Source: a virus
Virus record (IMG/VR): IMGVR_UViG_3300009079_000021
Span: 1 to 64,000 of that record
DNA: 64,000 bases
Direction: 5' to 3' (one strand)
Each line of letters opens with the position of its first letter. Position 1 is the stretch's first letter. Positions 1 to 64,000 of this stretch are shown here, piece by piece. Below the pieces are notes generated by a model. The model saw only the letters and a program-made list of their open reading frames with translations, was not told where the DNA came from and ran no database searches. The position numbers were made by a program, and so were the translations under genes.

Positions 1-87
1 GTTAGTGATGGTGTTTGAATAGTGCTAGGAAGTGAATCAGTGCCCAATAGATTAATTGAACACAGATAATCACCATGATATATTCTA

Positions 88-780
88 TCACTTAGTGACG
101 CCATTAATGCGACGATGTGCAACCCATGTGATCGCTTGAATCTGTGCTGGTGAATACTTAGTACCCTCTAAGTTGTTAATAGTTTCAGCAGCGTGCTTGT
201 AAGCATCACTCACTGTCTTGTAGAGTTTGTTATTAATAGTAGGAACTTCATTCAATGAAGTATACATCCCACGCCAGATGTTGAAGGCATGTCCATCAAC
301 AGTCAATTCATCACATTCTCCATTGGTGAATATCCCACGAAAGAATGCAGTGGTTTTGTTACCCTTAAGAATCTTGCAGATGTTATCACTAGACCCAATC
401 TCACACTCTAACATAGTGATTGCCTTATCTTTGTTAGTTGTGAAGGTACAAACCTTAGGATAATCGTACTCACAAACATATGCTCTGATCAGTTGCTCAC
501 TGTCGAGAATGTTACGTTCCCACCTATTATTGGGGGACAATGCACTCACAACACCGACCACAGTTGATAGTGGAAGATTGTACGATTGTGCCAATTTAAC
601 ACAAACTGAATGTGCGTTGTTATACCAAACTGTACCCTCTTGAATGTCAACTGGCGTTGCCTGTAGGAACATTGAGACGATGTTGCGTTCGGTCATGGTC
701 TGGTGTGGTTTGACTTGAATACAATTTATCAGCACTGAACCGATCTGTCTACCCCTAAAAACCACTTTGCAAACTGGCAC
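88..780 (-). CDS. Conserved phage protein of unknown function
   Basis: I do not recognise a named function. The chosen start is GTG with AGAGG about six bases upstream; an ATG at residue 29 (696) is possible but has no ribosome-binding site. The 230-residue protein has blocks that look conserved: ALSPNNRWERN at residues 80-90, KGNKTTAFFRGI at 139-150 and VDGHAFNIWRGM at 161-172. Similar blocks occur in a family of uncharacterised phage proteins, so this is probably a real soluble enzyme or DNA-associated protein, but that is inference. It lies downstream of the terminator that ends the next gene to the right, so it must have its own promoter in 781-850, where I see no good match. Confidence 0.7.
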   Translation of the reverse strand: MPVCKVVFRGRQIGSVLINCIQVKPHQTMTERNIVSMFLQATPVDIQEGTVWYNNAHSVCVKLAQSYNLPLSTVVGVVSALSPNNRWERNILDSEQLIRAYVCEYDYPKVCTFTTNKDKAITMLECEIGSSDNICKILKGNKTTAFFRGIFTNGECDELTVDGHAFNIWRGMYTSLNEVPTINNKLYKTVSDAYKHAAETINNLEGTKYSPAQIQAITWVAHRRINGVTK

Positions 781-851
781 ACTGCCTCTTGATTTTGAGA
801 CCTGCTGTCTCTATGCTACGTGGGCGGCAAGAGGGAGGGGCATAAGACATA

Positions 852-884
852 AAAATACCCTACTGGTCATCACTCCAGCAGGGT
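852..884 (-). terminator. Intrinsic terminator after the 925-1428 gene
   Basis: Read on the minus strand, a stem ACCCTGCTGG pairs with CCAGTAGGGT (one mismatch) around a short loop and is followed by ATTTTTA. It sits about 40 bases after the stop codon of the 925-1428 gene. Confidence 0.75.
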
Positions 885-924
885 AAGTTAATTATATTTT
901 AAACATGAAACTATAAACAAACAA

Positions 925-1428
925 TCATTCACAAACCAATAAGCATTCCTCGGTAGTTAAATTATACTCTTGAGTGTTAGTTTCACCCCACCCAAGTTTC
1001 CAACATTGCCATCCCTGATTAGGGGTGTAAAGATAACACCATTCTTCTCCATTCTTTCCTGAGATAAACTCATCGAAAGATGTAAATTGGGGGGGTGCAT
1101 CTTCACCCCTCTCAGAATAATACTGAGGGGATGACTCACTTTTCACTGGAGAATAGATCCAGTTTCCATCACTATCACGTGGATAATCAACACACTGAGT
1201 GCCATCCTCTCGGATGATTGTCTGCTTAAGTGGTGCTGACTCCCACGTGTGGATTGTATCAAGGCAGGACATATCTCCTCCATTGATAAGATCTTCCACC
1301 AAATCTTGAGTGTTAAACAACTCAACTAGTTTCCTTCCATTGTGTTGAATATATCCATCATAATGACAGTATACTGAAACAATGTGATCAGTGTCTAGAA
1401 CGAGACCGATGCGAGAACGTGTGCCCAT
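925..1428 (-). CDS. Conserved hypothetical protein, MGTRSRI family
   Basis: The 167-residue protein begins MGTRSRIGLVLDTDHIVSVY followed by CHYDGY, the N-terminal signature of a widespread phage and bacterial family of unknown function in which the HxDGY segment is typical. The remainder is rich in Trp, Tyr, Asp and Glu with no membrane segment, signal peptide or catalytic motif I can name. It is a single-gene unit, with a weak promoter at 1457-1485 and a strong terminator at 852-884, and looks like an early accessory gene. Function unknown; identity as a real gene is secure. Confidence 0.85.
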   Translation of the reverse strand: MGTRSRIGLVLDTDHIVSVYCHYDGYIQHNGRKLVELFNTQDLVEDLINGGDMSCLDTIHTWESAPLKQTIIREDGTQCVDYPRDSDGNWIYSPVKSESSPQYYSERGEDAPPQFTSFDEFISGKNGEEWCYLYTPNQGWQCWKLGWGETNTQEYNLTTEECLLVCE

Positions 1429-1456
1429 AATTGAACAGAATTGGTGGAACTCATCT

Positions 1457-1485
1457 AATATACAGGAAGGGAACCCCTCAGGTAA
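1457..1485 (-). promoter_or_regulatory. Probable promoter of the 925-1428 gene
   Basis: A good -10 (TATATT) lies 17 bp from a weak -35 (TTACCT). The -10 and following bases (TATATTAGRTGAG) match those of the strong promoter at 1761-1789, which supports it despite the poor -35. Confidence 0.4.
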
Positions 1486-1501
1486 CCCCTCCTATGCCAC
1501 T

Positions 1502-1732
1502 TCAGACACTGACCACTTCAGTGAGACGACGATCTGCTCGTGCTGCTAAGATAAACTTTCCAACACTTTTTTCGTTAGTAATAGTTTCCTGCAAATCTTG
1601 CACGAAGTTGTTATCACAATTGTAGGTGTAATCCTTACCTGAATTCTTATACGTCAGTGTTGCAGTTCCAGCGTCAGTATCAACAATCACTGGGGATTGC
1701 AGCATGGAAGATGTAGAAAATTCAATGTTCAT
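1502..1732 (-). CDS. Small KTSC-like domain protein
   Basis: A 76-residue protein. The pattern of a short beta-rich stretch (TATLTYKNSGKDYTYNC, residues about 24-40), an F-V-x-D-L helix (43-47) and a C-terminal segment KSVGKFI resembles the KTSC fold family found as stand-alone phage proteins. That assignment is from pattern recognition only. It has a near-consensus promoter about 20 bases upstream (1761-1789) and no terminator of its own before the weak promoter of the next gene. Role unknown. Confidence 0.65.
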   Translation of the reverse strand: MNIEFSTSSMLQSPVIVDTDAGTATLTYKNSGKDYTYNCDNNFVQDLQETITNEKSVGKFILAARADRRLTEVVSV

Positions 1733-1760
1733 AATGTGTTGTGTGGTTAACGACTCACCT

Positions 1761-1789
1761 AATATACATCAGATTTCCCCTCCTGTCAA
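1761..1789 (-). promoter_or_regulatory. Sigma70-type promoter
   Basis: TTGACA, exactly 17 bp, TATATT, preceded by GGGG; it reads into the gene starting at 1732. Confidence 0.85.
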
Positions 1790-1807
1790 CCCCCATGGAC
1801 CAGTGTC

Positions 1808-2197
1808 CTAACTGTCCAATACCTCAGGAAACTTCCAGAATCTGTTGTAGTATTTCTTCCGATGCTTCATCCACCCTACATTACCCACATTCGTATGTGG
1901 TCCATCATTGTAATTAGCACCTCTTATCTCACCTTTGATATTATAATTGGCACCTCTGATAACATTGTAATTATCTGGTCTTTTTACCCAGTTATTACAT
2001 TTTTCTTTAAGTTTCTCTAAACTCTCAGAATCTACAATTCCTATGAATTTCTTATTATATCTCAGAGTTAATCGATTCCATACACTTTTCACCAATTCCT
2101 CTGAATGATATGGCATGACTACTTCTTGGTAGAATCCTTGTTTCTTCGGCACCCACACATATAAGTCATTATCTAATACTTTAACAATGTAGTACAC
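1808..2197 (-). CDS. Hypothetical protein with IRGANYN repeats
   Basis: A 129-residue protein starting at GTG; the consensus promoter at 2246-2274 gives a leader of about 40 bases. The N-terminus (MYYIVKVLDNDLYVWVPKK) looks like a small beta domain. Residues 79-98 carry two copies of a short motif, IRGANYN, joined by a short linker, and the C-terminus is basic and aromatic (KHRKKYYNRFW). I do not recognise the family. It is the first gene downstream of the DnaA-box-like array, so a role linked to replication or to regulation by that array is conceivable but unsupported. Confidence 0.65.
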   Translation of the reverse strand: MYYIVKVLDNDLYVWVPKKQGFYQEVVMPYHSEELVKSVWNRLTLRYNKKFIGIVDSESLEKLKEKCNNWVKRPDNYNVIRGANYNIKGEIRGANYNDGPHTNVGNVGWMKHRKKYYNRFWKFPEVLDS

Positions 2198-2245
2198 TGT
2201 TCTCTAAGCTAACTCTATATTATATCTATCAACCTTGACCAGGTT

Positions 2246-2274
2246 ATTATACACACCTTAGAGGTATCTGTCAA
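2246..2274 (-). promoter_or_regulatory. Consensus sigma70-type promoter beside the DnaA-box array
   Basis: TTGACA, exactly 17 bp, TATAAT: a full match to both hexamers. It drives the 1808-2197 gene. Its -35 end lies only about 40 bp from the nearest TTTTCCACA box, so DnaA bound there could also affect this promoter. Confidence 0.9.
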
Positions 2275-2312
2275 GCTGTGCAGTTTCTGTCAGGATTCTC
2301 ACATTTCTACAG

Positions 2313-2489
2313 TTTTCCACAGTTTTTGAGATTCCTGTGGAAAACCTCGGAAACCATCAGAAATACTGATATGTGCCAGTTATTGCAGTGTCTGTGGAAA
2401 CTTGACAGATGTGTGCTGACGTGCTAAGCCAACAGTTCCTCAGAGGTTTTCCACAGATATTACAAAGTTTTCCACAGGATTGTGGAAAA
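2313..2489. other. oriC-like cluster of cyanobacterial DnaA boxes
   Basis: Six nine-base boxes lie in 177 bp of non-coding DNA. Five are exact TTTTCCACA: 2313-2321 (+), 2336-2344 (-), 2447-2455 (+), 2468-2476 (+) and 2481-2489 (-). A sixth at 2393-2401 (-) is GTTTCCACA. Four exact boxes extend to GTTTTCCACAG, and two share GAGGTTTTCCACAG. TTTTCCACA fits the relaxed DnaA consensus TTWTNCACA and is the form known from cyanobacterial chromosome origins. The cluster lies between two minus-strand genes and next to an AT-rich stretch (2490-2545). A replication origin used with host DnaA, a DnaA titration site, or a regulatory region are all possible. Confidence 0.75.
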
Positions 2490-2545
2490 ACAAAGTATAT
2501 TTAATTTGATATTAAAACAAATTAACAAAACCTTAACATTTTTAG
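2490..2545. other. AT-rich stretch next to the DnaA boxes, possible unwinding element
   Basis: About 80 percent A+T with runs such as TATATTTAATTTGATATTAA, directly abutting the last DnaA-like box and ending just before the stop codon of the 2547-2726 gene. In bacterial origins an AT-rich unwinding element sits beside the DnaA boxes; the match here is positional only. Confidence 0.5.
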
Positions 2546-2546
2546 T

Positions 2547-2726
2547 TCACTTCTTCTCTTCCACCCATACAATACAATTTCCTTCCACCTTATCATTCCT
2601 TTCATACAACCAATTGAACATCTCTTGTAGTTCTTCTCTTCTCTTTTCCGCATCCTCTTCAATATCAAACCATTGATCCATGTTAGGTATTCGATCTTGT
2701 CTCTTAAACAGTACTACGTATTTCAT
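2547..2726 (-). CDS. Small hypothetical protein
   Basis: The preferred start is the ATG at 2726, which follows the stop of the upstream gene as TGATATG and suggests coupled translation; an in-frame start nine codons earlier lies inside the upstream gene. The 59-residue product begins MKYVVLFKRQ, has an acidic, charged central helix (DIEEDAEKRREELQEMFNWL) and ends in a short strand and lysines. No family recognised. Its stop lies beside the AT-rich part of the oriC-like block. Confidence 0.65.
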   Translation of the reverse strand: MKYVVLFKRQDRIPNMDQWFDIEEDAEKRREELQEMFNWLYERNDKVEGNCIVWVEEKK

Positions 2727-2727
2727 A

Positions 2728-3312
2728 TCAAATATAAGATCTACACATTTCATTAAACACTTTTACACATTCAAAGTAATGTGACTCACTCATGATTGGT
2801 GCCTTGAATACATGACGTGTACCAAACTCAATTATAAAGTCACCTGTAGTATCATTAGTTTCTACAATAGTAGATCCAGGTGAAGGTGTAAAACATAACT
2901 CCTGTTGTTCCTCAGTATCATACTCATCATACACGATACCTTCCAATGGATTGAAACTAATTTGATCTTTAAAGATTGTACTTAGTTCCTTATACTGATA
3001 ATAATGATGAAAGTCAGGATGATCTTTGCGAGTACTAAACTTATTACAAATATTCTTTTTCACACCTGCCATATCTCTTTGTGTTTTGATATAAGGCAGA
3101 TACTTGTAAATTACAGAATCTCTTACACAGAAGTTGGAACCATCATCTTCTCTACCATGAGCAATTCTCCAATCAAGACATTCCTTAATAATACTAATCA
3201 GATGTCGATCTCGATCCCTTTCATACGTAGGAAACCTTGCTTTCAAATCACATACATTAGTCAGTTCCTTCTTTGGTTTGGGTGGGGAAGGCATAGCAAA
3301 TTTTGATTGCAT
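2728..3312 (-). CDS. Hypothetical protein next to the oriC-like region
   Basis: A 194-residue soluble protein without signal or membrane segment. It starts with a Pro/Lys-rich tail (SPPKPKKELTN), followed by a largely helical basic stretch (residues about 25-100, e.g. RFPTYERDRDRHLISIIKEC) and a more acidic, beta-rich C-terminal half. I do not recognise the family. The alternative start at residue 7 (MPSPPKPKKE) is equally plausible. With the 59-residue gene after it, it forms a pair beside the DnaA-box array, so the idea that it binds there should be kept open. Confidence 0.65.
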   Translation of the reverse strand: MQSKFAMPSPPKPKKELTNVCDLKARFPTYERDRDRHLISIIKECLDWRIAHGREDDGSNFCVRDSVIYKYLPYIKTQRDMAGVKKNICNKFSTRKDHPDFHHYYQYKELSTIFKDQISFNPLEGIVYDEYDTEEQQELCFTPSPGSTIVETNDTTGDFIIEFGTRHVFKAPIMSESHYFECVKVFNEMCRSYI

Positions 3313-3319
3313 AATAAAT

Positions 3320-3544
3320 TCATCTCCAGAATGTTTTTTTAAGTGTAGCGTAGTTGTTTACAATTTGATAGATGTATGTAACACCTGTATTGGACGTAGC
3401 AACGATTTGATCTCCTTGTACAATTGCTGTAAGGATATTAGTACCAAATGTTTGAATGACACCACTACGTTGTGATGAACGGAGTTGAATAAATCCATTC
3501 GATACAGTGGTGTAATATGCTGCTGGAACTTGATTGTTAGTCAT
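3320..3544 (-). CDS. Small hypothetical protein, beta-rich
   Basis: A 74-residue protein beginning MTNNQVPAAYYTTVSNGFIQ. It alternates hydrophobic and polar residues as in a small beta sheet and contains no cysteine or membrane segment. Its start overlaps the end of the upstream gene (3537-3746) by eight bases, consistent with an operon. Function unknown. Confidence 0.65.
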   Translation of the reverse strand: MTNNQVPAAYYTTVSNGFIQLRSSQRSGVIQTFGTNILTAIVQGDQIVATSNTGVTYIYQIVNNYATLKKTFWR

Positions 3545-3746
3545 TGCCTAGAAATACCTCGTAACAGAAACCTTCGAGTATAAAGTATTTACACTCTTGA
3601 TGTAATGAATATCGATCCTGTAGATCAAGATCAATGACTGTCTGAATGAATACTACCTGATCTTCTACAGATAATTCACCTGATAGAAACTTAGGTAGAT
3701 AATCATCTAACTCACGAAGATATGGATTTAATTCTAACACGTGATA
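3537..3746 (-). CDS. Conserved small phage protein (FLxGELSVEDQ type)
   Basis: The reading frame extends upstream, but the part that looks coding begins at the ATG at 3746 (MYHVLELNPYLRELDDYLPK). It then carries FLSGELSVEDQVVFIQTVID, a helical pattern seen in many small uncharacterised phage proteins (F-L-x-G-x-L-S-x-E-x-Q), followed by a hydrophobic ending FILEGFCYEVF. It overlaps its upstream neighbour by 35 bases and its downstream neighbour by ten. No catalytic motif is visible; function unknown. Confidence 0.65.
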   Translation of the reverse strand, partial: YHVLELNPYLRELDDYLPKFLSGELSVEDQVVFIQTVIDLDLQDRYSLHQECKYFILEGFCYEVFLGND

Positions 3747-3912
3747 CATTTGCAGGATAAACGAGGACACCATACTGCATACCATCAAGAGTGACGACTG
3801 CATATAATGTATCAATGAATGTAACGACACCTGGTTTCCCTTGATGCAATACTCTCTCATTCAATTTAAGTTGGGTAATATCGCTCAGGATGTTCCATTC
3901 GTTCAATGGCAT
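3712..3912 (-). CDS. Small KOW-like hypothetical protein
   Basis: I start it at the ATG at 3912 (MPLNEWNILSDITQLKLNER), giving 66 residues; an earlier in-frame ATG at 4020 would run opposite the coding part of the neighbouring gene. Residues about 20-60 (VLHQGKPGVVTFIDTLYAVV and on) have the alternation of a KOW/SH3-like small barrel. The family is not certain. It overlaps both neighbours, as is usual in this compact block. Confidence 0.5.
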   Translation of the reverse strand: MPLNEWNILSDITQLKLNERVLHQGKPGVVTFIDTLYAVVTLDGMQYGVLVYPANVSRVRIKSISS

Positions 3913-4036
3913 CGGTAATGATGTTGTAGTAGTGTCCGTCACATCTGGATACTCCGTCAACTGCCTGATACTTGAGTCGTTCATTGTGGAGCAAATTCCT
4001 GATGACGCTAGCATGTTCATTATTCAATGGATACAT
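3866..4036 (-). CDS. Small hypothetical protein
   Basis: About 56 residues from the ATG at 4036 (MYPLNNEHASVIRNLLHNER); ATGs at 4057 and 4063 are also in frame. It is helical and charged, ending ITDAIERMEHPERYYPT. It overlaps the end of the 59-codon gene upstream by 17 bases and the next gene by 47. It looks more protein-like than the competing frame over 3920-4036, so I keep it, but the start is unsure. Confidence 0.5.
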   Translation of the reverse strand: MYPLNNEHASVIRNLLHNERLKYQAVDGVSRCDGHYYNIITDAIERMEHPERYYPT

Positions 4037-4199
4037 CTCTATCTTTCGTGATTTCATAGTCATTAAGATAAGACGGGTTATTTATTCCGTCAGTAGGAAG
4101 GTAATCGTCATAGTCATCCCATGGCAATGCTACCTCTTCCCAGTAATCTCCATCAGCATTAAAATCATTCATTAGTTCCATAGTGAGGTCTTCGTACAT
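4020..4199 (-). CDS. Acidic 59-residue protein
   Basis: Found by hand translation: ATG at 4199, TAA at 4020. The product is very acidic and aromatic (for example DFNADGDYWEEVALPWDDYD at residues 12-31) and resembles the small acidic proteins common in cyanophage early regions. It overlaps the following gene. No domain is recognised. Confidence 0.6.
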   Translation of the reverse strand: MYEDLTMELMNDFNADGDYWEEVALPWDDYDDYLPTDGINNPSYLNDYEITKDRDVSIE

Positions 4200-4251
4200 A
4201 ATGTGGGGGTAAGGCGTGTTGTAGGGGATTGTAGAGGTGTTAGAGAGCGTT

Positions 4252-4410
4252 TTATTTGGAATACGTATCGTATCCCTTTGTATCGTCCTCGGTCTTCATC
4301 TTAGCACGATCTATCTGATCATGCAACTGCTTCAATGCTTCTTCAGTTTCAGGAGAGTGTTCCCACTCCCACATATCACCCTTCTCAGTGATACGACTCT
4401 TCGTACTCAT
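4252..4410 (-). CDS. 52-residue hypothetical protein
   Basis: Hand translation gives ATG at 4410 and TAA at 4252, product MSTKSRITEKGDMWEWEHSP and on, charged and helical. Its start overlaps the stop of the upstream gene as ATGA, good evidence for a real, translationally coupled gene. The 50 bases downstream (4200-4251) hold no gene. Confidence 0.7.
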   Translation of the reverse strand: MSTKSRITEKGDMWEWEHSPETEEALKQLHDQIDRAKMKTEDDTKGYDTYSK

Positions 4411-4640
4411 AACTTGACTTCTGGTGTAATGTTACATACTCGGACTGATCCTTCTGGCCAACCCTCCTGTTCACATTTGAGATGCCATCGTGTCATGAGA
4501 ATGACATTCTCCCTATGCAGACCAGTGAGCATACGTCTGCCTTCCTTGGTCTCTGATTGCCAACATCCGTATCTGGTCTCCCATACTCGGAAACAATCAT
4601 CAATCCAATCGTACTCTGCAATTTCAGGATGCTCTGCCAA
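4407..4640 (-). CDS. Small conserved hypothetical protein
   Basis: A 77-residue protein, probably starting at TTG (4640) with AGAGGA upstream, rich in Trp, Arg and Glu (EYDWIDDCFRVWETRYGCW at residues 9-27). It overlaps the 57-residue gene upstream by 17 bases and the next gene by an ATGA junction. No family recognised. Confidence 0.65.
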   Translation of the reverse strand: MAEHPEIAEYDWIDDCFRVWETRYGCWQSETKEGRRMLTGLHRENVILMTRWHLKCEQEGWPEGSVRVCNITPEVKL

Positions 4641-4797
4641 AACCTGGTCCTCTCTTCATTTGTTTGTTGACAATGTACATATCACGTAAGCGTACTTTCA
4701 TCTTACGTAATTCTTCATCACTATACAGATAATCCTGCTTCAGTGCTTTCTTTAAGAGTTTAATCTCTTTCTGTGGACTCCAGATTTGTTGTGACAT
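4624..4797 (-). CDS. Small basic conserved cyanophage protein
   Basis: Hand translation: ATG at 4797, TGA at 4624, 57 residues. The sequence begins MSQQIWSPQKEIKLLKKALK, has a helix-rich basic middle (SDEELRKMKVRLRDM) and ends with a Gly-rich tail (RGPGFGRAS). Similar tiny proteins recur in T4-like cyanophages, though I know of no function. A nucleic-acid-binding role would fit the charge but is only inference. Confidence 0.7.
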   Translation of the reverse strand: MSQQIWSPQKEIKLLKKALKQDYLYSDEELRKMKVRLRDMYIVNKQMKRGPGFGRAS

Positions 4798-4802
4798 AGG
4801 GT

Positions 4803-5048
4803 CTATACCTTTTCAATGTGGAACATCTTGGTAGGACGGTCTTTACCATTGTGAATGGTTTGTCCTACTGCAAGTGCATGTTTCTTTGTTGATGCAAAGC
4901 GTACAAGTTTTGTACCGTCTTGCATATGCAGTGTCAGTTTCCATGTATGCGATGAATCACGTACTGATCGTAGTGTTGGTGCTGCTGGTCTCCTCATAGG
5001 CAGAGGAGCAAACACCATATCCTGGTCAAATGTCGTGGATGTAGTCAT
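4803..5048 (-). CDS. Small hypothetical protein
   Basis: Start taken at the ATG at 5048 (MTTSTTFDQDMVFAPLPMRR), 81 residues; an upstream in-frame ATG at 5072 lies within the preceding gene. The second half (WKLTLHMQDGTKLVRFASTK) looks like a small beta-alpha domain ending in basic residues. It overlaps the preceding gene by 23 bases. Function unknown. Confidence 0.6.
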   Translation of the reverse strand: MTTSTTFDQDMVFAPLPMRRPAAPTLRSVRDSSHTWKLTLHMQDGTKLVRFASTKKHALAVGQTIHNGKDRPTKMFHIEKV

Positions 5049-5211
5049 GGTGTAGTTTGAGAAGAAACTCATGGCGTGAAGTTAATTTATTATAGAGGCG
5101 GGACACCATATTAGGTGGACCTGAATGTACCTCTTCATGTTTCGTCATACACTGCATCGATGTGATCAGTATAGACAGTTCCTGAGATGTTAGATCAAAT
5201 CGTGAATTCAT
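5026..5211 (-). CDS. Small hypothetical protein
   Basis: About 61 residues from the ATG at 5211 (MNSRFDLTSQELSILITSMQ), helical, with His-rich stretches near the C-terminus (LLKLHHDYIHD). It overlaps both neighbours. It may be a small helix-turn-helix-like protein, but I cannot support a specific family. Confidence 0.55.
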   Translation of the reverse strand: MNSRFDLTSQELSILITSMQCMTKHEEVHSGPPNMVSRLYNKLTSRHEFLLKLHHDYIHDI

Positions 5212-5347
5212 CAATGTCAAATTCCTCAATAAAATAGTCAACAGTAATTTCTAGTTCGGCAGCATACCGTTCTAGTTCCAATGCACAGCGATGTGCCTCT
5301 TCTTCTGCTTTTTTATCAAATAGGTCATAGGTAGAGTCAAAAAACAT
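5195..5347 (-). CDS. 50-residue helical acidic protein
   Basis: Starts at the ATG at 5347 (MFFDSTYDLFDKKAEEEAHR). The frame is open further upstream, but that part is antisense-like to the well-supported gene at 5337-5513. The product is an Ala/Glu-rich helix followed by an acidic tail (DYFIEEFDIDEF). It overlaps its upstream neighbour by 11 bases. Confidence 0.6.
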   Translation of the reverse strand: MFFDSTYDLFDKKAEEEAHRCALELERYAAELEITVDYFIEEFDIDEFTI

Positions 5348-5513
5348 TGGTTGCTTCCTCTTTAGAATAATATGGTCCGTACACATCATAACCACCATCG
5401 CTGAAAGATAGTTCAACGTACCATCCTTCTTCTTCATGATCGCACTCAAATGCGGTCTTATACGCATACTCATCAATATAATAGACGTTTCGGTCAATAA
5501 TTGTAGTAGTCAT
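5337..5513 (-). CDS. 58-residue hypothetical protein, first gene behind a strong promoter
   Basis: Hand translation: ATG at 5513, TGA at 5337. The sequence begins MTTTIIDRNVYYIDEYAYKT, is acidic and Tyr-rich, and contains the beta-like stretch GWYVELSFSDGGYDVYGPYY. The promoter at 5537-5565 lies directly upstream and nothing else separates them, so this is the first gene of the unit that runs leftward to about 3.3 kb. Confidence 0.7.
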   Translation of the reverse strand: MTTTIIDRNVYYIDEYAYKTAFECDHEEEGWYVELSFSDGGYDVYGPYYSKEEATNVF

Positions 5514-5536
5514 GGTGGAAAGGGTGTAACGGATAG

Positions 5537-5565
5537 AGTGTAAATCATTTCGTCTGAATTGTCAA
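5537..5565 (-). promoter_or_regulatory. Sigma70-type promoter
   Basis: TTGACA, exactly 17 bp, TACACT. It drives the chain of small overlapping genes from 5513 leftward. Confidence 0.85.
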
Positions 5566-5588
5566 GCGCAATTCATAGTAGTATGTAT

Positions 5589-6104
5589 TCAGTTTCCGCG
5601 TGTGAGATCAACCTTACATGTGATACGGTCTTTACCACCATTCCATACGGTGTATATCTCCATGTTATCTTGCTTGGCAAGATACTGGACCGCACGGAGC
5701 AATGACTCAAGATCATCACCCAGTGCTCCCATACCCGTATTGCACTTCTTACATAACCATCCACGAAACTCTTGAGTATCATGATCATGGTCACATTGCC
5801 ATCCCCACGTACCATCCACACCATCAGGTACAACTTTTTTGTTCTTATATACTGGTTTGGTGCATATTGCACATGGTTCTCCATATGCAGGGCGTGGATG
5901 ACTCTTTAGCGTTTTTTTAATAGCAGTAAGTTCCTTAGATTTAAGAGAACTACAACTATCACAAATTGTGTTACTGCGAAGACGATAACCATCTTTTGTG
6001 AATCTAGTTCCATAAAAAGAATATTCAATGTTTGATTTACGTATACCACATGATGAACATACACATGTTCCTAGTGGAATGTTGTCAAGGTTTTTAGTTT
6101 TCAT
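5589..6104 (-). CDS. Endonuclease VII-like HNH nuclease
   Basis: A 171-residue protein with an N-terminal zinc-binding segment (CSSC at residues 16-19, CDSC at 48-51) and a C-terminal endonuclease VII-type domain: CAIC (78-81), CDHDHD (104-109), GWLCKKCNTGMGALGD (115-130). The arrangement CxxC, DHDH, LCxxCNxxxG is typical of the recombination endonuclease VII / HNH superfamily (T4 gp49), whose members cleave branched DNA or act as homing-type nucleases. Zinc ligands and the catalytic histidine are present. It overlaps the upstream gene by an ATGA junction. Whether it resolves packaging junctions or is a selfish nuclease cannot be told from the sequence. Confidence 0.85.
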   Translation of the reverse strand: MKTKNLDNIPLGTCVCSSCGIRKSNIEYSFYGTRFTKDGYRLRSNTICDSCSSLKSKELTAIKKTLKSHPRPAYGEPCAICTKPVYKNKKVVPDGVDGTWGWQCDHDHDTQEFRGWLCKKCNTGMGALGDDLESLLRAVQYLAKQDNMEIYTVWNGGKDRITCKVDLTRGN

Positions 6105-6376
6105 CGTTTGCCCTTCTTTTTGGGACGCATTGCTGCTTCTAAGTCATGCGTTAATTGACTCATAGATTCACAATCACCCAGGTAAGTGTCGTTGGAATAA
6201 TCGCTAAGGTTTTTGTCTAACCACTTCATCACTTTCTCCAACTGCTCATCACGACCTAAGTCATAAGCGGCTCGCATACCATCTGGTGTGTAAAAACAGT
6301 CACCCATATCTATATCAACAGTATGATCCCAAAACTTTTTGAATATCTTCTTGTTAGTCAGTGGGTGTTTAGTCAT
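6101..6376 (-). CDS. Hypothetical protein, copy A of a tandem pair
   Basis: A 91-residue protein from the ATG at 6376 (MTKHPLTNKKIFKKFWDHTV). It is a paralogue of the adjacent gene: both start MTKHPLT, both contain EQ(L/V)(E/M)xVMKWLDKNL and both have DTYLGDC. The ending is basic (RPKKKGKR). The pair overlap by an ATGA junction, consistent with tandem duplication. I do not recognise a domain. Confidence 0.75.
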   Translation of the reverse strand: MTKHPLTNKKIFKKFWDHTVDIDMGDCFYTPDGMRAAYDLGRDEQLEKVMKWLDKNLSDYSNDTYLGDCESMSQLTHDLEAAMRPKKKGKR

Positions 6377-6687
6377 GAGTTTTCCTCCTGTGAGAGCATT
6401 GCTTCTATCAAATGTTTTTTTAAGATGTGGAGTGGGTAGCAATCACCCAGGTAAGTGTCATCGGTGTAGTTTCTTAGGTTTTTGTCCAACCATTTCATAA
6501 CCTGCTCCAACTGCCAATCAGCAGCGGTTCGCATTTGATGCTTCTCTACTTCAAAACATTCCTCAAACATGCCATCGAGGATCCGACCGTCATAACTGAG
6601 GACTCGGTTCTGATGGTCGCGAGGCAATGGAGGGGTTGAGCATACGATTTGATCACAAAGTTTGTCAGTCAGTGGGTGTTTAGTCAT
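6373..6687 (-). CDS. Hypothetical protein, copy B of a tandem pair
   Basis: A 104-residue paralogue of the 6101-6376 product, sharing MTKHPLT at the start, then QVMKWLDKNL and DTYLGDC in the C-terminal half. The central part has diverged (LPRDHQNRVLSYDGRILDGM) and the basic tail of copy A is missing. It overlaps the gene upstream by four bases (ATGA). Function unknown. Confidence 0.75.
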   Translation of the reverse strand: MTKHPLTDKLCDQIVCSTPPLPRDHQNRVLSYDGRILDGMFEECFEVEKHQMRTAADWQLEQVMKWLDKNLRNYTDDTYLGDCYPLHILKKHLIEAMLSQEENS

Positions 6688-6839
6688 GAGTTGCCCTCCA
6701 TAGTGTTCTGTAAATCTTGATCACTGTAACATTCTAGCATGAGACGATACTCTTCGAGTGCCATGTACTCAAAGTCACCATCTATTCCATACTCTTCACA
6801 CAATTGATCAATCAAATGCTGTCGTGTAGTTTCATTCAT
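6684..6839 (-). CDS. Acidic 51-residue protein whose start lies in a direct repeat
   Basis: The ATG at 6839 (MNETTRQHLIDQLCEEYGID) lies inside the 42-bp direct repeat at 6820-6861; the other repeat copy (7171-7212) carries the same start, MNETTRQ, but then runs into a different, short frame. So the intact gene was separated from its original upstream region by the 351-bp insertion. The protein is an acidic helix bundle (EEYRLMLECYSDQDLQNTME). No function recognised. Confidence 0.7.
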   Translation of the reverse strand: MNETTRQHLIDQLCEEYGIDGDFEYMALEEYRLMLECYSDQDLQNTMEGNS

Positions 6840-6861
6840 GTTCAACTCTCTGACTGGTTGA
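6820..6861. repeat. Direct repeat, left copy (42 bp)
   Basis: Identical to 7171-7212 except at one position (6854). It spans the end of the 99-residue inserted gene and the start codon of the 6684-6839 gene. Confidence 0.9.
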
Positions 6862-7141
6862 ATTGAGACCAATTTTCTATCTTAGATTTTCTTTCTTTAT
6901 AAACCTGACGATCATAATATAATCTCAGTTGTTTAATATTCATTGGTGGTAATCCTTCAAAATAAAAATTAATTTGGTCACGTTTAATAAACATATGACC
7001 TCTAATCTCAAGAAAGATTTTTATACGTGATGTTCTTGGTTCCCAATAAATTCTTTTTTTCTCCCTGGCAGGATTACAGGTTCTTGCTTTTGCAGTATTA
7101 TGTTTGTAATCTTTATAAGGGTCAATTAAATGATTTTCCAT
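6842..7141 (-). CDS. Unknown protein in a repeat-bounded insertion
   Basis: A 99-residue, strongly basic protein (MENHLIDPYKDYKHNTAKAR, then KKRIYWEPRTSRIKIFLEIR and INFYFEGLPPMNIKQLRLYY). It lies between 42-bp direct repeats and its last codons are inside the left one. The DNA is more A/T-rich and lysine-coding than the neighbouring genes. The size and basic character would fit a DNA-binding remnant of a homing-type element, but I see no HNH, GIY-YIG or LAGLIDADG motif and do not assign one. Confidence 0.6.
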   Translation of the reverse strand: MENHLIDPYKDYKHNTAKARTCNPAREKKRIYWEPRTSRIKIFLEIRGHMFIKRDQINFYFEGLPPMNIKQLRLYYDRQVYKERKSKIENWSQFNQSES

Positions 7142-7170
7142 AATTAAAATTGTTGAAATGCGGAATCAGT

Positions 7171-7212
7171 TGTCGTGTAGTTTCATTCATGTTCAACTCT
7201 CTGAATGGTTGA
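7171..7212. repeat. Direct repeat, right copy (42 bp)
   Basis: Second copy of the repeat at 6820-6861, 351 bp away. Here it encodes the end of a small membrane protein (stop at 7183) and a truncated second copy of the MNETTRQ start. Confidence 0.9.
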
Positions 7213-7320
7213 GTCATAGTAGTTCATCATTTTTGTGTCACGCTCTGCTAAGAATAGCAGGTAGCAGGTGATAGTGACAATAGCAAAGATGCCGCTCAGG
7301 AGATACTGGGTGAATTTCAT
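7183..7320 (-). CDS. 45-residue single-span membrane protein
   Basis: Hand translation: ATG at 7320, TGA at 7183. The sequence begins MKFTQYLLSGIFAIVTITCY, followed by LLFLAERD: one hydrophobic span of about 22 residues, then a polar tail ending in QRVEHE. It overlaps the upstream membrane-protein gene by an ATGA junction. Its last codons lie in the right direct repeat. Role unknown; probably inner membrane. Confidence 0.7.
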   Translation of the reverse strand: MKFTQYLLSGIFAIVTITCYLLFLAERDTKMMNYYDSTIQRVEHE

Positions 7321-7514
7321 TGTTGAACTGCGGCAATTACGTGATAAAACAAGTAGACACCGAATGATAGAAGAGGAAGAGGAATAATAACTCCATGTAA
7401 GATAGGATTTTTAATCATATGGACACAAAACATAACCCATCCGACTAAAATACCAGTCGCGGCAACAATGAATGCCATGACACCAATTGCCGTAAGAAGA
7501 ATACCGAAATCCAT
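7317..7514 (-). CDS. Small two-span membrane protein
   Basis: A 65-residue protein that is almost entirely hydrophobic: one span near residues 3-30 (LLTAIGVMAFIVAATGILVG) and another near 40-60 (VIIPLPLLSFGVYLFYHVIA). Coupled by ATGA to the 45-residue membrane protein downstream. A holin-like role is possible for such pairs, but there is no lysis gene next to it and I do not assign it. Confidence 0.65.
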   Translation of the reverse strand: MDFGILLTAIGVMAFIVAATGILVGWVMFCVHMIKNPILHGVIIPLPLLSFGVYLFYHVIAAVQQ

Positions 7515-7548
7515 GATGATTTTAATAATTGGGATAAAATTGGGGATT

Positions 7549-7580
7549 GATTAGGATGAATCGATTAACTCATCCTAATC
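7549..7580 (-). terminator. Perfect 11-bp inverted repeat, probable terminator
   Basis: GATTAGGATGA and its exact complement are separated by ten bases, ten bases beyond the stop of the 7591-7845 gene. The run after the stem is only moderately T-rich on the minus strand, so termination would be weak or the stem may act in RNA stability. Confidence 0.5.
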
Positions 7581-7590
7581 GCTTCATTGA

Positions 7591-7845
7591 TCAACCAACT
7601 GCCATGGGAGCATACTCGGAGCGTGGCATCTGCTCAACGTTGTAGTTAGTTACCTCAGCACCGTTAGCAATACGCTCAGACCACTCGTGACGTGCTGTGA
7701 GAGCAGTTACAGTGCTATAGGACTTGAGACCGTTAGCGTTGAAAGTGACACGCTTCTGGAAACGCTTGACGATCACACCATCTTCCTCAGCAATGAATGC
7801 CTCAGGAAAGAAGTCAACGGTGGTGACGAGTGTAGTGAGTTGCAT
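7591..7845 (-). CDS. Small hypothetical protein
   Basis: An 84-residue protein starting MQLTTLVTTVDFFPEAFIAE. It is beta-rich with basic residues in the middle (VKRFQKRVTFNANGLKSYST) and no cysteines or membrane segments. GC content is higher than the adjacent genes. It is followed by the inverted repeat at 7549-7580. No family recognised. Confidence 0.65.
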   Translation of the reverse strand: MQLTTLVTTVDFFPEAFIAEEDGVIVKRFQKRVTFNANGLKSYSTVTALTARHEWSERIANGAEVTNYNVEQMPRSEYAPMAVG

Positions 7846-7868
7846 GGGGTGTTCCCTCGATTACCTTC

Positions 7869-8114
7869 TTATTGTAGAGCATCGAGATCACCACCATGGC
7901 GGTCGTGTGACAGTTTGTCCACTGTCTCACGTATTTCCTGCTGTAGGGGGGTTGTAGGGGCATCTGATTGTATTTGTCTTACAACTTCTATACCACCTTT
8001 GATGCGTAAACGAAACTCTTTGAGTTTATCTAATTCTTCTTGCTTCTCCGCAATATCAGCATTAACTGCTTTCAATTGGTTGTCGAGATTGTCAAGATAC
8101 TTTTGAAATTCCAT
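7869..8114 (-). CDS. Coiled-coil protein
   Basis: An 81-residue protein whose first 45 residues form a clear coiled coil (YLDNLDNQLKAVNADIAEKQ, then EELDKLKEFRLRI). The tail is charged, ending DRHGGDLDALQ. Small coiled-coil proteins like this occur next to fibre genes in cyanophages. Its start codon is back to back with the plus-strand late promoter at 8114-8121. Confidence 0.65.
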   Translation of the reverse strand: MEFQKYLDNLDNQLKAVNADIAEKQEELDKLKEFRLRIKGGIEVVRQIQSDAPTTPLQQEIRETVDKLSHDRHGGDLDALQ

Positions 8115-8121
8115 ATAAATA
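8114..8121 (+). promoter_or_regulatory. T4-type late promoter
   Basis: Perfect TATAAATA, 58 bases before the start of the plus-strand virion gene at 8179. A second, weaker CATAAATA lies at 8145-8152. Confidence 0.75.
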
Positions 8122-8178
8122 CGAGATTGACTTTACTACTATACCATAAATAAAAGGAAAAGGCAACCCCTGGTACTC

Positions 8179-11100
8179 ATGGCATTAAAACTATTTAATA
8201 GGATTGGTCTGAGGCGTGACTTTAACCTAAGTGACTTGATCAATCCAGATTCTGCACTTAATAACATACTAAGAACCGATAGTATGTCTGCAGGTGATTC
8301 ATTTACAATTGAAGATATTGCACCAATCAAAAACATTTATGTAACAGATATTACTGCTGCGACATTCTTAACCCTTGATGACATTATAGTCAAATTCACA
8401 CAAATTCTTGTTGACCCTGAAACAGGTCTTTCTAGTTTAGATAACAATGATAATCCGGTTGCATTTAGACCATTTGTTAAAATTAAAAATAGATTAGACA
8501 CAGCATATTTCACTACAGGAGAACCATTCTTCTTTGGTGGTGATGGTCCTGTTGCGACATATTTTGATGCTGATGATATTATTAGACAACCAAATGATTT
8601 AATATTATCACCAGCACAAGATAGTTCATATCAAATTGGTGATATTGTACTGTCAAATAATAATATTTACAGAGTAATTGTACCCAATTCATCAACTAGT
8701 TCAGTATTAGTACACACAAGTGGGTCTCAAGATGGATTCTTATTTGAACGTGCATATGATGCTAAGGAAGTATATTACAATGGTAGATATGATGTAATTA
8801 CAGGTGAAGAACTAACCGAGAGTGATAATTTCTGGGAACGTGGGTTCTTTTTGTATGGAGATAAAATTAGAGATTCATATCTCTCCTCTCTTGGTGGTGT
8901 GAAATGGAATGGTTATTTCAAACCTATTGTATCAGGTTCACATAGATTTTTCATTAGATCTAGTGGAAATTGTCAATTCAAATTCCAAGACCCCAGTGTA
9001 TTCTCTTCAGTAGAAACAAAGTATGCACAACCAGACACAGCATATGTACAGAGTCAAATTGCAAGTAGTTCAGGTATTACACAGATATGGCGGGGATCAT
9101 TATATAATATCTTAACTGATAATACAAGAAAGTTTGTAGAAGTTAGGTTGGAAACTGGTTTAGTACTCTCTACTGATGATATTGTATACGTTGACTCATT
9201 ACAAGGTCAATTAATTCCTAAGCAATATAGAATTTCCACACTATTCTCATCAGGTGAAGAAAATATTGTTGATAGAATTTGGATTGAAGTAACAGAAGAT
9301 TTCAATCGTAAAAATGTATCTCTCAATCAATTGCCTGTATTTGGTACTCAGGTTTGGGCAGATGCAGAAGGCAATAGATCATATATTAGATATTATCCAT
9401 ACAAGAGAAGAGCATTAAAGACATATCTCAATTCAATCTACAAGAATCTTGAGATACCTTCCACTAACTTTACTACTACAACTAATACAGTCACATTTAC
9501 TGGTATTAATGCTGATCTATATTATTATCAATTTATGGAGAATGATTACATCTACGATTATAGATTACGTGGTAGTGATGCAAATCAAGGTGTAAGACGT
9601 TTTGTTGTTACTGGATTGAGTGATAGTAGTAAAACAGTAACTTTTTCTTTAGATACTTCATATACTGGTATCGACAGTAGTGATAATAATGATCAGCAAG
9701 CAAGAACTGATGGCACAGATTTATATGTATTTGCAGAGGATTACGGTGAATTTCCACCATTTGGAGCATTAATAACAGGAACATATACAACAGGTGCTCT
9801 CAATGATATTATTTCTGGAACAACAAGAACTAATAATTTACATTTTGTTGCTAGATTTGGAACTGAAGGGGAAGACATAAGAAAGAAATACATCACTATT
9901 GATCAATTTATACCAAAGTATGAAGAATCTGCATTTGAATTAACTTTCTTTATGAAAGATGAAGATATTAATTACCCTAATAGAATTGAAGAGAAAGGTC
10001 TTGTTATATGGTATGCAGATGAGAATTCAGGTTATAATCCAATAAATTATAAGTATCTCTATGATCCAGATTATGAATTTTATCAAATTGGTGACTTTAG
10101 AACATTTTTAGATAATACTATTCCTCTTGGTGGTACGAGTAGAGAGACAGGCATTGACCAAAGAACATTTGGTCAACCACAATTACTTACCTCAGGTGAC
10201 CAATATAAAACATTTTATAGTACATTACCTGTCAATTCAGTATATGTACCAAAGGTAAGGTGGAATGATATTTCAGTCGTACAAAATTGTAATATAACTC
10301 TCGGAAGTAGAAAATTAACTATCAGTGACACTGTTAATACTGAAGTAGGTAATTACGTATTTCCTGCTGATATTACAGGCATTAAGAGTGAAACTATATT
10401 GTCAAGAGGAACAAGAGTAACAGAAATATTATCAAACCTTGTTGGTACTGGTGATGCTATCATTAGTAAAATTTCACTACAATCCGCATCTGATGCGTCA
10501 TTTGTATACTTTAATCACCGTGGATTTGTAACTGCATTACATTTAAGACCTAAACATACGAATGGCAATGATATCTACTGTAAAGCAGGTATGCCTATTG
10601 GGTCATGTACATTCACTAATACTAATTCGATTGCAATTAGGTTGATAACTGAAAATAATATTGATGAAGGTACTACCATAAACTTTGTTAACTCTGGACA
10701 GTCAGGGACTAGTCAAAGCAATGGAGTTAGGATTACATATTCTAGTAGTGGCAATACTACTACATTTACTGGCGAAGGTATAGGTCAAATATTTACCTAT
10801 GAAACTTATGCTGATGGAATGGATTCAGTAACGCCAGGTATGGTATTTGTATCCAATAGAGATCCTGCAAATCAAGTATATTATGTACGTGTTAATGGTT
10901 ATAATGATCCAAACAATGATGGAGTTGGTCTTATATTCCTTAACAGATCATTAGAAGATATGACATCTGGTGATAGAATTAGTGCCATTTATTATGATAA
11001 AGGTATTGATATTGTTAAACCATTAGAGTCATATTGTAATGGTATTGCATGTAATCAAAATGCCTATAAAACTGAAATAGTAACTAATGCTGACAATGAG

Positions 11101-12531
11101 TCATCAATTGTATCATTTACTGATACTAAGTATATTGCACCACTCATCTACACTTCAAATCAAACATCATTTGAGAATACTCATAATGCTCAGAGTGGTT
11201 CTACAAATGTTTTAATTGGTGCGACAACGGAGCAGGCATGGTACTGGTTTGATAACTTATCAGGTAGGAATGAAGATTATGAACCAATAGATGGTTCTAT
11301 TGCATCACATTATATAGATGACGTTGTTCATGTATCACTAAGATCTACTGATACTTTAAATTCAGCAATGTCAGAAAAAGGATTTCCTAATACTGCAACT
11401 TTAACTGGTTCTAATGATTATATTCCAATTGGAAGAATTGTTGGTTACATTAAAATAAGAAGAAATAGTAACTATCAATACAATTATATTATTAAACTGA
11501 ACCCTAAGGCATATGTGTGGGATGATGTAGTTAATAATGATGATGGCAATCCTCAAAGTAAACAAATTGATTGGACTAAGTTCAATACATCTGATTACTG
11601 GGTCCAACGTTGGTCCTATAAAAATAGATCCAATCGCATCAGTAAAGGTGCTAACATTACTAATAAAACTACTTTAGGTAATACAGCAGGATCTACTGGA
11701 AGTGATCAATATTACAAAGTGACTTCTTCAATTTCTATATCAAGTGCTGAAGCGATTTCATGGTTCCACAATCCTAATAGTATTCCTATTAATATTGGAT
11801 CTACTAACAGAGTATTACCTAGTGATTCTTATGTGCGTAGGACAGAAATTAGTGGTACAACCAAACTAATTTACTTTAACGAGTTTAGTGAGTTCCAAGG
11901 TGCATATAGTGTATATGGTAAGCATTACACTGGCACAACTGACAATGGATTGACAGTTACTAATAATATTACTAACTCTGATCTAAGAATTCATCCAATT
12001 ATTAATATGCAGAACCAGGACTTTAGTCCTGCTAAGAGAACCAGTACAAATTCTGCTGATGATCCCTTTGACTTTATACAATTTAGAAGTAAAGTTTATG
12101 AAGTAGTATTAGGTAACTCACAAACTGAATCCTTTATACCATTTGTAAGATTTGTTCATCCATTTGCTACCACTAGTGGTGTAGAGACCAGAATTCAAAA
12201 TAGCATGAATCCATTGACTGTCTATACATTTACTAATACCACAACAAATAGAGAACTATGCTGCCCTCCTCTTGATACTTCACCACCATTTGATAGTTCT
12301 GCTATTGGTCTATCTACTACTATCAATGAACCAGATATGGGTATTGCTGGTGGATTAAATGTTAGAGTTATTTCTGCAAGACATCCAGTTGCAGACATTT
12401 TAGAAATCCCTGCAGGCGTAACCACATCTGATCTTGATGTTGACAAGAAACTGAGAATTGATTTTAGTGGATCAAAGTATGATCTACTTATTGGAGATAG
12501 TATTCCTCAAGATGTCATTGATGGCAACTAG
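8179..12531 (+). CDS. Large virion structural protein with PA14-like module
   Basis: A 1450-residue protein, the only plus-strand gene in the left half. The N-terminus (MALKLFNRIGLRRDFNLSDL, then ALNNIL) matches the start seen in a family of giant T4-like cyanophage structural proteins. Residues about 239-262 (GGVKWNGYFKPIVSGSHRFF) look like the core strand pair of a PA14 carbohydrate-binding domain. The remainder is beta-rich, Asn/Thr/Ser-rich and without cysteine clusters, typical of tail fibres. Preceded by a late promoter, it is probably expressed late and displayed on the particle. Its stop overlaps the stop of the convergent gene. Confidence 0.85.
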   Translation: MALKLFNRIGLRRDFNLSDLINPDSALNNILRTDSMSAGDSFTIEDIAPIKNIYVTDITAATFLTLDDIIVKFTQILVDPETGLSSLDNNDNPVAFRPFVKIKNRLDTAYFTTGEPFFFGGDGPVATYFDADDIIRQPNDLILSPAQDSSYQIGDIVLSNNNIYRVIVPNSSTSSVLVHTSGSQDGFLFERAYDAKEVYYNGRYDVITGEELTESDNFWERGFFLYGDKIRDSYLSSLGGVKWNGYFKPIVSGSHRFFIRSSGNCQFKFQDPSVFSSVETKYAQPDTAYVQSQIASSSGITQIWRGSLYNILTDNTRKFVEVRLETGLVLSTDDIVYVDSLQGQLIPKQYRISTLFSSGEENIVDRIWIEVTEDFNRKNVSLNQLPVFGTQVWADAEGNRSYIRYYPYKRRALKTYLNSIYKNLEIPSTNFTTTTNTVTFTGINADLYYYQFMENDYIYDYRLRGSDANQGVRRFVVTGLSDSSKTVTFSLDTSYTGIDSSDNNDQQARTDGTDLYVFAEDYGEFPPFGALITGTYTTGALNDIISGTTRTNNLHFVARFGTEGEDIRKKYITIDQFIPKYEESAFELTFFMKDEDINYPNRIEEKGLVIWYADENSGYNPINYKYLYDPDYEFYQIGDFRTFLDNTIPLGGTSRETGIDQRTFGQPQLLTSGDQYKTFYSTLPVNSVYVPKVRWNDISVVQNCNITLGSRKLTISDTVNTEVGNYVFPADITGIKSETILSRGTRVTEILSNLVGTGDAIISKISLQSASDASFVYFNHRGFVTALHLRPKHTNGNDIYCKAGMPIGSCTFTNTNSIAIRLITENNIDEGTTINFVNSGQSGTSQSNGVRITYSSSGNTTTFTGEGIGQIFTYETYADGMDSVTPGMVFVSNRDPANQVYYVRVNGYNDPNNDGVGLIFLNRSLEDMTSGDRISAIYYDKGIDIVKPLESYCNGIACNQNAYKTEIVTNADNESSIVSFTDTKYIAPLIYTSNQTSFENTHNAQSGSTNVLIGATTEQAWYWFDNLSGRNEDYEPIDGSIASHYIDDVVHVSLRSTDTLNSAMSEKGFPNTATLTGSNDYIPIGRIVGYIKIRRNSNYQYNYIIKLNPKAYVWDDVVNNDDGNPQSKQIDWTKFNTSDYWVQRWSYKNRSNRISKGANITNKTTLGNTAGSTGSDQYYKVTSSISISSAEAISWFHNPNSIPINIGSTNRVLPSDSYVRRTEISGTTKLIYFNEFSEFQGAYSVYGKHYTGTTDNGLTVTNNITNSDLRIHPIINMQNQDFSPAKRTSTNSADDPFDFIQFRSKVYEVVLGNSQTESFIPFVRFVHPFATTSGVETRIQNSMNPLTVYTFTNTTTNRELCCPPLDTSPPFDSSAIGLSTTINEPDMGIAGGLNVRVISARHPVADILEIPAGVTTSDLDVDKKLRIDFSGSKYDLLIGDSIPQDVIDGN

Positions 12532-15092
12532 ACCTTCTTCATGATAATGAAGAACTCTTCTCCATTAATAGTGACTTTTAATTTATATGCTGTCGGATTT
12601 GCGGGAACAATAGCAAAATTATCTGATAAGGTTTCTCCTAAGTTACCATTACCATCGACAAATTTACTATTATCAACGGTAAGTCCATTTTGACGCAAAT
12701 CTATATCAATACTAGTAGAGAAGAATAGATCATTAATATTGACTCTAAATGAAGTGGTTTGTATTTTACCATCCACTGCTTCCCATGGATTATAATCACT
12801 AGAAAATGAACGTGTCTTACCAGCAAAGTCAGATCTAAGATCATTAGTAATTTGTGAACCTGCATCACTAATAAAAATACCAGGTGATACATCTTCTGCT
12901 AATTGATTATCATTACTATTAAAATTATCAGGATCAAATGCAGTCAGTAATCCATCAACGTTAATACTTCTTTCATAATATAAATCTGAGTCAATTCTAT
13001 ACTTTCGATTTTTTAAAAATGTAGATTGATCTACTGTGTTGCTAACATTATCAAGTTCTACTGTATATCCATCATCTACATTATAAGTAAATCCACCTTC
13101 TCTACCATATCCTTCTGCTTGATTACCAGATTCAAGAATTTCAGGTGGTTCTAAATTACCAACATTTTCAATAGTTAGAGAGTCATCTCTCTTAAAGATA
13201 ACATCTGGGAATAATGTTGTTGTAGGTACATTTTGACCAGCATATGTGGTGCTTTCATCTGATGTTAGAATATATGATTCTGCGATCAATACAATTTCTT
13301 TTTCAGATGCTAATGTTGATCTTGGTTGTGTTCTAAGATAAAAATTATCTCTCCCATTTGCATCAAATATACCATACTCTACACCAGTATCATTAGAACC
13401 AATAACAGGAAATGAACTGACTACCTGTAAATTGAAAATACTAAATGTTGTTCCAACAGAAAATCCTTCACCTGAAGCAACTACAATTACAAAATAATTT
13501 ACAACATTATCGATAATTGATGTAAATTTGTCTGCAATTCTATAATCAATATTTCCTTGATTATAAGAACTGCCAATAGAAACTGCAATCCAATTACTTT
13601 GATTTGTTTTGCATGTCATCTTTCTCCCAAACTTAGAAAAAGTATCAAAGATATTTTTATCAGATCCAGCTATTTTTTCATAGATCGTAAAGAATGGTTT
13701 TACATATTCATCAGTAGTAAAGGTGTAATTAGGATATTCTCTTACTCTTACTCCGGTTGCAATAACATGTCCTAATCCAGTAACATTTACTTCTGATTGA
13801 TTAATAGAAGTACTAGCAGCAATTGGTTCATATAATAGTCCTGGATTTACTACCGTTGCACCATCAGAGTTGGTAGAGTTTGAAATGTAAGTACGTAATA
13901 ATGTAATATCAGAAGAACTTGGATCTTCACCAATACCATCAATATTAATTAATTTCTTATTCAACCCTTCCATATATGCTACTAATGAAACAGGATTAGT
14001 TCTAACAGCATCATTACCTGGTGCATTGCCTGCAGCAATATAACTTTGCACCCAAGTTTTAACATCATCAAGAAAATCTGCAAGTATTGTTTGATCAAAA
14101 TTCTCACTATTTATAAAGAATACTTCCAATAAATCAATATCAAAAGTAGAGAGAACTCCATCACCATCAACGTCAAATAAATTTAAATTAGTAGTAATAT
14201 TTTCTTGGGCAAAGATTTTCCTGTTAATATCATATGCCTTTTCAGTACTATTATTTGAAGATATAAATTTGTTTACACCATTTTGTCTAAGTATATCATA
14301 CGTTCCATTTAATTTTTCACTTGTATTACTAATCTCAACCGACAATTCTTGGGTTTCTAAATCCGCAGGATCCCATGAATAATTTCCAACTAAAATTACT
14401 CTCCAGGGAAATCCAGTCAATGTTACGGTAAAACCTTGTCCAGGAACACCCGACAAATCACCCGGCAAATCACCTACAGTATAAGCTGAAGATCCCTCCT
14501 TAAATTGTGATACAGTTAGAACTTCTCCCTGTTTAAATCCTACAATATCATCACCACTTACTTGTGTAGTGCCGCTGCTAGTAATTTCAACAGAAGATAT
14601 TTGTCCACGAAATCCAGTAGAACCAGGAGCACCATCAGATACTATAACTGTTGCTTCAGCAGATTCAAATGTTCCACTACCACCTTTAAATTTAACTTGA
14701 TAGGTTCCAGGTTCATATGATTGTCCTCTATCAAATGTAATATCATAACCTGCCAAAGGATTTGATATTACACCGTCAGCAGCAAATCCTACATATTCAA
14801 AACTAAAATCTTCAATTAGATTAATAGGTTGAATCTCAACAACATCATCATCTGTGTAATTAAATACACTATTAAATATAAATTTAGTTCCAAGTTCAAT
14901 TGATTTTGCAGATTCTTCAGTTATCGCAGTATTTTGAAATCTATTAAAAAACAGTAACGATTTCTCAGAAGATAATCCTTTGAATACTTGTAAATCTTTT
15001 GCAGATGTACCTCCTGCAAGGTTATTAATAATCTTTTCGCCATCAGTAACTTCAGCGAGATTTAATTGTTGTACAAAACCTTGATTTGCCAT
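12528..15092 (-). CDS. Tail-fibre-type protein with dockerin-like repeats
   Basis: An 854-residue virion protein, last of five in the tail-fibre operon. The N-terminus carries KDLQVFKGLS (residues about 32-41), shared with the next two genes. Residues about 304-320 read DVDGDGVLSTFDIDLL, a full calcium-binding EF-hand/dockerin loop, and about 381-402 read NIDGIGEDPSSSDITLLRTY, a second degenerate copy with the typical LLRxY ending. Dockerins bind cohesins and use calcium; here they may bind a partner fibre or a host surface protein. Flanking regions are beta-sandwich-like. The exact role is inference. Confidence 0.8.
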   Translation of the reverse strand: MANQGFVQQLNLAEVTDGEKIINNLAGGTSAKDLQVFKGLSSEKSLLFFNRFQNTAITEESAKSIELGTKFIFNSVFNYTDDDVVEIQPINLIEDFSFEYVGFAADGVISNPLAGYDITFDRGQSYEPGTYQVKFKGGSGTFESAEATVIVSDGAPGSTGFRGQISSVEITSSGTTQVSGDDIVGFKQGEVLTVSQFKEGSSAYTVGDLPGDLSGVPGQGFTVTLTGFPWRVILVGNYSWDPADLETQELSVEISNTSEKLNGTYDILRQNGVNKFISSNNSTEKAYDINRKIFAQENITTNLNLFDVDGDGVLSTFDIDLLEVFFINSENFDQTILADFLDDVKTWVQSYIAAGNAPGNDAVRTNPVSLVAYMEGLNKKLINIDGIGEDPSSSDITLLRTYISNSTNSDGATVVNPGLLYEPIAASTSINQSEVNVTGLGHVIATGVRVREYPNYTFTTDEYVKPFFTIYEKIAGSDKNIFDTFSKFGRKMTCKTNQSNWIAVSIGSSYNQGNIDYRIADKFTSIIDNVVNYFVIVVASGEGFSVGTTFSIFNLQVVSSFPVIGSNDTGVEYGIFDANGRDNFYLRTQPRSTLASEKEIVLIAESYILTSDESTTYAGQNVPTTTLFPDVIFKRDDSLTIENVGNLEPPEILESGNQAEGYGREGGFTYNVDDGYTVELDNVSNTVDQSTFLKNRKYRIDSDLYYERSINVDGLLTAFDPDNFNSNDNQLAEDVSPGIFISDAGSQITNDLRSDFAGKTRSFSSDYNPWEAVDGKIQTTSFRVNINDLFFSTSIDIDLRQNGLTVDNSKFVDGNGNLGETLSDNFAIVPANPTAYKLKVTINGEEFFIIMKKV

Positions 15093-15097
15093 TTTTA

Positions 15098-18000
15098 TTA
15101 ATTAGTTTGAACGATCCAACCTTTGGAGTTTAACTCTCTTTTAATTAAGATACCACCAGTTTCAGTTATATCTTGACCATTATCAGTTTTCCATGCTTCT
15201 ACTTTAATTACAGTTCCTTGTGATGGAGCAAAACCTGGTTGAAATTCAACTCCTTTCTGGTTAGTAGCATAATTAAGTTGAACAATGGCATTTGGTAAAA
15301 TAATTTCAACACCATCAATATACAATTTAGCAAAATTAATTGTATCGAAAGGTGCAGAACCTACAGTATTATTTTCAATATCTAACGTTTGTAATCTGAA
15401 TACCAAATCAAGATTAAGTGGATCTAGTTGATTAACTACAATCGTCTCCTCTCCAACTTTAGTTGTAATTGTAGTAGGAGTTATAATTTCACCACGTGTA
15501 GGTGCTCCCATACTATTATCAATTGAAGTTAAATTAATAACAACACCACCTCTCTTTGCACTATTATAATTTATAAGAAGATCTTCAAGAATTTTATCAA
15601 TAGCAGCATCATTTAAATTATTATTACTCAAATCAAGAGATCTAATCCTAGTCATAGTTCTCAATGAACCTATAGGATACACATTCAAACTATTATTTTC
15701 TAATCCAGCAAATTGCAAATTAGGTGCAGAAGCAGAGAAATCTGGCACAGCACCAGTTAAACTATTATTGCCGACATAGAAATAATTTAATGCACCAAGA
15801 TTACTTAAATTACCAATATTATCAATAATATTACCACTCGCATAGAAGAATCTTAATTTATTTAGATTGACGAGAGTAATCGTTCCTTTAAACTTATTAT
15901 TTCTAAGATCAACTCTATACAAGTTAAGGTTACCATTAAATGATGGAAATGGAGTTCCATCATCAAATGCTCTTCCCCAACCCACACCATTGGAATACAA
16001 TTCTCTCAATGAAGGAGCACCACCTGTAGAGAAAAATGATCCCTGTAAAAAATCACCGTTAGTATCAATTAACAAATAATTTAATAAGGGTAAACTAAAT
16101 ACACCATCTTGAAATTCTGCACCAACATAATCACTTGTCTTATTAGTACCATCTTCACCCACATAATCATCACCAGCACCTGGACTATATGTGCCAATAT
16201 TTCTACCAAGTTTATTACTAAAGATCCTAATTGATGTTATTTTTTGAGCATCTTGAAATGTATCGTCCCACATAATGTAACGTCTGCCATGATCACCATT
16301 ATTAAATATAGCACCTACACCACCTGGGCGACCACCTTCAATATTAGTATATCTAAAATCAATAGATCTCAATTCATCATTACCAGTAAATTTAGGAATC
16401 ATTCCATCTAATCTAGATTTATAGAATCTTAAACTTCTAAGATTGCTGCATCCTTGAAGATTATAATCACTCAATGCAGTTGGAGTGGTAGTACCCCATA
16501 AATGATTGTTTTGTGGTTCTGGTTGACCACCAGGAGCTAGATTTGACGTACCAGGAGATCTACTTGGAAATCTAGTATAATTACAGTTTAAATCAGTTAA
16601 CTGTGTTTTATTAGAGAGACCTGATGGAATTGGAAGTGCAGTATCGGAAATAGATATAGTTTTAATCGCTGTCATCTTCAGGAATTTAATATCATTAGAT
16701 GTCAATGCTTCATTTTCACTAACATTAAAATATTCTAATGGAGAATTTTCAACACCCAATCCACCATCTGTTTCAGGATTCTCAAATGCTGGACTTAATT
16801 TAGTAAAATAACAATTGTAAACATTAAAATATTCTAAAAATAACAGATTTAACCTTGGTGTAATTTCTACGTTATTAATATATCCATAGTAATCTTCATT
16901 ATAAACGTCAACATACTTAGAATTACTAGTTCTATAAATTCTCCTAGCCCCTAGATCTTGTAGATTTAGAGATTTTAATCTCGGTGTCTTAGTATAGAAA
17001 TCAAGAACATCAACTTGTTCCTTATAACCTGGTATCGTTTCAAATGTGTCTGTAGTTCCTACTCTGGTTGGTTCTTTAATATAAACATAATATACATTAC
17101 CTCCTCCAGTTGGAGTATATGTGTACTTATCGAAGTAAATGCCTTTAACATCAATTGATTGTGCTGGATTACCTATATCAAATGTAAAAGTTTGTTTTTC
17201 TTCACTGTTTAGAAGAACGCCAAGATACTCTGTCTGAGATACACTTAATGCTACAAAGTCATTTGCATCTAAGAAACTAGTATGTTGATTATAACAACCA
17301 CGAATATTCAAAGTTCTCAAATTTGAAGGTAATCTTGTCATTGAATGACTACCTAAAAATCTTTGATCTTCATCAGAATCAACATAAAATTTATTATTTT
17401 GTAAACCTAGAGTAATTAACTCCGAATCATAACCAGTAACTGCAGTTTTTGTAGCATTATATATTGGTTTATATGCAATCTCAGAAAAATTAGGAAGTTC
17501 AGTTAAAATATTGTTAGTTAATGTAATAGTTTTAATACTTTCATATTTTACTTTAGGGAATGTTGCTAAACTACAGCTAGTAGCATTAATTGAAGTAATA
17601 AATTTGGGAGGGAAATAAACTCTCATTTCCCTTTCTTTAAATTGAGAAGAATTAAATCTAATTACAGATACTCGATTATTAGGAATTGGTCGGGATACAA
17701 TTTCATTACCATTATCAGTATCAGTAAACGTAAAGATAGGAGTCAATTGTATACCATCAACATTATAATCATTGTAACCAAACTGCATAGTTAAATTCTT
17801 AAATGCTGTGGTAAAAATCTGTGGAATACCACGCATTGCATACACATATCCAGGTTGCCCATTAACATTAATCTTAAGGATTTCTGTCGGAACTTCAGTA
17901 TCAAATCTAACTGGTTCTGGATCATCTATTACATTTAAAATTGATTCATTGCTAGGAACACTATATGTGGCACTTTGACCTAATTTAAGTGATCCTCTTA

Positions 18001-18466
18001 CTTGAACCGATGCACCATATGAAACTGGTTCGGTAGGATTTATCTCAGATCCACCACTCCATGCACTGACACGAGATGTTGAAATGTCACCATATTTTAA
18101 ATCATCAGAAGTAACATCAATACCTTTATCATTTGGCACGTATTGATATCTAATGGCACCACCAGAGATGGCACCAAATGCTTCAAGATTACCTCTAGTT
18201 GGAACTACAAAACCAGATGCTAGATTAATTAAATTACTATATTGATTAGTATCTGATTTCAATCTATCAATAAATCTAGTCAAATTAACATCAAGACCAG
18301 AAACTTGTTGTAATTCAGATCTTGAGAGAGATTCAGAAATACCACGAATAACTTCAAGATCTCTAATATCTAACCCTAAATTGTTTAGAGCGGTATTTTT
18401 TGATTGGATGTCTGAGAATGTATTTGCTACTTTTAAACCAAAAAGTATTGGATTATTAATTGCCAT
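15098..18466 (-). CDS. Leucine-rich repeat tail adhesin
   Basis: A 1122-residue virion protein. After an N-terminal anchor region (RDLEVIRGIS near residue 35), residues about 300-1030 hold many irregular leucine-rich repeats, for example LNYFYVGNNSLTGAVPDFS and IRSLDLSNNNLNDAAI, the LxxLxLxxNxL pattern with plant-like LTGxVP turns. Leucine-rich repeats mediate protein binding; on a phage fibre they would be a host-recognition surface. The C-terminal 100 residues form a separate beta domain. It starts five bases after the preceding gene, within one operon. Confidence 0.85.
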   Translation of the reverse strand: MAINNPILFGLKVANTFSDIQSKNTALNNLGLDIRDLEVIRGISESLSRSELQQVSGLDVNLTRFIDRLKSDTNQYSNLINLASGFVVPTRGNLEAFGAISGGAIRYQYVPNDKGIDVTSDDLKYGDISTSRVSAWSGGSEINPTEPVSYGASVQVRGSLKLGQSATYSVPSNESILNVIDDPEPVRFDTEVPTEILKINVNGQPGYVYAMRGIPQIFTTAFKNLTMQFGYNDYNVDGIQLTPIFTFTDTDNGNEIVSRPIPNNRVSVIRFNSSQFKEREMRVYFPPKFITSINATSCSLATFPKVKYESIKTITLTNNILTELPNFSEIAYKPIYNATKTAVTGYDSELITLGLQNNKFYVDSDEDQRFLGSHSMTRLPSNLRTLNIRGCYNQHTSFLDANDFVALSVSQTEYLGVLLNSEEKQTFTFDIGNPAQSIDVKGIYFDKYTYTPTGGGNVYYVYIKEPTRVGTTDTFETIPGYKEQVDVLDFYTKTPRLKSLNLQDLGARRIYRTSNSKYVDVYNEDYYGYINNVEITPRLNLLFLEYFNVYNCYFTKLSPAFENPETDGGLGVENSPLEYFNVSENEALTSNDIKFLKMTAIKTISISDTALPIPSGLSNKTQLTDLNCNYTRFPSRSPGTSNLAPGGQPEPQNNHLWGTTTPTALSDYNLQGCSNLRSLRFYKSRLDGMIPKFTGNDELRSIDFRYTNIEGGRPGGVGAIFNNGDHGRRYIMWDDTFQDAQKITSIRIFSNKLGRNIGTYSPGAGDDYVGEDGTNKTSDYVGAEFQDGVFSLPLLNYLLIDTNGDFLQGSFFSTGGAPSLRELYSNGVGWGRAFDDGTPFPSFNGNLNLYRVDLRNNKFKGTITLVNLNKLRFFYASGNIIDNIGNLSNLGALNYFYVGNNSLTGAVPDFSASAPNLQFAGLENNSLNVYPIGSLRTMTRIRSLDLSNNNLNDAAIDKILEDLLINYNSAKRGGVVINLTSIDNSMGAPTRGEIITPTTITTKVGEETIVVNQLDPLNLDLVFRLQTLDIENNTVGSAPFDTINFAKLYIDGVEIILPNAIVQLNYATNQKGVEFQPGFAPSQGTVIKVEAWKTDNGQDITETGGILIKRELNSKGWIVQTN

Positions 18467-18469
18467 TTC

Positions 18470-21400
18470 TTACAATTGTTCGATATATGTAATGTTGATT
18501 TCGATGTCTACTGCAGTATTACCTATTGCTCGTCCAACAATAAATATTGCTTCAGTATTAACTACATCTGGGGTGAGAACTTTTCTATCAAATCCAAATA
18601 CATCCTCTAGATCAAAGTATTTTGTCTCATTATTAATATATAGGGTCGTCAGACGACTTCCCGGTCTAAGAATGGATTCTCCTTGAGTATCAATATTTGC
18701 AGAACTTAATCTACTAATTTGTTGGAATGCTGCTGGAACTACATCATCATTTGGAATTGCACTATTTTGAACAGTGCTTCCCACACCATCAACATTTAAT
18801 TGTCCTGTTCTTAATGAACTGGCAAGTCCATAAGTACATCTATCAACAGATTCTGTATTACCAGTAACTTTATTAATTACAGTATCAAAATTTCTTTTCC
18901 ATTGTGGATTTTGAGTGGACAGGTTATTCAATTCATCAATATCATGCAATTCTGCACCTCTAATTTGAGCACCATCTCTAAATTTAAAGAAAGCATACAT
19001 TGGGAAAGCGTCGAAGTTAAATACTCCTTGATTATTTCCCCCACCAGTATATGAATTTGGAACATTATATCTTCCATCTGGATCAGAATTAGAATAACCT
19101 CCAGAGAACCATGATACCATTTCAACACCATTATATGCAATAGTGAATCCAGCATTTGCTGCAGGAATTAGTAAATTACCATTACTATCTACTGAATCTT
19201 TAATGTTAATATCCACCCCATCATTGTCAAGAATTGGAATGATCCTATATGTTACTGAAGATTCGCCCGTTGCAGGATCTTTATATTGCTTCTCTTTCCC
19301 AGCAAATCTAGCAATTTGTGGAGTAGCACTAGCAATTCCCCCACTACCGTCACTTGTATAGAAAAATTTAATATATGATAATGTGTTTTCAAGATTTATT
19401 GCAATTTGACCTCCAGTAGGATCACCGGTTCCTTCGTAGATAGTACCTCCACCCGATATTTTTAAAAAATAATTAGCACTATTTTTATAATCTTGGTATT
19501 CAGCATCATCTGCAAAAGATCCATTCTCAAATTGATTCCTATCGATAGAATTAAGTTCTGAGGATTCAATTTGAGTAACTGCTTTTGTAATTGTATCTTG
19601 CTTTAACAATCTTGCTTGAGCACATCTACCACTACTTGTACCTTTTGGAGTTGGAATTCTGAAATCCTCAGTAAATGGAGCAATTCTACCATACCAGTCC
19701 TCACCACTTTCAAACCCAATATATGATACACTTGTATTATATGGATGTAAATCTAATGAAACTGTTTTATCATCACCAAGATTTATTTGTTCCTTAGGAT
19801 ATGACACATAAGTTTCAGTTATTGGATCATATTGATAACAATTTTCAGTGTAAGTTTGACCAGCAGGACTAACCCAATTTACCAATTCGCCTGTTGCTTG
19901 ATTAAAAGTAGGTCTAAAAGGAGTAAATCCAATTTCCCATTCACGTACATTACCAGTACCATCTTTAAAGTAATTCTGTAACCATTTTATTACTCCTGTA
20001 GGACCAGATAATGGTTGAGGACTTGCAACTATTGTACTCTTAACATCTAATTTAGCGTCAAATGTTTCTGTAGCAGGATCACCAAAGAAATCTGCTGGTG
20101 TAGGAATAACACCTCCAACTAATGAAGATGGATTGATAACAATTTTAGAAGGATCTAATAATCTTTCCTCGGTGAGATTCCATCTATCACTGTTAATGTA
20201 ACCTAAAATATTAGCAGTAGTAGGAAGAGAACCTACAGTATCTTCTCCAACATTTCCAATATAAGTATTCCACATTCTTGTGGTAATTACTTTAGATTTT
20301 AAATCACTAATCTCAATATCATACAATCTTCTTTCAGTTTCATTTAAAATAAAACAAGGTTGTACTGTTATTGTTGTCCCAGCAATGGCAGTATTAGCAG
20401 TATTAACCTCATTCGTATCTAGAACTGATAGTACTCTAAATCCAATGGTATCGACACCAGTTACTGTAAATTGCATTCCAGTTCCTGGAGAAGCAGCAAC
20501 ATCAGTCATCACATCAGGATCTACTGATAATACATCGCCTACAGTATAATTTTGTCCCTTAATTGTTGGAATTACAGATCCAATTATTCCATTAACTATA
20601 ACAATATCTGCAGTAATAGATGTTCCTGTTCCACCAGTTAAAGGTATATCTGTGTATGACCCCGAATCATATGCACTGCCACCATTAGTCACAGTACCAG
20701 TAACACCTCTATACTTCATATCTATAATATGACCAGCATTCAATAGTGAAACTGAATTAGCATCAAAAATTTGATCAATATAATCACCGTTTCTAATGTA
20801 ACTTAAATTAGAATCCGAAGTGATAAATCTATTACCAGATTCTACATTAATAATTGAAATATCAATAGGTGCTAATGTTAACTTAGATGATGCTGCACCT
20901 AATGGAAGTTTCTTAAACTTTCTGCTAGAATTAAAATAACCATTAGAAATATCTGGCATGTAAAGATATGAAGATCCAGTACAAGCACTACACTTAGTAA
21001 AGTTAATTTCTGCCATGGCATTTGTTTCACCAGGATTTACTGCAGTAGCAGAAATTGACATTGATTTTGGAATAATAATTTTCTTGTTAGGAATTTCTAC
21101 AGGATTTCCCTGTGCGTCCTGTCCACCACTAACAATATTTGATTTAGGGTAAATTCCAAACAATGATACATAATTACCACCACCGGATTGGAATGGTAAA
21201 TTTTTAATATCAGATGTCTGAGAATAAACACTAACTGTTCCTTCATCACCACCATCAATATACATTGAAGTACCATACTTATACAGAACTTGTGGTTCAT
21301 CAATAAGTGGTGCCTGCTGACTACCAATTCTCATTTCATATTTAAATCTATAGAATGGATCTCCCATAGATGGTTCTGATAGTTTGTTCTCAATAACAAA

Positions 21401-23719
21401 TGTATGAACAACTACCCAACGTGCTTTTCCACTTTCAATTGGAATATATGCATATAATCTTAGACCAATAGCACCATACCAACCAAACTCAATCTTATAC
21501 ATTGTGATTTCATCTGTTGTCAACAGATAACCACTCGGTCCATTACCATTTAAACTATCACCATTAAACTTCTCTCTGGGAAGAATAATTTCTTGAATAC
21601 TATAAGTTCTACCGGCAATAAGTTTATTGTAATATTTTACTAAATCAATATCATCAACACCATCAACATCAGTAACACCAAGTTCTTGTCGTGTACTTGA
21701 TGGTAAGTGTACATTAGATCTTCTTACAATATAGAAGTTTGCACCTTCTCTTCTAAATACATATTCATCAAAATCATTAAAGATACCCCATTCTGCATAA
21801 TTACCTACAGTTTCTTTGGTCATTGTTGCTCTAGTACCAAATGTATAACCACTAATACGTCCTGGTTGATACCTAAATGCCTGTCTAGATTGCAGCAATG
21901 CATACTGACCCCCAACTAAACCATATCCAGGTCTAAAATCAAGAGGTCCAGGATCTCCACCAGAATCTGGATCGGCAGAAATCCATAATCGATTTAACCA
22001 TTGTTCTTGATATGGATTTAAATAAGTTGCAGGTAGTGAAGGATCTACACCATTATTAGGTGTTCCAGATGGAATAGAACCAGCACCAATACTAGTATCA
22101 GTTCCAGTTCCTCTTAACACTGGTTGTGCAGAATCTATATACTCAAAATTAATTTTTTGATTACTTACTGGATCAGTTAAAGTACCCGCAACAATAAAAT
22201 TCCACGTTTCTGTCCATATAGAAATCTGTCTATAATATGTGGTAGTGCTATTACCATAGAATTGATTACCATAAAATGTTGCATCATCCCAAATATTAAT
22301 TGCAGGTAAAAATCTTGTCAATAAATCAGCATACTTTCTCTTATTTTCTCCTGTAGCAAGATCTTTTGCAATAGAGAACCTTTCATACAAAGTTTTTCCT
22401 AAACATAACCAGTTTTGCCATCTGTCCCAGTTAGTTTCATTAAATAATCCATTTGTATCATTACCGTCTGCATTAAATGATTGTGAAAGTGGTGGATATG
22501 GGAACGTATATGGAACTGGGAAAGAACTAATTCTTAATGCACCTTCATTACTAATCTCTTCTACTCTTGATTGATAGTGTGGTCCTTCTCTTTCAGTTTC
22601 TCTTTCACTCCAAACTACAGGACCAATGTTATCATTATCAGTATAATATACAAATTCATCTGGATCAAATCCATAGGTGGATACATTAGAGAACAGTCCC
22701 AACTGTGTCTCAGCACGATCAATACCTAATAGAGAAGTACTAACTTCTGACGCTGAAGGAAATACTTCTTCAACTTTAACTGTGCCTGTTCTCGTTAACG
22801 TTAATATTTTTTTAATTAATGATACAGGATTATCATCATCAAATCTAATTTCATTCGTTGGTTGCTTACTTAAAAAATAAGTTATAGTACGAGTTCCATT
22901 GGCCGCAATAACATCGTTAATCTCGTCAATGGTAAAAGATTCAATCTCACGACCATCAAGAGTACTTACAACAATTACTTCAGAATTATCTGGATCTATA
23001 GTTCCAGTGTCATTAATAAATCTAAAGTCAACCTGATTACTACTAACTATCCCAGAGGTATGAGTTGGTGCAGTAGTTCCAGCAGTATAGAATGAACCGT
23101 CATTAAAAGATCCAGCAATAACATCATATAAACGTATTGTTGCACCAGCAACAACATAGATTACCTGACCAAACTGATAGTTAGCACTTGACACAAATTC
23201 AGTTGCCCCATATCTAATATCTCTATAGATATCAGCACCTGTAGCAATTTCAATAGTATCTTTTTTTGAAATATACTTATATCCATCTTGAGGATTAGTA
23301 ATTTCAACATATGGTGGAATATCTCCACCACCTGGAGCAGCACCTATTTGGCGTCGTCTTAAATCAAAACTCTCACCAAATAAAGTAAAATCAAAAACCT
23401 GCTTCTCTTCAGGTATTGTAGGAAGCACAACACCTAACGCCTTTTCTGACGTAAGTTCACTAGTAACAAATCCATCGACAAGAGCGACCAGCGGTTCCCC
23501 AGCACTATCTGTAAGTGGTGTTCCTTCAATATCTTGAAGGATTACAAATAATTCTCTCTGTGCTGCTGATCTAAATTTATATCCGATCTTAGTATCAAAG
23601 GAACTACCCGATAATACCGTTAGATCTTTTGTATTTGCTGGGGAATAAAATTCATTTAGAATTTCATTACCCTCATCATCATATACTTTACCAAAAGAAG
23701 GCGTTGATGTTACGGCCAT
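18470..23719 (-). CDS. Giant virion structural protein
   Basis: A 1749-residue tail-fibre or baseplate-associated protein. It carries PANTKDLTVLSGSS near residue 30 (motif shared with two neighbours), an AGTTAPTHTSG loop typical of phage fibre carbohydrate-binding modules (around residue 225), a Gly/Thr-rich repeat (VTNGGSAYDSGSYTDIPLTG), and a central domain (FRYQPGRISGYTFGTRAT through MYIDGGDEGTV) that is also present in the 23723-28381 product. Its C-terminus (IFIVGRAIGNTAVDIEINIT) resembles that of the same paralogue. It is probably a structural partner in the distal tail; no enzymatic motif is seen. Confidence 0.85.
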   Translation of the reverse strand: MAVTSTPSFGKVYDDEGNEILNEFYSPANTKDLTVLSGSSFDTKIGYKFRSAAQRELFVILQDIEGTPLTDSAGEPLVALVDGFVTSELTSEKALGVVLPTIPEEKQVFDFTLFGESFDLRRRQIGAAPGGGDIPPYVEITNPQDGYKYISKKDTIEIATGADIYRDIRYGATEFVSSANYQFGQVIYVVAGATIRLYDVIAGSFNDGSFYTAGTTAPTHTSGIVSSNQVDFRFINDTGTIDPDNSEVIVVSTLDGREIESFTIDEINDVIAANGTRTITYFLSKQPTNEIRFDDDNPVSLIKKILTLTRTGTVKVEEVFPSASEVSTSLLGIDRAETQLGLFSNVSTYGFDPDEFVYYTDNDNIGPVVWSERETEREGPHYQSRVEEISNEGALRISSFPVPYTFPYPPLSQSFNADGNDTNGLFNETNWDRWQNWLCLGKTLYERFSIAKDLATGENKRKYADLLTRFLPAINIWDDATFYGNQFYGNSTTTYYRQISIWTETWNFIVAGTLTDPVSNQKINFEYIDSAQPVLRGTGTDTSIGAGSIPSGTPNNGVDPSLPATYLNPYQEQWLNRLWISADPDSGGDPGPLDFRPGYGLVGGQYALLQSRQAFRYQPGRISGYTFGTRATMTKETVGNYAEWGIFNDFDEYVFRREGANFYIVRRSNVHLPSSTRQELGVTDVDGVDDIDLVKYYNKLIAGRTYSIQEIILPREKFNGDSLNGNGPSGYLLTTDEITMYKIEFGWYGAIGLRLYAYIPIESGKARWVVVHTFVIENKLSEPSMGDPFYRFKYEMRIGSQQAPLIDEPQVLYKYGTSMYIDGGDEGTVSVYSQTSDIKNLPFQSGGGNYVSLFGIYPKSNIVSGGQDAQGNPVEIPNKKIIIPKSMSISATAVNPGETNAMAEINFTKCSACTGSSYLYMPDISNGYFNSSRKFKKLPLGAASSKLTLAPIDISIINVESGNRFITSDSNLSYIRNGDYIDQIFDANSVSLLNAGHIIDMKYRGVTGTVTNGGSAYDSGSYTDIPLTGGTGTSITADIVIVNGIIGSVIPTIKGQNYTVGDVLSVDPDVMTDVAASPGTGMQFTVTGVDTIGFRVLSVLDTNEVNTANTAIAGTTITVQPCFILNETERRLYDIEISDLKSKVITTRMWNTYIGNVGEDTVGSLPTTANILGYINSDRWNLTEERLLDPSKIVINPSSLVGGVIPTPADFFGDPATETFDAKLDVKSTIVASPQPLSGPTGVIKWLQNYFKDGTGNVREWEIGFTPFRPTFNQATGELVNWVSPAGQTYTENCYQYDPITETYVSYPKEQINLGDDKTVSLDLHPYNTSVSYIGFESGEDWYGRIAPFTEDFRIPTPKGTSSGRCAQARLLKQDTITKAVTQIESSELNSIDRNQFENGSFADDAEYQDYKNSANYFLKISGGGTIYEGTGDPTGGQIAINLENTLSYIKFFYTSDGSGGIASATPQIARFAGKEKQYKDPATGESSVTYRIIPILDNDGVDINIKDSVDSNGNLLIPAANAGFTIAYNGVEMVSWFSGGYSNSDPDGRYNVPNSYTGGGNNQGVFNFDAFPMYAFFKFRDGAQIRGAELHDIDELNNLSTQNPQWKRNFDTVINKVTGNTESVDRCTYGLASSLRTGQLNVDGVGSTVQNSAIPNDDVVPAAFQQISRLSSANIDTQGESILRPGSRLTTLYINNETKYFDLEDVFGFDRKVLTPDVVNTEAIFIVGRAIGNTAVDIEINITYIEQL

Positions 23720-23722
23720 TTA

Positions 23723-26700
23723 TTATTGCTCCTCCCACGTAATAGCGGCATTAATTTCCGTTTCGGCAGCACTGCTGTCATATAATCTATTTACACTACC
23801 AACAATGAAGAGATTTTCGATCTCATCAGTAAGTGGGAATGAAAGATAATCTTTGTTATAATCAAAGAATTGTTGTAACGGGAATTGTTCTCCACTATTA
23901 GAAGGAGTGAATAATGTTGTAATTACTTGTCCTGTTCCTGGAATTGGAGTTCTCTGCTCATCACTGACTGCAATAGCAGATAATGATGTTAAAGGATCAG
24001 AAGTTGGAACGATAGTACTACCATCCAAACCACCTGCCTGGGGATTTGGTTCTCTAAACTCACCTGCTTTTAAGAAATCTCCAAAAATTACAATGTTTGC
24101 ACTGAACTTATCATTAGTACTGAATAGATATGTGCCACTTGCATTTCTTTGAAGTAATCCAAACACTGTAAATATATTTCCATTATCTCCTTCATAGTAA
24201 GCACGGAAGTAACCATATGTAGAAGTTAAATTTTCAAGATATGGTTTAGATGTTCCAGGAATATTAGCACCAGCAAGTTCAGTTGCTCTACCAATAGATC
24301 CTACAGTAAGTCCATTACCATTAGTGTAAAGTGTTTGGAAATCACCATCAGAACCACCAGTTCCAGCATTGAGGTCTGGAGTTGTAGCACTTTTGGTCTG
24401 GAATAAAGGAGTTTTGATTAACTTAATCGTAGCAGGTTGATTTGAGTTACCAATAGACAATCTTGTAGGATATACCTGAATTCTATTTCTAACACCATTG
24501 ACTTTAGATCTACAGTTTAAACCAACTAAAATATTAGGACGATCAAGAACCATAAAGAAGTTACCTGATTGTGCTGCAGAAATTGGTTTGCTTAAATAAA
24601 TCTTATTACCATTCACCCATGCTACCTTGACATTTGGTTCTCTGTTAGGTGTAACAATAGTTGCACCCATATAGAATGTAGGGTCAATTACTGTAGGTCC
24701 ATTAGTACTTGTTGCACCAGTAATATCGAGATATGGGAATGGATCAGAAGTATCTCCACCATCTCCATTATTCTCAGTAGTTTGAATGTTAAACCTCAAT
24801 CTAGAACCATATACATCAGATGAATCTGATGTTGCATAGTTAAACAAACGAACAGTGCCACGGTCACCACCATCAATGTAGTATGAAGCACCATACTTAA
24901 CAAGGAATTCTGAGTAAGAATTAGAATAACCAACAGTGTTATCTGTTCTTGTATCATTCTTATACCCATATGAATATTGAGTACCACCACCGTATACGTA
25001 ATAGGAGATAGGTAGCGTCGGATTGCCCAGGGAAGCGACCTTTAACTGGTTCGATGCCCTCAGATGGTGTACACGTACCCAACGTGCCTCTCCAGAGTCC
25101 AGAGGGACGTATGCAAGGAATAGAGCACCAACAGCACCATACCATGAGAATTCAATCTTATACATGGTAACGTTCTCAGGATTGAGATTCCAACTAGATG
25201 CAGAAGATAAATCACTACCAGTACTTACATCTCTTACTGGTTGTCCTGGGAAATTTTGAGAACCTTGTGAATATACAACGTCAGAATAAAGAACATCTGT
25301 ACCCAGTGCATCTGTACCTTCGGCAAGACCATGAACTTTTTCACCAGAGAATCTAGAACGTGGTACTCTATACTCATATACACCCCAGTGTGCTGGTTTG
25401 ACATGATTGTAAACCCATTCTTTCAGTAGTTTATTATTAACATCATCAATTTGTTTTCTAATTGCATCAGCATTTGCTGAATTATTAAGAGGGATATCTG
25501 TGGAAACATATCCAATCTGATCTCCAACTAATGTGCCGTATCTATACCTATATGGGAAACATCCATATGGATTTAAACTAGTAATTGATTGAGGATCGCT
25601 ATCAGTAGTTCCTGCATACTTAAAGTTTTTAGTATTGGGAAGAATGAATGGGGCAGGAGTTTTTACATATGGAGTGTTCTTCTTAAATGCAATACAATTA
25701 GCATCAGATCTTACAAATCTATGGGTGCTAGTGTCAGTAGATGGTACGTTTGCAAGAACCTGAACGGTAAAGTCATCATCATTTACGCGAGTAATTGGAA
25801 TCCACTTGCCACTAACTGGGTCAGGTGATCTAGTATTTTGGGTTGCATTACCATTAGGATCAGCAGTACCGTCAAGATTATTGTTAAATGATCTTGGATA
25901 TCTGTGCTCTGTGTTATGATTATCTTGATTACATGTAAAGACCAAAGAGTAATCATCAATCTTAATTAAATCACCTGTCTCTAAAGCATGACCATTAACA
26001 GTAATCTGCATAACACCACTGGTTGGATTATATACAATACCACCACCAGAACCATCACCAGTTACTTCATTAACTGTACCACTATCCGTCTCCAAACCTG
26101 CAGTTTGGTCTGGAGTTAATTTAAATGAAACTCTAGAACCACTACTCATCTCAATTGGAGTGATCTGTCTAGAGTCATAAATGTCTGCAACAGGTTGAAT
26201 AAAATTATTGGTATCTCCTTTTGCTGCTCTGGTCAGTTTAATGCGGGAACCAAGAACGCTAGACACATAGTAGATACCACCATCAACTACTGAGTTTTCA
26301 ACATTACTATTAGTACCAAATGTATTGTCTAGTTCTTGATCAGCTTGTTGCTTATTCTTATAAAGATAAATTCCAGATCCTTTTCTTAGACCCAATGATG
26401 TACATCTGCCGGTAAATGCAGATCCACTAGTACCACCCGTAAGGTCTGCATGAAAATGTACAACTGTAGATGTCTTTAGTGTAAACTGGAAAGTGTTACT
26501 TGTTACATTTTCAATTGGGAATGTATCTTCATCATCCTTTGCGGGATAAATTTTTGGTTTTGGATTATATGAACACTGAGTTTCAATACCAGATAGATGA
26601 ATTCTATCATTCGCACCAATATTGTTTGTCCCTGTCGTTGTAATAAATGCGTATCCAAAATCATTACTGGTTGAATCAACAATGTAGTTAAAACCAGTGA

Positions 26701-28381
26701 TGCTAAAAGAATCAGAAGAACCATCATCAGGAATATTATCATTTAAGTATTGCTTAATTTGTCCACCAGTGTTATAGGTGTTAGTTGCAGGATCAATACC
26801 AGAAACTGCTTGCTTACCAATCTGCAGTTGAATGGTTCTAGCATCAATTCTTCTTCTTACATAGAATACATCTGGGTCAAATGATTCAGGGAATGAAGTT
26901 TTTCCACTTCCGTTGAGTGTTACCGCATTATTGATTTGTACTCTTGTTCCTTCTAATGCCCAGGTAACATCACTCGAAAAAGTTACCGTAGCAACTCCAG
27001 TGATACCATTATATTCCCATCCAACAATATCAGTCGTATTATCAACATTAAGATTAACTTTCTTTACTATACCAGTGTTTAAATTGTATGCATCGGAAAC
27101 GTTAAATCCTTCAAAGTTATCATCACCATATGGACTTGATGGATTATCATAGAATGATTTACCTACAAATACTTTAAGAGTGTTAGTTGATTTAGATGTT
27201 ACTCTAAAAAGTGTCTGGGCATACTTGTTAGGATACAGTTTAGCACCAGTATTACATTTAAGTAAAATATCCTTTAAAGTGACACTATCACCCTCTACAA
27301 ATCCATGATCACTAGTTGTGGTTACTTGACATACACCAGTAGTATTGTTATATGAAAAATCCTTGATATGCTTTTCATAAGGATCTAGAAGAATTTCTTC
27401 ATCATCAGTGCCATTTTGATCTGAACCATCAGTACCACCCTGAGCAGAAATATAAATATCCCTCTTCTCTTTCAGAAGAGATTGATCAAACAAACCTCCA
27501 TGAATGTTTAATAGACCGTCACGAAAGATAACTGCATCACCATGATAATCATAGAAGTCACCAGCAACCTCCATATTTCCATAATCTTCATATTGCTTAT
27601 TGCCAAACTGTCTTGCATTTGTAATAATATCAGGATCATAAAAATAAGTTTTATTCTTCTGCCTAATCAATGATTGTGTTCTTCTTACACAGCAGAAATT
27701 ATCACCACGACCTTCATTAATACTCTCATAATAGTATCCATCAAATTTATCAAATACACCATACTTCTTAACTGATGGATTTAATACTTGAACGTTATGT
27801 CCTGCAAGTAAATAAGATACACCATTATCCTGAATAGCACCATTAGGAAAATATGTTGCACTGATTGTTCTAGCAGTGGTATATGGAGCACGACCAAATT
27901 TAACACCAAAAGTACCAGCAGATACACGACCTGGTTGATACCTAAAGAATCTCTTAGACGTTAAAATGGAATGTTCGTTTGCTGGTGCTTCAACAAGAGC
28001 ACCTGCTTCTGCAGGAACATGACCAAGACCCCAGTCCTGTGATCCTGGGAATCCTGTATATTCATTTCTTAATGATCCAGTTCCACCGGCAGGTAAAGTA
28101 ATTGTTTGTTCAGGAACTGAAGTCCATTCCGATGGGTTAACATCATAAGTGTTAACATCAGCAAAGATACCTAGAGCAACTTCAGATCTTGGAATGCCAA
28201 GTAATGATAGTGCAACTTCTGATTGTTGTTTATTCTGTTCCTCGACAGGAATTGCTTCCTGGTCACTAGCGATAACAACCGGAATAGATTTTTCTGCCGG
28301 TTGTTGTCCAGTAGGAACTGGAGCAGTTCTGCCGACAACTACGACGGCAGAGTTATTGTTTACATTTGTATTTGTTGCCAT
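23723..28381 (-). CDS. Giant virion structural protein, paralogue of the neighbour
   Basis: A 1552-residue protein starting MATNTNVNNNSAVVVVGRTA. It shares with the 18470-23719 product the block FRYQPGRVSAGTFG, the segment MYKIEFSWYGAVGALFLAYV, SYYIDGGDRGTV, and a C-terminal IENLFIVG ending in ITWEEQ. This ending is common in T4-like cyanophage structural proteins. Strong GGAGGAG ribosome-binding sites and spacings of three to four bases between stop and start link it to its neighbours. It probably forms part of the fibre network or baseplate periphery. Confidence 0.85.
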   Translation of the reverse strand: MATNTNVNNNSAVVVVGRTAPVPTGQQPAEKSIPVVIASDQEAIPVEEQNKQQSEVALSLLGIPRSEVALGIFADVNTYDVNPSEWTSVPEQTITLPAGGTGSLRNEYTGFPGSQDWGLGHVPAEAGALVEAPANEHSILTSKRFFRYQPGRVSAGTFGVKFGRAPYTTARTISATYFPNGAIQDNGVSYLLAGHNVQVLNPSVKKYGVFDKFDGYYYESINEGRGDNFCCVRRTQSLIRQKNKTYFYDPDIITNARQFGNKQYEDYGNMEVAGDFYDYHGDAVIFRDGLLNIHGGLFDQSLLKEKRDIYISAQGGTDGSDQNGTDDEEILLDPYEKHIKDFSYNNTTGVCQVTTTSDHGFVEGDSVTLKDILLKCNTGAKLYPNKYAQTLFRVTSKSTNTLKVFVGKSFYDNPSSPYGDDNFEGFNVSDAYNLNTGIVKKVNLNVDNTTDIVGWEYNGITGVATVTFSSDVTWALEGTRVQINNAVTLNGSGKTSFPESFDPDVFYVRRRIDARTIQLQIGKQAVSGIDPATNTYNTGGQIKQYLNDNIPDDGSSDSFSITGFNYIVDSTSNDFGYAFITTTGTNNIGANDRIHLSGIETQCSYNPKPKIYPAKDDEDTFPIENVTSNTFQFTLKTSTVVHFHADLTGGTSGSAFTGRCTSLGLRKGSGIYLYKNKQQADQELDNTFGTNSNVENSVVDGGIYYVSSVLGSRIKLTRAAKGDTNNFIQPVADIYDSRQITPIEMSSGSRVSFKLTPDQTAGLETDSGTVNEVTGDGSGGGIVYNPTSGVMQITVNGHALETGDLIKIDDYSLVFTCNQDNHNTEHRYPRSFNNNLDGTADPNGNATQNTRSPDPVSGKWIPITRVNDDDFTVQVLANVPSTDTSTHRFVRSDANCIAFKKNTPYVKTPAPFILPNTKNFKYAGTTDSDPQSITSLNPYGCFPYRYRYGTLVGDQIGYVSTDIPLNNSANADAIRKQIDDVNNKLLKEWVYNHVKPAHWGVYEYRVPRSRFSGEKVHGLAEGTDALGTDVLYSDVVYSQGSQNFPGQPVRDVSTGSDLSSASSWNLNPENVTMYKIEFSWYGAVGALFLAYVPLDSGEARWVRVHHLRASNQLKVASLGNPTLPISYYVYGGGTQYSYGYKNDTRTDNTVGYSNSYSEFLVKYGASYYIDGGDRGTVRLFNYATSDSSDVYGSRLRFNIQTTENNGDGGDTSDPFPYLDITGATSTNGPTVIDPTFYMGATIVTPNREPNVKVAWVNGNKIYLSKPISAAQSGNFFMVLDRPNILVGLNCRSKVNGVRNRIQVYPTRLSIGNSNQPATIKLIKTPLFQTKSATTPDLNAGTGGSDGDFQTLYTNGNGLTVGSIGRATELAGANIPGTSKPYLENLTSTYGYFRAYYEGDNGNIFTVFGLLQRNASGTYLFSTNDKFSANIVIFGDFLKAGEFREPNPQAGGLDGSTIVPTSDPLTSLSAIAVSDEQRTPIPGTGQVITTLFTPSNSGEQFPLQQFFDYNKDYLSFPLTDEIENLFIVGSVNRLYDSSAAETEINAAITWEEQ

Positions 28382-28384
28382 GTG

Positions 28385-31300
28385 TTACTCTACTCCGATG
28401 ATGCCCTTGGCGATAGTGTATGTACGTTTCTTCTTTATATATCCAGTAGCGTTAGGGTCAATTGTAATTGGACCACCATTGTTATTGGCATTGTATGTAT
28501 TAAAATCAGTGCTAAACAATACCATATGCCATGCTTGATTTATAAAGATAGTATTACGAATTTCGAGATCTGAAGGTAAACTGTAACCAGTCAAAGGATC
28601 ATGCTCTTGTAAGGTTACAATATCTCCTCTTGTAAATTCAGCAATTGTATCAGATGTTACTTTGATAGTATATTGCTGAGATGGTTGGTCATAACTGACA
28701 ACCCCGGTAATATTATAATTATCGGGTTCACCAATATTTATTTCCTCTTCAGCATTAACATAATAAATTATGTAGTTATAGTTGATACCAACATTACCAG
28801 CAATGCTTCTATAAGGAATTGATGCTAATGTATTTGCATTGCCTGGAATTTGTATCTGAACTCCTCCATTTAATGCATCATAAACTTGAACTTCAAGAAC
28901 AGATCTTGGAATTCCACCACTAACATATGTTAATGGTGAAGGTGCTAAAGTTTCATTACCATTATTATCAACCGTTACAGTATACACAAAAGAATTAAAT
29001 GTTGTACTGGTAAAGTTCTTAACAACATTTTCCTCAACATAAGTAAATTTAACAGGACCATTAGAACCAGTTCCTGTTGTCTTATAGCACTTAAGATTAA
29101 TACTGCTAAAATCAGAGTCATAAATGTCAGTGGTTGGAATCCACTCATCATCAGGACCAAGAATTAAGTTATTTTCAGTATTAGCACTTCTAGTACCAAA
29201 AATTCTAAGTCCTGTACCACAATTTCTAATGATGCAAGAATTGAATGCAACAACTTCTGTTGTCGTAATATCTACAGGACCAGGATTATTAATAAATGCA
29301 CTATCAGATACTTTTAAAATAATAGTATCTGTTGCTTGCAATGGATTATCGGAAGTTCTATATGTAATTGAATTATCACTAACAAAACAATTTTGAATAG
29401 AAACTCTTTCACTATTTGCTACCCATACACCATCACCAAGTGAACGTTTTATATCTATAGCAGATAACGATAAATTCTTAATTCCATCTGCATATACTAA
29501 AGCATTACTATCAGGAGATCCACTGTTCCCTAATCTAATATTATTAGAATAATTGCCATCGACGACTATGTTTTGAATAGTAATATTCTCAACAGGTTGA
29601 GAAAGTGTTTCAGATGGGTTACCCGAAATATTTGATCCTTTTCTTAACCATAATGCTGCATATAATCTACTACTTTCACCACTAGATACTCTCTGTCTAT
29701 TAGTATCAAAGAATTGCTTTTTAATAATCGTAGATTTACCTGCACCATTGAGAGAGAAATTTGAAGGAATTTCTAATCTCTTGACTAAGTAAGTGCCACC
29801 AGTTAAGTAAAGTGAATCTAATCCTTTGTCAATAACATCAGCAATAACAGTTTGAATTGCTAATGTATCATCATGTACAAATTGTACTCCACCACCAGAA
29901 AGATCAATATTACTAGTCAATGATGTATCTACTGCATCATAAAGTGGAGTTCCAGTTGGAGCAAGAGTTACTTGCTTAGTAATATAATCTATAGAATCTA
30001 CAACTCTTTCAATAAATCCAGGAATTGCTCTTGCAGAGGGAACTGCACTCGGAACAACAGTAGTAGGGAATGATTTAAGTGGGAGAAACTTACTATTAAT
30101 AGTTGCATCAGAATTTAATTCTCCCCATACACATCTATCATATGGTCCATAATCTTTATATGTAATAGGACCTAAATTAATATCAGAACCGATATCTCGT
30201 TGAGAAAGAATAGAAATCAGGTTTATATTACCATTATGAACCGATGGTGCGAGGTTATTATCTTCAGAATCTGTTACAACAGTATTAATATTATTATGAT
30301 ATCTGTAAATTAAGATAGAATGATTAGCATCGGGTCTAAAAACAACTACACTATTAAATCTCTGCTCATTGAATGAATCTAGAGGGAAGTTCCCAATTAC
30401 ATTTGGAGTTGTACCAGAACCAGCATGTTTTAGTTGATGGAATGAAGAAATTACTCCAGTATTTACATTCATAATACGTGCATAGTATGTGTATTGCACA
30501 CCACCACCAGTACCACCTACCGCACTAGTTACCTGTGAACTTTGATCAATACTATCTGTCCACTGATTGTAAATAGTAGAGGAATCAGAATTTGTATAAT
30601 CATATTGTGTAATATTTCTAGTGTTTATACCAAACACTTTAATAGTTTGACCAATTCTCCATGTGCCAATATTTTGTTCAACTGTATCACCATCTAAGAA
30701 ATCATCAGCAGTCAGGTTTAGTTTTCCATCACCATCAATAGCAATACCAGTTGTTCTATAAATTGTACTATCACCAGAAACACCAAAGGCAGCAAGGTTG
30801 TTAACATCACCAGTATTTTGGGTGAAATACTCAAGTGCAGTACCTGCTTCATTAACTCTCAGTAACTGTTCTGGAAGACCGCCAGTTGAAATACCAGTAC
30901 CACCCTTATTAAGTGGAATAGTAGGAAGATCTGTCGTTTGAAGATTTTGATAACTTAGAGCACGAATCGATCCACCAACATCTAACATTGCCTGAGGATC
31001 AGCAACGTTAACACCTACTCTATTCTCGTTGTCTGGATATGCCTGACTAAATCCATTAACTGATCTTACATGAATTACATCATCACCACCACTTTTAATC
31101 TTAATAACATTCTCAGAACCACCAACTGTTAAAGATCCATCTGGGGGAGAATAACCTAAGATATCAGAATAATTTGCCTCTGCAGTGAGAATCTTAACTA
31201 CATTAGCACCAAGAGAAATCTGAGTACCAGAACTTGTATTAGTTAATGATAATAAAGAAGCACTATTAACAGAGAATTGCAAAGTTTCAGGTGTTCCTAC

Positions 31301-31681
31301 TCTAGAAATACCTGTAGAATTACCATCCCCGAAATAAATTGACGGTAAGATTACTGTACCATCGTTAACTTTTAACCTAGGTGTGCTAACTTGTGTAGAA
31401 TTATCTGATAACGTAATATCACCAGACGTTAATGATATTCCACCTACCCCAATATCTAAAGCATTTAAATCATTTGAAGGAGCATTCAGTGTTAATTTAT
31501 TTCCACTCGCACTGAAATAATTTGCTCCTGAACCAACCCTAATATTTAAGGTGGACTCTAGTGTGATTGGTTGATTGCCAGTGTCAGGAGTTCCAGTTGC
31601 GTTTAAATATTGGGTATCAAATTTACCCTCAGTTATAGTGGAATCCTTAATAACACTTGACGTAATTCTAGTTAATGCCAT
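28385..31681 (-). CDS. Tail fibre with right-handed beta-helix
   Basis: A 1098-residue protein starting MALTRITSSVIKDSTITEGK, the usual start of cyanophage fibre proteins. Residues about 600-830 form a pectate-lyase-like beta-helix, with the turn-rich repeats ITIQNIVVDGNYSNNIRLGN, IKNLSLSAIDIKRSLGDGVW and VSIQNCFVSDNS. Such helices in fibres either bind or cleave surface polysaccharide; I see no certain catalytic residues, so depolymerase activity is not claimed. The C-terminus is a small beta domain. Confidence 0.85.
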   Translation of the reverse strand: MALTRITSSVIKDSTITEGKFDTQYLNATGTPDTGNQPITLESTLNIRVGSGANYFSASGNKLTLNAPSNDLNALDIGVGGISLTSGDITLSDNSTQVSTPRLKVNDGTVILPSIYFGDGNSTGISRVGTPETLQFSVNSASLLSLTNTSSGTQISLGANVVKILTAEANYSDILGYSPPDGSLTVGGSENVIKIKSGGDDVIHVRSVNGFSQAYPDNENRVGVNVADPQAMLDVGGSIRALSYQNLQTTDLPTIPLNKGGTGISTGGLPEQLLRVNEAGTALEYFTQNTGDVNNLAAFGVSGDSTIYRTTGIAIDGDGKLNLTADDFLDGDTVEQNIGTWRIGQTIKVFGINTRNITQYDYTNSDSSTIYNQWTDSIDQSSQVTSAVGGTGGGVQYTYYARIMNVNTGVISSFHQLKHAGSGTTPNVIGNFPLDSFNEQRFNSVVVFRPDANHSILIYRYHNNINTVVTDSEDNNLAPSVHNGNINLISILSQRDIGSDINLGPITYKDYGPYDRCVWGELNSDATINSKFLPLKSFPTTVVPSAVPSARAIPGFIERVVDSIDYITKQVTLAPTGTPLYDAVDTSLTSNIDLSGGGVQFVHDDTLAIQTVIADVIDKGLDSLYLTGGTYLVKRLEIPSNFSLNGAGKSTIIKKQFFDTNRQRVSSGESSRLYAALWLRKGSNISGNPSETLSQPVENITIQNIVVDGNYSNNIRLGNSGSPDSNALVYADGIKNLSLSAIDIKRSLGDGVWVANSERVSIQNCFVSDNSITYRTSDNPLQATDTIILKVSDSAFINNPGPVDITTTEVVAFNSCIIRNCGTGLRIFGTRSANTENNLILGPDDEWIPTTDIYDSDFSSINLKCYKTTGTGSNGPVKFTYVEENVVKNFTSTTFNSFVYTVTVDNNGNETLAPSPLTYVSGGIPRSVLEVQVYDALNGGVQIQIPGNANTLASIPYRSIAGNVGINYNYIIYYVNAEEEINIGEPDNYNITGVVSYDQPSQQYTIKVTSDTIAEFTRGDIVTLQEHDPLTGYSLPSDLEIRNTIFINQAWHMVLFSTDFNTYNANNNGGPITIDPNATGYIKKKRTYTIAKGIIGVE

Positions 31682-31703
31682 TCTGTGCTTTTACCCTATG
31701 TTT

Positions 31704-31711
31704 TATTTATT
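31704..31711 (-). promoter_or_regulatory. Possible secondary late promoter
   Basis: AATAAATA (one mismatch to TATAAATA) overlaps the stop codon of the 31710-37334 gene and lies 23 bases before the start of the 28385-31681 gene. Confidence 0.35.
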
Positions 31712-34700
31712 AGTTAGCGAGACAGCGAATGTCAATTCTACCATCAACTGCAATAGAACCATTAAAGTATAAGTATGTGCCATCAAAATGATAATCAAAA
31801 TATGGTTGCTGAATTACTCCATTAACATAAACTATCATACTTCTAGTATTAAAATCGGCAAGATTACCAATTCCACCAACATCAGCATCTCTTGCTGATC
31901 CACTTACATGAGGAGTATCAACAGATGCACCATAATAAAGAAAGTCCACTAACTGATTAGTCATCCTATGACCAAAGGAACGAGTAATTACACCATTTGA
32001 ACCACTTACTTGAGTACTACCCTGATAAACAGCAACGTCAATAGTTAACTGAGAACCAGCACCAAGAGTAGTTATAGTATCTTGGTTGTTGGTAGTATTC
32101 GCAACGCTCTTAATTAAAATTGTTGTTGAGAATGCTTTCTTAGACAATCCATAAGATGCACCAACAGGGATGTTAACATTACCAACTTTATCAACGTTGA
32201 ATACGCTATTGCCACCTACTTTAGCATCGATAATTCTAGATTCAGGTGCTCCTACTGGTGCTCCTGCAATATCAATTTCAAGTGGTCTATATTCTAGAGT
32301 AGATCCTGACCAAGTTTGAGAAATATGCAATCTAGATTGCTTACTGACACTAATACCTGGTTGACTTCCAGTAAGTCCTACACCAATATCAAGATTTGTA
32401 CCAATTCTTTGGTTAGTAGTTACATCTAAATCATAATTTGTATTGATATTAGCAATGCCAATGTCAGAACCAATATTTAAGGTATAATTACTTCCATCCT
32501 TATAACTATGAATCTTCTCAACACCGATAATTCCCTGCTCTCTCCACTCATTATCTTCAGTGTAAATCCAACCACGGTTACCACCATTCAGTGGATTAGT
32601 ATTTAATACGGTATCACCCAATATATTGCTAGTAAGAGCATCAACAGAATCACGGTTAATAATTTTAGTTACAATACCATCAGGATTTCTAATCTTAATA
32701 GCACTGAAGAAATTATCTTCAGAATCAAACGTAGTGTCTTTGAGGAACGTTACAGGACCCTGGAATGTAGAAGTAATAGTATTACCAGAACCACCAATTA
32801 CAGTGAGGTTATCCTTAAGAGTCAAAGAGTTAAGTTCACTGATTTCATTACTGGTAGTTTTACCCGTAACAGCATTGATGACAGTGTTACCAATATAAAG
32901 ATCACCCTGAGAGTTAAGACCTGAATAGAATGCAATACCACCCTGCTCTTTAAGTGACTGCGAGTACTTAACTTCAGCATTAGTAAGTACTTTATTTTGT
33001 TTGATTGGGAAAGCAGTAGAATAGTTACCAGGACCAAAACCAACATATTCAAATGTATGATTACCTGATCTAATGGTAGATGGTCTACGAAGTTCTACCT
33101 CAATTGCATCCGTGGGTCTTCGTGGATTAATTGGAATCTTTCTAACTTCACCAGTACCAATACCAGTTTGTATGTTTGTGCTGATTAAATCATGTGCCTC
33201 AGAATTACCATTAACAATGTAACTATGATCAACACTAGATGATGCACTTAATTTACCTGACCAATCCCACTCAAGTTCATTATTTAAATATTCATCAAAG
33301 AAGTAAGAAAGAGATTCTTTAGTAATACTGAATGAATTATTTAAAGATTGATCATTATTGTCTAATCCATTAGTAGTGTTAACAACACCAATTGTAATTG
33401 GATCTGCAATAGAATCTGCAATAATTGGATCATTTATAATATTATTAATATCAATTTCTGGATAGATATTATCAATATTCTGACTAAGTTTGAAGGTATT
33501 TCCAGGAAGAACGTTTGTACTTACTGGAATAGAACCCTTAAGAACAGTTAAGTAGTAAACACCAGGAACTTCTGGTATTGTTGTCGTTGCTTTTTTAAAT
33601 GGAGTTACTTCTTCAACTTCATAAACATAGTAAACATCATTATAATCATGACCAGAAATTCTATTGTATTTTATATCTTCATCTGCAGGAGTTGTTGAAG
33701 TAATGCTATTAAGATTACCCGGAGTTGTATCACTTCCAAGTGCCTGTACAATAATATCAACTAAAGTAAATGCAGCATCTCTTACATTAGTACAACCACC
33801 AAATACATTAATTAGTTGCTCCTCACTAGAAATTGTTTGAGGATTAATAACATTTGGAAGACCGTAGTTATTAGAGTTATTACCACTGGTATTATTATTT
33901 TCAATGCTTCCAATAGATGGAGTATTTACTGGACTACCAGTAACACCATTGTTAATAACATATGTCATTAACTGCTTGAGATAGTTGTCAAGAATATTTA
34001 CTGTCTCATCTCTTTCACCTTGAATACCATTAGCACCAGCACCTGTTCCAGTAATGTAATTGTTTGCTGCTGAAAAAACTTGATCGTTTCCACCATAACG
34101 TAAGTTATATGCAACTGCCTCAATAATATTAACTAAGTCATCAATACATGACAATCTTTCGCTTGCAAGATTAAGTTCACTGTTACCAACATTGTCGTTA
34201 ATCCATCTTGCAACTGCCTCATGTGCAAGGAAATACTTATTAAGCAGCAGGAGGTTTGCACCATCAGTAAATCTATCACCCCTTCCAAGAATATCTTGAC
34301 CTCTCTTAACTTGGAGAACATAACCTCGTTGTGGGAATGAAGGTGACGGATCGGTTGGAGATCCACTTACCGATTGTGTTACATAGCGCAATCTATAAAT
34401 CTTATCATCATCAACTCTTTCATCAACAATTCTCTTAATATATGATGTAGGCGTGACCTCAATTTTATTTAAACCATACTTAGTATTACCATTAATAGCA
34501 GTGTAAATTTGATTTGTTGAACTATCTACATTAATATACCATCCACCTGCTGTATTTGTTTGGGGGTTGGTAGAATCATAATCAAAAACATTTCCTAGTG
34601 AAGGAGTAATTTCTGCATATCTTTCACTGGTGGCAGTTGCACTTGAAGTTTCATATAAAGGCACATAAATATTATCCTTAATAGTAGATCCATCTTTATC

Positions 34701-37334
34701 AAGAACTCTACTACCAACAGTGAATTTGCCAACTTTTCTCAGTAATCCATTACCAATAGTCAGAACACAATCTAAACCAACACCATCAACAGCATTAGTT
34801 GGGATAGTAACAATATCCCCTGGTTGGAATGTTCCATAACCACCTGAGAAAGTTGCACTAGTTACAACTCCATTAGTTGCACTTAAAATAATCGTTCTAT
34901 TTTGTCCGGTAGAATCCTTAACAGTAACATTTCCTGATGTAAAATTAGATCCACCACTAGTGATTGCTAAGAAATCATCTCTACCTGAGAGATAAATTCT
35001 TGAAGAAGAATTTGCAACACCATATGCTTGTGTTTTTAAGGTGTCAATAGATTCATAGTAACTATTAGAAAGAGTAGATTCTACATTTCTTGGTGGAATG
35101 ATATGTGTAATTTTACCAAGAGCATCTTTCTTAAATGCTTGGTCACTAAATCCAATGGATCTCATCGAATTCATACCAAAATTACTGTTTGAGTTGGTGA
35201 TACTCATGTCACCGCCGTCTTCAGCAATAAAGTGATCTGCGTAACCAACAGCAAAAACAGAAACTGCTTGAATTACAGCACGATTAGATGCCTTTACATG
35301 GTAACTTCTCTGTTTAGGGTTGTAAATTGCTTCTGCATCTGTATGCAAAGAGTCATTACCACTTTGAGTAACAAAAGTAGTGCCATTATACTTAAGAAAT
35401 GCACTGTCATCTTTTTGAAGGCTAATCCCCGTATATTGAGCTACGACCATGCTACGGAATCCAGTTGCTCTGGAACCGTCAGCGTGCATCCCACAGATCC
35501 CATAGGTGGATCTAAGTGATACGTTAAAAATATATGGTGATGCAGATTCAACGGTATCAATTTCAACCTGAACATCAGCAGATGGTGAAGCATACTCAAC
35601 CTGCATTCCATTAGTTGAAGTATCACTATCTCCTGGTGATGATGCTTCTAAAGTATCAAGTTGCGTAACTGAAGAAGAAGGAAGAGTATAAGTAAACTCA
35701 CTCCCACTATTGACAGTAGTAACTTGCCTTTGTCCAATATAATATGCGTTGGCATTGTTGTCAGCACTAACTGCTCCTCTAACTGCAACAAAATTACCGG
35801 CAGTAATTTCAAGTTCTTGAGAAAGAGTTATAGTTACAATACTATTATTTCTAGTTACTTTAGTAACAGATACCTGATCTGCTAATGCACCAACAATTCT
35901 ATTCTCTTGAATTTTTGCTTCAATTTTTTCACTAGAGATAACAGAAATTACATCAGATACTTTTCTGTAAAATGTTTTAAGATCGTGTAATGATGCATAT
36001 TCAAATACAGTCAATTTAGTATGACTAAATTGTAAATCATCAACCAAAGACCATGTTGGTTCTGGTTTTACTGTAGTAGATTTATATACACCTGATGGAT
36101 CACCATCAAAAATTGAGAACTGCCAGAAGTAGCAACCACCAGTAATTCTGAATAAGGCAGTTCTACTATTATCATCTTCATAAGGAAGATCAATAACTAT
36201 TCCAGCACCAATATTAGTTCCATTGCCAACGTCTGTTAAGAGATAATTATGAGGTTTGGAAATTTCAACAGCGATAGAAGAACTACCAGTTTGAGTAGAA
36301 ATACCAGTAATTACTGTCCCTTCCTGAATTTTCAGTCCAGTATTTACTGCAGTAATATTACCTGACCCAGATGATCCAGGTACAAAAGTATGAGCTGAAG
36401 TTTCTGAAGAAGTTCCTACGTTAACAGTAATTGTTCCACCTGCGTCGTCTACTGATTGAATACTAATAGTAGTATCAGATGCAGGGTCTGTATTACGAGG
36501 ATATGTTACTATAGAATTACCACCATCAGATAAACAAGTAAATGCAAGAGAATTGTCTGCAATACGAATACTATTGTCTGTAGTTAATCCGTGTAATGAT
36601 CCAATATTAAGAATTAACTCACCAGTTGCTGGATCATACTGAGTGCCTGCACCTGCAGTAAATGTATTGCTAATTGAATATCCAGCAACACCCTTCTTAA
36701 ATATAGATCCAATAATAACATCATTAATGTTATTAACACCATCAGGACCGTTTGAAACACCCGTAATAGTTAACTCATTACGGTTAGTATCCGATGCTGT
36801 AAAACTAATCGTAGTTGTACCAGTTACATCATTTGTTCCACCATTAGGAACAAATTTTGGTCTAATCTTTGTTTTTCTAAGGTCCATGCCGACCAAAGAA
36901 ACACCTCTAGGAATAATCAGTCCACCACGGACTGAGTTAGTAATTTTATAAAGATCTGCATACTGTCTAGTCGTATCAGACCAACCATATTGCCCAGAGA
37001 CAGGACCAGCAGAGAATGGAACTGCTGATAAAGCACCAACATAATTTGAATTTCCATCAATTGCGTAAGCATAAGATCCTGGACGGTTATCAACAATATG
37101 ATCACCAGGATACAACATAATTGTAAACTGGTCAAATTTATCGTCAGCATTACCTGCGCTGACGTATGAATACCTTGCTACCTCAAGAACTGCTCTTGCG
37201 ATTGTCTTAAAGGGTCTTAAAGGCGAGTTTCCTTTATTGTCAATTGCATCCGTCGAATCAAAGTCATCGGGATTGACGTAAATAATTCTTCCTTCAACGG
37301 AAGATATAATGTTCTGCAGTCGGGTTAGTGCCAT
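31710..37334 (-). CDS. Giant virion structural protein, first of the fibre operon
   Basis: An 1874-residue protein. The N-terminus (MALTRLQNIISSVEGRIIYV, then NPDDFDSTDA and SPLRPFKTIARA) resembles DUF1565-type beta-helix proteins and is typical of the largest fibre-associated protein of T4-like cyanophages. The middle holds repeated beta-helix turns, and the C-terminus (VDFLYYGASVDTPHVSGSAR through IDIRCLAN) is a compact fibre-tip-like domain. It lies 40 bases behind a perfect late promoter and heads a five-gene unit of about 24.8 kb. Probable proximal or scaffold fibre protein; the exact position in the particle is unknown. Confidence 0.85.
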   Translation of the reverse strand: MALTRLQNIISSVEGRIIYVNPDDFDSTDAIDNKGNSPLRPFKTIARAVLEVARYSYVSAGNADDKFDQFTIMLYPGDHIVDNRPGSYAYAIDGNSNYVGALSAVPFSAGPVSGQYGWSDTTRQYADLYKITNSVRGGLIIPRGVSLVGMDLRKTKIRPKFVPNGGTNDVTGTTTISFTASDTNRNELTITGVSNGPDGVNNINDVIIGSIFKKGVAGYSISNTFTAGAGTQYDPATGELILNIGSLHGLTTDNSIRIADNSLAFTCLSDGGNSIVTYPRNTDPASDTTISIQSVDDAGGTITVNVGTSSETSAHTFVPGSSGSGNITAVNTGLKIQEGTVITGISTQTGSSSIAVEISKPHNYLLTDVGNGTNIGAGIVIDLPYEDDNSRTALFRITGGCYFWQFSIFDGDPSGVYKSTTVKPEPTWSLVDDLQFSHTKLTVFEYASLHDLKTFYRKVSDVISVISSEKIEAKIQENRIVGALADQVSVTKVTRNNSIVTITLSQELEITAGNFVAVRGAVSADNNANAYYIGQRQVTTVNSGSEFTYTLPSSSVTQLDTLEASSPGDSDTSTNGMQVEYASPSADVQVEIDTVESASPYIFNVSLRSTYGICGMHADGSRATGFRSMVVAQYTGISLQKDDSAFLKYNGTTFVTQSGNDSLHTDAEAIYNPKQRSYHVKASNRAVIQAVSVFAVGYADHFIAEDGGDMSITNSNSNFGMNSMRSIGFSDQAFKKDALGKITHIIPPRNVESTLSNSYYESIDTLKTQAYGVANSSSRIYLSGRDDFLAITSGGSNFTSGNVTVKDSTGQNRTIILSATNGVVTSATFSGGYGTFQPGDIVTIPTNAVDGVGLDCVLTIGNGLLRKVGKFTVGSRVLDKDGSTIKDNIYVPLYETSSATATSERYAEITPSLGNVFDYDSTNPQTNTAGGWYINVDSSTNQIYTAINGNTKYGLNKIEVTPTSYIKRIVDERVDDDKIYRLRYVTQSVSGSPTDPSPSFPQRGYVLQVKRGQDILGRGDRFTDGANLLLLNKYFLAHEAVARWINDNVGNSELNLASERLSCIDDLVNIIEAVAYNLRYGGNDQVFSAANNYITGTGAGANGIQGERDETVNILDNYLKQLMTYVINNGVTGSPVNTPSIGSIENNNTSGNNSNNYGLPNVINPQTISSEEQLINVFGGCTNVRDAAFTLVDIIVQALGSDTTPGNLNSITSTTPADEDIKYNRISGHDYNDVYYVYEVEEVTPFKKATTTIPEVPGVYYLTVLKGSIPVSTNVLPGNTFKLSQNIDNIYPEIDINNIINDPIIADSIADPITIGVVNTTNGLDNNDQSLNNSFSITKESLSYFFDEYLNNELEWDWSGKLSASSSVDHSYIVNGNSEAHDLISTNIQTGIGTGEVRKIPINPRRPTDAIEVELRRPSTIRSGNHTFEYVGFGPGNYSTAFPIKQNKVLTNAEVKYSQSLKEQGGIAFYSGLNSQGDLYIGNTVINAVTGKTTSNEISELNSLTLKDNLTVIGGSGNTITSTFQGPVTFLKDTTFDSEDNFFSAIKIRNPDGIVTKIINRDSVDALTSNILGDTVLNTNPLNGGNRGWIYTEDNEWREQGIIGVEKIHSYKDGSNYTLNIGSDIGIANINTNYDLDVTTNQRIGTNLDIGVGLTGSQPGISVSKQSRLHISQTWSGSTLEYRPLEIDIAGAPVGAPESRIIDAKVGGNSVFNVDKVGNVNIPVGASYGLSKKAFSTTILIKSVANTTNNQDTITTLGAGSQLTIDVAVYQGSTQVSGSNGVITRSFGHRMTNQLVDFLYYGASVDTPHVSGSARDADVGGIGNLADFNTRSMIVYVNGVIQQPYFDYHFDGTYLYFNGSIAVDGRIDIRCLAN

Positions 37335-37372
37335 TAAGTCGTCCTAGTATAACACAGATCTATTTCTTAGTT

Positions 37373-37540
37373 TTATTTATACTCTTTACGAACCTTCTTT
37401 ACGGACTTCAATTCAGTTTTAATATTTTGATAAGCACACTCGGCATCAATTTTACCTGCAAACTCCATTGCACAGATGATTTCTACCTTTTTACCAAATC
37501 CACTCAATGCTCTGTCAAATCCGTCGTGTTTGGAATACAT
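37373..37540 (-). CDS. 55-residue basic protein containing a promoter in its last codons
   Basis: Hand translation: ATG at 37540, TAA at 37373. The sequence begins MYSKHDGFDRALSGFGKKVE and ends in a Lys/Arg-rich helix (KTELKSVKKVRKEYK). It overlaps the antitoxin-like gene by 37 bases. Its codons Tyr-Lys-stop form the late promoter of the tail-fibre operon. Function unknown. Confidence 0.65.
   Translation of the reverse strand: MYSKHDGFDRALSGFGKKVEIICAMEFAGKIDAECAYQNIKTELKSVKKVRKEYK
37374..37381 (-). promoter_or_regulatory. T4-type late promoter of the tail-fibre operon
   Basis: Perfect TATAAATA on the minus strand, 40 bases before the start at 37334. It lies inside the last codons and stop of the 37373-37540 gene (TAT AAA TAA). 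Confidence 0.85.
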
Positions 37541-37695
37541 GTTTCTATTGCATTTATTGTATCTAGGTACATATCATATGGAACCATAACAGCATTATGT
37601 TTACCATCAGTCACACCTATGATAGAACCTTCTTCCACACGTGCGATCAATTCATCCCAATGCTCTTGCCAGTATTCAATAGTGTAAGTTTCCAT
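37504..37695 (-). CDS. Phd/YefM-like antitoxin without a toxin
   Basis: A 63-residue protein: METYTIEYWQEHWDELIARV, then EEGSIIGVTDGKHNAVMVPY. The pattern of an initial strand, a helix (QEHWDELIARVEEG) and the (T/N)DGKxxAVxVPxxxY strand-turn matches the N-terminal DNA-binding domain of Phd/YefM antitoxins. These normally bind their own promoter and neutralise a RelE- or Doc-type toxin. No toxin-like gene is adjacent: the neighbours are a 64-residue protein and the 55-residue basic protein. It may counter a host toxin or act as a small repressor. Confidence 0.75.
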   Translation of the reverse strand: METYTIEYWQEHWDELIARVEEGSIIGVTDGKHNAVMVPYDMYLDTINAIETCIPNTTDLTEH

Positions 37696-37702
37696 AATAG
37701 TA

Positions 37703-37897
37703 CTAAGAAGGTTTGTTATACTCTTTCTTAGTTTTGAAGTAGAGTTTATAGTATGGTCTTTTCATTTCGTCAAGGATTTTCATGTCCTCCTCAAAACCCA
37801 TATATTTACAGAGTTGATAGGACCCCTCCAACTCACTAATCAATCTTAGTATGTTAGCAGGATGCCTTTCAAGTCCACCAAAATCATATTTACTCAT
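37703..37897 (-). CDS. Small conserved hypothetical protein
   Basis: A 64-residue protein starting MSKYDFGGLERHPANILRLI, helical, with Lys- and Tyr-rich ending (YYKLYFKTKKEYNK). It overlaps the upstream gene by four bases (ATGA) and is seven bases from the antitoxin-like gene. It resembles small proteins of other T4-like cyanophages, but no function is known to me. Confidence 0.65.
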   Translation of the reverse strand: MSKYDFGGLERHPANILRLISELEGSYQLCKYMGFEEDMKILDEMKRPYYKLYFKTKKEYNKPS

Positions 37898-38157
37898 GCT
37901 GGTGGGAGTTCAGAAATTTCATCTAATTCTACTGGAAATAATAATGGATGGAGTTCTTCCATCATAAGATACTCACTGTTCTTTGTCAATTGCTCAACAT
38001 CGATAGCATCTTCAGATCCTGCCATTGCTTTTACGTAAGGATCCTCTCTCTCTGTTTCTGAAATGTCATCATAAATAAATGGCATTCCATTTAAGTAGTA
38101 GACAAGTACAATTCCTATGTAATTAACGTGTCTGTAGTCACATCTTAATTTGTACAT
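37894..38157 (-). CDS. Hypothetical acidic protein downstream of tRNA-Leu
   Basis: The start is placed at the ATG at 38157 (MYKLRCDYRHVNYIGIVLVY), because the frame further upstream is the tRNA-Leu gene. The 87-residue protein has a beta-rich first third and an acidic C-terminal half (PVELDEISELPPA). It is co-transcribed with the tRNA and separated from it by nine bases. No family recognised. Confidence 0.65.
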   Translation of the reverse strand: MYKLRCDYRHVNYIGIVLVYYLNGMPFIYDDISETEREDPYVKAMAGSEDAIDVEQLTKNSEYLMMEELHPLLFPVELDEISELPPA

Positions 38158-38165
38158 TTCTTTAA

Positions 38166-38250
38166 TAGGAGCGGGGGGACTTGAACCCCCACGACTTATA
38201 TAGTCAGCGGATTTTAAGTCCGATACGTCTACCGATTCCGTCACGCTCCC
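38166..38250 (-). tRNA. tRNA-Leu (UAA)
   Basis: An 85-base class II tRNA. Acceptor 5' strand GGGAGCG pairs with CGCTCCT (one G-U at the first pair), the anticodon stem CGGA/TCCG encloses loop CTTAAAA with anticodon TAA, there is a long variable arm, and the T arm has GGGGGTTCAAGTCCCCC. No CCA is encoded. It lies in the unit driven by the promoter at 38475-38503. Confidence 0.93.
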
Positions 38251-38267
38251 AAGAAATAGATTAGAAT

Positions 38268-38447
38268 TTAGAAATCATAATTGACTTCAAATCGTTCTGA
38301 ATTTTCACGTACCAAACCCAAAACCTGCTGAAACTCATCAGGTGTTCTACAATCAACGCTTAACTCTCTACCTAGATCAGAATGAAGTGTAATTACCCGT
38401 TTGGTAATACTCACCTCTACCCTGCAAACAGATTCGTCAGTAAACAT
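38268..38447 (-). CDS. 59-residue hypothetical protein
   Basis: Hand translation: ATG at 38447, TAA at 38268. It begins MFTDESVCRVEVSITKRVIT and contains a strand-helix pattern ending QQVLGLVRENSERFEVNYDF. It is the first gene behind the promoter at 38475-38503 (leader about 20 bases) and lies 18 bases before tRNA-Leu. No family recognised. Confidence 0.65.
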   Translation of the reverse strand: MFTDESVCRVEVSITKRVITLHSDLGRELSVDCRTPDEFQQVLGLVRENSERFEVNYDF

Positions 38448-38474
38448 AGTGTATGTGCTTTTGTGAACTTTGTA

Positions 38475-38503
38475 AGTATACCATGAGGATTGGTCGTTGT
38501 CAA
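38475..38503 (-). promoter_or_regulatory. Sigma70-type promoter between late genes
   Basis: TTGACA, exactly 17 bp, TATACT, preceded by seven G. It starts an early unit (38447 to 37373, including tRNA-Leu) that separates the baseplate operon from the fibre operon. Confidence 0.9.
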
Positions 38504-38510
38504 CCCCCCC

Positions 38511-39476
38511 TTAGTTAAGGTACACTCCTGTGAGACAATCAACATCAAGGAACGGACCACCAGCAAACAGATTCATGGTTCCCAGGGTGGCAACGGTACT
38601 GATGTTGCCAAGAGCAGTGGTATGGTTAATAGCACCAGTTGCTACCATTACATTAAATGCTGGTTCAGTGGGTGCTAGAGGACCCGTAGGGACCGCTGTA
38701 GGAGATCCTATCACTCTTAGACCAGTAATGGCGTAATTAACTTTACCATTAACTACAAAGTCCAAATTGCTGAGTGTAGTGCATCGAATATGACCCAGTG
38801 AATTGAAAATCATATCACCTGCTGATCTAATTTCCATAGTACCACCAGGACTTGTTTGCTCAATGATATATGTTCCAGCAAATGAATCACGCATCACACC
38901 ACCAGGTTTCAAATCTCTTTGCATATTGGTGGCAGTTGTAACAGATTTACCTGCAGAACACTTATGGTCTCCAGAAATATTCTCACCAAGTTCAGAGTAA
39001 TTATATAACGAAGCACCCTTAACAGTTAAATTATCCTCACCATTGATGGTGGTATAACGATTGCCCTTAACATTAGTATGCATGTCACCTTCAATGTCCA
39101 TATGGACATTACCGGTAACATTAAGAACAAACCTATCATTTTTACTAGGATCTTCAATATCCATTGTTGATCCGTTTTTAATGTTAATATGCCTTGCAGC
39201 AATTATATTAACATCTCTTACCGGAGTATGTAATTGGATGTCACCGTTGGCAAACATTTTAATGTATGCACCAGTAGTTCCATGCCTGAAGTTAATATAC
39301 TCATTATCCTCAGTTTCATTAAACTCCCACTTATGTCCACAAGCAAATGTTTTTGCTTTGTTATAAGGATACTTTACTGCTCCATTTTCTTGAGTTTTTT
39401 TAATGCTGTCTGCTGCCTCAATAGCAGCATCAGACATACCATTCTTTTTTGCTAGTTCTTTATCAAAATTAGGCAT
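38511..39476 (-). CDS. Baseplate spike needle, gp5 C-terminal beta-helix-like
   Basis: A 321-residue protein starting at the ATG at 39476 (MPNFDKELAKKNGMSDAAIE); stop and start of the two genes overlap as TGATG. Residues about 60-200 show the repeating VxGxxxxxxxG pattern of triple-stranded beta-helix needles, for example NVTGNVHMDIEGDMHTNVKG. In T4 this needle is the C-terminal part of gp5 and pierces the outer membrane. Here it is a separate gene directly after the OB-fold protein. Strong candidate for the spike tip; trimerisation is inferred. Confidence 0.75.
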   Translation of the reverse strand: MPNFDKELAKKNGMSDAAIEAADSIKKTQENGAVKYPYNKAKTFACGHKWEFNETEDNEYINFRHGTTGAYIKMFANGDIQLHTPVRDVNIIAARHINIKNGSTMDIEDPSKNDRFVLNVTGNVHMDIEGDMHTNVKGNRYTTINGEDNLTVKGASLYNYSELGENISGDHKCSAGKSVTTATNMQRDLKPGGVMRDSFAGTYIIEQTSPGGTMEIRSAGDMIFNSLGHIRCTTLSNLDFVVNGKVNYAITGLRVIGSPTAVPTGPLAPTEPAFNVMVATGAINHTTALGNISTVATLGTMNLFAGGPFLDVDCLTGVYLN

Positions 39477-41776
39477 CAATAATCTCCAGGGAATCCTACA
39501 CAATCAATAATGTCGCGATAATCATCAAACAAATTGAGATAATCTTTAGCGTCTTTTCTAGGAATGTATCTTAGAACTGGTTGAATTTTTACTCTACGTT
39601 GATCACTAGAATCAATATTTGAATTAGTACATGCCATATACATTTTAGGCGGTGATGTAAACCCAAATCCTTCTTTAATTACTTTGATAGAAATTAATCT
39701 TCCATTTACAATAACTGGTTCTAATTCAGGTAAAACTACATTAGTTCCCTCATCTTTACCAGGTTCAACAATAATACCACAAGTACCATCTAAATTTTCA
39801 CCCGCATTGAGAACTTGTGGAGGATTATTAGGAGTAATAATTCCTATCCAATACGGATTTTCAGCATAGATTCCATAGATTCTATCATAATCTGGTTCTC
39901 CAGTGCCATTATTAGTACTGTCTCCAGTGCCATTATTAGTACTGTCTCCAGTGCCATTATTAGTACTGTCTCCAGTGCCATTGGTGCCAGATCCAGTACC
40001 ATCTTGATTACCAATTAGAGGAATTCTAGGATTTAAATTTGATCCATCAAAATACGGATACCCTCCTCCACCATTTATTACAATAAGATCTTCAATTTTT
40101 CCATTTTTAATAATTGGTTTAAGTTCAGCACCTGATCCCCAATCTCTATAAGGTTTTACTGAAATTTTTACTCCAGGAGAAATATCAACCCCAGGATTTG
40201 TAATTTTTGCACCGATAATTTTTCCCTTACTATTAATAACTGGAATTGCTCTTGGATACTTAGAACCCTTTGAATAAGTTCCAGGAAACGGACCAGGAAA
40301 ATCTCCAACAGCAGCATCAAACTTATATTTAAGACCAGTAAATACAAGTTCTGGAATGGCAGGAAATGTAAACTTATTAGATTTAGAACAATTTAATGTT
40401 CCTTTTGATACATTACCATCGCTATCAATGATTTGAGTATTCTCAAATGTAGACAGGAAAGAATCACTTCCAAATAATCCAATTTTAGCATCATTTGGAA
40501 GATTTCCAAATGTTTCAATTCTATTCATAAAACTACCAACAGAATTGTCACTACTTTCACCTTCTTTAGTTGTATATTCACCAATACCAAGAATACAGGA
40601 AAGTTGACCATCACAAAATAGAGCAACTAATTCACCAATTTTGCTTAACCAACTTCCACCCCAATCTCCATACTGAGAAATAAGTGAAGTTACATTGCTT
40701 AAAGCACCAAGTGCTGAACCAACCAAATCACTAATTTTTGATGTAATACCAGAAATAATATCCTGGACCATACAAAATGCACTGTTTACAGCGTCGTCAA
40801 TAATCCCAGTAACAATGTCTAGAATTAAGTTTAATAACTCCTCTAAGATAGTTCCAAAAATACATTTAAAAATTTCAATGAATACATCACCTAGTTTATT
40901 AGCACCCCAAATAATTTCTGAATCTTTTGTGGGTTTAAGTGCTAATGCAGTAGTAATTGGTGTAATAATAAATTGTTGAAAATACTTTTTAAACTCACTA
41001 AGAATTAATTGTTTAATATCCCCAAGAATACCACTTGCTGCTGCTGCTAATCTACTAACATATGTTTGAATAATACCAGCAGTTTCAACAATATTGCCAG
41101 TTAGTTTATTTACAAAAACCCCACCAATCTTTTCATTCTTTCCTGTAAATTGAAAAAGATCGTTTAAAATTTTAGCAAAGTCACCTTCTGGTCTAGGACC
41201 ACATTTGCCATTTGAAACAGTAAAAGTTTGTCTTTCATTACTTTCCTGTTCTTTATCATTGGCACTAAATGTTCCGGTGTTTTCGCCCCGATTTGACTGA
41301 CCATGACCACCCGAAGATGCTTTATTGTTTTTTACCTTTTCTGGGTGTGTCGCAGCATGATCATTTGAAAGACCCTTATCCGATACTCTATCAGTATAAG
41401 TTTGTTGTCTTTTATCTACAATTCCGATAGAACCCATCACAAGAGGTTGTTGAGCACTTTCACCATCCATGAAAGTTCCAAGCACCCACATACCATTTTC
41501 AAGACCATGAACTACACCAGCAGAATGTCTACTAATGGTCTCAGTTGTTGGCATTAAAACGGTTGCCCAAGGAAGATCAAGAGATTTGAGTTGAGATCTA
41601 CTTCTAGTGTGATATCCCATAATCCTAACCTTAACTCGGTTAGATTCTTGATAATCTACACACTCATCTCCTGTAATGGTTTTATCACCATCACACTCAA
41701 CTTGACCCACCCAGAGACGATTACCTTGCGCTCCAAACCAGTAATTAGATTCTAATGTAGGGGCAGCACCTAACAT
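39476..41776 (-). CDS. 5: gp5-like baseplate hub protein with OB-fold, no lysozyme domain
   Basis: A 766-residue protein. Residues about 10-120 match the N-terminal OB-fold of T4 gp5/VgrG spikes (LWVGQVECDGDKTITGDECV, RVKVRIMGYHTRSR, MWVLGTFMDGESAQQPLVMG). Residues about 230-400 are helical and hydrophobic. A Gly/Asn/Thr repeat region (TNNGTGDS copies, about residues 590-630) precedes a beta-rich C-terminus. The T4 gp5 lysozyme domain is absent. It follows the CP12 gene and precedes the needle gene, so hub and spike are encoded together. Confidence 0.8.
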   Translation of the reverse strand: MLGAAPTLESNYWFGAQGNRLWVGQVECDGDKTITGDECVDYQESNRVKVRIMGYHTRSRSQLKSLDLPWATVLMPTTETISRHSAGVVHGLENGMWVLGTFMDGESAQQPLVMGSIGIVDKRQQTYTDRVSDKGLSNDHAATHPEKVKNNKASSGGHGQSNRGENTGTFSANDKEQESNERQTFTVSNGKCGPRPEGDFAKILNDLFQFTGKNEKIGGVFVNKLTGNIVETAGIIQTYVSRLAAAASGILGDIKQLILSEFKKYFQQFIITPITTALALKPTKDSEIIWGANKLGDVFIEIFKCIFGTILEELLNLILDIVTGIIDDAVNSAFCMVQDIISGITSKISDLVGSALGALSNVTSLISQYGDWGGSWLSKIGELVALFCDGQLSCILGIGEYTTKEGESSDNSVGSFMNRIETFGNLPNDAKIGLFGSDSFLSTFENTQIIDSDGNVSKGTLNCSKSNKFTFPAIPELVFTGLKYKFDAAVGDFPGPFPGTYSKGSKYPRAIPVINSKGKIIGAKITNPGVDISPGVKISVKPYRDWGSGAELKPIIKNGKIEDLIVINGGGGYPYFDGSNLNPRIPLIGNQDGTGSGTNGTGDSTNNGTGDSTNNGTGDSTNNGTGEPDYDRIYGIYAENPYWIGIITPNNPPQVLNAGENLDGTCGIIVEPGKDEGTNVVLPELEPVIVNGRLISIKVIKEGFGFTSPPKMYMACTNSNIDSSDQRRVKIQPVLRYIPRKDAKDYLNLFDDYRDIIDCVGFPGDY
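39901..39982 (-). repeat. 24-bp tandem repeat inside the gp5-like gene
   Basis: Three exact 24-bp units beginning at 39901, 39925 and 39949, plus ten bases of a fourth, encode the TNNGTGDS repeats. The period is a multiple of three, so copy number can change in frame. Confidence 0.95.
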
Positions 41777-41782
41777 ACGCTA

Positions 41783-42010
41783 TCAATCCTCGTAAATTCT
41801 ACATTCGTCTGCGTCTGGTTCCATTTCACAAAACAATTCTAAAGGTGAGGGATCATGATGATCTCCTGCCTCAATTTCTTGTTTGTGATTTTGTGCATAA
41901 ATTTCAAGTTCTTGTAATTCACCCTCAATGTGACGACGTTGATTAGGTGAAGTCATAGGATTGTCAAGAATCTCCTTATCCTTGGCAATGTGTGCTTCGA
42001 TGTTTTCCAT
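41783..42010 (-). CDS. cp12: CP12, Calvin-cycle regulator (auxiliary metabolic gene)
   Basis: A 75-residue protein. The C-terminal end PSPLELFCEMEPDADECR with YED after it has the CP12 signature: two cysteines (C61 and C70) separated by eight residues inside an acidic P-x-(A/T)DECR-x-YED motif. Host CP12 binds phosphoribulokinase and GAPDH and inhibits the Calvin cycle; cyanophage CP12 is thought to redirect carbon toward the pentose phosphate pathway during infection. The N-terminal CP12 cysteine pair is missing, as is usual for short phage copies. It sits between the gp27-like and gp5-like genes, in a late structural operon. Confidence 0.9.
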   Translation of the reverse strand: MENIEAHIAKDKEILDNPMTSPNQRRHIEGELQELEIYAQNHKQEIEAGDHHDPSPLELFCEMEPDADECRIYED

Positions 42011-42012
42011 TT

Positions 42013-43323
42013 TTATACTCCGAATGAATCTCGTACTAAAGTTAGTTTGGTTGTTAACTTGTCCTCAGATTTTGAAAAAATATGAGTTAAGTCGAAGATA
42101 ACATAGCGTCCACTGTAGGTTTTGTCAACCTTTCCATCAGCACCTGAAAACTCAATGTTGATAACCTCACCTGCGTTGATTGCCATGTTTCCATAAACGT
42201 TTGCAGTTAGGATAGTATTTGAGAAAACTCCCATTCTTTGAATAGATTGAGAAATGGTTTCTTTAAATAACATTTTACTTTCAGTGTTCTTCTCAGAACC
42301 AGGTTCTAAGAACAAATCATCATTATATGAAACCGCCATGGTACGTGTAGGACGATCATCCAATACATCACTATATAGTTGCGGCAATTCATTGTTTTCT
42401 GCAACTTTTTTCCATTTAGGATAATTTTCTTTCAATGTATATGGTTCACTAATCACTTCACAGTTTACCGTATCAAAAAAATCTACAGTTCCTGAAAAGA
42501 ATCCTCTATCAAAATCTGCCATCATATTCACTGCTTTAGGAAATGCAGGACTATTTAATCTAAAAACTTCATCAGTTCCACTTAGTCCAGTACCAGTAGT
42601 ATATGTAAATTGAGATGCCGGTTGACTCGCAATAGAATCAATTGATTTAAAGTAATATCCTTTGTAAGATTCCCAGAACAAATATCCAGCACTTACATAT
42701 TTTCCACCTGCTGCAGTAGTTTTTTGATCCTTGGAAATATATTTGTTTCTACACCATACTAAAATATCATATGGTCTAGACATTGGTGGAACAAATGTTA
42801 ACTTGTTCAAACTAGAAGAAACATTATCTAAATATTGCTTTTTAGTTTTTAAAAAGTTTCCAAGAATATCTTGAACTAAATCTGATGCCGGAATTGCATT
42901 ATACTTTTTGCAAACTCTTTGTTGTGCTGATTCTAATGCATCCTTTCTACACAACTCAAGAACTACAACTTTACCTGTATCAATTACTTGCTTATCATGT
43001 ATTTGATACACATATAAAGGTCCATTCATTGACTCCTCAGTGAATTCATATTTTACATTAGTAAGATTATCTTGAACAATAAGTTCAACCTTTTCCATAC
43101 CAACAAGAACATCACTTAATTGGTTTGTAGTATCACCAATTTGCAAAGTAACAGAAATAAATTGATTTAATAATCCCTCTCTATATTCAAATTGCAATAT
43201 AGAAGATTTATCAATAAAAACTCTATTTTTATTTTGAGGATCATCTACCTCGGCAAACGTAATAGATACTCCTAATATTCTAAAATTCTTAAGAAGAAGT
43301 GGTGCTGACATTCCATCAGACAT
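42013..43323 (-). CDS. 27: gp27-like baseplate hub protein
   Basis: The start is the ATG at 43323 (MSDGMSAPLLLKNFRILGVS), two bases after the stop of the tape-measure/lysozyme gene (TGATATG). The 436-residue protein starts with a beta-barrel-like region (VFIDKSSILQFEYREGLLNQ, FISVTLQIGD), typical of tail-tube-like gp27 folds, and ends with a domain containing DKTYSGRYVIFDLTHIFSKS and LTTKLTLVRDSFGV. In T4 the gp27 trimer forms the hub cup holding gp5. The order hub, CP12, gp5 supports the assignment. Confidence 0.75.
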   Translation of the reverse strand: MSDGMSAPLLLKNFRILGVSITFAEVDDPQNKNRVFIDKSSILQFEYREGLLNQFISVTLQIGDTTNQLSDVLVGMEKVELIVQDNLTNVKYEFTEESMNGPLYVYQIHDKQVIDTGKVVVLELCRKDALESAQQRVCKKYNAIPASDLVQDILGNFLKTKKQYLDNVSSSLNKLTFVPPMSRPYDILVWCRNKYISKDQKTTAAGGKYVSAGYLFWESYKGYYFKSIDSIASQPASQFTYTTGTGLSGTDEVFRLNSPAFPKAVNMMADFDRGFFSGTVDFFDTVNCEVISEPYTLKENYPKWKKVAENNELPQLYSDVLDDRPTRTMAVSYNDDLFLEPGSEKNTESKMLFKETISQSIQRMGVFSNTILTANVYGNMAINAGEVINIEFSGADGKVDKTYSGRYVIFDLTHIFSKSEDKLTTKLTLVRDSFGV

Positions 43324-43324
43324 A

Positions 43325-46165
43325 TCAATAACCTCCTGGTTGTAACATAGGGTCACTGCCTATCGGCGTAGTAGTTCTTGGTTTATTAACTTTTTGTGTT
43401 GGCGAAGCAACTGTAGGAGTTCCACCTATTAAATTCTTAATTGTCTCCATTGGATTGAATTGTCTCTTTGGATCGGGTTCAGGGGGTGTTTTATCTATTG
43501 GGGTAGAAGGTTTCATCTTATCATTATACCAACTCATATCCTCTGAAGTTGGAGTTAGTCCAGACACTTTTGGTGGTTCGGGTGTTGGTGTCCTCAGTGA
43601 TTGGTCATATACTTCTCTAAGTTTTGAAGCAGATTTTACTGGTTGTCCATAATAACTAGCACCACCATGAGCAGAACTAGGAAATGATGCAATTTCTGGT
43701 GCCATTCGATCAAGAACATTTGTACTTAATCCTTCTTTCGCTAAAAGTTCAGGCGTAACTTTTCTATATGATGCAGTTCTGTCTAAGAACATTTTATCTT
43801 GCATCTCATTCGTAAATAAAGTATCACCAGACAATTTCATACTTCTTTGAATATCTCGTAAAGTATCTGGCATGAACTGATATCTACCTGTAGCAAAAGA
43901 TCCAGGAGAATATCCTGCACTTCTACCTTTCACTTGTCCAGACATCATCATAGCATGAACTTCATCAATAGTCAATTCACCCTTTTCAAGTTCAGGAATT
44001 ACTTGTCCCCCAAAAATTGTTCCATAACTTTTTGTCGTTCCTTCTGAAAAAGCGATTGCATCGAGAAGAGCACGCTGTTCCTTTGTCCCAACACCTGTAG
44101 ATGTACTCAAATTACTGTTTAATGGTGATGGACCAAAGGCAGGACCATAATATTCACCCCCACCTGCACCAGAAACAACAGGAGTTTGTGGTGATGCTTG
44201 AGCAGAACCTCCAAGCAAAGAATTTAATATATTATCAATAAATGATTTAATCTTATCAAATATATTTTTAGATTTAGTTTTTAAATTAAAATTACCTAAA
44301 CCACTTTTAGACGTAATACCTGTAAACAAACTCTTAATTTCTGAATTTGCATCCTCTGGTAAAATTGAAGTAAATGGTTGAAGAATACTATTAGCAAGAT
44401 TTAATATACCTAGAGTTGCTACTTTTTGAGGAACAGTAATAGACGATCTAAGTGGTTTTGTAAGTTTTTGAACACCGGATCCAACAGGAGGAATATCTGT
44501 AATTGGTTTAAGTGGTTTCTTTACACCTCTAGTAAATTTACCTCCATCAAATGCACGACGAACTGGTATACTTAAAGGTGTCTCACCATATTTTTTACCC
44601 TTACTATCTGGTGAAGGTACATAATCAAAACCAGTTTGTGGAGTTCTTGATCCATCTCTTATAGATGGTTCATAATCAAAACCAGTTTGTGGAGTTCTTG
44701 ATCCATCTCTTATAGATGGTTCATTTGATTCTTCACGTGAACGACGAACTGATATACTTAAAGGTGCCTTATCATATTTTTTACCCTTACTATCTTGTGA
44801 AGGTACATAATCAAAACCAGTTTGTGGAGTTCGTGATCCATCTCTTACAGATGGTTCATTTGATTCTTCACGTGAACGAAAAATATCTCCCCAAAAACTA
44901 GAAAATGCTTCTGCTTCACTTTCAGGAGTTCGTGATCCATCTCTTACAGATGGTTCTGCAGAATCTTCTGCTTTAGGAATAAACCAATTGAAAAATTTAG
45001 TAACTGGATCATCTTCTTCACCTTCACCTGGATCAGGAATAATACCAAGTGGATCCCATATTTGATTTCTTGGACCTTTTGTATCTTTAGTTAAGTAATC
45101 CTCAACAGCATCTAATATCAAAGGTAATGCAAGTGCTGATAATGCTGCACTAAGACCAGCAATTCCTGCTTTTTTGAATGGACCCAGCAGGAAATCTAAA
45201 AGACCTCCCAATGCACTTTCTTCCTTTTCTCCTTCCCCTACAGCAGAAGTATTTGAATCTCCTGGATCTGGTTTAATCTGCTCAAGTTCTTTTTCTCGTT
45301 TTCTTGCTGCTAATCTGGTAGTTAACTTTTTATCAATACTTTTCTTAAATTCAAATCTTGCTTTATCAATTTTATACATGTTATAGAGTGCTTCTCGCGT
45401 CTCCATAACATTAATTTTAATCTCAGATAATTGCTCACTGAGACCCATACTTTCAGAAGATAAAACCTTTCGATCAAACTTCTTTTTACCTCTAGTTTTT
45501 CTTCTCTTAGATGGAGTGGGTTGAGGAAGAGGTTCTTTTCTAATTTGATCAAGAACATCATCAATTTTATTTCCAAGTTGATCTTGAACTTCATCTTCCC
45601 AAGGATCTTCTACTTGAGATTCAGTTTTCTTAGCAGGTTCTTTTTTCTCAGGAGGTTCTTTTGGTCCCTGCATTGCTTCAGGACCAATTGGATTCTCATA
45701 TTGAAACTTACCCTTCGCCTCTTGTTCTGTTTTCTTCTTAAAATCTTCAAATCTTTTCTTATCTGCTGCAATGAGTTCATCAATTGCATCCATGATCGCA
45801 TCAGAAGTTTCTTCTAATGCTTCCTTTGTCTTCTGTTCTGTTTTCTCAATAAAATCATCTACATTTTTATCTTCAGGTTTATATACAGAAACTTTTTCAC
45901 TTTTTTTAGTAGTAACAATTTTATTATTACTAATAATTTTATCCTTCCTTTCGGATGCCATGCTCTCTGCCATCGCATGAAGTTCAGTATTATTCCTCCC
46001 CTGAACAAGTTGACTATCAAGTTCACTCGACTCTTTATCACTCAAAGAGTTATAATACTTAGAAATAAGACCAATCTGCTCATCAGTAAGTTGATCAGCA
46101 AGTTTCTTACCAAGTTTAACTTCGTATGACTTTCTTAATATTTTAGGATCCCTTTTCCTTGCCAT
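43325..46165 (-). CDS. Hub/tape-measure-associated protein with lambda-lysozyme-type domain
   Basis: A 946-residue protein. The first 300 residues are charged and coiled-coil-like, followed by a hydrophobic segment (residues about 330-350), then a repeat region (NEPSVRDGSRTPQTGFDY copies, about 400-530). Residues about 690-845 resemble the lambda R endolysin transglycosylase (GH104/COG4678): LLDAIAFSEGT with the likely catalytic Glu, IFGGQ, ATGRYQFMPDTL, MQDKMF and the closing SSAHGGASYYGQ. This domain probably digests peptidoglycan during entry and would replace the lysozyme missing from the gp5-like protein. It is followed directly by the gp27-like gene. Confidence 0.75.
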   Translation of the reverse strand: MARKRDPKILRKSYEVKLGKKLADQLTDEQIGLISKYYNSLSDKESSELDSQLVQGRNNTELHAMAESMASERKDKIISNNKIVTTKKSEKVSVYKPEDKNVDDFIEKTEQKTKEALEETSDAIMDAIDELIAADKKRFEDFKKKTEQEAKGKFQYENPIGPEAMQGPKEPPEKKEPAKKTESQVEDPWEDEVQDQLGNKIDDVLDQIRKEPLPQPTPSKRRKTRGKKKFDRKVLSSESMGLSEQLSEIKINVMETREALYNMYKIDKARFEFKKSIDKKLTTRLAARKREKELEQIKPDPGDSNTSAVGEGEKEESALGGLLDFLLGPFKKAGIAGLSAALSALALPLILDAVEDYLTKDTKGPRNQIWDPLGIIPDPGEGEEDDPVTKFFNWFIPKAEDSAEPSVRDGSRTPESEAEAFSSFWGDIFRSREESNEPSVRDGSRTPQTGFDYVPSQDSKGKKYDKAPLSISVRRSREESNEPSIRDGSRTPQTGFDYEPSIRDGSRTPQTGFDYVPSPDSKGKKYGETPLSIPVRRAFDGGKFTRGVKKPLKPITDIPPVGSGVQKLTKPLRSSITVPQKVATLGILNLANSILQPFTSILPEDANSEIKSLFTGITSKSGLGNFNLKTKSKNIFDKIKSFIDNILNSLLGGSAQASPQTPVVSGAGGGEYYGPAFGPSPLNSNLSTSTGVGTKEQRALLDAIAFSEGTTKSYGTIFGGQVIPELEKGELTIDEVHAMMMSGQVKGRSAGYSPGSFATGRYQFMPDTLRDIQRSMKLSGDTLFTNEMQDKMFLDRTASYRKVTPELLAKEGLSTNVLDRMAPEIASFPSSAHGGASYYGQPVKSASKLREVYDQSLRTPTPEPPKVSGLTPTSEDMSWYNDKMKPSTPIDKTPPEPDPKRQFNPMETIKNLIGGTPTVASPTQKVNKPRTTTPIGSDPMLQPGGY
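44560..44960 (-). repeat. In-frame repeats in the tape-measure/lysozyme gene
   Basis: At least four near-identical copies of a block encoding EPS(V/I)RDGSRTP, several followed by QTGFDY and by a KGKKY/VRR segment. Some copies are exact over more than 40 bp, so recombination between them is likely. Confidence 0.85.
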
Positions 46166-46168
46166 TTA

Positions 46169-48889
46169 TCAACCTCCAATAAGAGCAGCATTACCCCAGG
46201 CAGGAGTATTTGATGAAGACAGTTTTTGTCCTAATCTAGTAGATAATGGAATAACCAAAGGATCCGGTGGTGGTGGCGTTGGCAGTGTAAATAAATTCAT
46301 TAATGGAAGATCTGCTTGAATTTCATCCATTGGATCTTGATCTACTGCAGTATCTTTATTTAGTGCAGGTTTAGATGGAACACTAACACTTCCAGATTTT
46401 GCAGTTCGTACATCACCATGACCTGTTTTTAAAATAACATTTCCTTGAGCATCTGTCATGGTAATAAATGCACCATATCCTCCACCTTGATGGTAATTTA
46501 CTTTACCACCATCAACTGTTGGAACAAGAATATCCTGACCTTCTACACTAGATCCAAATCTATTTTCTCCCATGAGAGGAGCATAATAATCAATACTATT
46601 GAAACCACCTTGATCAATAGCACGTCCCCTAGGAATATTATGTGCTTCAAATGCTCTTTGTAATAGAGCACTCTTTTCTTCCATAGAAGCACTAGGATCA
46701 TATATTGTATTGGCAATCATACTATTAGAGAATTCAATCTTTCTACCCTGAGCAGCATATCCTGCTGCAAGTTGATCCATCATTGCTACCTTTTCTTCCA
46801 TAGAAAGAGAAGAGTTAAACTTAGTGTCAATGTGGTAATCAGAGGATCCACCAATATATGCAGATTTACCAGTTTTTAGTCCTGTATTGAATACCCCCTC
46901 AGAACTCATATTTAAATTGCCATTAAGAGTTTTTCTTAAACTAGGTGGCAGAGTAGCTGCCGCTGCAGGTCTTCCACCAAGTAATCTACCCATAAATCCA
47001 GTAACACCTGTTACTACTTTTTTAATACCAGGTGGAATTATATTTTTAACAAATTCAATAATCTTTTTAACAGGTTCCATGATAGACATGAACCCTTTCG
47101 TTACATAATCAAAAATTGTATCTCCCAGATCACTAAATGTAGTTTGAATTAGGGCAATTCCTTTAATTGGTGACGCAATATCTCTTTGTATATTTGTAAG
47201 ATCTTGCAACTCAGGGATGCCATATGTTTTTATTCCTGCTGCTTTTGCATAGTCGGTAGCAGCAGTTACAAGTGGAGATACACCATAGTTTAAATATTTT
47301 GCTGCTTGACTTGTTCCTAAGAAATAAGATAATTTACTCTCAGGAACGATATACTCCTTCTCACCCCCATCTCCAACAATAACCAGTTGTGGTTTATCTT
47401 CTGTAATACCACCCTCTTTCATTTCAGGGATGGGATTGTCATAGTATCTTGCTGTTGATGGATACTTTTCTATAATACTTTGCTTTTGTTCAAGATATTT
47501 TTTTGGATCTGCTGCCTGACGTTCAGCAAGTATACGTCTATTTCCTTTGTCATTAAGTTTCCAAGCGTTACTCTCTGGAGTTCTATCTTCCATGGTATTA
47601 ATATCACCACGGGGTTCCGTCAAACTTCTGGTAAAAGGATCTGATTTAAAGGCATTCGAGATACCTGTACTAAGATCCATGATATTGGTAATTATATTAG
47701 CATTAGGATTAACTATTTCTTTGGCTGTAAAATACCCATCTAATAAAAGCAATGGAGCAAGCGCCTTGCTAGCAAGACCCCTAGCCATTCCTCCAGCACG
47801 TGCTAATCCTGGTGGTACTTTAATTTTAGAAGCAATTCCACCCAAAGGACCCGCACCGGCACCACCAGTAACTGTTGGTGATGCTCCTGGTCCAAGTCCA
47901 AATGGTCTGGTAGCACCACCAGTAGTTACTTTTGGTCCGGCAAAAGGATTTCTAATCTTAGGTAATCCAAGACCACCTAAAGGACTTTGCAATCCTCTAG
48001 GTATTTGTGGCATTGATCGTGTTACATTTGGTCCCTTCTTGAATACATCAAAAGGATTATTGAGTCCTTTTGGTATTTTATTTGCACCACCTATTGTAAT
48101 ACTAGGTTTAGGACCAAATCTTTTAAATGGATTACCTAATCCCTTGAATGGGTTGTTTAAACCAGGAGGAACCGCAGGTTTACCACTAGTAACTTTAGGT
48201 TTAAATGGATTAAACCTCCTAAATGGATTAGGTCTTGCACCCCCCTTACCTCTAGTTACAGGTTTATTAGATGATCTAGGTTTATTCCTGTTTCTATTCT
48301 TATTTTTATTTCTACTCTTATTTTTATTTCTACTCTTATTTCTATTTTTAGGTTGATTAGGATTAGTTTTTGGAGTCCTTCTAGGTGCTTTTCTGAAGGG
48401 AGTTCCAAATACACCCGGCAATCCTAGTCCTCCACCATCTTCTCCAGGAATGATAGGTGTAACTCCTTCACTGGCACCTGCTGCTGCTCCTCCTGCTTTG
48501 CCTTCACCACCTAATCTTAATTTATTTAATCTATTCTTCTCATACTTAAATATTTGTTCTTTTAATTTTAAGTTAAGAACTGCAGTATTTCTTAATCTTA
48601 GCGTTTCAGATACTAACTTAGATTCTCCTTCCTTTGATTCCTTTTTCTCGACAGGTATTGTTTCGTTAACACCTTCTGGAGTAGTAGTATTAGCATCATA
48701 AATTTCCATTATCATGCCATTATAATTATCTAAACCATAAGAACCACCACCAGCATTCTTCCTCTTATTATCACCATTAGAGGAAGATTTCTTTTTATTT
48801 CCAAATAGAGATTGTAGTCCCTTAGAAATAATACTAGATTTAGGTTTAGATTTGCCTTTTTTAGGCTTACCCTTAGGTTTAAATCTCAT
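46169..48889 (-). CDS. 29: Probable tail tape-measure protein
   Basis: A 906-residue protein that follows the gp26/gp51-like chaperone frames and overlaps the latter as TAATG. It begins with a very basic, Lys/Arg/Asn-rich region (KPKGKPKKGKSKPKS, and NRNK repeats at residues about 175-205), then PxGLxNPF repeats (about 240-320), a hydrophobic Ala/Leu segment (about 370-395), and helical regions. The C-terminus (DYHIDTKFNSS, LVPTVDGGKVNYHQGGGYGA, KTGHGD) recalls a degenerate M23-type peptidase domain. Position after the assembly chaperones is the classic place of the tape measure; the T4 counterpart would be gp29. Confidence 0.65.
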   Translation of the reverse strand: MRFKPKGKPKKGKSKPKSSIISKGLQSLFGNKKKSSSNGDNKRKNAGGGSYGLDNYNGMIMEIYDANTTTPEGVNETIPVEKKESKEGESKLVSETLRLRNTAVLNLKLKEQIFKYEKNRLNKLRLGGEGKAGGAAAGASEGVTPIIPGEDGGGLGLPGVFGTPFRKAPRRTPKTNPNQPKNRNKSRNKNKSRNKNKNRNRNKPRSSNKPVTRGKGGARPNPFRRFNPFKPKVTSGKPAVPPGLNNPFKGLGNPFKRFGPKPSITIGGANKIPKGLNNPFDVFKKGPNVTRSMPQIPRGLQSPLGGLGLPKIRNPFAGPKVTTGGATRPFGLGPGASPTVTGGAGAGPLGGIASKIKVPPGLARAGGMARGLASKALAPLLLLDGYFTAKEIVNPNANIITNIMDLSTGISNAFKSDPFTRSLTEPRGDINTMEDRTPESNAWKLNDKGNRRILAERQAADPKKYLEQKQSIIEKYPSTARYYDNPIPEMKEGGITEDKPQLVIVGDGGEKEYIVPESKLSYFLGTSQAAKYLNYGVSPLVTAATDYAKAAGIKTYGIPELQDLTNIQRDIASPIKGIALIQTTFSDLGDTIFDYVTKGFMSIMEPVKKIIEFVKNIIPPGIKKVVTGVTGFMGRLLGGRPAAAATLPPSLRKTLNGNLNMSSEGVFNTGLKTGKSAYIGGSSDYHIDTKFNSSLSMEEKVAMMDQLAAGYAAQGRKIEFSNSMIANTIYDPSASMEEKSALLQRAFEAHNIPRGRAIDQGGFNSIDYYAPLMGENRFGSSVEGQDILVPTVDGGKVNYHQGGGYGAFITMTDAQGNVILKTGHGDVRTAKSGSVSVPSKPALNKDTAVDQDPMDEIQADLPLMNLFTLPTPPPPDPLVIPLSTRLGQKLSSSNTPAWGNAALIGG

Positions 48890-49077
48890 TAACTTCTACG
48901 CTGTTGTTCGATACGTTTCTTTTCCTCTTCCAAATACTGTCTTAACAAAGTAGTGTAGATATCATATTCCCAAGGAATTAAATTATCTATCTCTGTTAAA
49001 CTATATTTGTGGTGTTGCATTAATGCAAAATTACTCCTATAGTAATTTTCTAAAGAATTATGAAAGAGGGCTATACG
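48889..49077 (-). CDS. 51: gp51-like downstream frame, probably made by -1 frameshift from gp26
   Basis: This frame has no good start at its upstream end. It continues gp26 after a -1 slip on T TTT TTC (49083-49077): the 62 residues read RIALFHNSLENYYRSNFALM then QHHKYSLTEIDNLIPWEYDI and a charged tail. The frameshifted product would be 294 residues. An internal ATG at residue 20 (MQHHKYSLTE) could give a 43-residue stand-alone product. This is the arrangement of tail-assembly chaperones G and G-T, and the frame ends TAATG at the tape-measure start. It corresponds in position to T4 gene 51. Confidence 0.75.
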   Translation of the reverse strand, partial: RIALFHNSLENYYRSNFALMQHHKYSLTEIDNLIPWEYDIYTTLLRQYLEEEKKRIEQQRRS

Positions 49078-49772
49078 AAAAAATTGGAAAGACCTTCAAC
49101 TACATATTCAAACTCAAATCCTGTTTTTGGATTTTCTAACTTAAGTTTATGACGAAGGGATGGCATAGTATCAAAGAATTTTTGAAGTTTTGCAAACTGC
49201 TTTGAACTTAATTGCTCAATAAAATGAATATATTCATGTTCAGTTGTAGTATTAGTATCCCACACTTCCTCATCATTATAAATTTTAGCAACTGAATTTG
49301 CTACAAATTTAAAGGAATCATCAATATCTTCTTGAGGATTTGCAAAAGTATCAATACCAGGATATTTCATTTCAATCCAAAGGTTATCATCCAACTTAAT
49401 CTTATTAGTATGACCATATTCAAATTCAACGTTTACTTGTTCAATGTCAATAGTAACCTTAACATCGGTCTCAGGATCATCTGGACATGGTATGAGCAAT
49501 TCGATAATTTCACCTACAGATTTTGCTCTAATATTCAAGAAAATATATTCAATATCAAAAGTTGCTAAATCTTGAACTTTAAATCCTTTAGTGATTATAC
49601 ATGAGGCAATGATAGATTCTAATGCATCAGCAATTTGCTTTTCATCTTCAGATTCTAATGCCATCAGGAGAATTTTCTCCTCTTTAACCATAAATGGTCT
49701 ATATTTTACCTTCTTTTTTGAGGAAGGAATTACCAACTCATAACTTGGCAAACTCAGGGTAGGAAGTGACAT
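49071..49772 (-). CDS. 26: gp26-like baseplate hub / tail assembly chaperone
   Basis: A 233-residue protein (MSLPTLSLPSYELVIPSSKK, then KVKYRPFMVKEEKILLMALE). The beta start followed by the KYRPFxVKEEKxLLxAxES motif and the all-helical C-terminus are typical of the T4 gp26 family. In T4 gp26 is needed for hub assembly. It ends SNFFV-stop at 49071; the codons for FF form a slippery heptamer that connects to the gp51-like frame. It is followed by the tape measure and preceded by the gp54-like gene. Confidence 0.85.
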   Translation of the reverse strand: MSLPTLSLPSYELVIPSSKKKVKYRPFMVKEEKILLMALESEDEKQIADALESIIASCIITKGFKVQDLATFDIEYIFLNIRAKSVGEIIELLIPCPDDPETDVKVTIDIEQVNVEFEYGHTNKIKLDDNLWIEMKYPGIDTFANPQEDIDDSFKFVANSVAKIYNDEEVWDTNTTTEHEYIHFIEQLSSKQFAKLQKFFDTMPSLRHKLKLENPKTGFEFEYVVEGLSNFFV

Positions 49773-49793
49773 AAAATAATCTCCAAAATTTAA

Positions 49794-50474
49794 TTAATTG
49801 TCTTCTTTAAGAAGTTTAGAATATTCAAAGTAAAATGATGCTTGAAATTTGAGCAATTGATTTGGACCGTTAGAAACAGTAATATCATTGATCAAATATG
49901 GGTATACATTATAAAGGAATAGTGTAGATTTTGAACGTAGTTTTTTAGACGTGTCCCTCTCACCAAATGTAGGTTCAACTTTATCAATGACCATATTGCA
50001 GGTATAATCATTATAATAATTAGTTAGAACATAATTCCTCAAAAGTGGTCCAGTATTACTATTTTCAATAGAAACACCATTGCTTACCTGAAACGGAAAG
50101 ATGAATTCTGCCCACCTATGTAGCATCTTATAAGGAAGATGCTCATGGTCCATCAAAAAGGTAATTGTAAAATCTCTAAACGTTTTAGTATGAGCATACT
50201 TTTGATTCATTCCAGGCATATGCCCTTCAAAATCACCAGTACTGATACTAAATCCAGGGATATTAACTTCATCTGCAAGATAACTTAATTTTGCAGCATC
50301 ACTATTTAATGCACTAGTTTCATAAATATCTGCTTCAGGTACACCGATAAAATCACGTCCAACTGCATCTGCAAGAGCAGGACTTTCACCAAATTGGAAT
50401 GATATTTGATAACGATTTGAAGACGCAAGTCCATTTGGACCTACTATATTCGTCATAACATCGGTTATCTTCAT
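49794..50474 (-). CDS. 54: gp54-like tail-tube initiator
   Basis: A 226-residue protein (MKITDVMTNIVGPNGLASSN then RYQISFQFG). The fold signature is that of tail-tube proteins: an early beta strand, LSYLADEVNIPGFSISTGDF in the loop, then FRDFTITFLMD and a C-terminal beta strand pattern (LLKFQASFYFEYSKLL). Within T4-like baseplates, gp48 and gp54 have this tube-like fold and cap the hub. gp48 is encoded across the divergent promoter, so this one is most likely gp54. It is the first gene of the hub operon behind the late promoter at 50496-50503. Confidence 0.7.
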   Translation of the reverse strand: MKITDVMTNIVGPNGLASSNRYQISFQFGESPALADAVGRDFIGVPEADIYETSALNSDAAKLSYLADEVNIPGFSISTGDFEGHMPGMNQKYAHTKTFRDFTITFLMDHEHLPYKMLHRWAEFIFPFQVSNGVSIENSNTGPLLRNYVLTNYYNDYTCNMVIDKVEPTFGERDTSKKLRSKSTLFLYNVYPYLINDITVSNGPNQLLKFQASFYFEYSKLLKEDN

Positions 50475-50481
50475 CTAAATA
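50474..50481 (+). promoter_or_regulatory. Probable late promoter, plus strand
   Basis: TCTAAATA (one mismatch to TATAAATA) 38 bases before the gp4 start at 50519. It lies across the start of the gp54-like gene and diverges from the promoter at 50496-50503. Confidence 0.45.
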
Positions 50482-50495
50482 GAAGCGGAAGCGTA

Positions 50496-50503
50496 TATTT
50501 ATA
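50496..50503 (-). promoter_or_regulatory. T4-type late promoter of the hub operon
   Basis: Perfect TATAAATA on the minus strand, 22 bases before the gp54-like start. Confidence 0.75.
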
Positions 50504-50518
50504 TTTAGCGACTTTTTT

Positions 50519-50953
50519 ATGGCATATAGTGGAAAGTACAAACCATCTTATCCAAATAAGTATAAGGGGGACCCTACAAATGTTATCTACCGCTCTTTAT
50601 GGGAAAGAAAATTCATGGTATGGTGTGACAGCAATCCAAATGTTTTACAATGGGGAAGTGAAGAAATTGTTATCCCTTACATCTCTCCTCTTGATAATAG
50701 GGTCCATCGCTATTTCCCAGATTTCTATGTCCGAGCAAGAACTAAAACTGGGGGGACGGAGAAATTTATTATCGAGATCAAACCGTTTAAGCAGACAGCA
50801 CCTCCCCAAAAACAACAGCGTCGTACAAAGAGGTATATAAATGAAGTCGTGACATATGTTGTAAATGATGCAAAGTGGAGAGCAGCAACTAAATATTGTA
50901 AAGACAGAAAATGGCAATTTAAAATCCTAACAGAGAAAGAACTAAAAATATGA
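50519..50953 (+). CDS. 4: gp4 head completion nuclease-like protein
   Basis: A 144-residue protein with a PD-(D/E)XK core: Glu29 in YRSLWERKFM, PDFY with Asp68, and IIEIKPF with Glu86 and Lys88. This is the TnsA-like nuclease fold of T4 gp4 (gp50), which completes heads after packaging before tails attach. The C-terminus is basic. It has no clear ribosome-binding site; the next gene starts four bases before its stop (ATGA). Catalytic residues appear intact. Confidence 0.85.
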   Translation: MAYSGKYKPSYPNKYKGDPTNVIYRSLWERKFMVWCDSNPNVLQWGSEEIVIPYISPLDNRVHRYFPDFYVRARTKTGGTEKFIIEIKPFKQTAPPQKQQRRTKRYINEVVTYVVNDAKWRAATKYCKDRKWQFKILTEKELKI

Positions 50954-51408
50954 GTGTTATCGAAAAGATCAAAGAAGAAGGTGCTAAAACAAAACATAGT
51001 CAAAGACAAGTAGCATTTGAATATCTCTTTGATCATGTCAAAGATGATGTGATGGTAGGTAAGTTTTACCTATTTGAATATAACCCTAAAACAAAAGCAC
51101 GTCTAAAACGTTGGGATAAGTATCCATTGGTTTTAGTAACTACAATGTATGATGATGGATTTATGGGAGCAAATTTTCATTACACCACAGAAAAGCAAAG
51201 AATGATACTTGCTAAAAAGTTTCTAAATAGTAATGTTAAAATTCCATTTAAATTGCTACATAGATATATTATCAATCGAGCAGATAACTTATTTTTTGAA
51301 GTTCCAGATGAGGACCTTATTGAATTTGCTGCATTGCCCATAGAGCAATTTTATGATAAAAATAATCGTTTTGTGAGTTCAAGCAAAGTACAAAGATCTG
51401 GTAGATAA
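50950..51408 (+). CDS. Possible DNA end protector (gp2-like)
   Basis: A 152-residue protein. The central segment MVGKFYLFEYNPKTKARLKR then WDKYPLVLVTTMYDDGFMGA and NFHY matches a pattern (GKxYxFxYxPKxKxxLxxxDxxPLVxxxxxYxDGFxGxNxHY) that I associate with T4-like gp2, the protein that protects packaged DNA ends from RecBCD. Location between gp4 and gp48 fits. Similarity is by pattern only, and the protein is shorter than T4 gp2, so confidence is moderate. Confidence 0.5.
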   Translation: MSVIEKIKEEGAKTKHSQRQVAFEYLFDHVKDDVMVGKFYLFEYNPKTKARLKRWDKYPLVLVTTMYDDGFMGANFHYTTEKQRMILAKKFLNSNVKIPFKLLHRYIINRADNLFFEVPDEDLIEFAALPIEQFYDKNNRFVSSSKVQRSGR

Positions 51409-52514
51409 TGTCAATAAAACTTCAATACCCTAGAAGTACTCTAGAAAATACAGGCGCATATCTAACATTTAGAGCATACGATTATAGTTCTGCTCCTGGA
51501 ATTGCTGGTGGTGCCCCAAATATTAGAGACCAAGTTCAAAGAGGATCTGGACCATTATCTAGTGGTACTGACTTAGATAATTTAGGAACATCACTCACAA
51601 CCGCATTTGGAGCTACTGGTGGTGGTGGAGATGGTGATGCATCTGGAATTGGTTCAGTATCACTATATTTACCACAAAATTTAGAATATAGTTATGGAGC
51701 AAATTGGCAAGCAATGCAATTTGGTGCCTTAGGTGCGGCATTTAATCAAGGTCAATCTCTAGGTGGATTAACAGAACAAGCAGGGAAAATTGGAGCAGCA
51801 ACTGGAGCAAATGTATTAGTAGGTTTAGCAGATGCATTAACTAAAGATATTCCAAAAAAACAAGATTTAGACCTTGATAATCTTCTTGGTGCTTCATTTG
51901 GAATTACATTTAATGATAATACTTTGCAAACTTTTGAGAAAATGGATACCAGATCCTTTGACTTTAAATATATTATGGTTGCTAGAGATGCTGACGAAGA
52001 AACAGAAATTAGACAAATTATCAAGTTTTTCAAACTTGCAATGCATCCTGATTCTACATCAAATAACAAGAATAACACAATTTTCCTAAAATATCCATAT
52101 ATTTTCAGAATTGTTCCCAGTCAATATAAAAACACAGTTAGTCGCAGATTAGGTAATAGAACAACTACCTTACAAAACAATACAAATTTTAGTTCATTCT
52201 TACCACAAACTAGATATTGTGGTTTAAAATCAGTAAACGTTAATTACACCCCAAATAACGTAATTTCATTAACTCCAAATAATTTTGTTACTGCAGTAAG
52301 TTTGAGTTTATCCTTCGTAGAACTTACAAACCTCACAAGAAAAGATATCATTGATATTGAAGATCCAACTGATCTTGGTTTTGGCGTCAGAGGTGGAACT
52401 GATGGAATGAGAAAACTAATAGGACAATCTCAAAGAAATACTGGATCTGGTCGCGATGGTTCATTTGGAACAGGCACAAATGGTGCTGGAAGACCATCTA
52501 ATCCTCCTAATTAA
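51408..52514 (+). CDS. 48: gp48 baseplate tail-tube cap
   Basis: A 368-residue protein. The start MSIKLQYPRSTLENTGAYLT then FRAYDY, the Gly/Ala-rich region with LEYSYGANWQAMQFGALGAA (residues about 90-110), and the C-terminal tube-like part (NNVISLTPNNFVTAVSLSLS then FVELTNL) match cyanophage gp48. In T4 gp48 sits on the hub below gp54 and starts the tube. It overlaps the preceding gene by one base (TAATG) and is followed by gp53. Confidence 0.85.
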   Translation: MSIKLQYPRSTLENTGAYLTFRAYDYSSAPGIAGGAPNIRDQVQRGSGPLSSGTDLDNLGTSLTTAFGATGGGGDGDASGIGSVSLYLPQNLEYSYGANWQAMQFGALGAAFNQGQSLGGLTEQAGKIGAATGANVLVGLADALTKDIPKKQDLDLDNLLGASFGITFNDNTLQTFEKMDTRSFDFKYIMVARDADEETEIRQIIKFFKLAMHPDSTSNNKNNTIFLKYPYIFRIVPSQYKNTVSRRLGNRTTTLQNNTNFSSFLPQTRYCGLKSVNVNYTPNNVISLTPNNFVTAVSLSLSFVELTNLTRKDIIDIEDPTDLGFGVRGGTDGMRKLIGQSQRNTGSGRDGSFGTGTNGAGRPSNPPN

Positions 52515-52533
52515 AATTCATCTTTAACGAAAC

Positions 52534-53157
52534 ATGGCATACTTCGACAAAATACCCGATATACTATATCTAAAATACGATAAAAATCCATATGATGGTA
52601 ATTTTATTCGTATTAAGAATATTTTTGGACGTATTAAAGTAATCGACGAAGTTTTAGAAGGAGCAACTGTATTTCAAGATTACTTTGTACAGGATCACGA
52701 AAGACCAGACACAATAGCATATGACTTCTACAAAGATCCTGGTCTTGATTGGGTCATTATGATTATCAATAATATTAGAAATATACACTCAGATTGGCCT
52801 AGAAATACTAGCACTTTAACGAATTACATAGAAAGAAAATACAGAAATCCTGGTGGCATTCATCACTATGAAACTTTAGAACAAAGATTCAATGAAAGAG
52901 TAATTTTACAAGGTGGTATTGAAGTTGGCGAGTCATTTAGATTCATCGATCCACGTGGAAATGAAAAATTAGCAGAAGAATCTAGAGGACCAGTAAATAA
53001 TCTAGTATATGAAACTCGTGAAAATGATAAAAAGAAGAAAATCTATATCTTAAAGGAAGATCTAATAGAAGAGTTTGTTGATATCTTTACTAAAGAAATG
53101 AAATTTACTACTAGTACCGAGTTTGTATCAGAAACACTAAAAAGAAATATTAATTAA
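52534..53157 (+). CDS. 53: gp53 baseplate wedge subunit
   Basis: A 207-residue protein. MAYFDKIPDILYLKYDKNPY and DFYKDPGLDWVIMIINNIRN are typical of T4 gp53, which has a LysM-like fold and locks the wedges around the hub; the conserved DPxLDWxIMxxNN block is at residues about 67-81. The final region is charged. It is the last plus-strand gene before a minus-strand block; no terminator follows directly. Confidence 0.9.
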   Translation: MAYFDKIPDILYLKYDKNPYDGNFIRIKNIFGRIKVIDEVLEGATVFQDYFVQDHERPDTIAYDFYKDPGLDWVIMIINNIRNIHSDWPRNTSTLTNYIERKYRNPGGIHHYETLEQRFNERVILQGGIEVGESFRFIDPRGNEKLAEESRGPVNNLVYETRENDKKKKIYILKEDLIEEFVDIFTKEMKFTTSTEFVSETLKRNIN

Positions 53158-53174
53158 TTCATTAACAAAGATGT

Positions 53175-53387
53175 TCATACTAAAAGTTTACTAAAGCTGA
53201 TTGCTAGGAGGAACATAAGCATTATAACCACATCCCATGATTTTGTCAGTACAAAATATGGTACTGAAATCATATCTGCAACAAAATGTAATGCAACTCC
53301 AAGAGTTGTATTAATGTGAAGAACAACAAAATAGGCAGTAATCACTAGGATACTACCAGTTATTCTCATCGGGACAATGATGTTCAT
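53175..53387 (-). CDS. Small membrane protein
   Basis: A 70-residue protein with two hydrophobic spans (residues about 8-26, ITGSILVITAYFVVLHINTT, and 49-70, ending LMFLLAISFSKLLV). A HFVADMISVPYFVLTKSWDV segment connects them. Similar small proteins are frequent in T4-like cyanophages next to the gp53 region. It is coupled by ATGA to the zinc-ribbon gene upstream. Function unknown; probably in the inner membrane. Confidence 0.7.
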   Translation of the reverse strand: MNIIVPMRITGSILVITAYFVVLHINTTLGVALHFVADMISVPYFVLTKSWDVVIMLMFLLAISFSKLLV

Positions 53388-53524
53388 TTTTTAGATTTTA
53401 ACCAACAAGGTTTGCATAACGAATTTACCCAACTGCCATCAGGTGCTTGGTGTCCAACTTGAGGTGTTTCATTCGCTGGAACCATCTTACCACACCCAGA
53501 GCATTTTGTCTCCCACATCTTCAT
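53384..53524 (-). CDS. 46-residue zinc-ribbon protein
   Basis: Hand translation: ATG at 53524, TGA at 53384. MKMWETKCSGCGKMVPANET then a C-terminal CKPC gives CxxC-x26-CxxC, a small zinc ribbon. ATGA overlaps on both sides prove it sits in the coupled chain. Such tiny zinc ribbons often bind DNA, RNA or polymerase; the role here is unknown. Confidence 0.75.
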   Translation of the reverse strand: MKMWETKCSGCGKMVPANETPQVGHQAPDGSWVNSLCKPCWLKSKK

Positions 53525-53820
53525 AATGTTCTCTCAAGTCGATTCGTTGCTTGGTCTGGGAAGTCTCTAGGACGACTATCAGTAGCATTATCAGTTTTAG
53601 GAGAACCTTCGTTCGCTTTCATAGTATGCTGATAGTTTGGTCTTGGATATCTGATACAGAATGGATCAGGCATCCAGTATGTTACCTGCCATTCCTGTTC
53701 AGGACATAACTCAAGATGCTTCTCTACACTATGAGAGAAGATACCAATTTGAATGTATCCATCGTGACTGACACATCTACCATTACCAATGTCAACTAGG
53801 AATAGCATTTTACTACTCAT
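53521..53820 (-). CDS. Small hypothetical protein
   Basis: A 99-residue protein (MSSKMLFLVDIGNGRCVSHD) with a beta-rich first half (YIQIGIFSHSVEKHLELCPE) and a Pro/Arg/Asp-rich, probably disordered tail (SPKTDNATDSRPRDFP). It is linked by ATGA junctions to the genes on both sides. No family recognised. Confidence 0.65.
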   Translation of the reverse strand: MSSKMLFLVDIGNGRCVSHDGYIQIGIFSHSVEKHLELCPEQEWQVTYWMPDPFCIRYPRPNYQHTMKANEGSPKTDNATDSRPRDFPDQATNRLERTL

Positions 53821-53948
53821 AGCAGTTCTTGCTCTGGGTTGAGATTTTCAACAAATTGGATAGGATCCTTTTCTGACTTGTGTACCCAATGATAGCGCAT
53901 CATCTCGTAAATAGGATCCCACATGGGGATACAGACATAATCAGTCAT
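53817..53948 (-). CDS. 43-residue hypothetical protein
   Basis: Hand translation: ATG at 53948, TGA at 53817. MTDYVCIPMWDPIYEMMRYH then WVHKSEKDPIQFVENLNPEQ. ATGA junctions join it to both neighbours, which makes it credible despite its size. Function unknown. Confidence 0.65.
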   Translation of the reverse strand: MTDYVCIPMWDPIYEMMRYHWVHKSEKDPIQFVENLNPEQELL

Positions 53949-54079
53949 TTGCGTTTCTTTCTAGGTTTCCTCTTGGTGGTATGCTTCTTAACTAACTTGT
54001 TTAATTGTTCTGCATTCAACTTGTTAAGTTGTGCATTGACATACTTTATCAATTTCTCTTTACATTCTGTTTTAGTCAC
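53945..54079 (-). CDS. 44-residue basic protein with GTG start
   Basis: The start is GTG at 54079, preceded by a strong GGAGG six bases upstream. The frame is open further upstream but overlaps the neighbouring gene. The product (VTKTECKEKLIKYVNAQLNK, then LNAEQLNKLV) is one amphipathic helix with a very basic tail (KKHTTKRKPRKKRK), which suggests binding to nucleic acid or to acidic partners. Confidence 0.7.
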   Translation of the reverse strand: MTKTECKEKLIKYVNAQLNKLNAEQLNKLVKKHTTKRKPRKKRK

Positions 54080-54386
54080 GTTGCCTCCAATCGTCTCTTT
54101 TTTCATGATTAAACCAATCTGCAATCTCATCAGCAGATCCAAATCCCGTCTTATAATTGGATGGATCGGGATCTCCTAAACCCATCCTATTCATAAAATC
54201 ATCCAAACTACCTTCTTCAATCTGTTGTGTTATTTGGCGTCTAGCCATCTTTAACATCTCATTAGCAGTTGTATTTGCCTTAGCAAGTTTATTTGCCCAA
54301 ATCATATCAGACAACTTTACTTCTTCACCATTAGCAATACATTTACAGATAAACTCCAGTCGTAGACGGTATTGTGTAGACAGCAT
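54072..54386 (-). CDS. Conserved T4-like cyanophage protein of unknown function
   Basis: A 104-residue protein (MLSTQYRLRLEFICKCIANG, then EEVKLSDMIWANKLAKANTT). It is helical; the central LGDPDPSNYKTGF turn and the DDWRQRD ending recur in homologous proteins of other marine T4-like phages. It has a late-promoter-like element upstream and heads the chain of six small genes down to 53175. No function is known to me. Confidence 0.75.
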   Translation of the reverse strand: MLSTQYRLRLEFICKCIANGEEVKLSDMIWANKLAKANTTANEMLKMARRQITQQIEEGSLDDFMNRMGLGDPDPSNYKTGFGSADEIADWFNHEKRDDWRQRD

Positions 54387-54407
54387 AAATCTAAATCACA
54401 TCTTGAT

Positions 54408-54415
54408 TATTTATC
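54408..54415 (-). promoter_or_regulatory. Possible late promoter for the small-gene block
   Basis: GATAAATA (one mismatch to TATAAATA), 22 bases before the start at 54386. Confidence 0.4.
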
Positions 54416-54439
54416 ATCGACCCTTTTGACCAATTTTTT

Positions 54440-54465
54440 GCCGGGTTTTTTTCCCGACTTTTTTT
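54440..54465 (+). terminator. Plus-strand terminator opposing the gp32 unit
   Basis: GCCGGG and CCCGAC (one mismatch) around seven T, then seven T. It is nested in a longer imperfect inverted repeat (54418-54480, CGACC...GGTCG). In plus orientation it would stop readthrough from gp53 before gp32. Confidence 0.65.
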
Positions 54466-54493
54466 GAAACTAAAAGGTCGATTTCGTTTTGAC

Positions 54494-54525
54494 AAAAAAA
54501 AGGGGGATCTTTTTTTAGACCCCCC
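54494..54525 (-). terminator. gp32 terminator
   Basis: On the minus strand GGGGGGTCT pairs with AGATCCCCC (one G-U) around a short A-rich loop, followed by eight T. It starts seven bases after the gp32 stop. Confidence 0.9.
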
Positions 54526-54531
54526 TTTATA

Positions 54532-55467
54532 TTACATCTCTTCGTTAGCAAGTTGGTCGAAGTAATCATAGTTTTTATTCGACTCATCAGTTCTAAGGAA
54601 AGGAGAACTTGACGTGATATCAGGATCATTAAATCCAGAGTTCAATGTACTCAATTCTTCTTTCATTGCAGCAGGAACAGCACTTGGCATGTATGCTACC
54701 TCTTCATCAATAACCTCTTTAGAAATTGGTCGGTTGCTATTTAGCACAGCGTTAAGACGTGCTCCAAGTTCAGCATACGTTTTAAAGTGCTTGCCATTAG
54801 GGTCAGTAAACTCACTCAAATCATGCATCTGATTGAAGATCTCCCTCAATTTTTCTGTAGGGAAATCACCCAGTTTTCCCTGTGGAGCAAACACAGAAGA
54901 ATCATAATTCCAGAAACCTGCAACCTTCTTAATGCGAAGATGGAAATCAGCACCATTCCAAAGATCAAAAGGATCAATTGATTCTACACCTTTAAAATCA
55001 GGTTGTACTAGTGCAAGAATTTTATCGTGAATTTTCTTACCATACTTATAAAGGAATACTTTACCTTCGTTATCAGGATTAGCACGATCCTCAATAACAT
55101 AGATGTTTGAATAGTAAGACAGTTTACGTTTCTGCTTACGTGCAACTTCTTTATCAGATTCAAGACCACTATTCCAAAGAGAACGATTCAGTTCTGCAAT
55201 AGGATCGGTCTGTCCAAGAGTAGTAAGAGAGTTCTCAATATACCATCCACCAGGACCTTTAAATGCATGACTCCAGACCTTTGCCCAAGGCATTGCATCT
55301 TCATCTGAGATAGGAAGGAATCGAATAACTGCACTACCAACATCATCTTTACCCATCTGAGGTTTCCAAAGACGATCATCGATATAACCTGATTTACCTT
55401 CTTTGCTTAACTCTGCATTCAATTTGTCAAGCAGTGAAGTTTTACTCTTCAGTGATTCAAAAGACAT
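54532..55467 (-). CDS. 32: gp32 single-stranded DNA-binding protein
   Basis: A 311-residue protein of the T4 gp32 family (MSFESLKSKTSLLDKLNAEL, DRLWKPQMGKDDVGSAVIRF, GWYIENSLTTLG). The basic N-terminus for cooperative binding, the central OB-fold (residues about 40-240) and the acidic C-terminus (LRTDESNKNYDYFDQLANEE) are in place. gp32 coats single-stranded DNA in replication and recombination and recruits gp59. It has its own promoter (55523-55551) and strong terminator, as expected for a heavily expressed gene. Confidence 0.95.
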   Translation of the reverse strand: MSFESLKSKTSLLDKLNAELSKEGKSGYIDDRLWKPQMGKDDVGSAVIRFLPISDEDAMPWAKVWSHAFKGPGGWYIENSLTTLGQTDPIAELNRSLWNSGLESDKEVARKQKRKLSYYSNIYVIEDRANPDNEGKVFLYKYGKKIHDKILALVQPDFKGVESIDPFDLWNGADFHLRIKKVAGFWNYDSSVFAPQGKLGDFPTEKLREIFNQMHDLSEFTDPNGKHFKTYAELGARLNAVLNSNRPISKEVIDEEVAYMPSAVPAAMKEELSTLNSGFNDPDITSSSPFLRTDESNKNYDYFDQLANEEM

Positions 55468-55522
55468 TTAAATATTCTCCGTATTGTTTGGATTGTTTGG
55501 TTTGTGTCATATTGACTGTATT

Positions 55523-55551
55523 ATCATACCATATGAAGTGGGTCTTGTCAA
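55523..55551 (-). promoter_or_regulatory. gp32 promoter
   Basis: TTGACA, exactly 17 bp, TATGAT; leader of about 50 bases. It lies between the DUF1825-like gene and gp32. Confidence 0.85.
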
Positions 55552-55576
55552 CCCTCTTCGCTTTCAAAGGCATCTC

Positions 55577-55894
55577 TCAAGGAATCGACTGCTTTTTGGC
55601 AAGATCGAAAATCTCAGGACCAACATTTTGTGAGGGAATTCCCATTTGCTTCGCAGCAACTCTAAAGTTTTCCTTCACCTGTTGACTATCATCATCATTT
55701 GAGAGCATGACCCTAGTATATAGAATCTTTTGTTTCTCAACAAGAGCATCCATATCGTCAAGCATTTGTTTCTTTTCTTCTCTTTCCATGTCTTCAAATT
55801 TGTACATACGAGAAACTAAAGTTTTATACAATTCATGCATTCTCTCTGCTTCTCTACGCACAATCTCAGATGAGAATAAATTTGAATCATTCAT
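55577..55894 (-). CDS. DUF1825-like protein of cyanobacterial type
   Basis: A 105-residue all-helical protein. NLFSSEIVRREAERMHELYK, REEKKQMLDDMDALVEKQKI and KENFRVAAKQMGIPS follow the pattern of DUF1825, a protein family found in nearly all cyanobacteria and their phages. Its function is not known. The gene overlaps gp59 by four bases (ATGA), so it is part of the replication/recombination operon. Confidence 0.8.
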   Translation of the reverse strand: MNDSNLFSSEIVRREAERMHELYKTLVSRMYKFEDMEREEKKQMLDDMDALVEKQKILYTRVMLSNDDDSQQVKENFRVAAKQMGIPSQNVGPEIFDLAKKQSIP

Positions 55895-56469
55895 AAATGT
55901 TCTACCACTAATGCCTTTGCTTTTGATGTGTCGAAGTTAACAAATGGATCATACTTTTTTAAGATTTTTGACATTCGTTTCCAAATGACATCATCCCCAA
56001 TAATTTTATCGTATTGATTAGAAAACCTCGTCAATCTATTTAACAATACAAATGTTTCTAACATAATATGACCACCTAGAACCATTCTAAGTGCTTTTGA
56101 ATGTGTTCCTTTCGTACACTGCAAGGCATTGTTAAGTGTTTCACATTCATTCACAAGATTTTCTAGATCAGATTTGAACAAGTATGTAATACTTTGTTGG
56201 CGTCTTCTCCACTCGTTCAAATTCTCAACATCCATATTTTTAATATAGAAATTTGAATTGACAATAAAATTAGAAACAAAAAATTCAACGACATCTTTTT
56301 CTTTATATTGAGAACCTAGGCGCTCAAAGAAATATATATCGTTACGTTTGTTAAATGTTTCTGGGGTAACTCTATTTAAGTTGTTACCATAACGAAAATA
56401 ATCGTACCTATCCGTTGTAAAATGAGTTTTAATTGCAACGTAAGTACGATAAACTTCAAAAGCAGACAT
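55891..56469 (-). CDS. 59: gp59 loader of the gp41 helicase
   Basis: A 192-residue, mostly helical protein matching the T4 gp59 family: MSAFEVYRTYVAIKTHFTTD, RNDIYFFERLGSQYKEKDVV, EFFVSNFI. gp59 binds forks and gp32 and loads the gp41 helicase during replication restart. It lies between gp33 and the DUF1825 gene. Start and length (T4: 217 residues) are sensible. Confidence 0.9.
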   Translation of the reverse strand: MSAFEVYRTYVAIKTHFTTDRYDYFRYGNNLNRVTPETFNKRNDIYFFERLGSQYKEKDVVEFFVSNFIVNSNFYIKNMDVENLNEWRRRQQSITYLFKSDLENLVNECETLNNALQCTKGTHSKALRMVLGGHIMLETFVLLNRLTRFSNQYDKIIGDDVIWKRMSKILKKYDPFVNFDTSKAKALVVEHL

Positions 56470-56471
56470 AA

Positions 56472-56744
56472 TTAAATAGGAAGTACACCTCTAGTGGTTT
56501 TCTTAATGTAGTTGAGGCGTGTTGCCTCTGCTTTAATCTTTTCCTTCAATGAGGGTGCGATTAACTTTACAACTGTCTCAACTTCAAGGTCTTTTGCATC
56601 GCAGAAATCTACGATAGCATCAATGTAGTTAATACTTTTGTTACTGTCTTTCACAATGTTCTCAATTGCCATTGAAAACTTGTTCTTATCCATAAAGTTA
56701 TCATCAATTAATTGATCAATGTTTTTGTCAGATTTGGTGGGCAT
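56472..56744 (-). CDS. 33: gp33 late-promoter transcription accessory protein
   Basis: The start is the ATG at 56744 (MPTKSDKNIDQLIDDNFMDK), 90 residues. It matches the cyanophage gp33 pattern: acidic start, VEKxx helix, IDAIVDFCDAKDLEVETVVK and LIAPSLKEKIKAEATRL near the C-terminus. In T4 gp33 bridges the sigma factor gp55 and the sliding clamp gp45 to activate late promoters; this agrees with the TATAAATA promoters found here. It overlaps the nuclease gene by 17 bases. Confidence 0.85.
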   Translation of the reverse strand: MPTKSDKNIDQLIDDNFMDKNKFSMAIENIVKDSNKSINYIDAIVDFCDAKDLEVETVVKLIAPSLKEKIKAEATRLNYIKKTTRGVLPI

Positions 56745-57396
56745 CTTTGTACTCTGCAATGTAATCTTTTAGCAGAGGCACGTAATCTTCAGGATTCTTT
56801 ATGAATACTTGAATGTCACCTGTCTGGCAAGTAATTAGTGTAACAATTTGTTCCACTTTAATTCCAGATCGTTCTTCATACATCTTAGCATACCCTGTCT
56901 CTTGAACAAAGTAACTCTCAATCCAAGATTCTTTCTTCTCTTTACCGGAAGTTTTGAAATCTATGATCGAGAGTTTGCCGTCAAACTCAGCAATGCAGTC
57001 AACTCTTCCAGCAATCCCAAACTTGTGACTGTATAAAGGTGCCTCTTGAAAGTGGATATTATTAATACGATTGAACATGGACTTACCCTGTTTGAAAAGT
57101 ATTAATGCAAGATACTTATCTTTGTACCTTTTTAAATCAAGATTATTGTTTAGATAATCTTCCACCATACTATGTAGTGAGGTTCCAACAGTTGCTGCTC
57201 TAGTGGATATTTTAGTTGCCTCTTCATTACCTACTCTTTTCCTCCATTCTACAATGGATTGACGTTTGCGATAAGAACAAATGGTAGAGATAGATGGGTA
57301 ATCCTTCTCACCAACAGCATAAACTCTTTTTCCACTAGATGCAGTAGTCGCCTTGATGTCCTCAAGAAGGACACCCATATCAACATGAGTAAACAT
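56728..57396 (-). CDS. PD-(D/E)XK nuclease, RecB/Cas4-like
   Basis: A 222-residue protein with a RecB-type nuclease core: GTSLHSMVED (His75, Glu79), then RVDCIAEFDGKLSIIDFKTS with Asp133, Asp146 and Lys148. After the core comes a Gln/Tyr helix (VQETGYAKMY), as in motif QxxxY of Cas4/AddB-type exonucleases. It is probably an exonuclease used in phage recombination or host DNA breakdown. It overlaps PhoH by one base and gp33 by 17. Confidence 0.85.
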   Translation of the reverse strand: MFTHVDMGVLLEDIKATTASSGKRVYAVGEKDYPSISTICSYRKRQSIVEWRKRVGNEEATKISTRAATVGTSLHSMVEDYLNNNLDLKRYKDKYLALILFKQGKSMFNRINNIHFQEAPLYSHKFGIAGRVDCIAEFDGKLSIIDFKTSGKEKKESWIESYFVQETGYAKMYEERSGIKVEQIVTLITCQTGDIQVFIKNPEDYVPLLKDYIAEYKDAHQI

Positions 57397-58151
57397 TAAC
57401 CAAATCCTAAATGCATTTTACTAAGAATGTAAGAACGGATAAGACCACTTCTTACAATGTCATCAGTGCCAAATTCAACACTAGTAAACTCTTCCATAAC
57501 CTCAAGAATTTTCATAAAGTCAAGAATACCATTACGTTCATTCGTTTTAACAAGATCAGTTTGCATAACATCACCGGCAAAAATGATCTTACAGTCAGTA
57601 CCAACACGTGTAATGATAGAATCTAACTCATGGAAGTTAAGATTTTGACACTCATCAACAATAACAATAGCATTGTTAAGTGTCGTGCCACGGAGAAAAG
57701 ATGTGCTCCAGAAAGATATAGTTTCTTGTGCCTTTAGATTATCATACAGCATGTTGTATGCCGGATCATCAGGCATCTTAAACATATGTTCAACCATATT
57801 CTTATAGGGTATCTGATACAAGTTTGACTTGTCTTCATGATCTCCTGGAAGAAATCCAATCTCTCTCGTAGGGACAAGAGAACGAACCATGTAAAGTTTT
57901 TCATATGGAGATGTTCCTGAAAGAATCTCCTTCAATGCCATATACATTGCAATGAACGTTTTACCTGTACCTGCACAACCATAGAGAAAAAGGTTTTTAC
58001 CGTTATCGTAAGCATCAAATGCAAGTGTTTGATTTTCAGTTAATGGAGTGATCTCATTTAAGTGATCACCATTAATTGGTTTCCTACGTCTCATTTGTTT
58101 TGGAGTGCTATTAACAAAGTCGAACTGAATGTCCTTCCTTTTTCTTGACAT
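57396..58151 (-). CDS. phoH: PhoH-family ATPase
   Basis: A 251-residue protein with a Walker A (GCAGTGKT, residues 58-65) and Walker B (IVIVDECQN, Asp166-Glu167) in the PhoH arrangement, including RSLVPTREIGFLPGD (90-104). PhoH is widespread in marine phages; it belongs to the superfamily 1 helicase-like ATPases, and its role in infection is unresolved. Phosphate regulation is not supported by any Pho-box-like sequence that I see here. Confidence 0.95.
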   Translation of the reverse strand: MSRKRKDIQFDFVNSTPKQMRRRKPINGDHLNEITPLTENQTLAFDAYDNGKNLFLYGCAGTGKTFIAMYMALKEILSGTSPYEKLYMVRSLVPTREIGFLPGDHEDKSNLYQIPYKNMVEHMFKMPDDPAYNMLYDNLKAQETISFWSTSFLRGTTLNNAIVIVDECQNLNFHELDSIITRVGTDCKIIFAGDVMQTDLVKTNERNGILDFMKILEVMEEFTSVEFGTDDIVRSGLIRSYILSKMHLGFG

Positions 58152-58156
58152 AAGGG

Positions 58157-58390
58157 TTAATGGGTATCAATGTTTGATCTAATGTTTGCTTTTTTGATAG
58201 ATTTCAGAACATCTCTGAAACCGTCAGGAACTTTGTTCCTGACGCCAGCATCAGCAACAAGACCAGGAAATGAATCATGGTACTGTTCGAGATGTTGGTT
58301 ATCATCTTTGTATTTATCGAGAACAGTGAAACTCATACGAACTTCAGTGATCTCTCCAGTGTCTTTATTCCTGAACTGGTACGTCGGCAT
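58157..58390 (-). CDS. FmdB-like small hypothetical protein
   Basis: The start is the ATG at 58390 (MPTYQFRNKDTGEITEVRMS), with GGGGAAGG upstream. The 77-residue protein resembles the MPTYxxxC start of FmdB-type regulatory proteins but lacks the zinc-binding cysteines. It continues FTVLDKYKDDNQHLEQYHDS, with a basic end. It is a conserved neighbour of phoH in T4-like cyanophages as far as I recall; function unknown. Confidence 0.7.
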   Translation of the reverse strand: MPTYQFRNKDTGEITEVRMSFTVLDKYKDDNQHLEQYHDSFPGLVADAGVRNKVPDGFRDVLKSIKKANIRSNIDTH

Positions 58391-58601
58391 CGCCTTCCCC
58401 CTCTTTTGTTTTATTAAATCCAAAAGGACCTGCTGATTTTTCTTCTAGTGCTACCTTTAATGCAACACCACCGACTGCCTCCATACATTTAAGAATGTCT
58501 TCGGTCTTAGCACCTTCACCAAGTTCTTTGGCAACGTACCAATACTTTGGCCAGAATGTTTCTCCTGCCCTTTGGTAATCATCAAGTGTTAGTAGTTTCA
58601 T
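58365..58601 (-). CDS. Small conserved hypothetical protein
   Basis: A 78-residue acidic protein (MKLLTLDDYQRAGETFWPKY, then WYVAKELGEGAKTEDILKCM). The middle (EAVGGVALKVALEEK) is hydrophobic and helical, and a short acidic tail follows (KTKEGEGDADVP). It overlaps thyX by 20 bases and the next gene by 26. No function recognised. Confidence 0.7.
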   Translation of the reverse strand: MKLLTLDDYQRAGETFWPKYWYVAKELGEGAKTEDILKCMEAVGGVALKVALEEKSAGPFGFNKTKEGEGDADVPVQE

Positions 58602-59238
58602 GTTTTGTCCATCCTAATGCTTCTGCGACTATTGGAAATTGACCTGCAAATAAACACTTACATTCATTTGCAATGTCCATGTGTTCTTTCTGTGTTCCAT
58701 TAGCGGAACGCAGATCGATGTAATGAATCCATGACCGAACTGATCCCGTCATGTAAATTTTGGTGGGAACTGCCAAAGGAAGTACAAAACGAGCACATTC
58801 TTTTGCAATACCTTGAGCAAGCATCTCACGATAAAGATCCATACCTTCAGCAAAATAGTTTTGCATTGCCATTTCAAATCTTTGCCTAGTAAAGGCATCG
58901 ATATCATCGATACTATTCTGCCTGTTCTTTGTATCCTGACGACGAAGTTCTGGTAGAGGAATGACATCCGTCAACATAGAACTGTCAGCATACCGTTGTG
59001 AGAATTCTTGATAAGTGAAACTTCGATGACGTAATATCTGTGCCGCCAGTCCCCTGGTGGTCTGGATCTCAAGCGTCATGTATGCCTGCTCAAAGACGCT
59101 CCAGTGGTTGTGTTTGATGCAATAGGATAAAAGACCAGCAACCTTTGGATTGTCTTGATTGTTAGGGTTGCTCACCCTTGCCACATACCCCATGTGTGCT
59201 TCAGCATCTGGGGTAACACTAATAACTTTAACCTGCAT
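58582..59238 (-). CDS. thyX: ThyX, flavin-dependent thymidylate synthase
   Basis: A 218-residue protein with the ThyX signature RHRx7S at residues 70-80 (RHRSFTYQEFS). It makes dTMP from dUMP using FAD, NADPH and methylene-tetrahydrofolate. The length and the flanking motifs (NHWSVFEQAYMTLEI; SWIHYIDLRSANGTQKE) are complete. Phage copies supply thymidine for DNA replication. The gene lies downstream of several small genes and overlaps both neighbours, typical of the operon. Confidence 0.95.
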   Translation of the reverse strand: MQVKVISVTPDAEAHMGYVARVSNPNNQDNPKVAGLLSYCIKHNHWSVFEQAYMTLEIQTTRGLAAQILRHRSFTYQEFSQRYADSSMLTDVIPLPELRRQDTKNRQNSIDDIDAFTRQRFEMAMQNYFAEGMDLYREMLAQGIAKECARFVLPLAVPTKIYMTGSVRSWIHYIDLRSANGTQKEHMDIANECKCLFAGQFPIVAEALGWTKHETTNT

Positions 59239-59443
59239 AATATGCTAAAAAATACTTTACAATACCAGACGAACTGACGTGTCCTTGAGAGACCCAATCA
59301 TGACAGCAATTTTGAATACTCTCCATGCTGTGTATCGGTTCTCCATTTTCCTTGGTCAAACCACCATACTTATTAAGAAGAATGGTGTAGACCTGTTGGC
59401 GTAGTTCCATACGCTCTTCGTTGTAGCGCCAATCAGTGCTCAT
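59228..59443 (-). CDS. Small hypothetical protein
   Basis: A 71-residue helical protein (MSTDWRYNEERMELRQQVYT, then ILLNKYGGLTKENGEPIHSM). It contains one CC pair (NCCHDW) and ends in a hydrophobic KYFLAYYAG. It overlaps thyX by 11 bases and the gene upstream by four. Function unknown. Confidence 0.65.
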   Translation of the reverse strand: MSTDWRYNEERMELRQQVYTILLNKYGGLTKENGEPIHSMESIQNCCHDWVSQGHVSSSGIVKYFLAYYAG

Positions 59444-59826
59444 TTTTTTTCTTTTTTAGGTTTGTTACCCCAAAGTTTCGGATTAACCATACCATACATA
59501 GTTTCCATTGTCAAGATTTTACCCCCTAATGGTTTGAGAATATCATGATAAGCATCAAACACTTTAACGTTCTTAGGACCACCTGCATGATCATAATGAA
59601 CTTCGCCATCGATCTCATACACTACTAACACAGCATTATATGGCCAATCTTTTTTGTTAATAGTTTTAGGATCGCAATCATGAGAAAAAACTACTACATC
59701 ATACTTAGATCTTAGTAGTTTTTTATCAGCGTCTGTTAGATTGAAATTCATCGATGAGTTCTCGGATTCGGTCTTCACAGAATCCTGGATTTGATAGGGT
59801 GACTCTGTGGAAAGTTTCTCGGTCAT
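59440..59826 (-). CDS. Conserved hypothetical protein
   Basis: The ATG at 59826 has a strong ribosome-binding site (AGGAGG), giving 128 residues; a second in-frame ATG at 59751 (MNFNLTDADKKLLRSKYDVV) is where the well-folded part starts. The core (VVVFSHDCDPKTINKKDWPY, AVLVVYEIDGEVHYDHAGGP) alternates strands and turns as a small alpha/beta domain; the end is Lys-rich. A competing 43-codon frame (59726-59857) covers the first part. Function unknown. Confidence 0.65.
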   Translation of the reverse strand: MTEKLSTESPYQIQDSVKTESENSSMNFNLTDADKKLLRSKYDVVVFSHDCDPKTINKKDWPYNAVLVVYEIDGEVHYDHAGGPKNVKVFDAYHDILKPLGGKILTMETMYGMVNPKLWGNKPKKEKK

Positions 59827-59893
59827 TCTGTTCCTCCTGTATGCACTTTTTAATCATGTAAATCACTCGTTGTTCATTGACAATGTTGACCAC

Positions 59894-60319
59894 TCATACA
59901 CTCCATACAATTTCAGGAAATGCTTCCTTCACTACTGCATGAGTAACTCTGAATTTTGTTTGAAGGAGTTTATCTTTTGCAAGACAAACAATCTCTGCCT
60001 CAGATTCATGCAGACCTTCTAAAAGTTGAATGAATAGTTGCTCTCTCTTAGTACGAGAAAGATGATTTGCACCTTTAATAAATCTCCAAAGATTACGATA
60101 CTCTCTTTCTAATACAGTATGCTCTGTACCGATGGGAGCATCATTTTTATTGAAGGGTACATCTCCTTCAGGTAGATCTGATTGTATAGCAGAATCAAAA
60201 TTCCATTTCAGAACTGATCGAAGTGCTTGAGTACTATTAGATTGAAGAATTTTAATCTTTTCAGTTTTTGTTTTGGCATTAGATGCCTTTTTGATAACTT
60301 CAGAAATCAAAAGTTTCAT
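59894..60319 (-). CDS. DUF6433-like T4-like phage protein
   Basis: A 141-residue helical protein (MKLLISEVIKKASNAKTKTE, then KIKILQSNSTQALRSVLKWN). The sequence features YRNLWRFIKG, KREQLFIQLLEGLHESEAEI and CLAKDK match a family in T4-like phages that I know as DUF6433. Role unknown. It is the last gene of a minus-strand block, before the small gap holding the 43-codon frame. Confidence 0.8.
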   Translation of the reverse strand: MKLLISEVIKKASNAKTKTEKIKILQSNSTQALRSVLKWNFDSAIQSDLPEGDVPFNKNDAPIGTEHTVLEREYRNLWRFIKGANHLSRTKREQLFIQLLEGLHESEAEIVCLAKDKLLQTKFRVTHAVVKEAFPEIVWSV

Positions 60320-60351
60320 AAGAAATACAAATAAGTCGTGTGTTTTAGTAT

Positions 60352-60693
60352 TTAGTCCTCAGGAAATGGATCAGTATCAAAGGCATCTCTCTGATCAAAT
60401 TCTACACTGATAAGTTTAGAAACTTGAAAAGGAATAGGGTTACCTTCTTCATCCATCATCTCTGGGTGTGGAGTGTATGCAACCTGCTCTTCTGCTTGTT
60501 CTCCGATAAGAATATCAACAAAACTAACAAAATATGAGTGAGCAAACCATCCAAATAAAAATCCAAGTAGTGTTCCACCTAGTGTGATTAGTGTAGAAAA
60601 TACTAGAATAATTGAGGTTGTCATCTGTCTATCTCCGTGCTTAGGTTCAACCGATTGTTCTAATGATCCGGATCGCTTCCTCCTAAGACGCAT
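60352..60693 (-). CDS. Membrane-anchored hypothetical protein
   Basis: The start is set at the ATG at 60693 (MRLRRKRSGSLEQSVEPKHG) because AAAGGTG stands eight bases before it; starts at 60783 or 60795 would overlap the upstream gene by over 70 bases. The 113-residue protein has one hydrophobic segment (SIILVFSTLITLGGTLLGFL, residues about 26-47, with FGWFAHSYF after it) and an acidic soluble tail (EEQVAYTPHPEMMDEEGNPI). It is likely an inner-membrane protein with its tail in the cytoplasm or periplasm; function unknown. Confidence 0.65.
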   Translation of the reverse strand: MRLRRKRSGSLEQSVEPKHGDRQMTTSIILVFSTLITLGGTLLGFLFGWFAHSYFVSFVDILIGEQAEEQVAYTPHPEMMDEEGNPIPFQVSKLISVEFDQRDAFDTDPFPED

Positions 60694-60706
60694 AAACTCG
60701 TCACCT

Positions 60707-61087
60707 TTATTTATGGGCAACTGAAGTTCGTTTTCGTCTGTTTTTAGTTCCAGGTTTTCTTCCTGGTCTTCGTTCTTGTTCATACTTCCATGCATCTGTA
60801 AGAATTTTGTACAAATAATCTTTAACTCTACGTGCTTTTGATATACTTAGATGACCGTATGCTTGTTTAGAAATTTCATCTCCACCTTTAATGTAGAGTT
60901 CTAAATCAAACACGATACTAGATATGTTTGCCGCAGTAGAACTTTCAATAAAATCTCTAATCTCTACACGTTTAAACTCACATAGTTTTACGTAGACATA
61001 AAGATTAAATAAAAACTTTTCATTAAAAGCATCATCAATTGATTTCTCTACAAGGTAATAGAGTTCATCAGTTTCTTTGAATGACAT
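60707..61087 (-). CDS. Conserved hypothetical protein
   Basis: A 126-residue helical protein (MSFKETDELYYLVEKSIDDA, FNEKFLFNLYVYVKL) with a very basic tail (RRPGRKPGTKNRRKR). The basic tail suggests binding to nucleic acid. It overlaps the glutaredoxin gene by one base, so they are probably co-translated. No family recognised. Confidence 0.7.
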   Translation of the reverse strand: MSFKETDELYYLVEKSIDDAFNEKFLFNLYVYVKLCEFKRVEIRDFIESSTAANISSIVFDLELYIKGGDEISKQAYGHLSISKARRVKDYLYKILTDAWKYEQERRPGRKPGTKNRRKRTSVAHK

Positions 61088-61323
61088 TAGATTAAATTAT
61101 TTTCTTGAAAATAATGAAGGGTATCTTTAAACCCACCGATGTGTTTAGTATTGATGGAGATCTGTGGGAAAGTAGCACCTTCACCAAACTCAGCATAGAA
61201 CTGTGGTTTAGTAAAGTCCCTCTCATACTTATACTCTTTGTATTGCACGTCTAGGTTATCGAAGAGCATCTTTGCCCTATCACACCATTGACATTCATTC
61301 TTTGAATAAAGAATTACTTCCAT
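61087..61323 (-). CDS. Glutaredoxin
   Basis: The start is the ATG at 61323 (MEVILYSKNECQWCDRAKML): it has AAGGAGG upstream and lies downstream of the promoter at 61349-61377, while earlier in-frame starts lie within or before it. The CQWC active site is at residues 11-14, TFPQI carries the cis-proline, and HIGGF is the glutathione-binding GG. Phage glutaredoxins typically supply electrons to ribonucleotide reductase. 78 residues is normal for phage copies. Confidence 0.9.
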   Translation of the reverse strand: MEVILYSKNECQWCDRAKMLFDNLDVQYKEYKYERDFTKPQFYAEFGEGATFPQISINTKHIGGFKDTLHYFQENNLI

Positions 61324-61348
61324 AACCTCCTTAGGAATTACTGTAGGA

Positions 61349-61377
61349 ATCATAGCATAAAAAAGGAGGGTCGTCAA
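61349..61377 (-). promoter_or_regulatory. Sigma70-type promoter of the glutaredoxin operon
   Basis: TTGACG, exactly 17 bp, TATGAT; it precedes the glutaredoxin start at 61323. Confidence 0.8.
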
Positions 61378-61388
61378 CCCTCATGTGC

Positions 61389-61592
61389 CTATAAATCTAA
61401 TTGATAGCAACTAGACCGTGCTAAGTTTGGATTTTTCTTCAATGTCCTATGCACATGACCATGGACATCAGATTCTAAAGTGAAGTGTGCTTTAGTATGT
61501 ACGAACTGAACCACAAGTAACAATCCAACAATACATAAGTTGAATCCAGTTATTGGGTGAGTCAGTATGGGTAAGATCTTTTTCACAATCAT
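61389..61592 (-). CDS. Small membrane protein
   Basis: A 67-residue protein (MIVKKILPILTHPITGFNLC) with one hydrophobic span (ITGFNLCIVGLLLVVQFVHT) and a short polar, His-rich end (HGHVHRTLKKN). The porin terminator at 61592-61616 touches its start, so it would need its own transcription or readthrough. I see no promoter in between. Uncertain but protein-like. Confidence 0.5.
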   Translation of the reverse strand: MIVKKILPILTHPITGFNLCIVGLLLVVQFVHTKAHFTLESDVHGHVHRTLKKNPNLARSSCYQLDL

Positions 61593-61616
61593 AAAAAAAG
61601 GGAACCGAAGTTCCCT
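61592..61616 (-). terminator. Porin-gene terminator with UUCG loop
   Basis: AGGGAAC and GTTCCCT pair perfectly around a TTCG tetraloop, followed by seven T: an optimal intrinsic terminator 16 bases after the 61632-62003 gene. Confidence 0.95.
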
Positions 61617-61631
61617 ATATCAAATGAAAGA

Positions 61632-62003
61632 TCAGAAGGAGTACTTCAGACCCAACTTGGTTCCATAACCACGGTCGATGTCAGAATCACCTGAACCAAC
61701 GAAGGACACTTCACCATATGCACCCAGAGCATCGGTCAATGAAAGACCGAGACCTGCCTTACCAGAAGGAACGGTGTCGCTCTCAGCACCATCAGGACTG
61801 ACAACAGTAGCACCACCCTGGACATAGTATGAAGCACTCTCACCGAGTTCGCCTTCAAAACCAACGTGAAGGTCGGTGGCGGTTCCGTTGTAGTTGGATC
61901 CCGTGAAACCGGAGTTGGCTTCTACGTTAACGTAGGGACCAGCGAAAGCGGCACCAGCAGAGAAAGCAGTTGCAGACAGTGCTGCGAATACAGATTTAAT
62001 CAT
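61632..62003 (-). CDS. Secreted porin-like beta-barrel protein
   Basis: A 123-residue protein with a classic signal peptide (MIKSVFAALSATAFSAGAAF, AG-P cleavage site after residue 21). The mature part alternates short strands and turns as in small outer-membrane barrels (TDLHVGFEGELGESASYYVQ, LGAYGEVSFVGSG) and ends in the aromatic GLKYSF typical of outer-membrane proteins. Small porin-like proteins occur in some cyanophages; role unproven (envelope change or superinfection exclusion are guesses). It is a monocistronic unit with its own promoter, structured leader and terminator. Confidence 0.8.
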   Translation of the reverse strand: MIKSVFAALSATAFSAGAAFAGPYVNVEANSGFTGSNYNGTATDLHVGFEGELGESASYYVQGGATVVSPDGAESDTVPSGKAGLGLSLTDALGAYGEVSFVGSGDSDIDRGYGTKLGLKYSF

Positions 62004-62027
62004 TTTGTTTAATTACCTTTAGTTACT

Positions 62028-62085
62028 TGCGGAATGGTTACCCGCAGATGAATAGAGACATCGACATGTCTCGTTGTTAATTATA
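62028..62085 (-). promoter_or_regulatory. Promoter and structured leader of the porin-like gene
   Basis: A perfect -10 TATAAT (62080-62085) with no good -35. From the expected start site the leader begins with GAGACAT-GTCG-ATGTCTC (62055-62072), a perfect 7-bp hairpin at the very 5' end, then a second 5-bp hairpin (62028-62046) before the start codon at 62003. 5'-end hairpins of this kind stabilise mRNA. Confidence 0.65.
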
Positions 62086-62129
62086 CAATTGACACACGTA
62101 AAAATACTTATTTAAATGTGACAGTTGTA

Positions 62130-62182
62130 GTATATGTATACAAATAGAATACATATACATGTCAGGAGATAAACACCTGACA
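62130..62182. other. Two hairpins between the porin promoter and tRNA-Ser
   Basis: GTATATGTAT/ATACATATAC (10 bp; 62130-62139 with 62149-62158) and TGTCAGG/CCTGACA (7 bp; 62160-62166 with 62176-62182). The second directly abuts the tRNA 3' end, so they may set 3' processing or end the tRNA transcript. Confidence 0.55.
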
Positions 62183-62183
62183 A

Positions 62184-62270
62184 CGGAGAGTGAGAGAATC
62201 GAACTCTCAAGGGCTTTAACACCTCGACGCTTTTCAAGAGCGGTTCCGTCACCTATCGGATTGACTCTCC
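62184..62270 (-). tRNA. tRNA-Ser (UGA)
   Basis: An 87-base class II tRNA: acceptor GGAGAGT/ACTCTCC with discriminator G, anticodon loop CTTGAAA with anticodon TGA, long variable arm, T arm AGAGTTCGATTCTCT. No CCA is encoded. It shares the promoter at 62463-62491 with the small gene upstream. Confidence 0.93.
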
Positions 62271-62401
62271 AAGAAAACTTTTTCGTTTTCATATGGTTTT
62301 GTTTGACCAGACCAGAGTTTGTATCCTTCTACAACCTCTGGTAATAACCATCTATGAACGGGAGCACATTGCTCCCAGTTGACTGGTTGAATGCAATTCA
62401 T
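62249..62401 (-). CDS. Short hypothetical protein overlapping tRNA-Ser
   Basis: About 50 residues from the ATG at 62401 (MNCIQPVNWEQCAPVHRWLL, then PEVVEGYKLWSGQTKPY); an earlier ATG at 62449 is also in frame. The last seven codons overlap the 5' end of the tRNA. The Trp/Pro-rich sequence looks protein-like, but I cannot assign a family. It is the only gene between the promoter and the tRNA. Confidence 0.45.
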   Translation of the reverse strand: MNCIQPVNWEQCAPVHRWLLPEVVEGYKLWSGQTKPYENEKVFLESQSDR

Positions 62402-62462
62402 TACGACTACATTCCAGAACGCTACAAGGTGGATTAATACGCTTTGCATTGCTCATGTGGGT

Positions 62463-62491
62463 ATGATACTACATTCAAATCCATTTGTCAA
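62463..62491 (-). promoter_or_regulatory. Sigma70-type promoter overlapping a stop codon
   Basis: TTGACA, exactly 17 bp, TATCAT. The TGA stop codon of the 62488-63159 gene is part of the TTGACA. It drives the small gene and tRNA-Ser. Confidence 0.85.
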
Positions 62492-63159
62492 CCCCCCTTA
62501 AGGTATCCATTTCTTTGTAACCACTCGCGTGTCTTTGGTGTGGGTGTATAGATCTCCCACATGGCACCACCTTCACATGCTTCGAGTGCTTCCATGGTCA
62601 TGTTCTCAGTTTTACCTGCCCAGGTTGCTTCTTTCTCCCATGGCCACGCTGACTCAGGATAGGTACGTTCTACCATTTCACGCCACAGCATTGGAACATT
62701 GCCTTCAGGCATGATAAGAGCAATCATAGTATTATCAATGGTTCCTGCCATACAATCTTGTGCAGCGTGCCATCCTTCATGACGCATGACTGACATAAGA
62801 GTAGCAGGATCAAACATATATGAGTCATTCAAATAGAAAGTATTAGTTACCGTATGATAGACACCACGGTGACCTGGTGGGAAATACTTTTCATCAGCAA
62901 GATATACTTGCACGTCAATCATAGTAAGTGCATTCAACATACGTTGAAACTCTTCTGCAACTGGTGCATAATTTGATAGTGGATACTCTTGTGCAAGATA
63001 ATCAATACCCCAAATAGGATCTACATTGTCAATACATTCTCCAAGGAGAAGACATCCAAGAGAATCCATACTCTTGTATCCTTGCGTAATCTTATCGTCG
63101 TTAGCGAAGACGGGAGATGCCGCCATCATTAACGCAATTAAAACTGACAGTTTCTTCAT
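62488..63159 (-). CDS. Secreted HExxH protein, probable zinc metalloprotease
   Basis: The start is the ATG at 63159 (MKKLSVLIALMMAASPVFAN), a clear signal peptide cut after ALA-type VFA; an earlier ATG at 63177 lies inside the neighbouring gene. The 223-residue protein has HEGWH (His127-His131), an HExxH zinc site, in VMRHEGWHAAQD. Two to three possible disulfide cysteines are present. Likely exported to the periplasm. It could act on envelope proteins in lysis or exit; this is inference. The start overlaps the 63101-63484 gene by 59 bases. Confidence 0.75.
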   Translation of the reverse strand: MKKLSVLIALMMAASPVFANDDKITQGYKSMDSLGCLLLGECIDNVDPIWGIDYLAQEYPLSNYAPVAEEFQRMLNALTMIDVQVYLADEKYFPPGHRGVYHTVTNTFYLNDSYMFDPATLMSVMRHEGWHAAQDCMAGTIDNTMIALIMPEGNVPMLWREMVERTYPESAWPWEKEATWAGKTENMTMEALEACEGGAMWEIYTPTPKTREWLQRNGYLKGG

Positions 63160-63484
63160 GCTGTAATACTCCATCAATAAATGTAATAAGTTTCCTCGGT
63201 AGAGGAGAATAGTGTGTATCCCATTTAGTAGGATATACTTCTATGGTTTTTGTAAGTAAGATCGGACTTACTTTTCCATGATTACCGTTGGGAGTAACGT
63301 TCCAACCCACTGCTGCATTTATATCAAAGTCAGCAGTTCCTGAATAATCAATTTGAAATAGATGACCCTTAGGATCAATCCAATAGAGAGACATTATACA
63401 CTCAAGATCTTTAGTTTGCAAGTTCTTATTCCAAAAACCTGGTCCTAAATCACATGAAGTATTAATGGTGTCAAACATTCCCAT
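63101..63484 (-). CDS. Conserved phage protein, MGMFD type
   Basis: A 127-residue beta-rich soluble protein starting MGMFDTINTSCDLGPGFWNK, then NLQTKDLECIM, a start found in a group of uncharacterised phage proteins (MGMFDxxxxxxxxP, then WQTKD). No catalytic motif, membrane segment or signal peptide. It starts two bases after the preceding stop codon. Function unknown. Confidence 0.75.
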   Translation of the reverse strand: MGMFDTINTSCDLGPGFWNKNLQTKDLECIMSLYWIDPKGHLFQIDYSGTADFDINAAVGWNVTPNGNHGKVSPILLTKTIEVYPTKWDTHYSPLPRKLITFIDGVLQHEETVSFNCVNDGGISRLR

Positions 63485-63485
63485 A

Positions 63486-63656
63486 CTATAAATCCAAAAT
63501 CTCTACCCTATCTAGTTGGTTAGTTTGTGCCCATTCAAACCAAGTTTTTCTCATGGTCGCATAGTCATCAAACTTCATTGCTTTTTTGTTCTTAAAGATG
63601 ATCTTGTATGAATGACGATCATAGAGAGCGTCAGATGTACACGTAAAATAAGACAT
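63486..63656 (-). CDS. 56-residue hypothetical protein
   Basis: Hand translation: ATG at 63656, TAG at 63486. MSYFTCTSDALYDRHSYKII then FKNKKAMKFDDYATMRKTWF, a compact alpha/beta-like protein without recognisable family. It begins ten bases after the U-run of the terminator at 63666-63692, so its expression may depend on readthrough of that terminator. Confidence 0.65.
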   Translation of the reverse strand: MSYFTCTSDALYDRHSYKIIFKNKKAMKFDDYATMRKTWFEWAQTNQLDRVEILDL

Positions 63657-63665
63657 AATTTAGAG

Positions 63666-63692
63666 AAAAAAAGAGAGGGGATGAACCCTCTC
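63666..63692 (-). terminator. Intrinsic terminator upstream of a gene
   Basis: GAGAGGG pairs with CCCTCTC around a six-base loop and is followed by seven T. It lies between a strong promoter and the 63486-63656 gene, not after a gene. Confidence 0.85.
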
Positions 63693-63716
63693 CGGTCACT
63701 TCCTTCACACGGAAGT
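63666..63716 (-). ncRNA. Candidate small RNA or attenuator leader
   Basis: From the promoter at 63720-63748 to the terminator at 63666-63692 runs a transcript of roughly 50 bases without an open reading frame. It begins with hairpin ACTTCC-GTGTGAA-GGAAGT (63698-63716) and ends in the terminator hairpin. No known RNA family is recognised. It could be a free small RNA or a leader controlling the next gene. Confidence 0.5.
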
Positions 63717-63719
63717 TAT

Positions 63720-63748
63720 AGTATACACTAAGTAAAAGGTTTTGTCAA
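63720..63748 (-). promoter_or_regulatory. Sigma70-type promoter of the candidate small RNA
   Basis: TTGACA, exactly 17 bp, TATACT, five bases beyond the stop codon of the 63753-63917 gene. Confidence 0.9.
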
Positions 63749-63752
63749 CCCA

Positions 63753-63917
63753 TCACTTGGTGTATGTGCGACCACGATAGCAGAAAGATCCGTGAGTTTC
63801 CTCACCCGTCTGCTTGCACTTATACTCAACACCACGATATGAGGTGTGAAGAACTTGTGCGTCGTGAAGGGCAGATGCCTTCTGAATCTGGCGCTTGATG
63901 ATAGTAAGCGTATTCAT
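63753..63917 (-). CDS. DUF4278-like small protein
   Basis: The start is the ATG at 63917, with AGGAG seven bases upstream. The 54-residue protein (MNTLTIIKRQIQKASALHDA, then HTSYRGVEYKCKQTGEETHG) ends with FCYRGRTYTK. Two YRG(V/R)xY segments match DUF4278, a cyanobacterial protein family of unknown function also seen in cyanophages. Basic and probably cytoplasmic. Confidence 0.75.
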   Translation of the reverse strand: MNTLTIIKRQIQKASALHDAQVLHTSYRGVEYKCKQTGEETHGSFCYRGRTYTK

Positions 63918-64000
63918 TGTGTTACTCCTAAAGTAATGAGGGTGGTTTAATCCCCGTTCCTTCAGTCGTGTGCGTCCCAGAAGCACTCAGGGACAGATTC

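Follow-up and report, generated by a model that had tools for sequence, protein, structure and literature searches.

A conserved array of cyanobacterial DnaA boxes in T4-like cyanophages, a candidate part of a replication-initiation element

Introduction

T4-like cyanophages are abundant viruses of marine cyanobacteria, and, aside from a single theta origin predicted for Syn9 at a position that is not given (review, PMC2984593), we found no experimental account of how the copying of their DNA starts. Would a lytic phage of this kind make use of the initiator protein of its host? The question is raised by a locus in the window, as we call the whole 64,000-nucleotide stretch of viral DNA analysed here, where an earlier note, made from the sequence alone, had described an origin-like array of DnaA boxes that could be a DnaA-dependent phage origin, a decoy for host DnaA or a DnaA-regulated promoter region. 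The note had identified the nonamer with the form used by cyanobacteria, and rightly so: TTTTCCACA exactly matches the consensus of the species-specific DnaA box of cyanobacteria, of which the DnaA domain IV of Cyanothece binds paired copies and not single ones (PMC4674748). In the open-access literature searched we came across no DnaA-box array described for T4-like cyanophages; origins with DnaA boxes are known, as are those of T4, and part of the finding may have been noticed before.

Results and Discussion

The array is held by a non-coding region of 349 bp (2198-2546) that lies between two minus-strand ORFs (1808-2197 and 2547-2753) and contains the whole element. Five exact copies of TTTTCCACA fall within 177 bp of this gap, at the positions previously claimed, together with one near match. 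Box 1 (GTTTTCCACAG; 2313-2321, plus strand) and the inverted box 2 (2336-2344, minus strand) are 23 bp apart from start to start; the near match GTTTCCACA occupies 2393-2401 on the minus strand and box 3 is at 2447-2455 on the plus strand, while box 4 (2468-2476, plus strand) and box 5 (2481-2489, minus strand) form an inverted pair with a spacing of 13 bp. The longer flank said to be shared by four boxes was also recovered, GTTTTCCACAG being present at four of the five exact copies. A count over the whole record revealed no scatter: all five copies are in the one array, with none elsewhere in the window or in the whole 68.9-kb record. The number expected by chance in the window is 1.4, and the maximum per 200 bp is five, against zero to two in 1000 dinucleotide shuffles. 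For the looser consensus TTWTNCACA the whole window shows no enrichment (11 found, 11.5 expected), and the signal is thus the clustering of the cyanobacterial form of the box, not an abundance of the looser one.

Directly after the boxes comes the AT-rich stretch of about 55 bp that the note had described, a possible unwinding element at 2490-2544 with 85% AT, which places it in the top 0.13% of the 55-mers of the window; it carries CAAATTAAATATACTT on the minus strand, and AAATATACTT shows a 16-fold enrichment near the arrays described below. On the other side, 40 bp from box 1 as claimed, a perfect sigma-70-type promoter, TTGACA-17-TATAAT (2274-2246, minus strand), reads away from the array and toward gp25, with a small ORF downstream (1808-2197, minus strand) that has no PHROG match. 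Parts of the non-coding region align at the syntenic place in a relative, L121, which keeps box 1, an identical near-match box, the AT-rich stretch and, at the place of the promoter, TTGACA-17-TAGAAT, and which is without box 3. A degenerate DnaA box, TTATACACA (2247-2255), overlaps the -10 element of the perfect promoter and is not conserved in L121. Further along the minus strand, a second near-perfect promoter, TTGACA-17-TATATT (1789-1761), stands upstream of the ORF 1502-1732, and the small ORFs adjoining the array include one for an endonuclease VII-like protein (5589-6104).

The phage of the window is a divergent T4-like cyanophage. Its gp32 shares about 55% identity with those of S-WAM1, P-TIM40 and S-CREM1. 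The window also encodes a gp59-like loader and PhoH, as well as T4-type structural proteins that include a tail tube cap and a wedge protein of the gp53 type. A search for distant DNA similarity between the locus and named phages gave no match because the phage is too divergent, and its relatives were found by means of its 1450-aa structural protein and of DNA patterns. The plus-strand ORF for this protein (8179-12531) stands next to a block that encodes very large structural proteins on the minus strand; it matched no PHROG and no named phage, and has relatives in four viral contigs only. None of the 22 phage records checked encodes a DnaA C-terminal domain, which rules out a phage-encoded DnaA in these records.

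To place the array in other phages, a blind scan of 2.9 million viral contigs was made with the inverted pair GTTTTCCACAG-N5..30-TGTGGAAAA. It returned at least 120 loci, and the matches listed form 101 clusters at 85% identity. The array lies upstream of gp25/gp6, on the strand of that gene and at a distance of 1.8-9.1 kb, in all 69 listed loci that hold gp25/gp6, and downstream of the UvsW-like helicase gene in all 12 listed loci that hold it. The window's own record stops before gp25 would be reached. A relative of the window, G021, has an array of similar layout at 10475-10662, upstream of a minus-strand gp25 (563-817). Since the loci share ancestry, they cannot be counted as separate events; what matters is that the array is retained while the surrounding sequence diverges.

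Thirteen of 20 named cyanomyoviruses have a cluster of two or more exact boxes at the syntenic place: S-PM2, P-TIM68, S-SM1, S-ShM2, S-SSM5, Syn1, P-SSM7, Syn9, Syn19, S-RIM50, S-SM2, S-CAM1 and S-RIM8. The clusters are 1.6-7.6 kb upstream of gp25 in the 12 isolates where that gene was located, the synteny of S-RIM8 rests on a match to S-RIM50 at the locus, and several isolates have two clustered boxes only. The search for the array at the same locus in related cyanophages, which the note had called for, thus finds it kept at one syntenic place in many. The remaining seven (P-SSM2, P-SSM4, P-HM1, P-RSM4, S-RSM4, S-SSM7 and S-TIM5) have no box cluster, although the stretch of S-TIM5 that was examined does contain two boxes at a distance of 208 bp; T4 and P-SSP7, from outside the group, have none either. 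A split by host genus was rejected, given that P-SSM7 and P-TIM68 have boxes and S-RSM4 and S-SSM7 do not.

The same motifs also occur in other settings. Pairs or arrays of TTTTCCACA were seen in GC-rich viral contigs without T4 marker matches (L042, L022, L026, L027, L044, L050, L056, L062, L066), among them seven boxes in L042 (6064-6179) and an inverted pair of 27 bp that is common to L026, L027, L044, L050 and L056, so that phage groups besides the T4-like cyanophages may use host DnaA. In cellular genomes, the inverted box pair was met in a 33-bp form in many Acidobacteria, in Clostridia and elsewhere (L137-L255), with no cyanobacteria among the loci listed. The reversed control motif, GACACCTTTTG-N9-AAAAGGTGT, gave 92 matches, which we do not take as chance background: those listed (L370-L449, from other phages) share one length of 29 bp, and the motif is therefore a different conserved palindromic site.

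The anatomy of the arrays was described for 67 T4-like representatives among the matches listed, with 258 boxes in total. They have two to seven boxes each, with the consensus AGTTTTCCACAG. Boxes on the same strand are spaced by 11-12 and 21-22 bp and inverted boxes by 13-14, 23-25 and 34 bp; of the plus-minus spacings, 23-25 bp is the commonest and 13-14 bp comes second. Box spacing hence follows the helix turn. The boxes also avoid genes, 44 of the 258 being inside same-strand ORFs of at least 50 aa, against an ORF coverage of 66%. The AT-rich neighbour is another matter: strong in the window, it is not general as measured outside the outermost boxes of the 67 arrays, where the AT content is not raised overall. 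The tRNAs annotated over the boxes in S-PM2 do not explain the cluster, because ARAGORN does not find them there.

A second conserved motif accompanies the boxes. In the window it is TTGACA-N17-TAAGCC at 2402-2430 on the plus strand, reading toward the boxes at 2447-2489 and the AT-rich stretch; on the minus strand it appears as CTTAGCACGT-N11-TGTCAA (2428-2402). Most of these phages have CTTAGCACGY-N11-TGTCAA, or a close variant, beside the boxes on the gp25 strand. Its CTTA and TGTCAA are separated by 17 bp, which on the opposite strand gives TTGACA-N17-TAAG, a promoter-like sequence of invariant spacing with a non-canonical -10 (TAAGNN). Between the last box and this motif there are 58.5 bp in the median, and the gap is somewhat AT-rich, at 68% AT versus 61%. 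When viral contigs were probed independently with the motif, it found at least 119 stretches, 55 of them listed with T4-like synteny, and at least two boxes lie within 260 bp in 44 of the 53 listed syntenic matches with a complete flank. As the box probe and the second-motif probe each find the locus, the two converge on one place.

With regard to what this motif does, it faces away from the surrounding genes, all of which are on the plus strand in the annotated stretches of S-RIM50, Syn9, Syn19 and S-SM2, and reads into the AT-rich stretch and the boxes. Copies in an unrelated viral contig, L516, stand 22-31 bp before minus-strand ORFs, a placement that supports a promoter role for the motif, as judged from position. 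In that contig, between positions 1263 and 9200, TTGACA-N17-TAAGAT occurs 12 times in exact form and CTTAGCACG 16 times; the copies precede small ORFs of the minus strand and make up a repeated promoter family. The motif is also kept without the box cluster in P-SSM4, S-RSM4, P-HM1 and P-RSM4, the last with one decayed box at the homologous place; the DnaA part can therefore be lost, and the boxes are dispensable for some members of the group. In an AT-rich clade (L005, L024, L052, L064, L079, L080, L103 and L115) an extended -10 that points leftward, TATAACACGA, lies in the middle of the array with a dyad around it, and the CTTAGC motif belongs to this dyad. The arms of this dyad vary between phages and stay complementary (AGCGAG/CTCGCT, ACCGAG/CTCGGT, CCGTGC/GCACGG, GAGCGT/ACGCTC), as would be expected if a hairpin or cruciform were of importance.

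Boxes, AT-rich stretch, TTGACA-N17-TAAG and an opposed early promoter are thus brought together in one gap between the UvsW-like helicase gene and gp25, and the conservation of the array suggests that the phages recruit host DnaA to this place, in order to start DNA copying or to control genes there. The best reading of the locus, in our opinion, is a host-DnaA-assisted replication origin combined with early promoters, and we regard it as rather probable that T4-like cyanophages have a composite element for the initiation of replication, in which the array is the part bound by host DnaA. At an early stage of infection, this protein would bind the boxes cooperatively and help to open the AT-rich DNA for the first rounds, possibly aided by the transcript and the supercoiling that the flanking promoters produce. 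Once open, the DNA would be taken over by the phage's own T4-type replication proteins, among them its helicase and the gp59-like helicase loader and gp32 encoded in the window, and recombination-dependent replication would follow later. From the architecture, conservation and position of the element and the absence of a phage DnaA, all directly observed, we infer DnaA binding, opening, priming and origin use at this site.

The DnaA-dependent phage origin put forward in the note is accordingly favoured by the clustering, the syntenic conservation and the lack of a phage DnaA, and it is weakened by the cyanomyoviruses without boxes, several of which keep the second motif, and by an AT content that is not generally raised outside the boxes, and gets no help from the GC skew. 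The cumulative skew, which the note had wanted followed around 2.3-2.5 kb, shows no minimum at the array, either in total or at fourfold sites, and nearby extremes, where present, are maxima. Nearly all genes are on one strand, so that gene strand and codon use dominate the skew; as an origin marker it is uninformative or the wrong way round. A wider version of the proposal, in which most marine T4-like cyanophages start at one syntenic host-DnaA origin, a hybrid of oriC and T4 types whose DnaA part some lineages have lost, is offered more tentatively.

The main rival is an early promoter under DnaA control, with the boxes as operators through which host DnaA, by its level or ATP state, switches the early promoters without any replication start there; early transcription of the phage would then be tied to the cell cycle or the light state of the host. 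It is a serious alternative because strong promoters are enriched at the arrays and some contain a box. Near the arrays, the density of sigma-70 promoters scoring at least 10/12 is about doubled, and on the gp25 strand it is raised about fourfold over the 500 bp that follow an array; most of the strong promoters beside the arrays read toward gp25. The T4-type late motif ATAAATAG is enriched 28-fold near the arrays, six phages (L036, L064, L080, L103, L107 and L115) have a box inside the -35/-10 spacer of a TTGACA/TATAAT promoter, and the window itself has its perfect promoter close to box 1. Nevertheless, the regulated promoter suggested in the note meets the difficulty that only 9 of 125 nearby promoters contain a box; besides, a perfect-consensus promoter hardly needs an activator, and regulation of coding genes does not explain a second motif that, in the regions examined, faces away from the annotated ones. 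We consider operator function without an origin unlikely, albeit worth keeping in view, and both functions could be true of the same array.

Loci of the datA type titrate DnaA in bacteria, and the many genome copies of a phage could likewise act as a decoy that withdraws DnaA and stops host replication. Compact non-coding arrays with as many as eight boxes, in phages whose 22 records checked encode no DnaA, would suit such a sink. Titration needs no fixed genome position, helical phasing or association with promoters and a second motif, however, and several isolates would offer just their two clustered boxes, which makes the decoy improbable.

Equally hard to credit is a 9-mer that merely resembles a DnaA box and is read by another host or phage protein. 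This idea draws on position 5, nearly fixed in these arrays though free in the general DnaA consensus, and on the absence of clusters from several phages of Prochlorococcus, P-SSM2 and P-HM1 among them. Against it stand the exact match to the cyanobacterial consensus (PMC4674748) and the one-mismatch variants near the 67 arrays, among which the classical DnaA box, TTATCCACA, shows the highest enrichment (19.7-fold). Variants with T>G at position 1, as in the near match of the window, are enriched 11-fold, changes at position 8 number zero against 4.6 expected, and position 4 is strict, its changes being absent or rare. This pattern fits DnaA as the reader, which would leave a small place for another protein.

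Chance, or a structural artefact of inverted repeats forming hairpins or terminators, can be set aside: the terminator-like stem called at 2489-2468 and the unusually good folding of the single strand (z -5.6) arise because inverted boxes pair, and both readings are contradicted by the shuffles, by position and spacing conserved across divergent phages, by the presence of direct as well as inverted repeats and by the lack of any Rfam match that would mark a structured RNA at the array.

Taken as a host-DnaA-assisted origin with early promoters, the conserved element of a few hundred base pairs gives an exact place to look in the cultured phages S-PM2, Syn9, Syn19 and S-RIM50; in S-PM2 this place is at 19.2-19.4 kb and in Syn9 at 52.5-53 kb. 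Use of host DnaA would tie the replication of the phage to the host initiator, and the lineages without boxes would then be a natural experiment on this dependence. If the single syntenic DnaA origin holds, the first replication round would depend on a host initiator that is controlled by light or by the cell cycle.

Comparison with known replication origins

The closest counterpart in sequence is the cyanobacterial oriC, where dnaN-linked arrays of the same 9-mer, TTTTCCACA, are found in Cyanothece 51142, S. elongatus PCC 7942 and Anabaena PCC 7120. The phage array shares with it several boxes in a non-coding gap and a close spacing of the kind that lets the DnaA domain IV of Cyanothece bind paired boxes. 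Unlike oriC, it belongs to a lytic phage, adjoins small ORFs and the gp25/gp6 baseplate block instead of dnaN, carries CTTAGCACGY-N11-TGTCAA beside the boxes and shows no skew minimum. DnaA boxes are also part of plasmid and temperate-phage origins such as those of pSC101 and P1 oriR. The cyanophage locus resembles these as a foreign replicon with host DnaA boxes, and differs in belonging to a lytic T4-like phage, in which we noticed, in passing, no plasmid-type Rep protein.

The T4 origins offer the other half of the comparison. The iterons of oriE, an origin associated with RepEB, are evenly spaced 12-nt repeats, whereas the cyanophage 9-mers have a DnaA sequence and occur in both orientations at 11-25 bp, not as even direct 12-mers. 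Like oriE, which combines its iterons with an early promoter (PMC3016281), the cyanophage locus joins a repeat array to an early promoter. At oriF and oriG, a promoter is coupled to an AT-rich unwinding element, and the transcript stays in place as an R-loop that primes synthesis (PMC3016281). The cyanophage element has in common with these two a T4-type genome and a promoter-like motif that reads into AT-rich DNA, and departs from them by its non-canonical -10 (TAAGNN) and by the DnaA boxes. Judged by these comparisons, the locus has the look of a T4-type origin that has gained a bacterial DnaA module.
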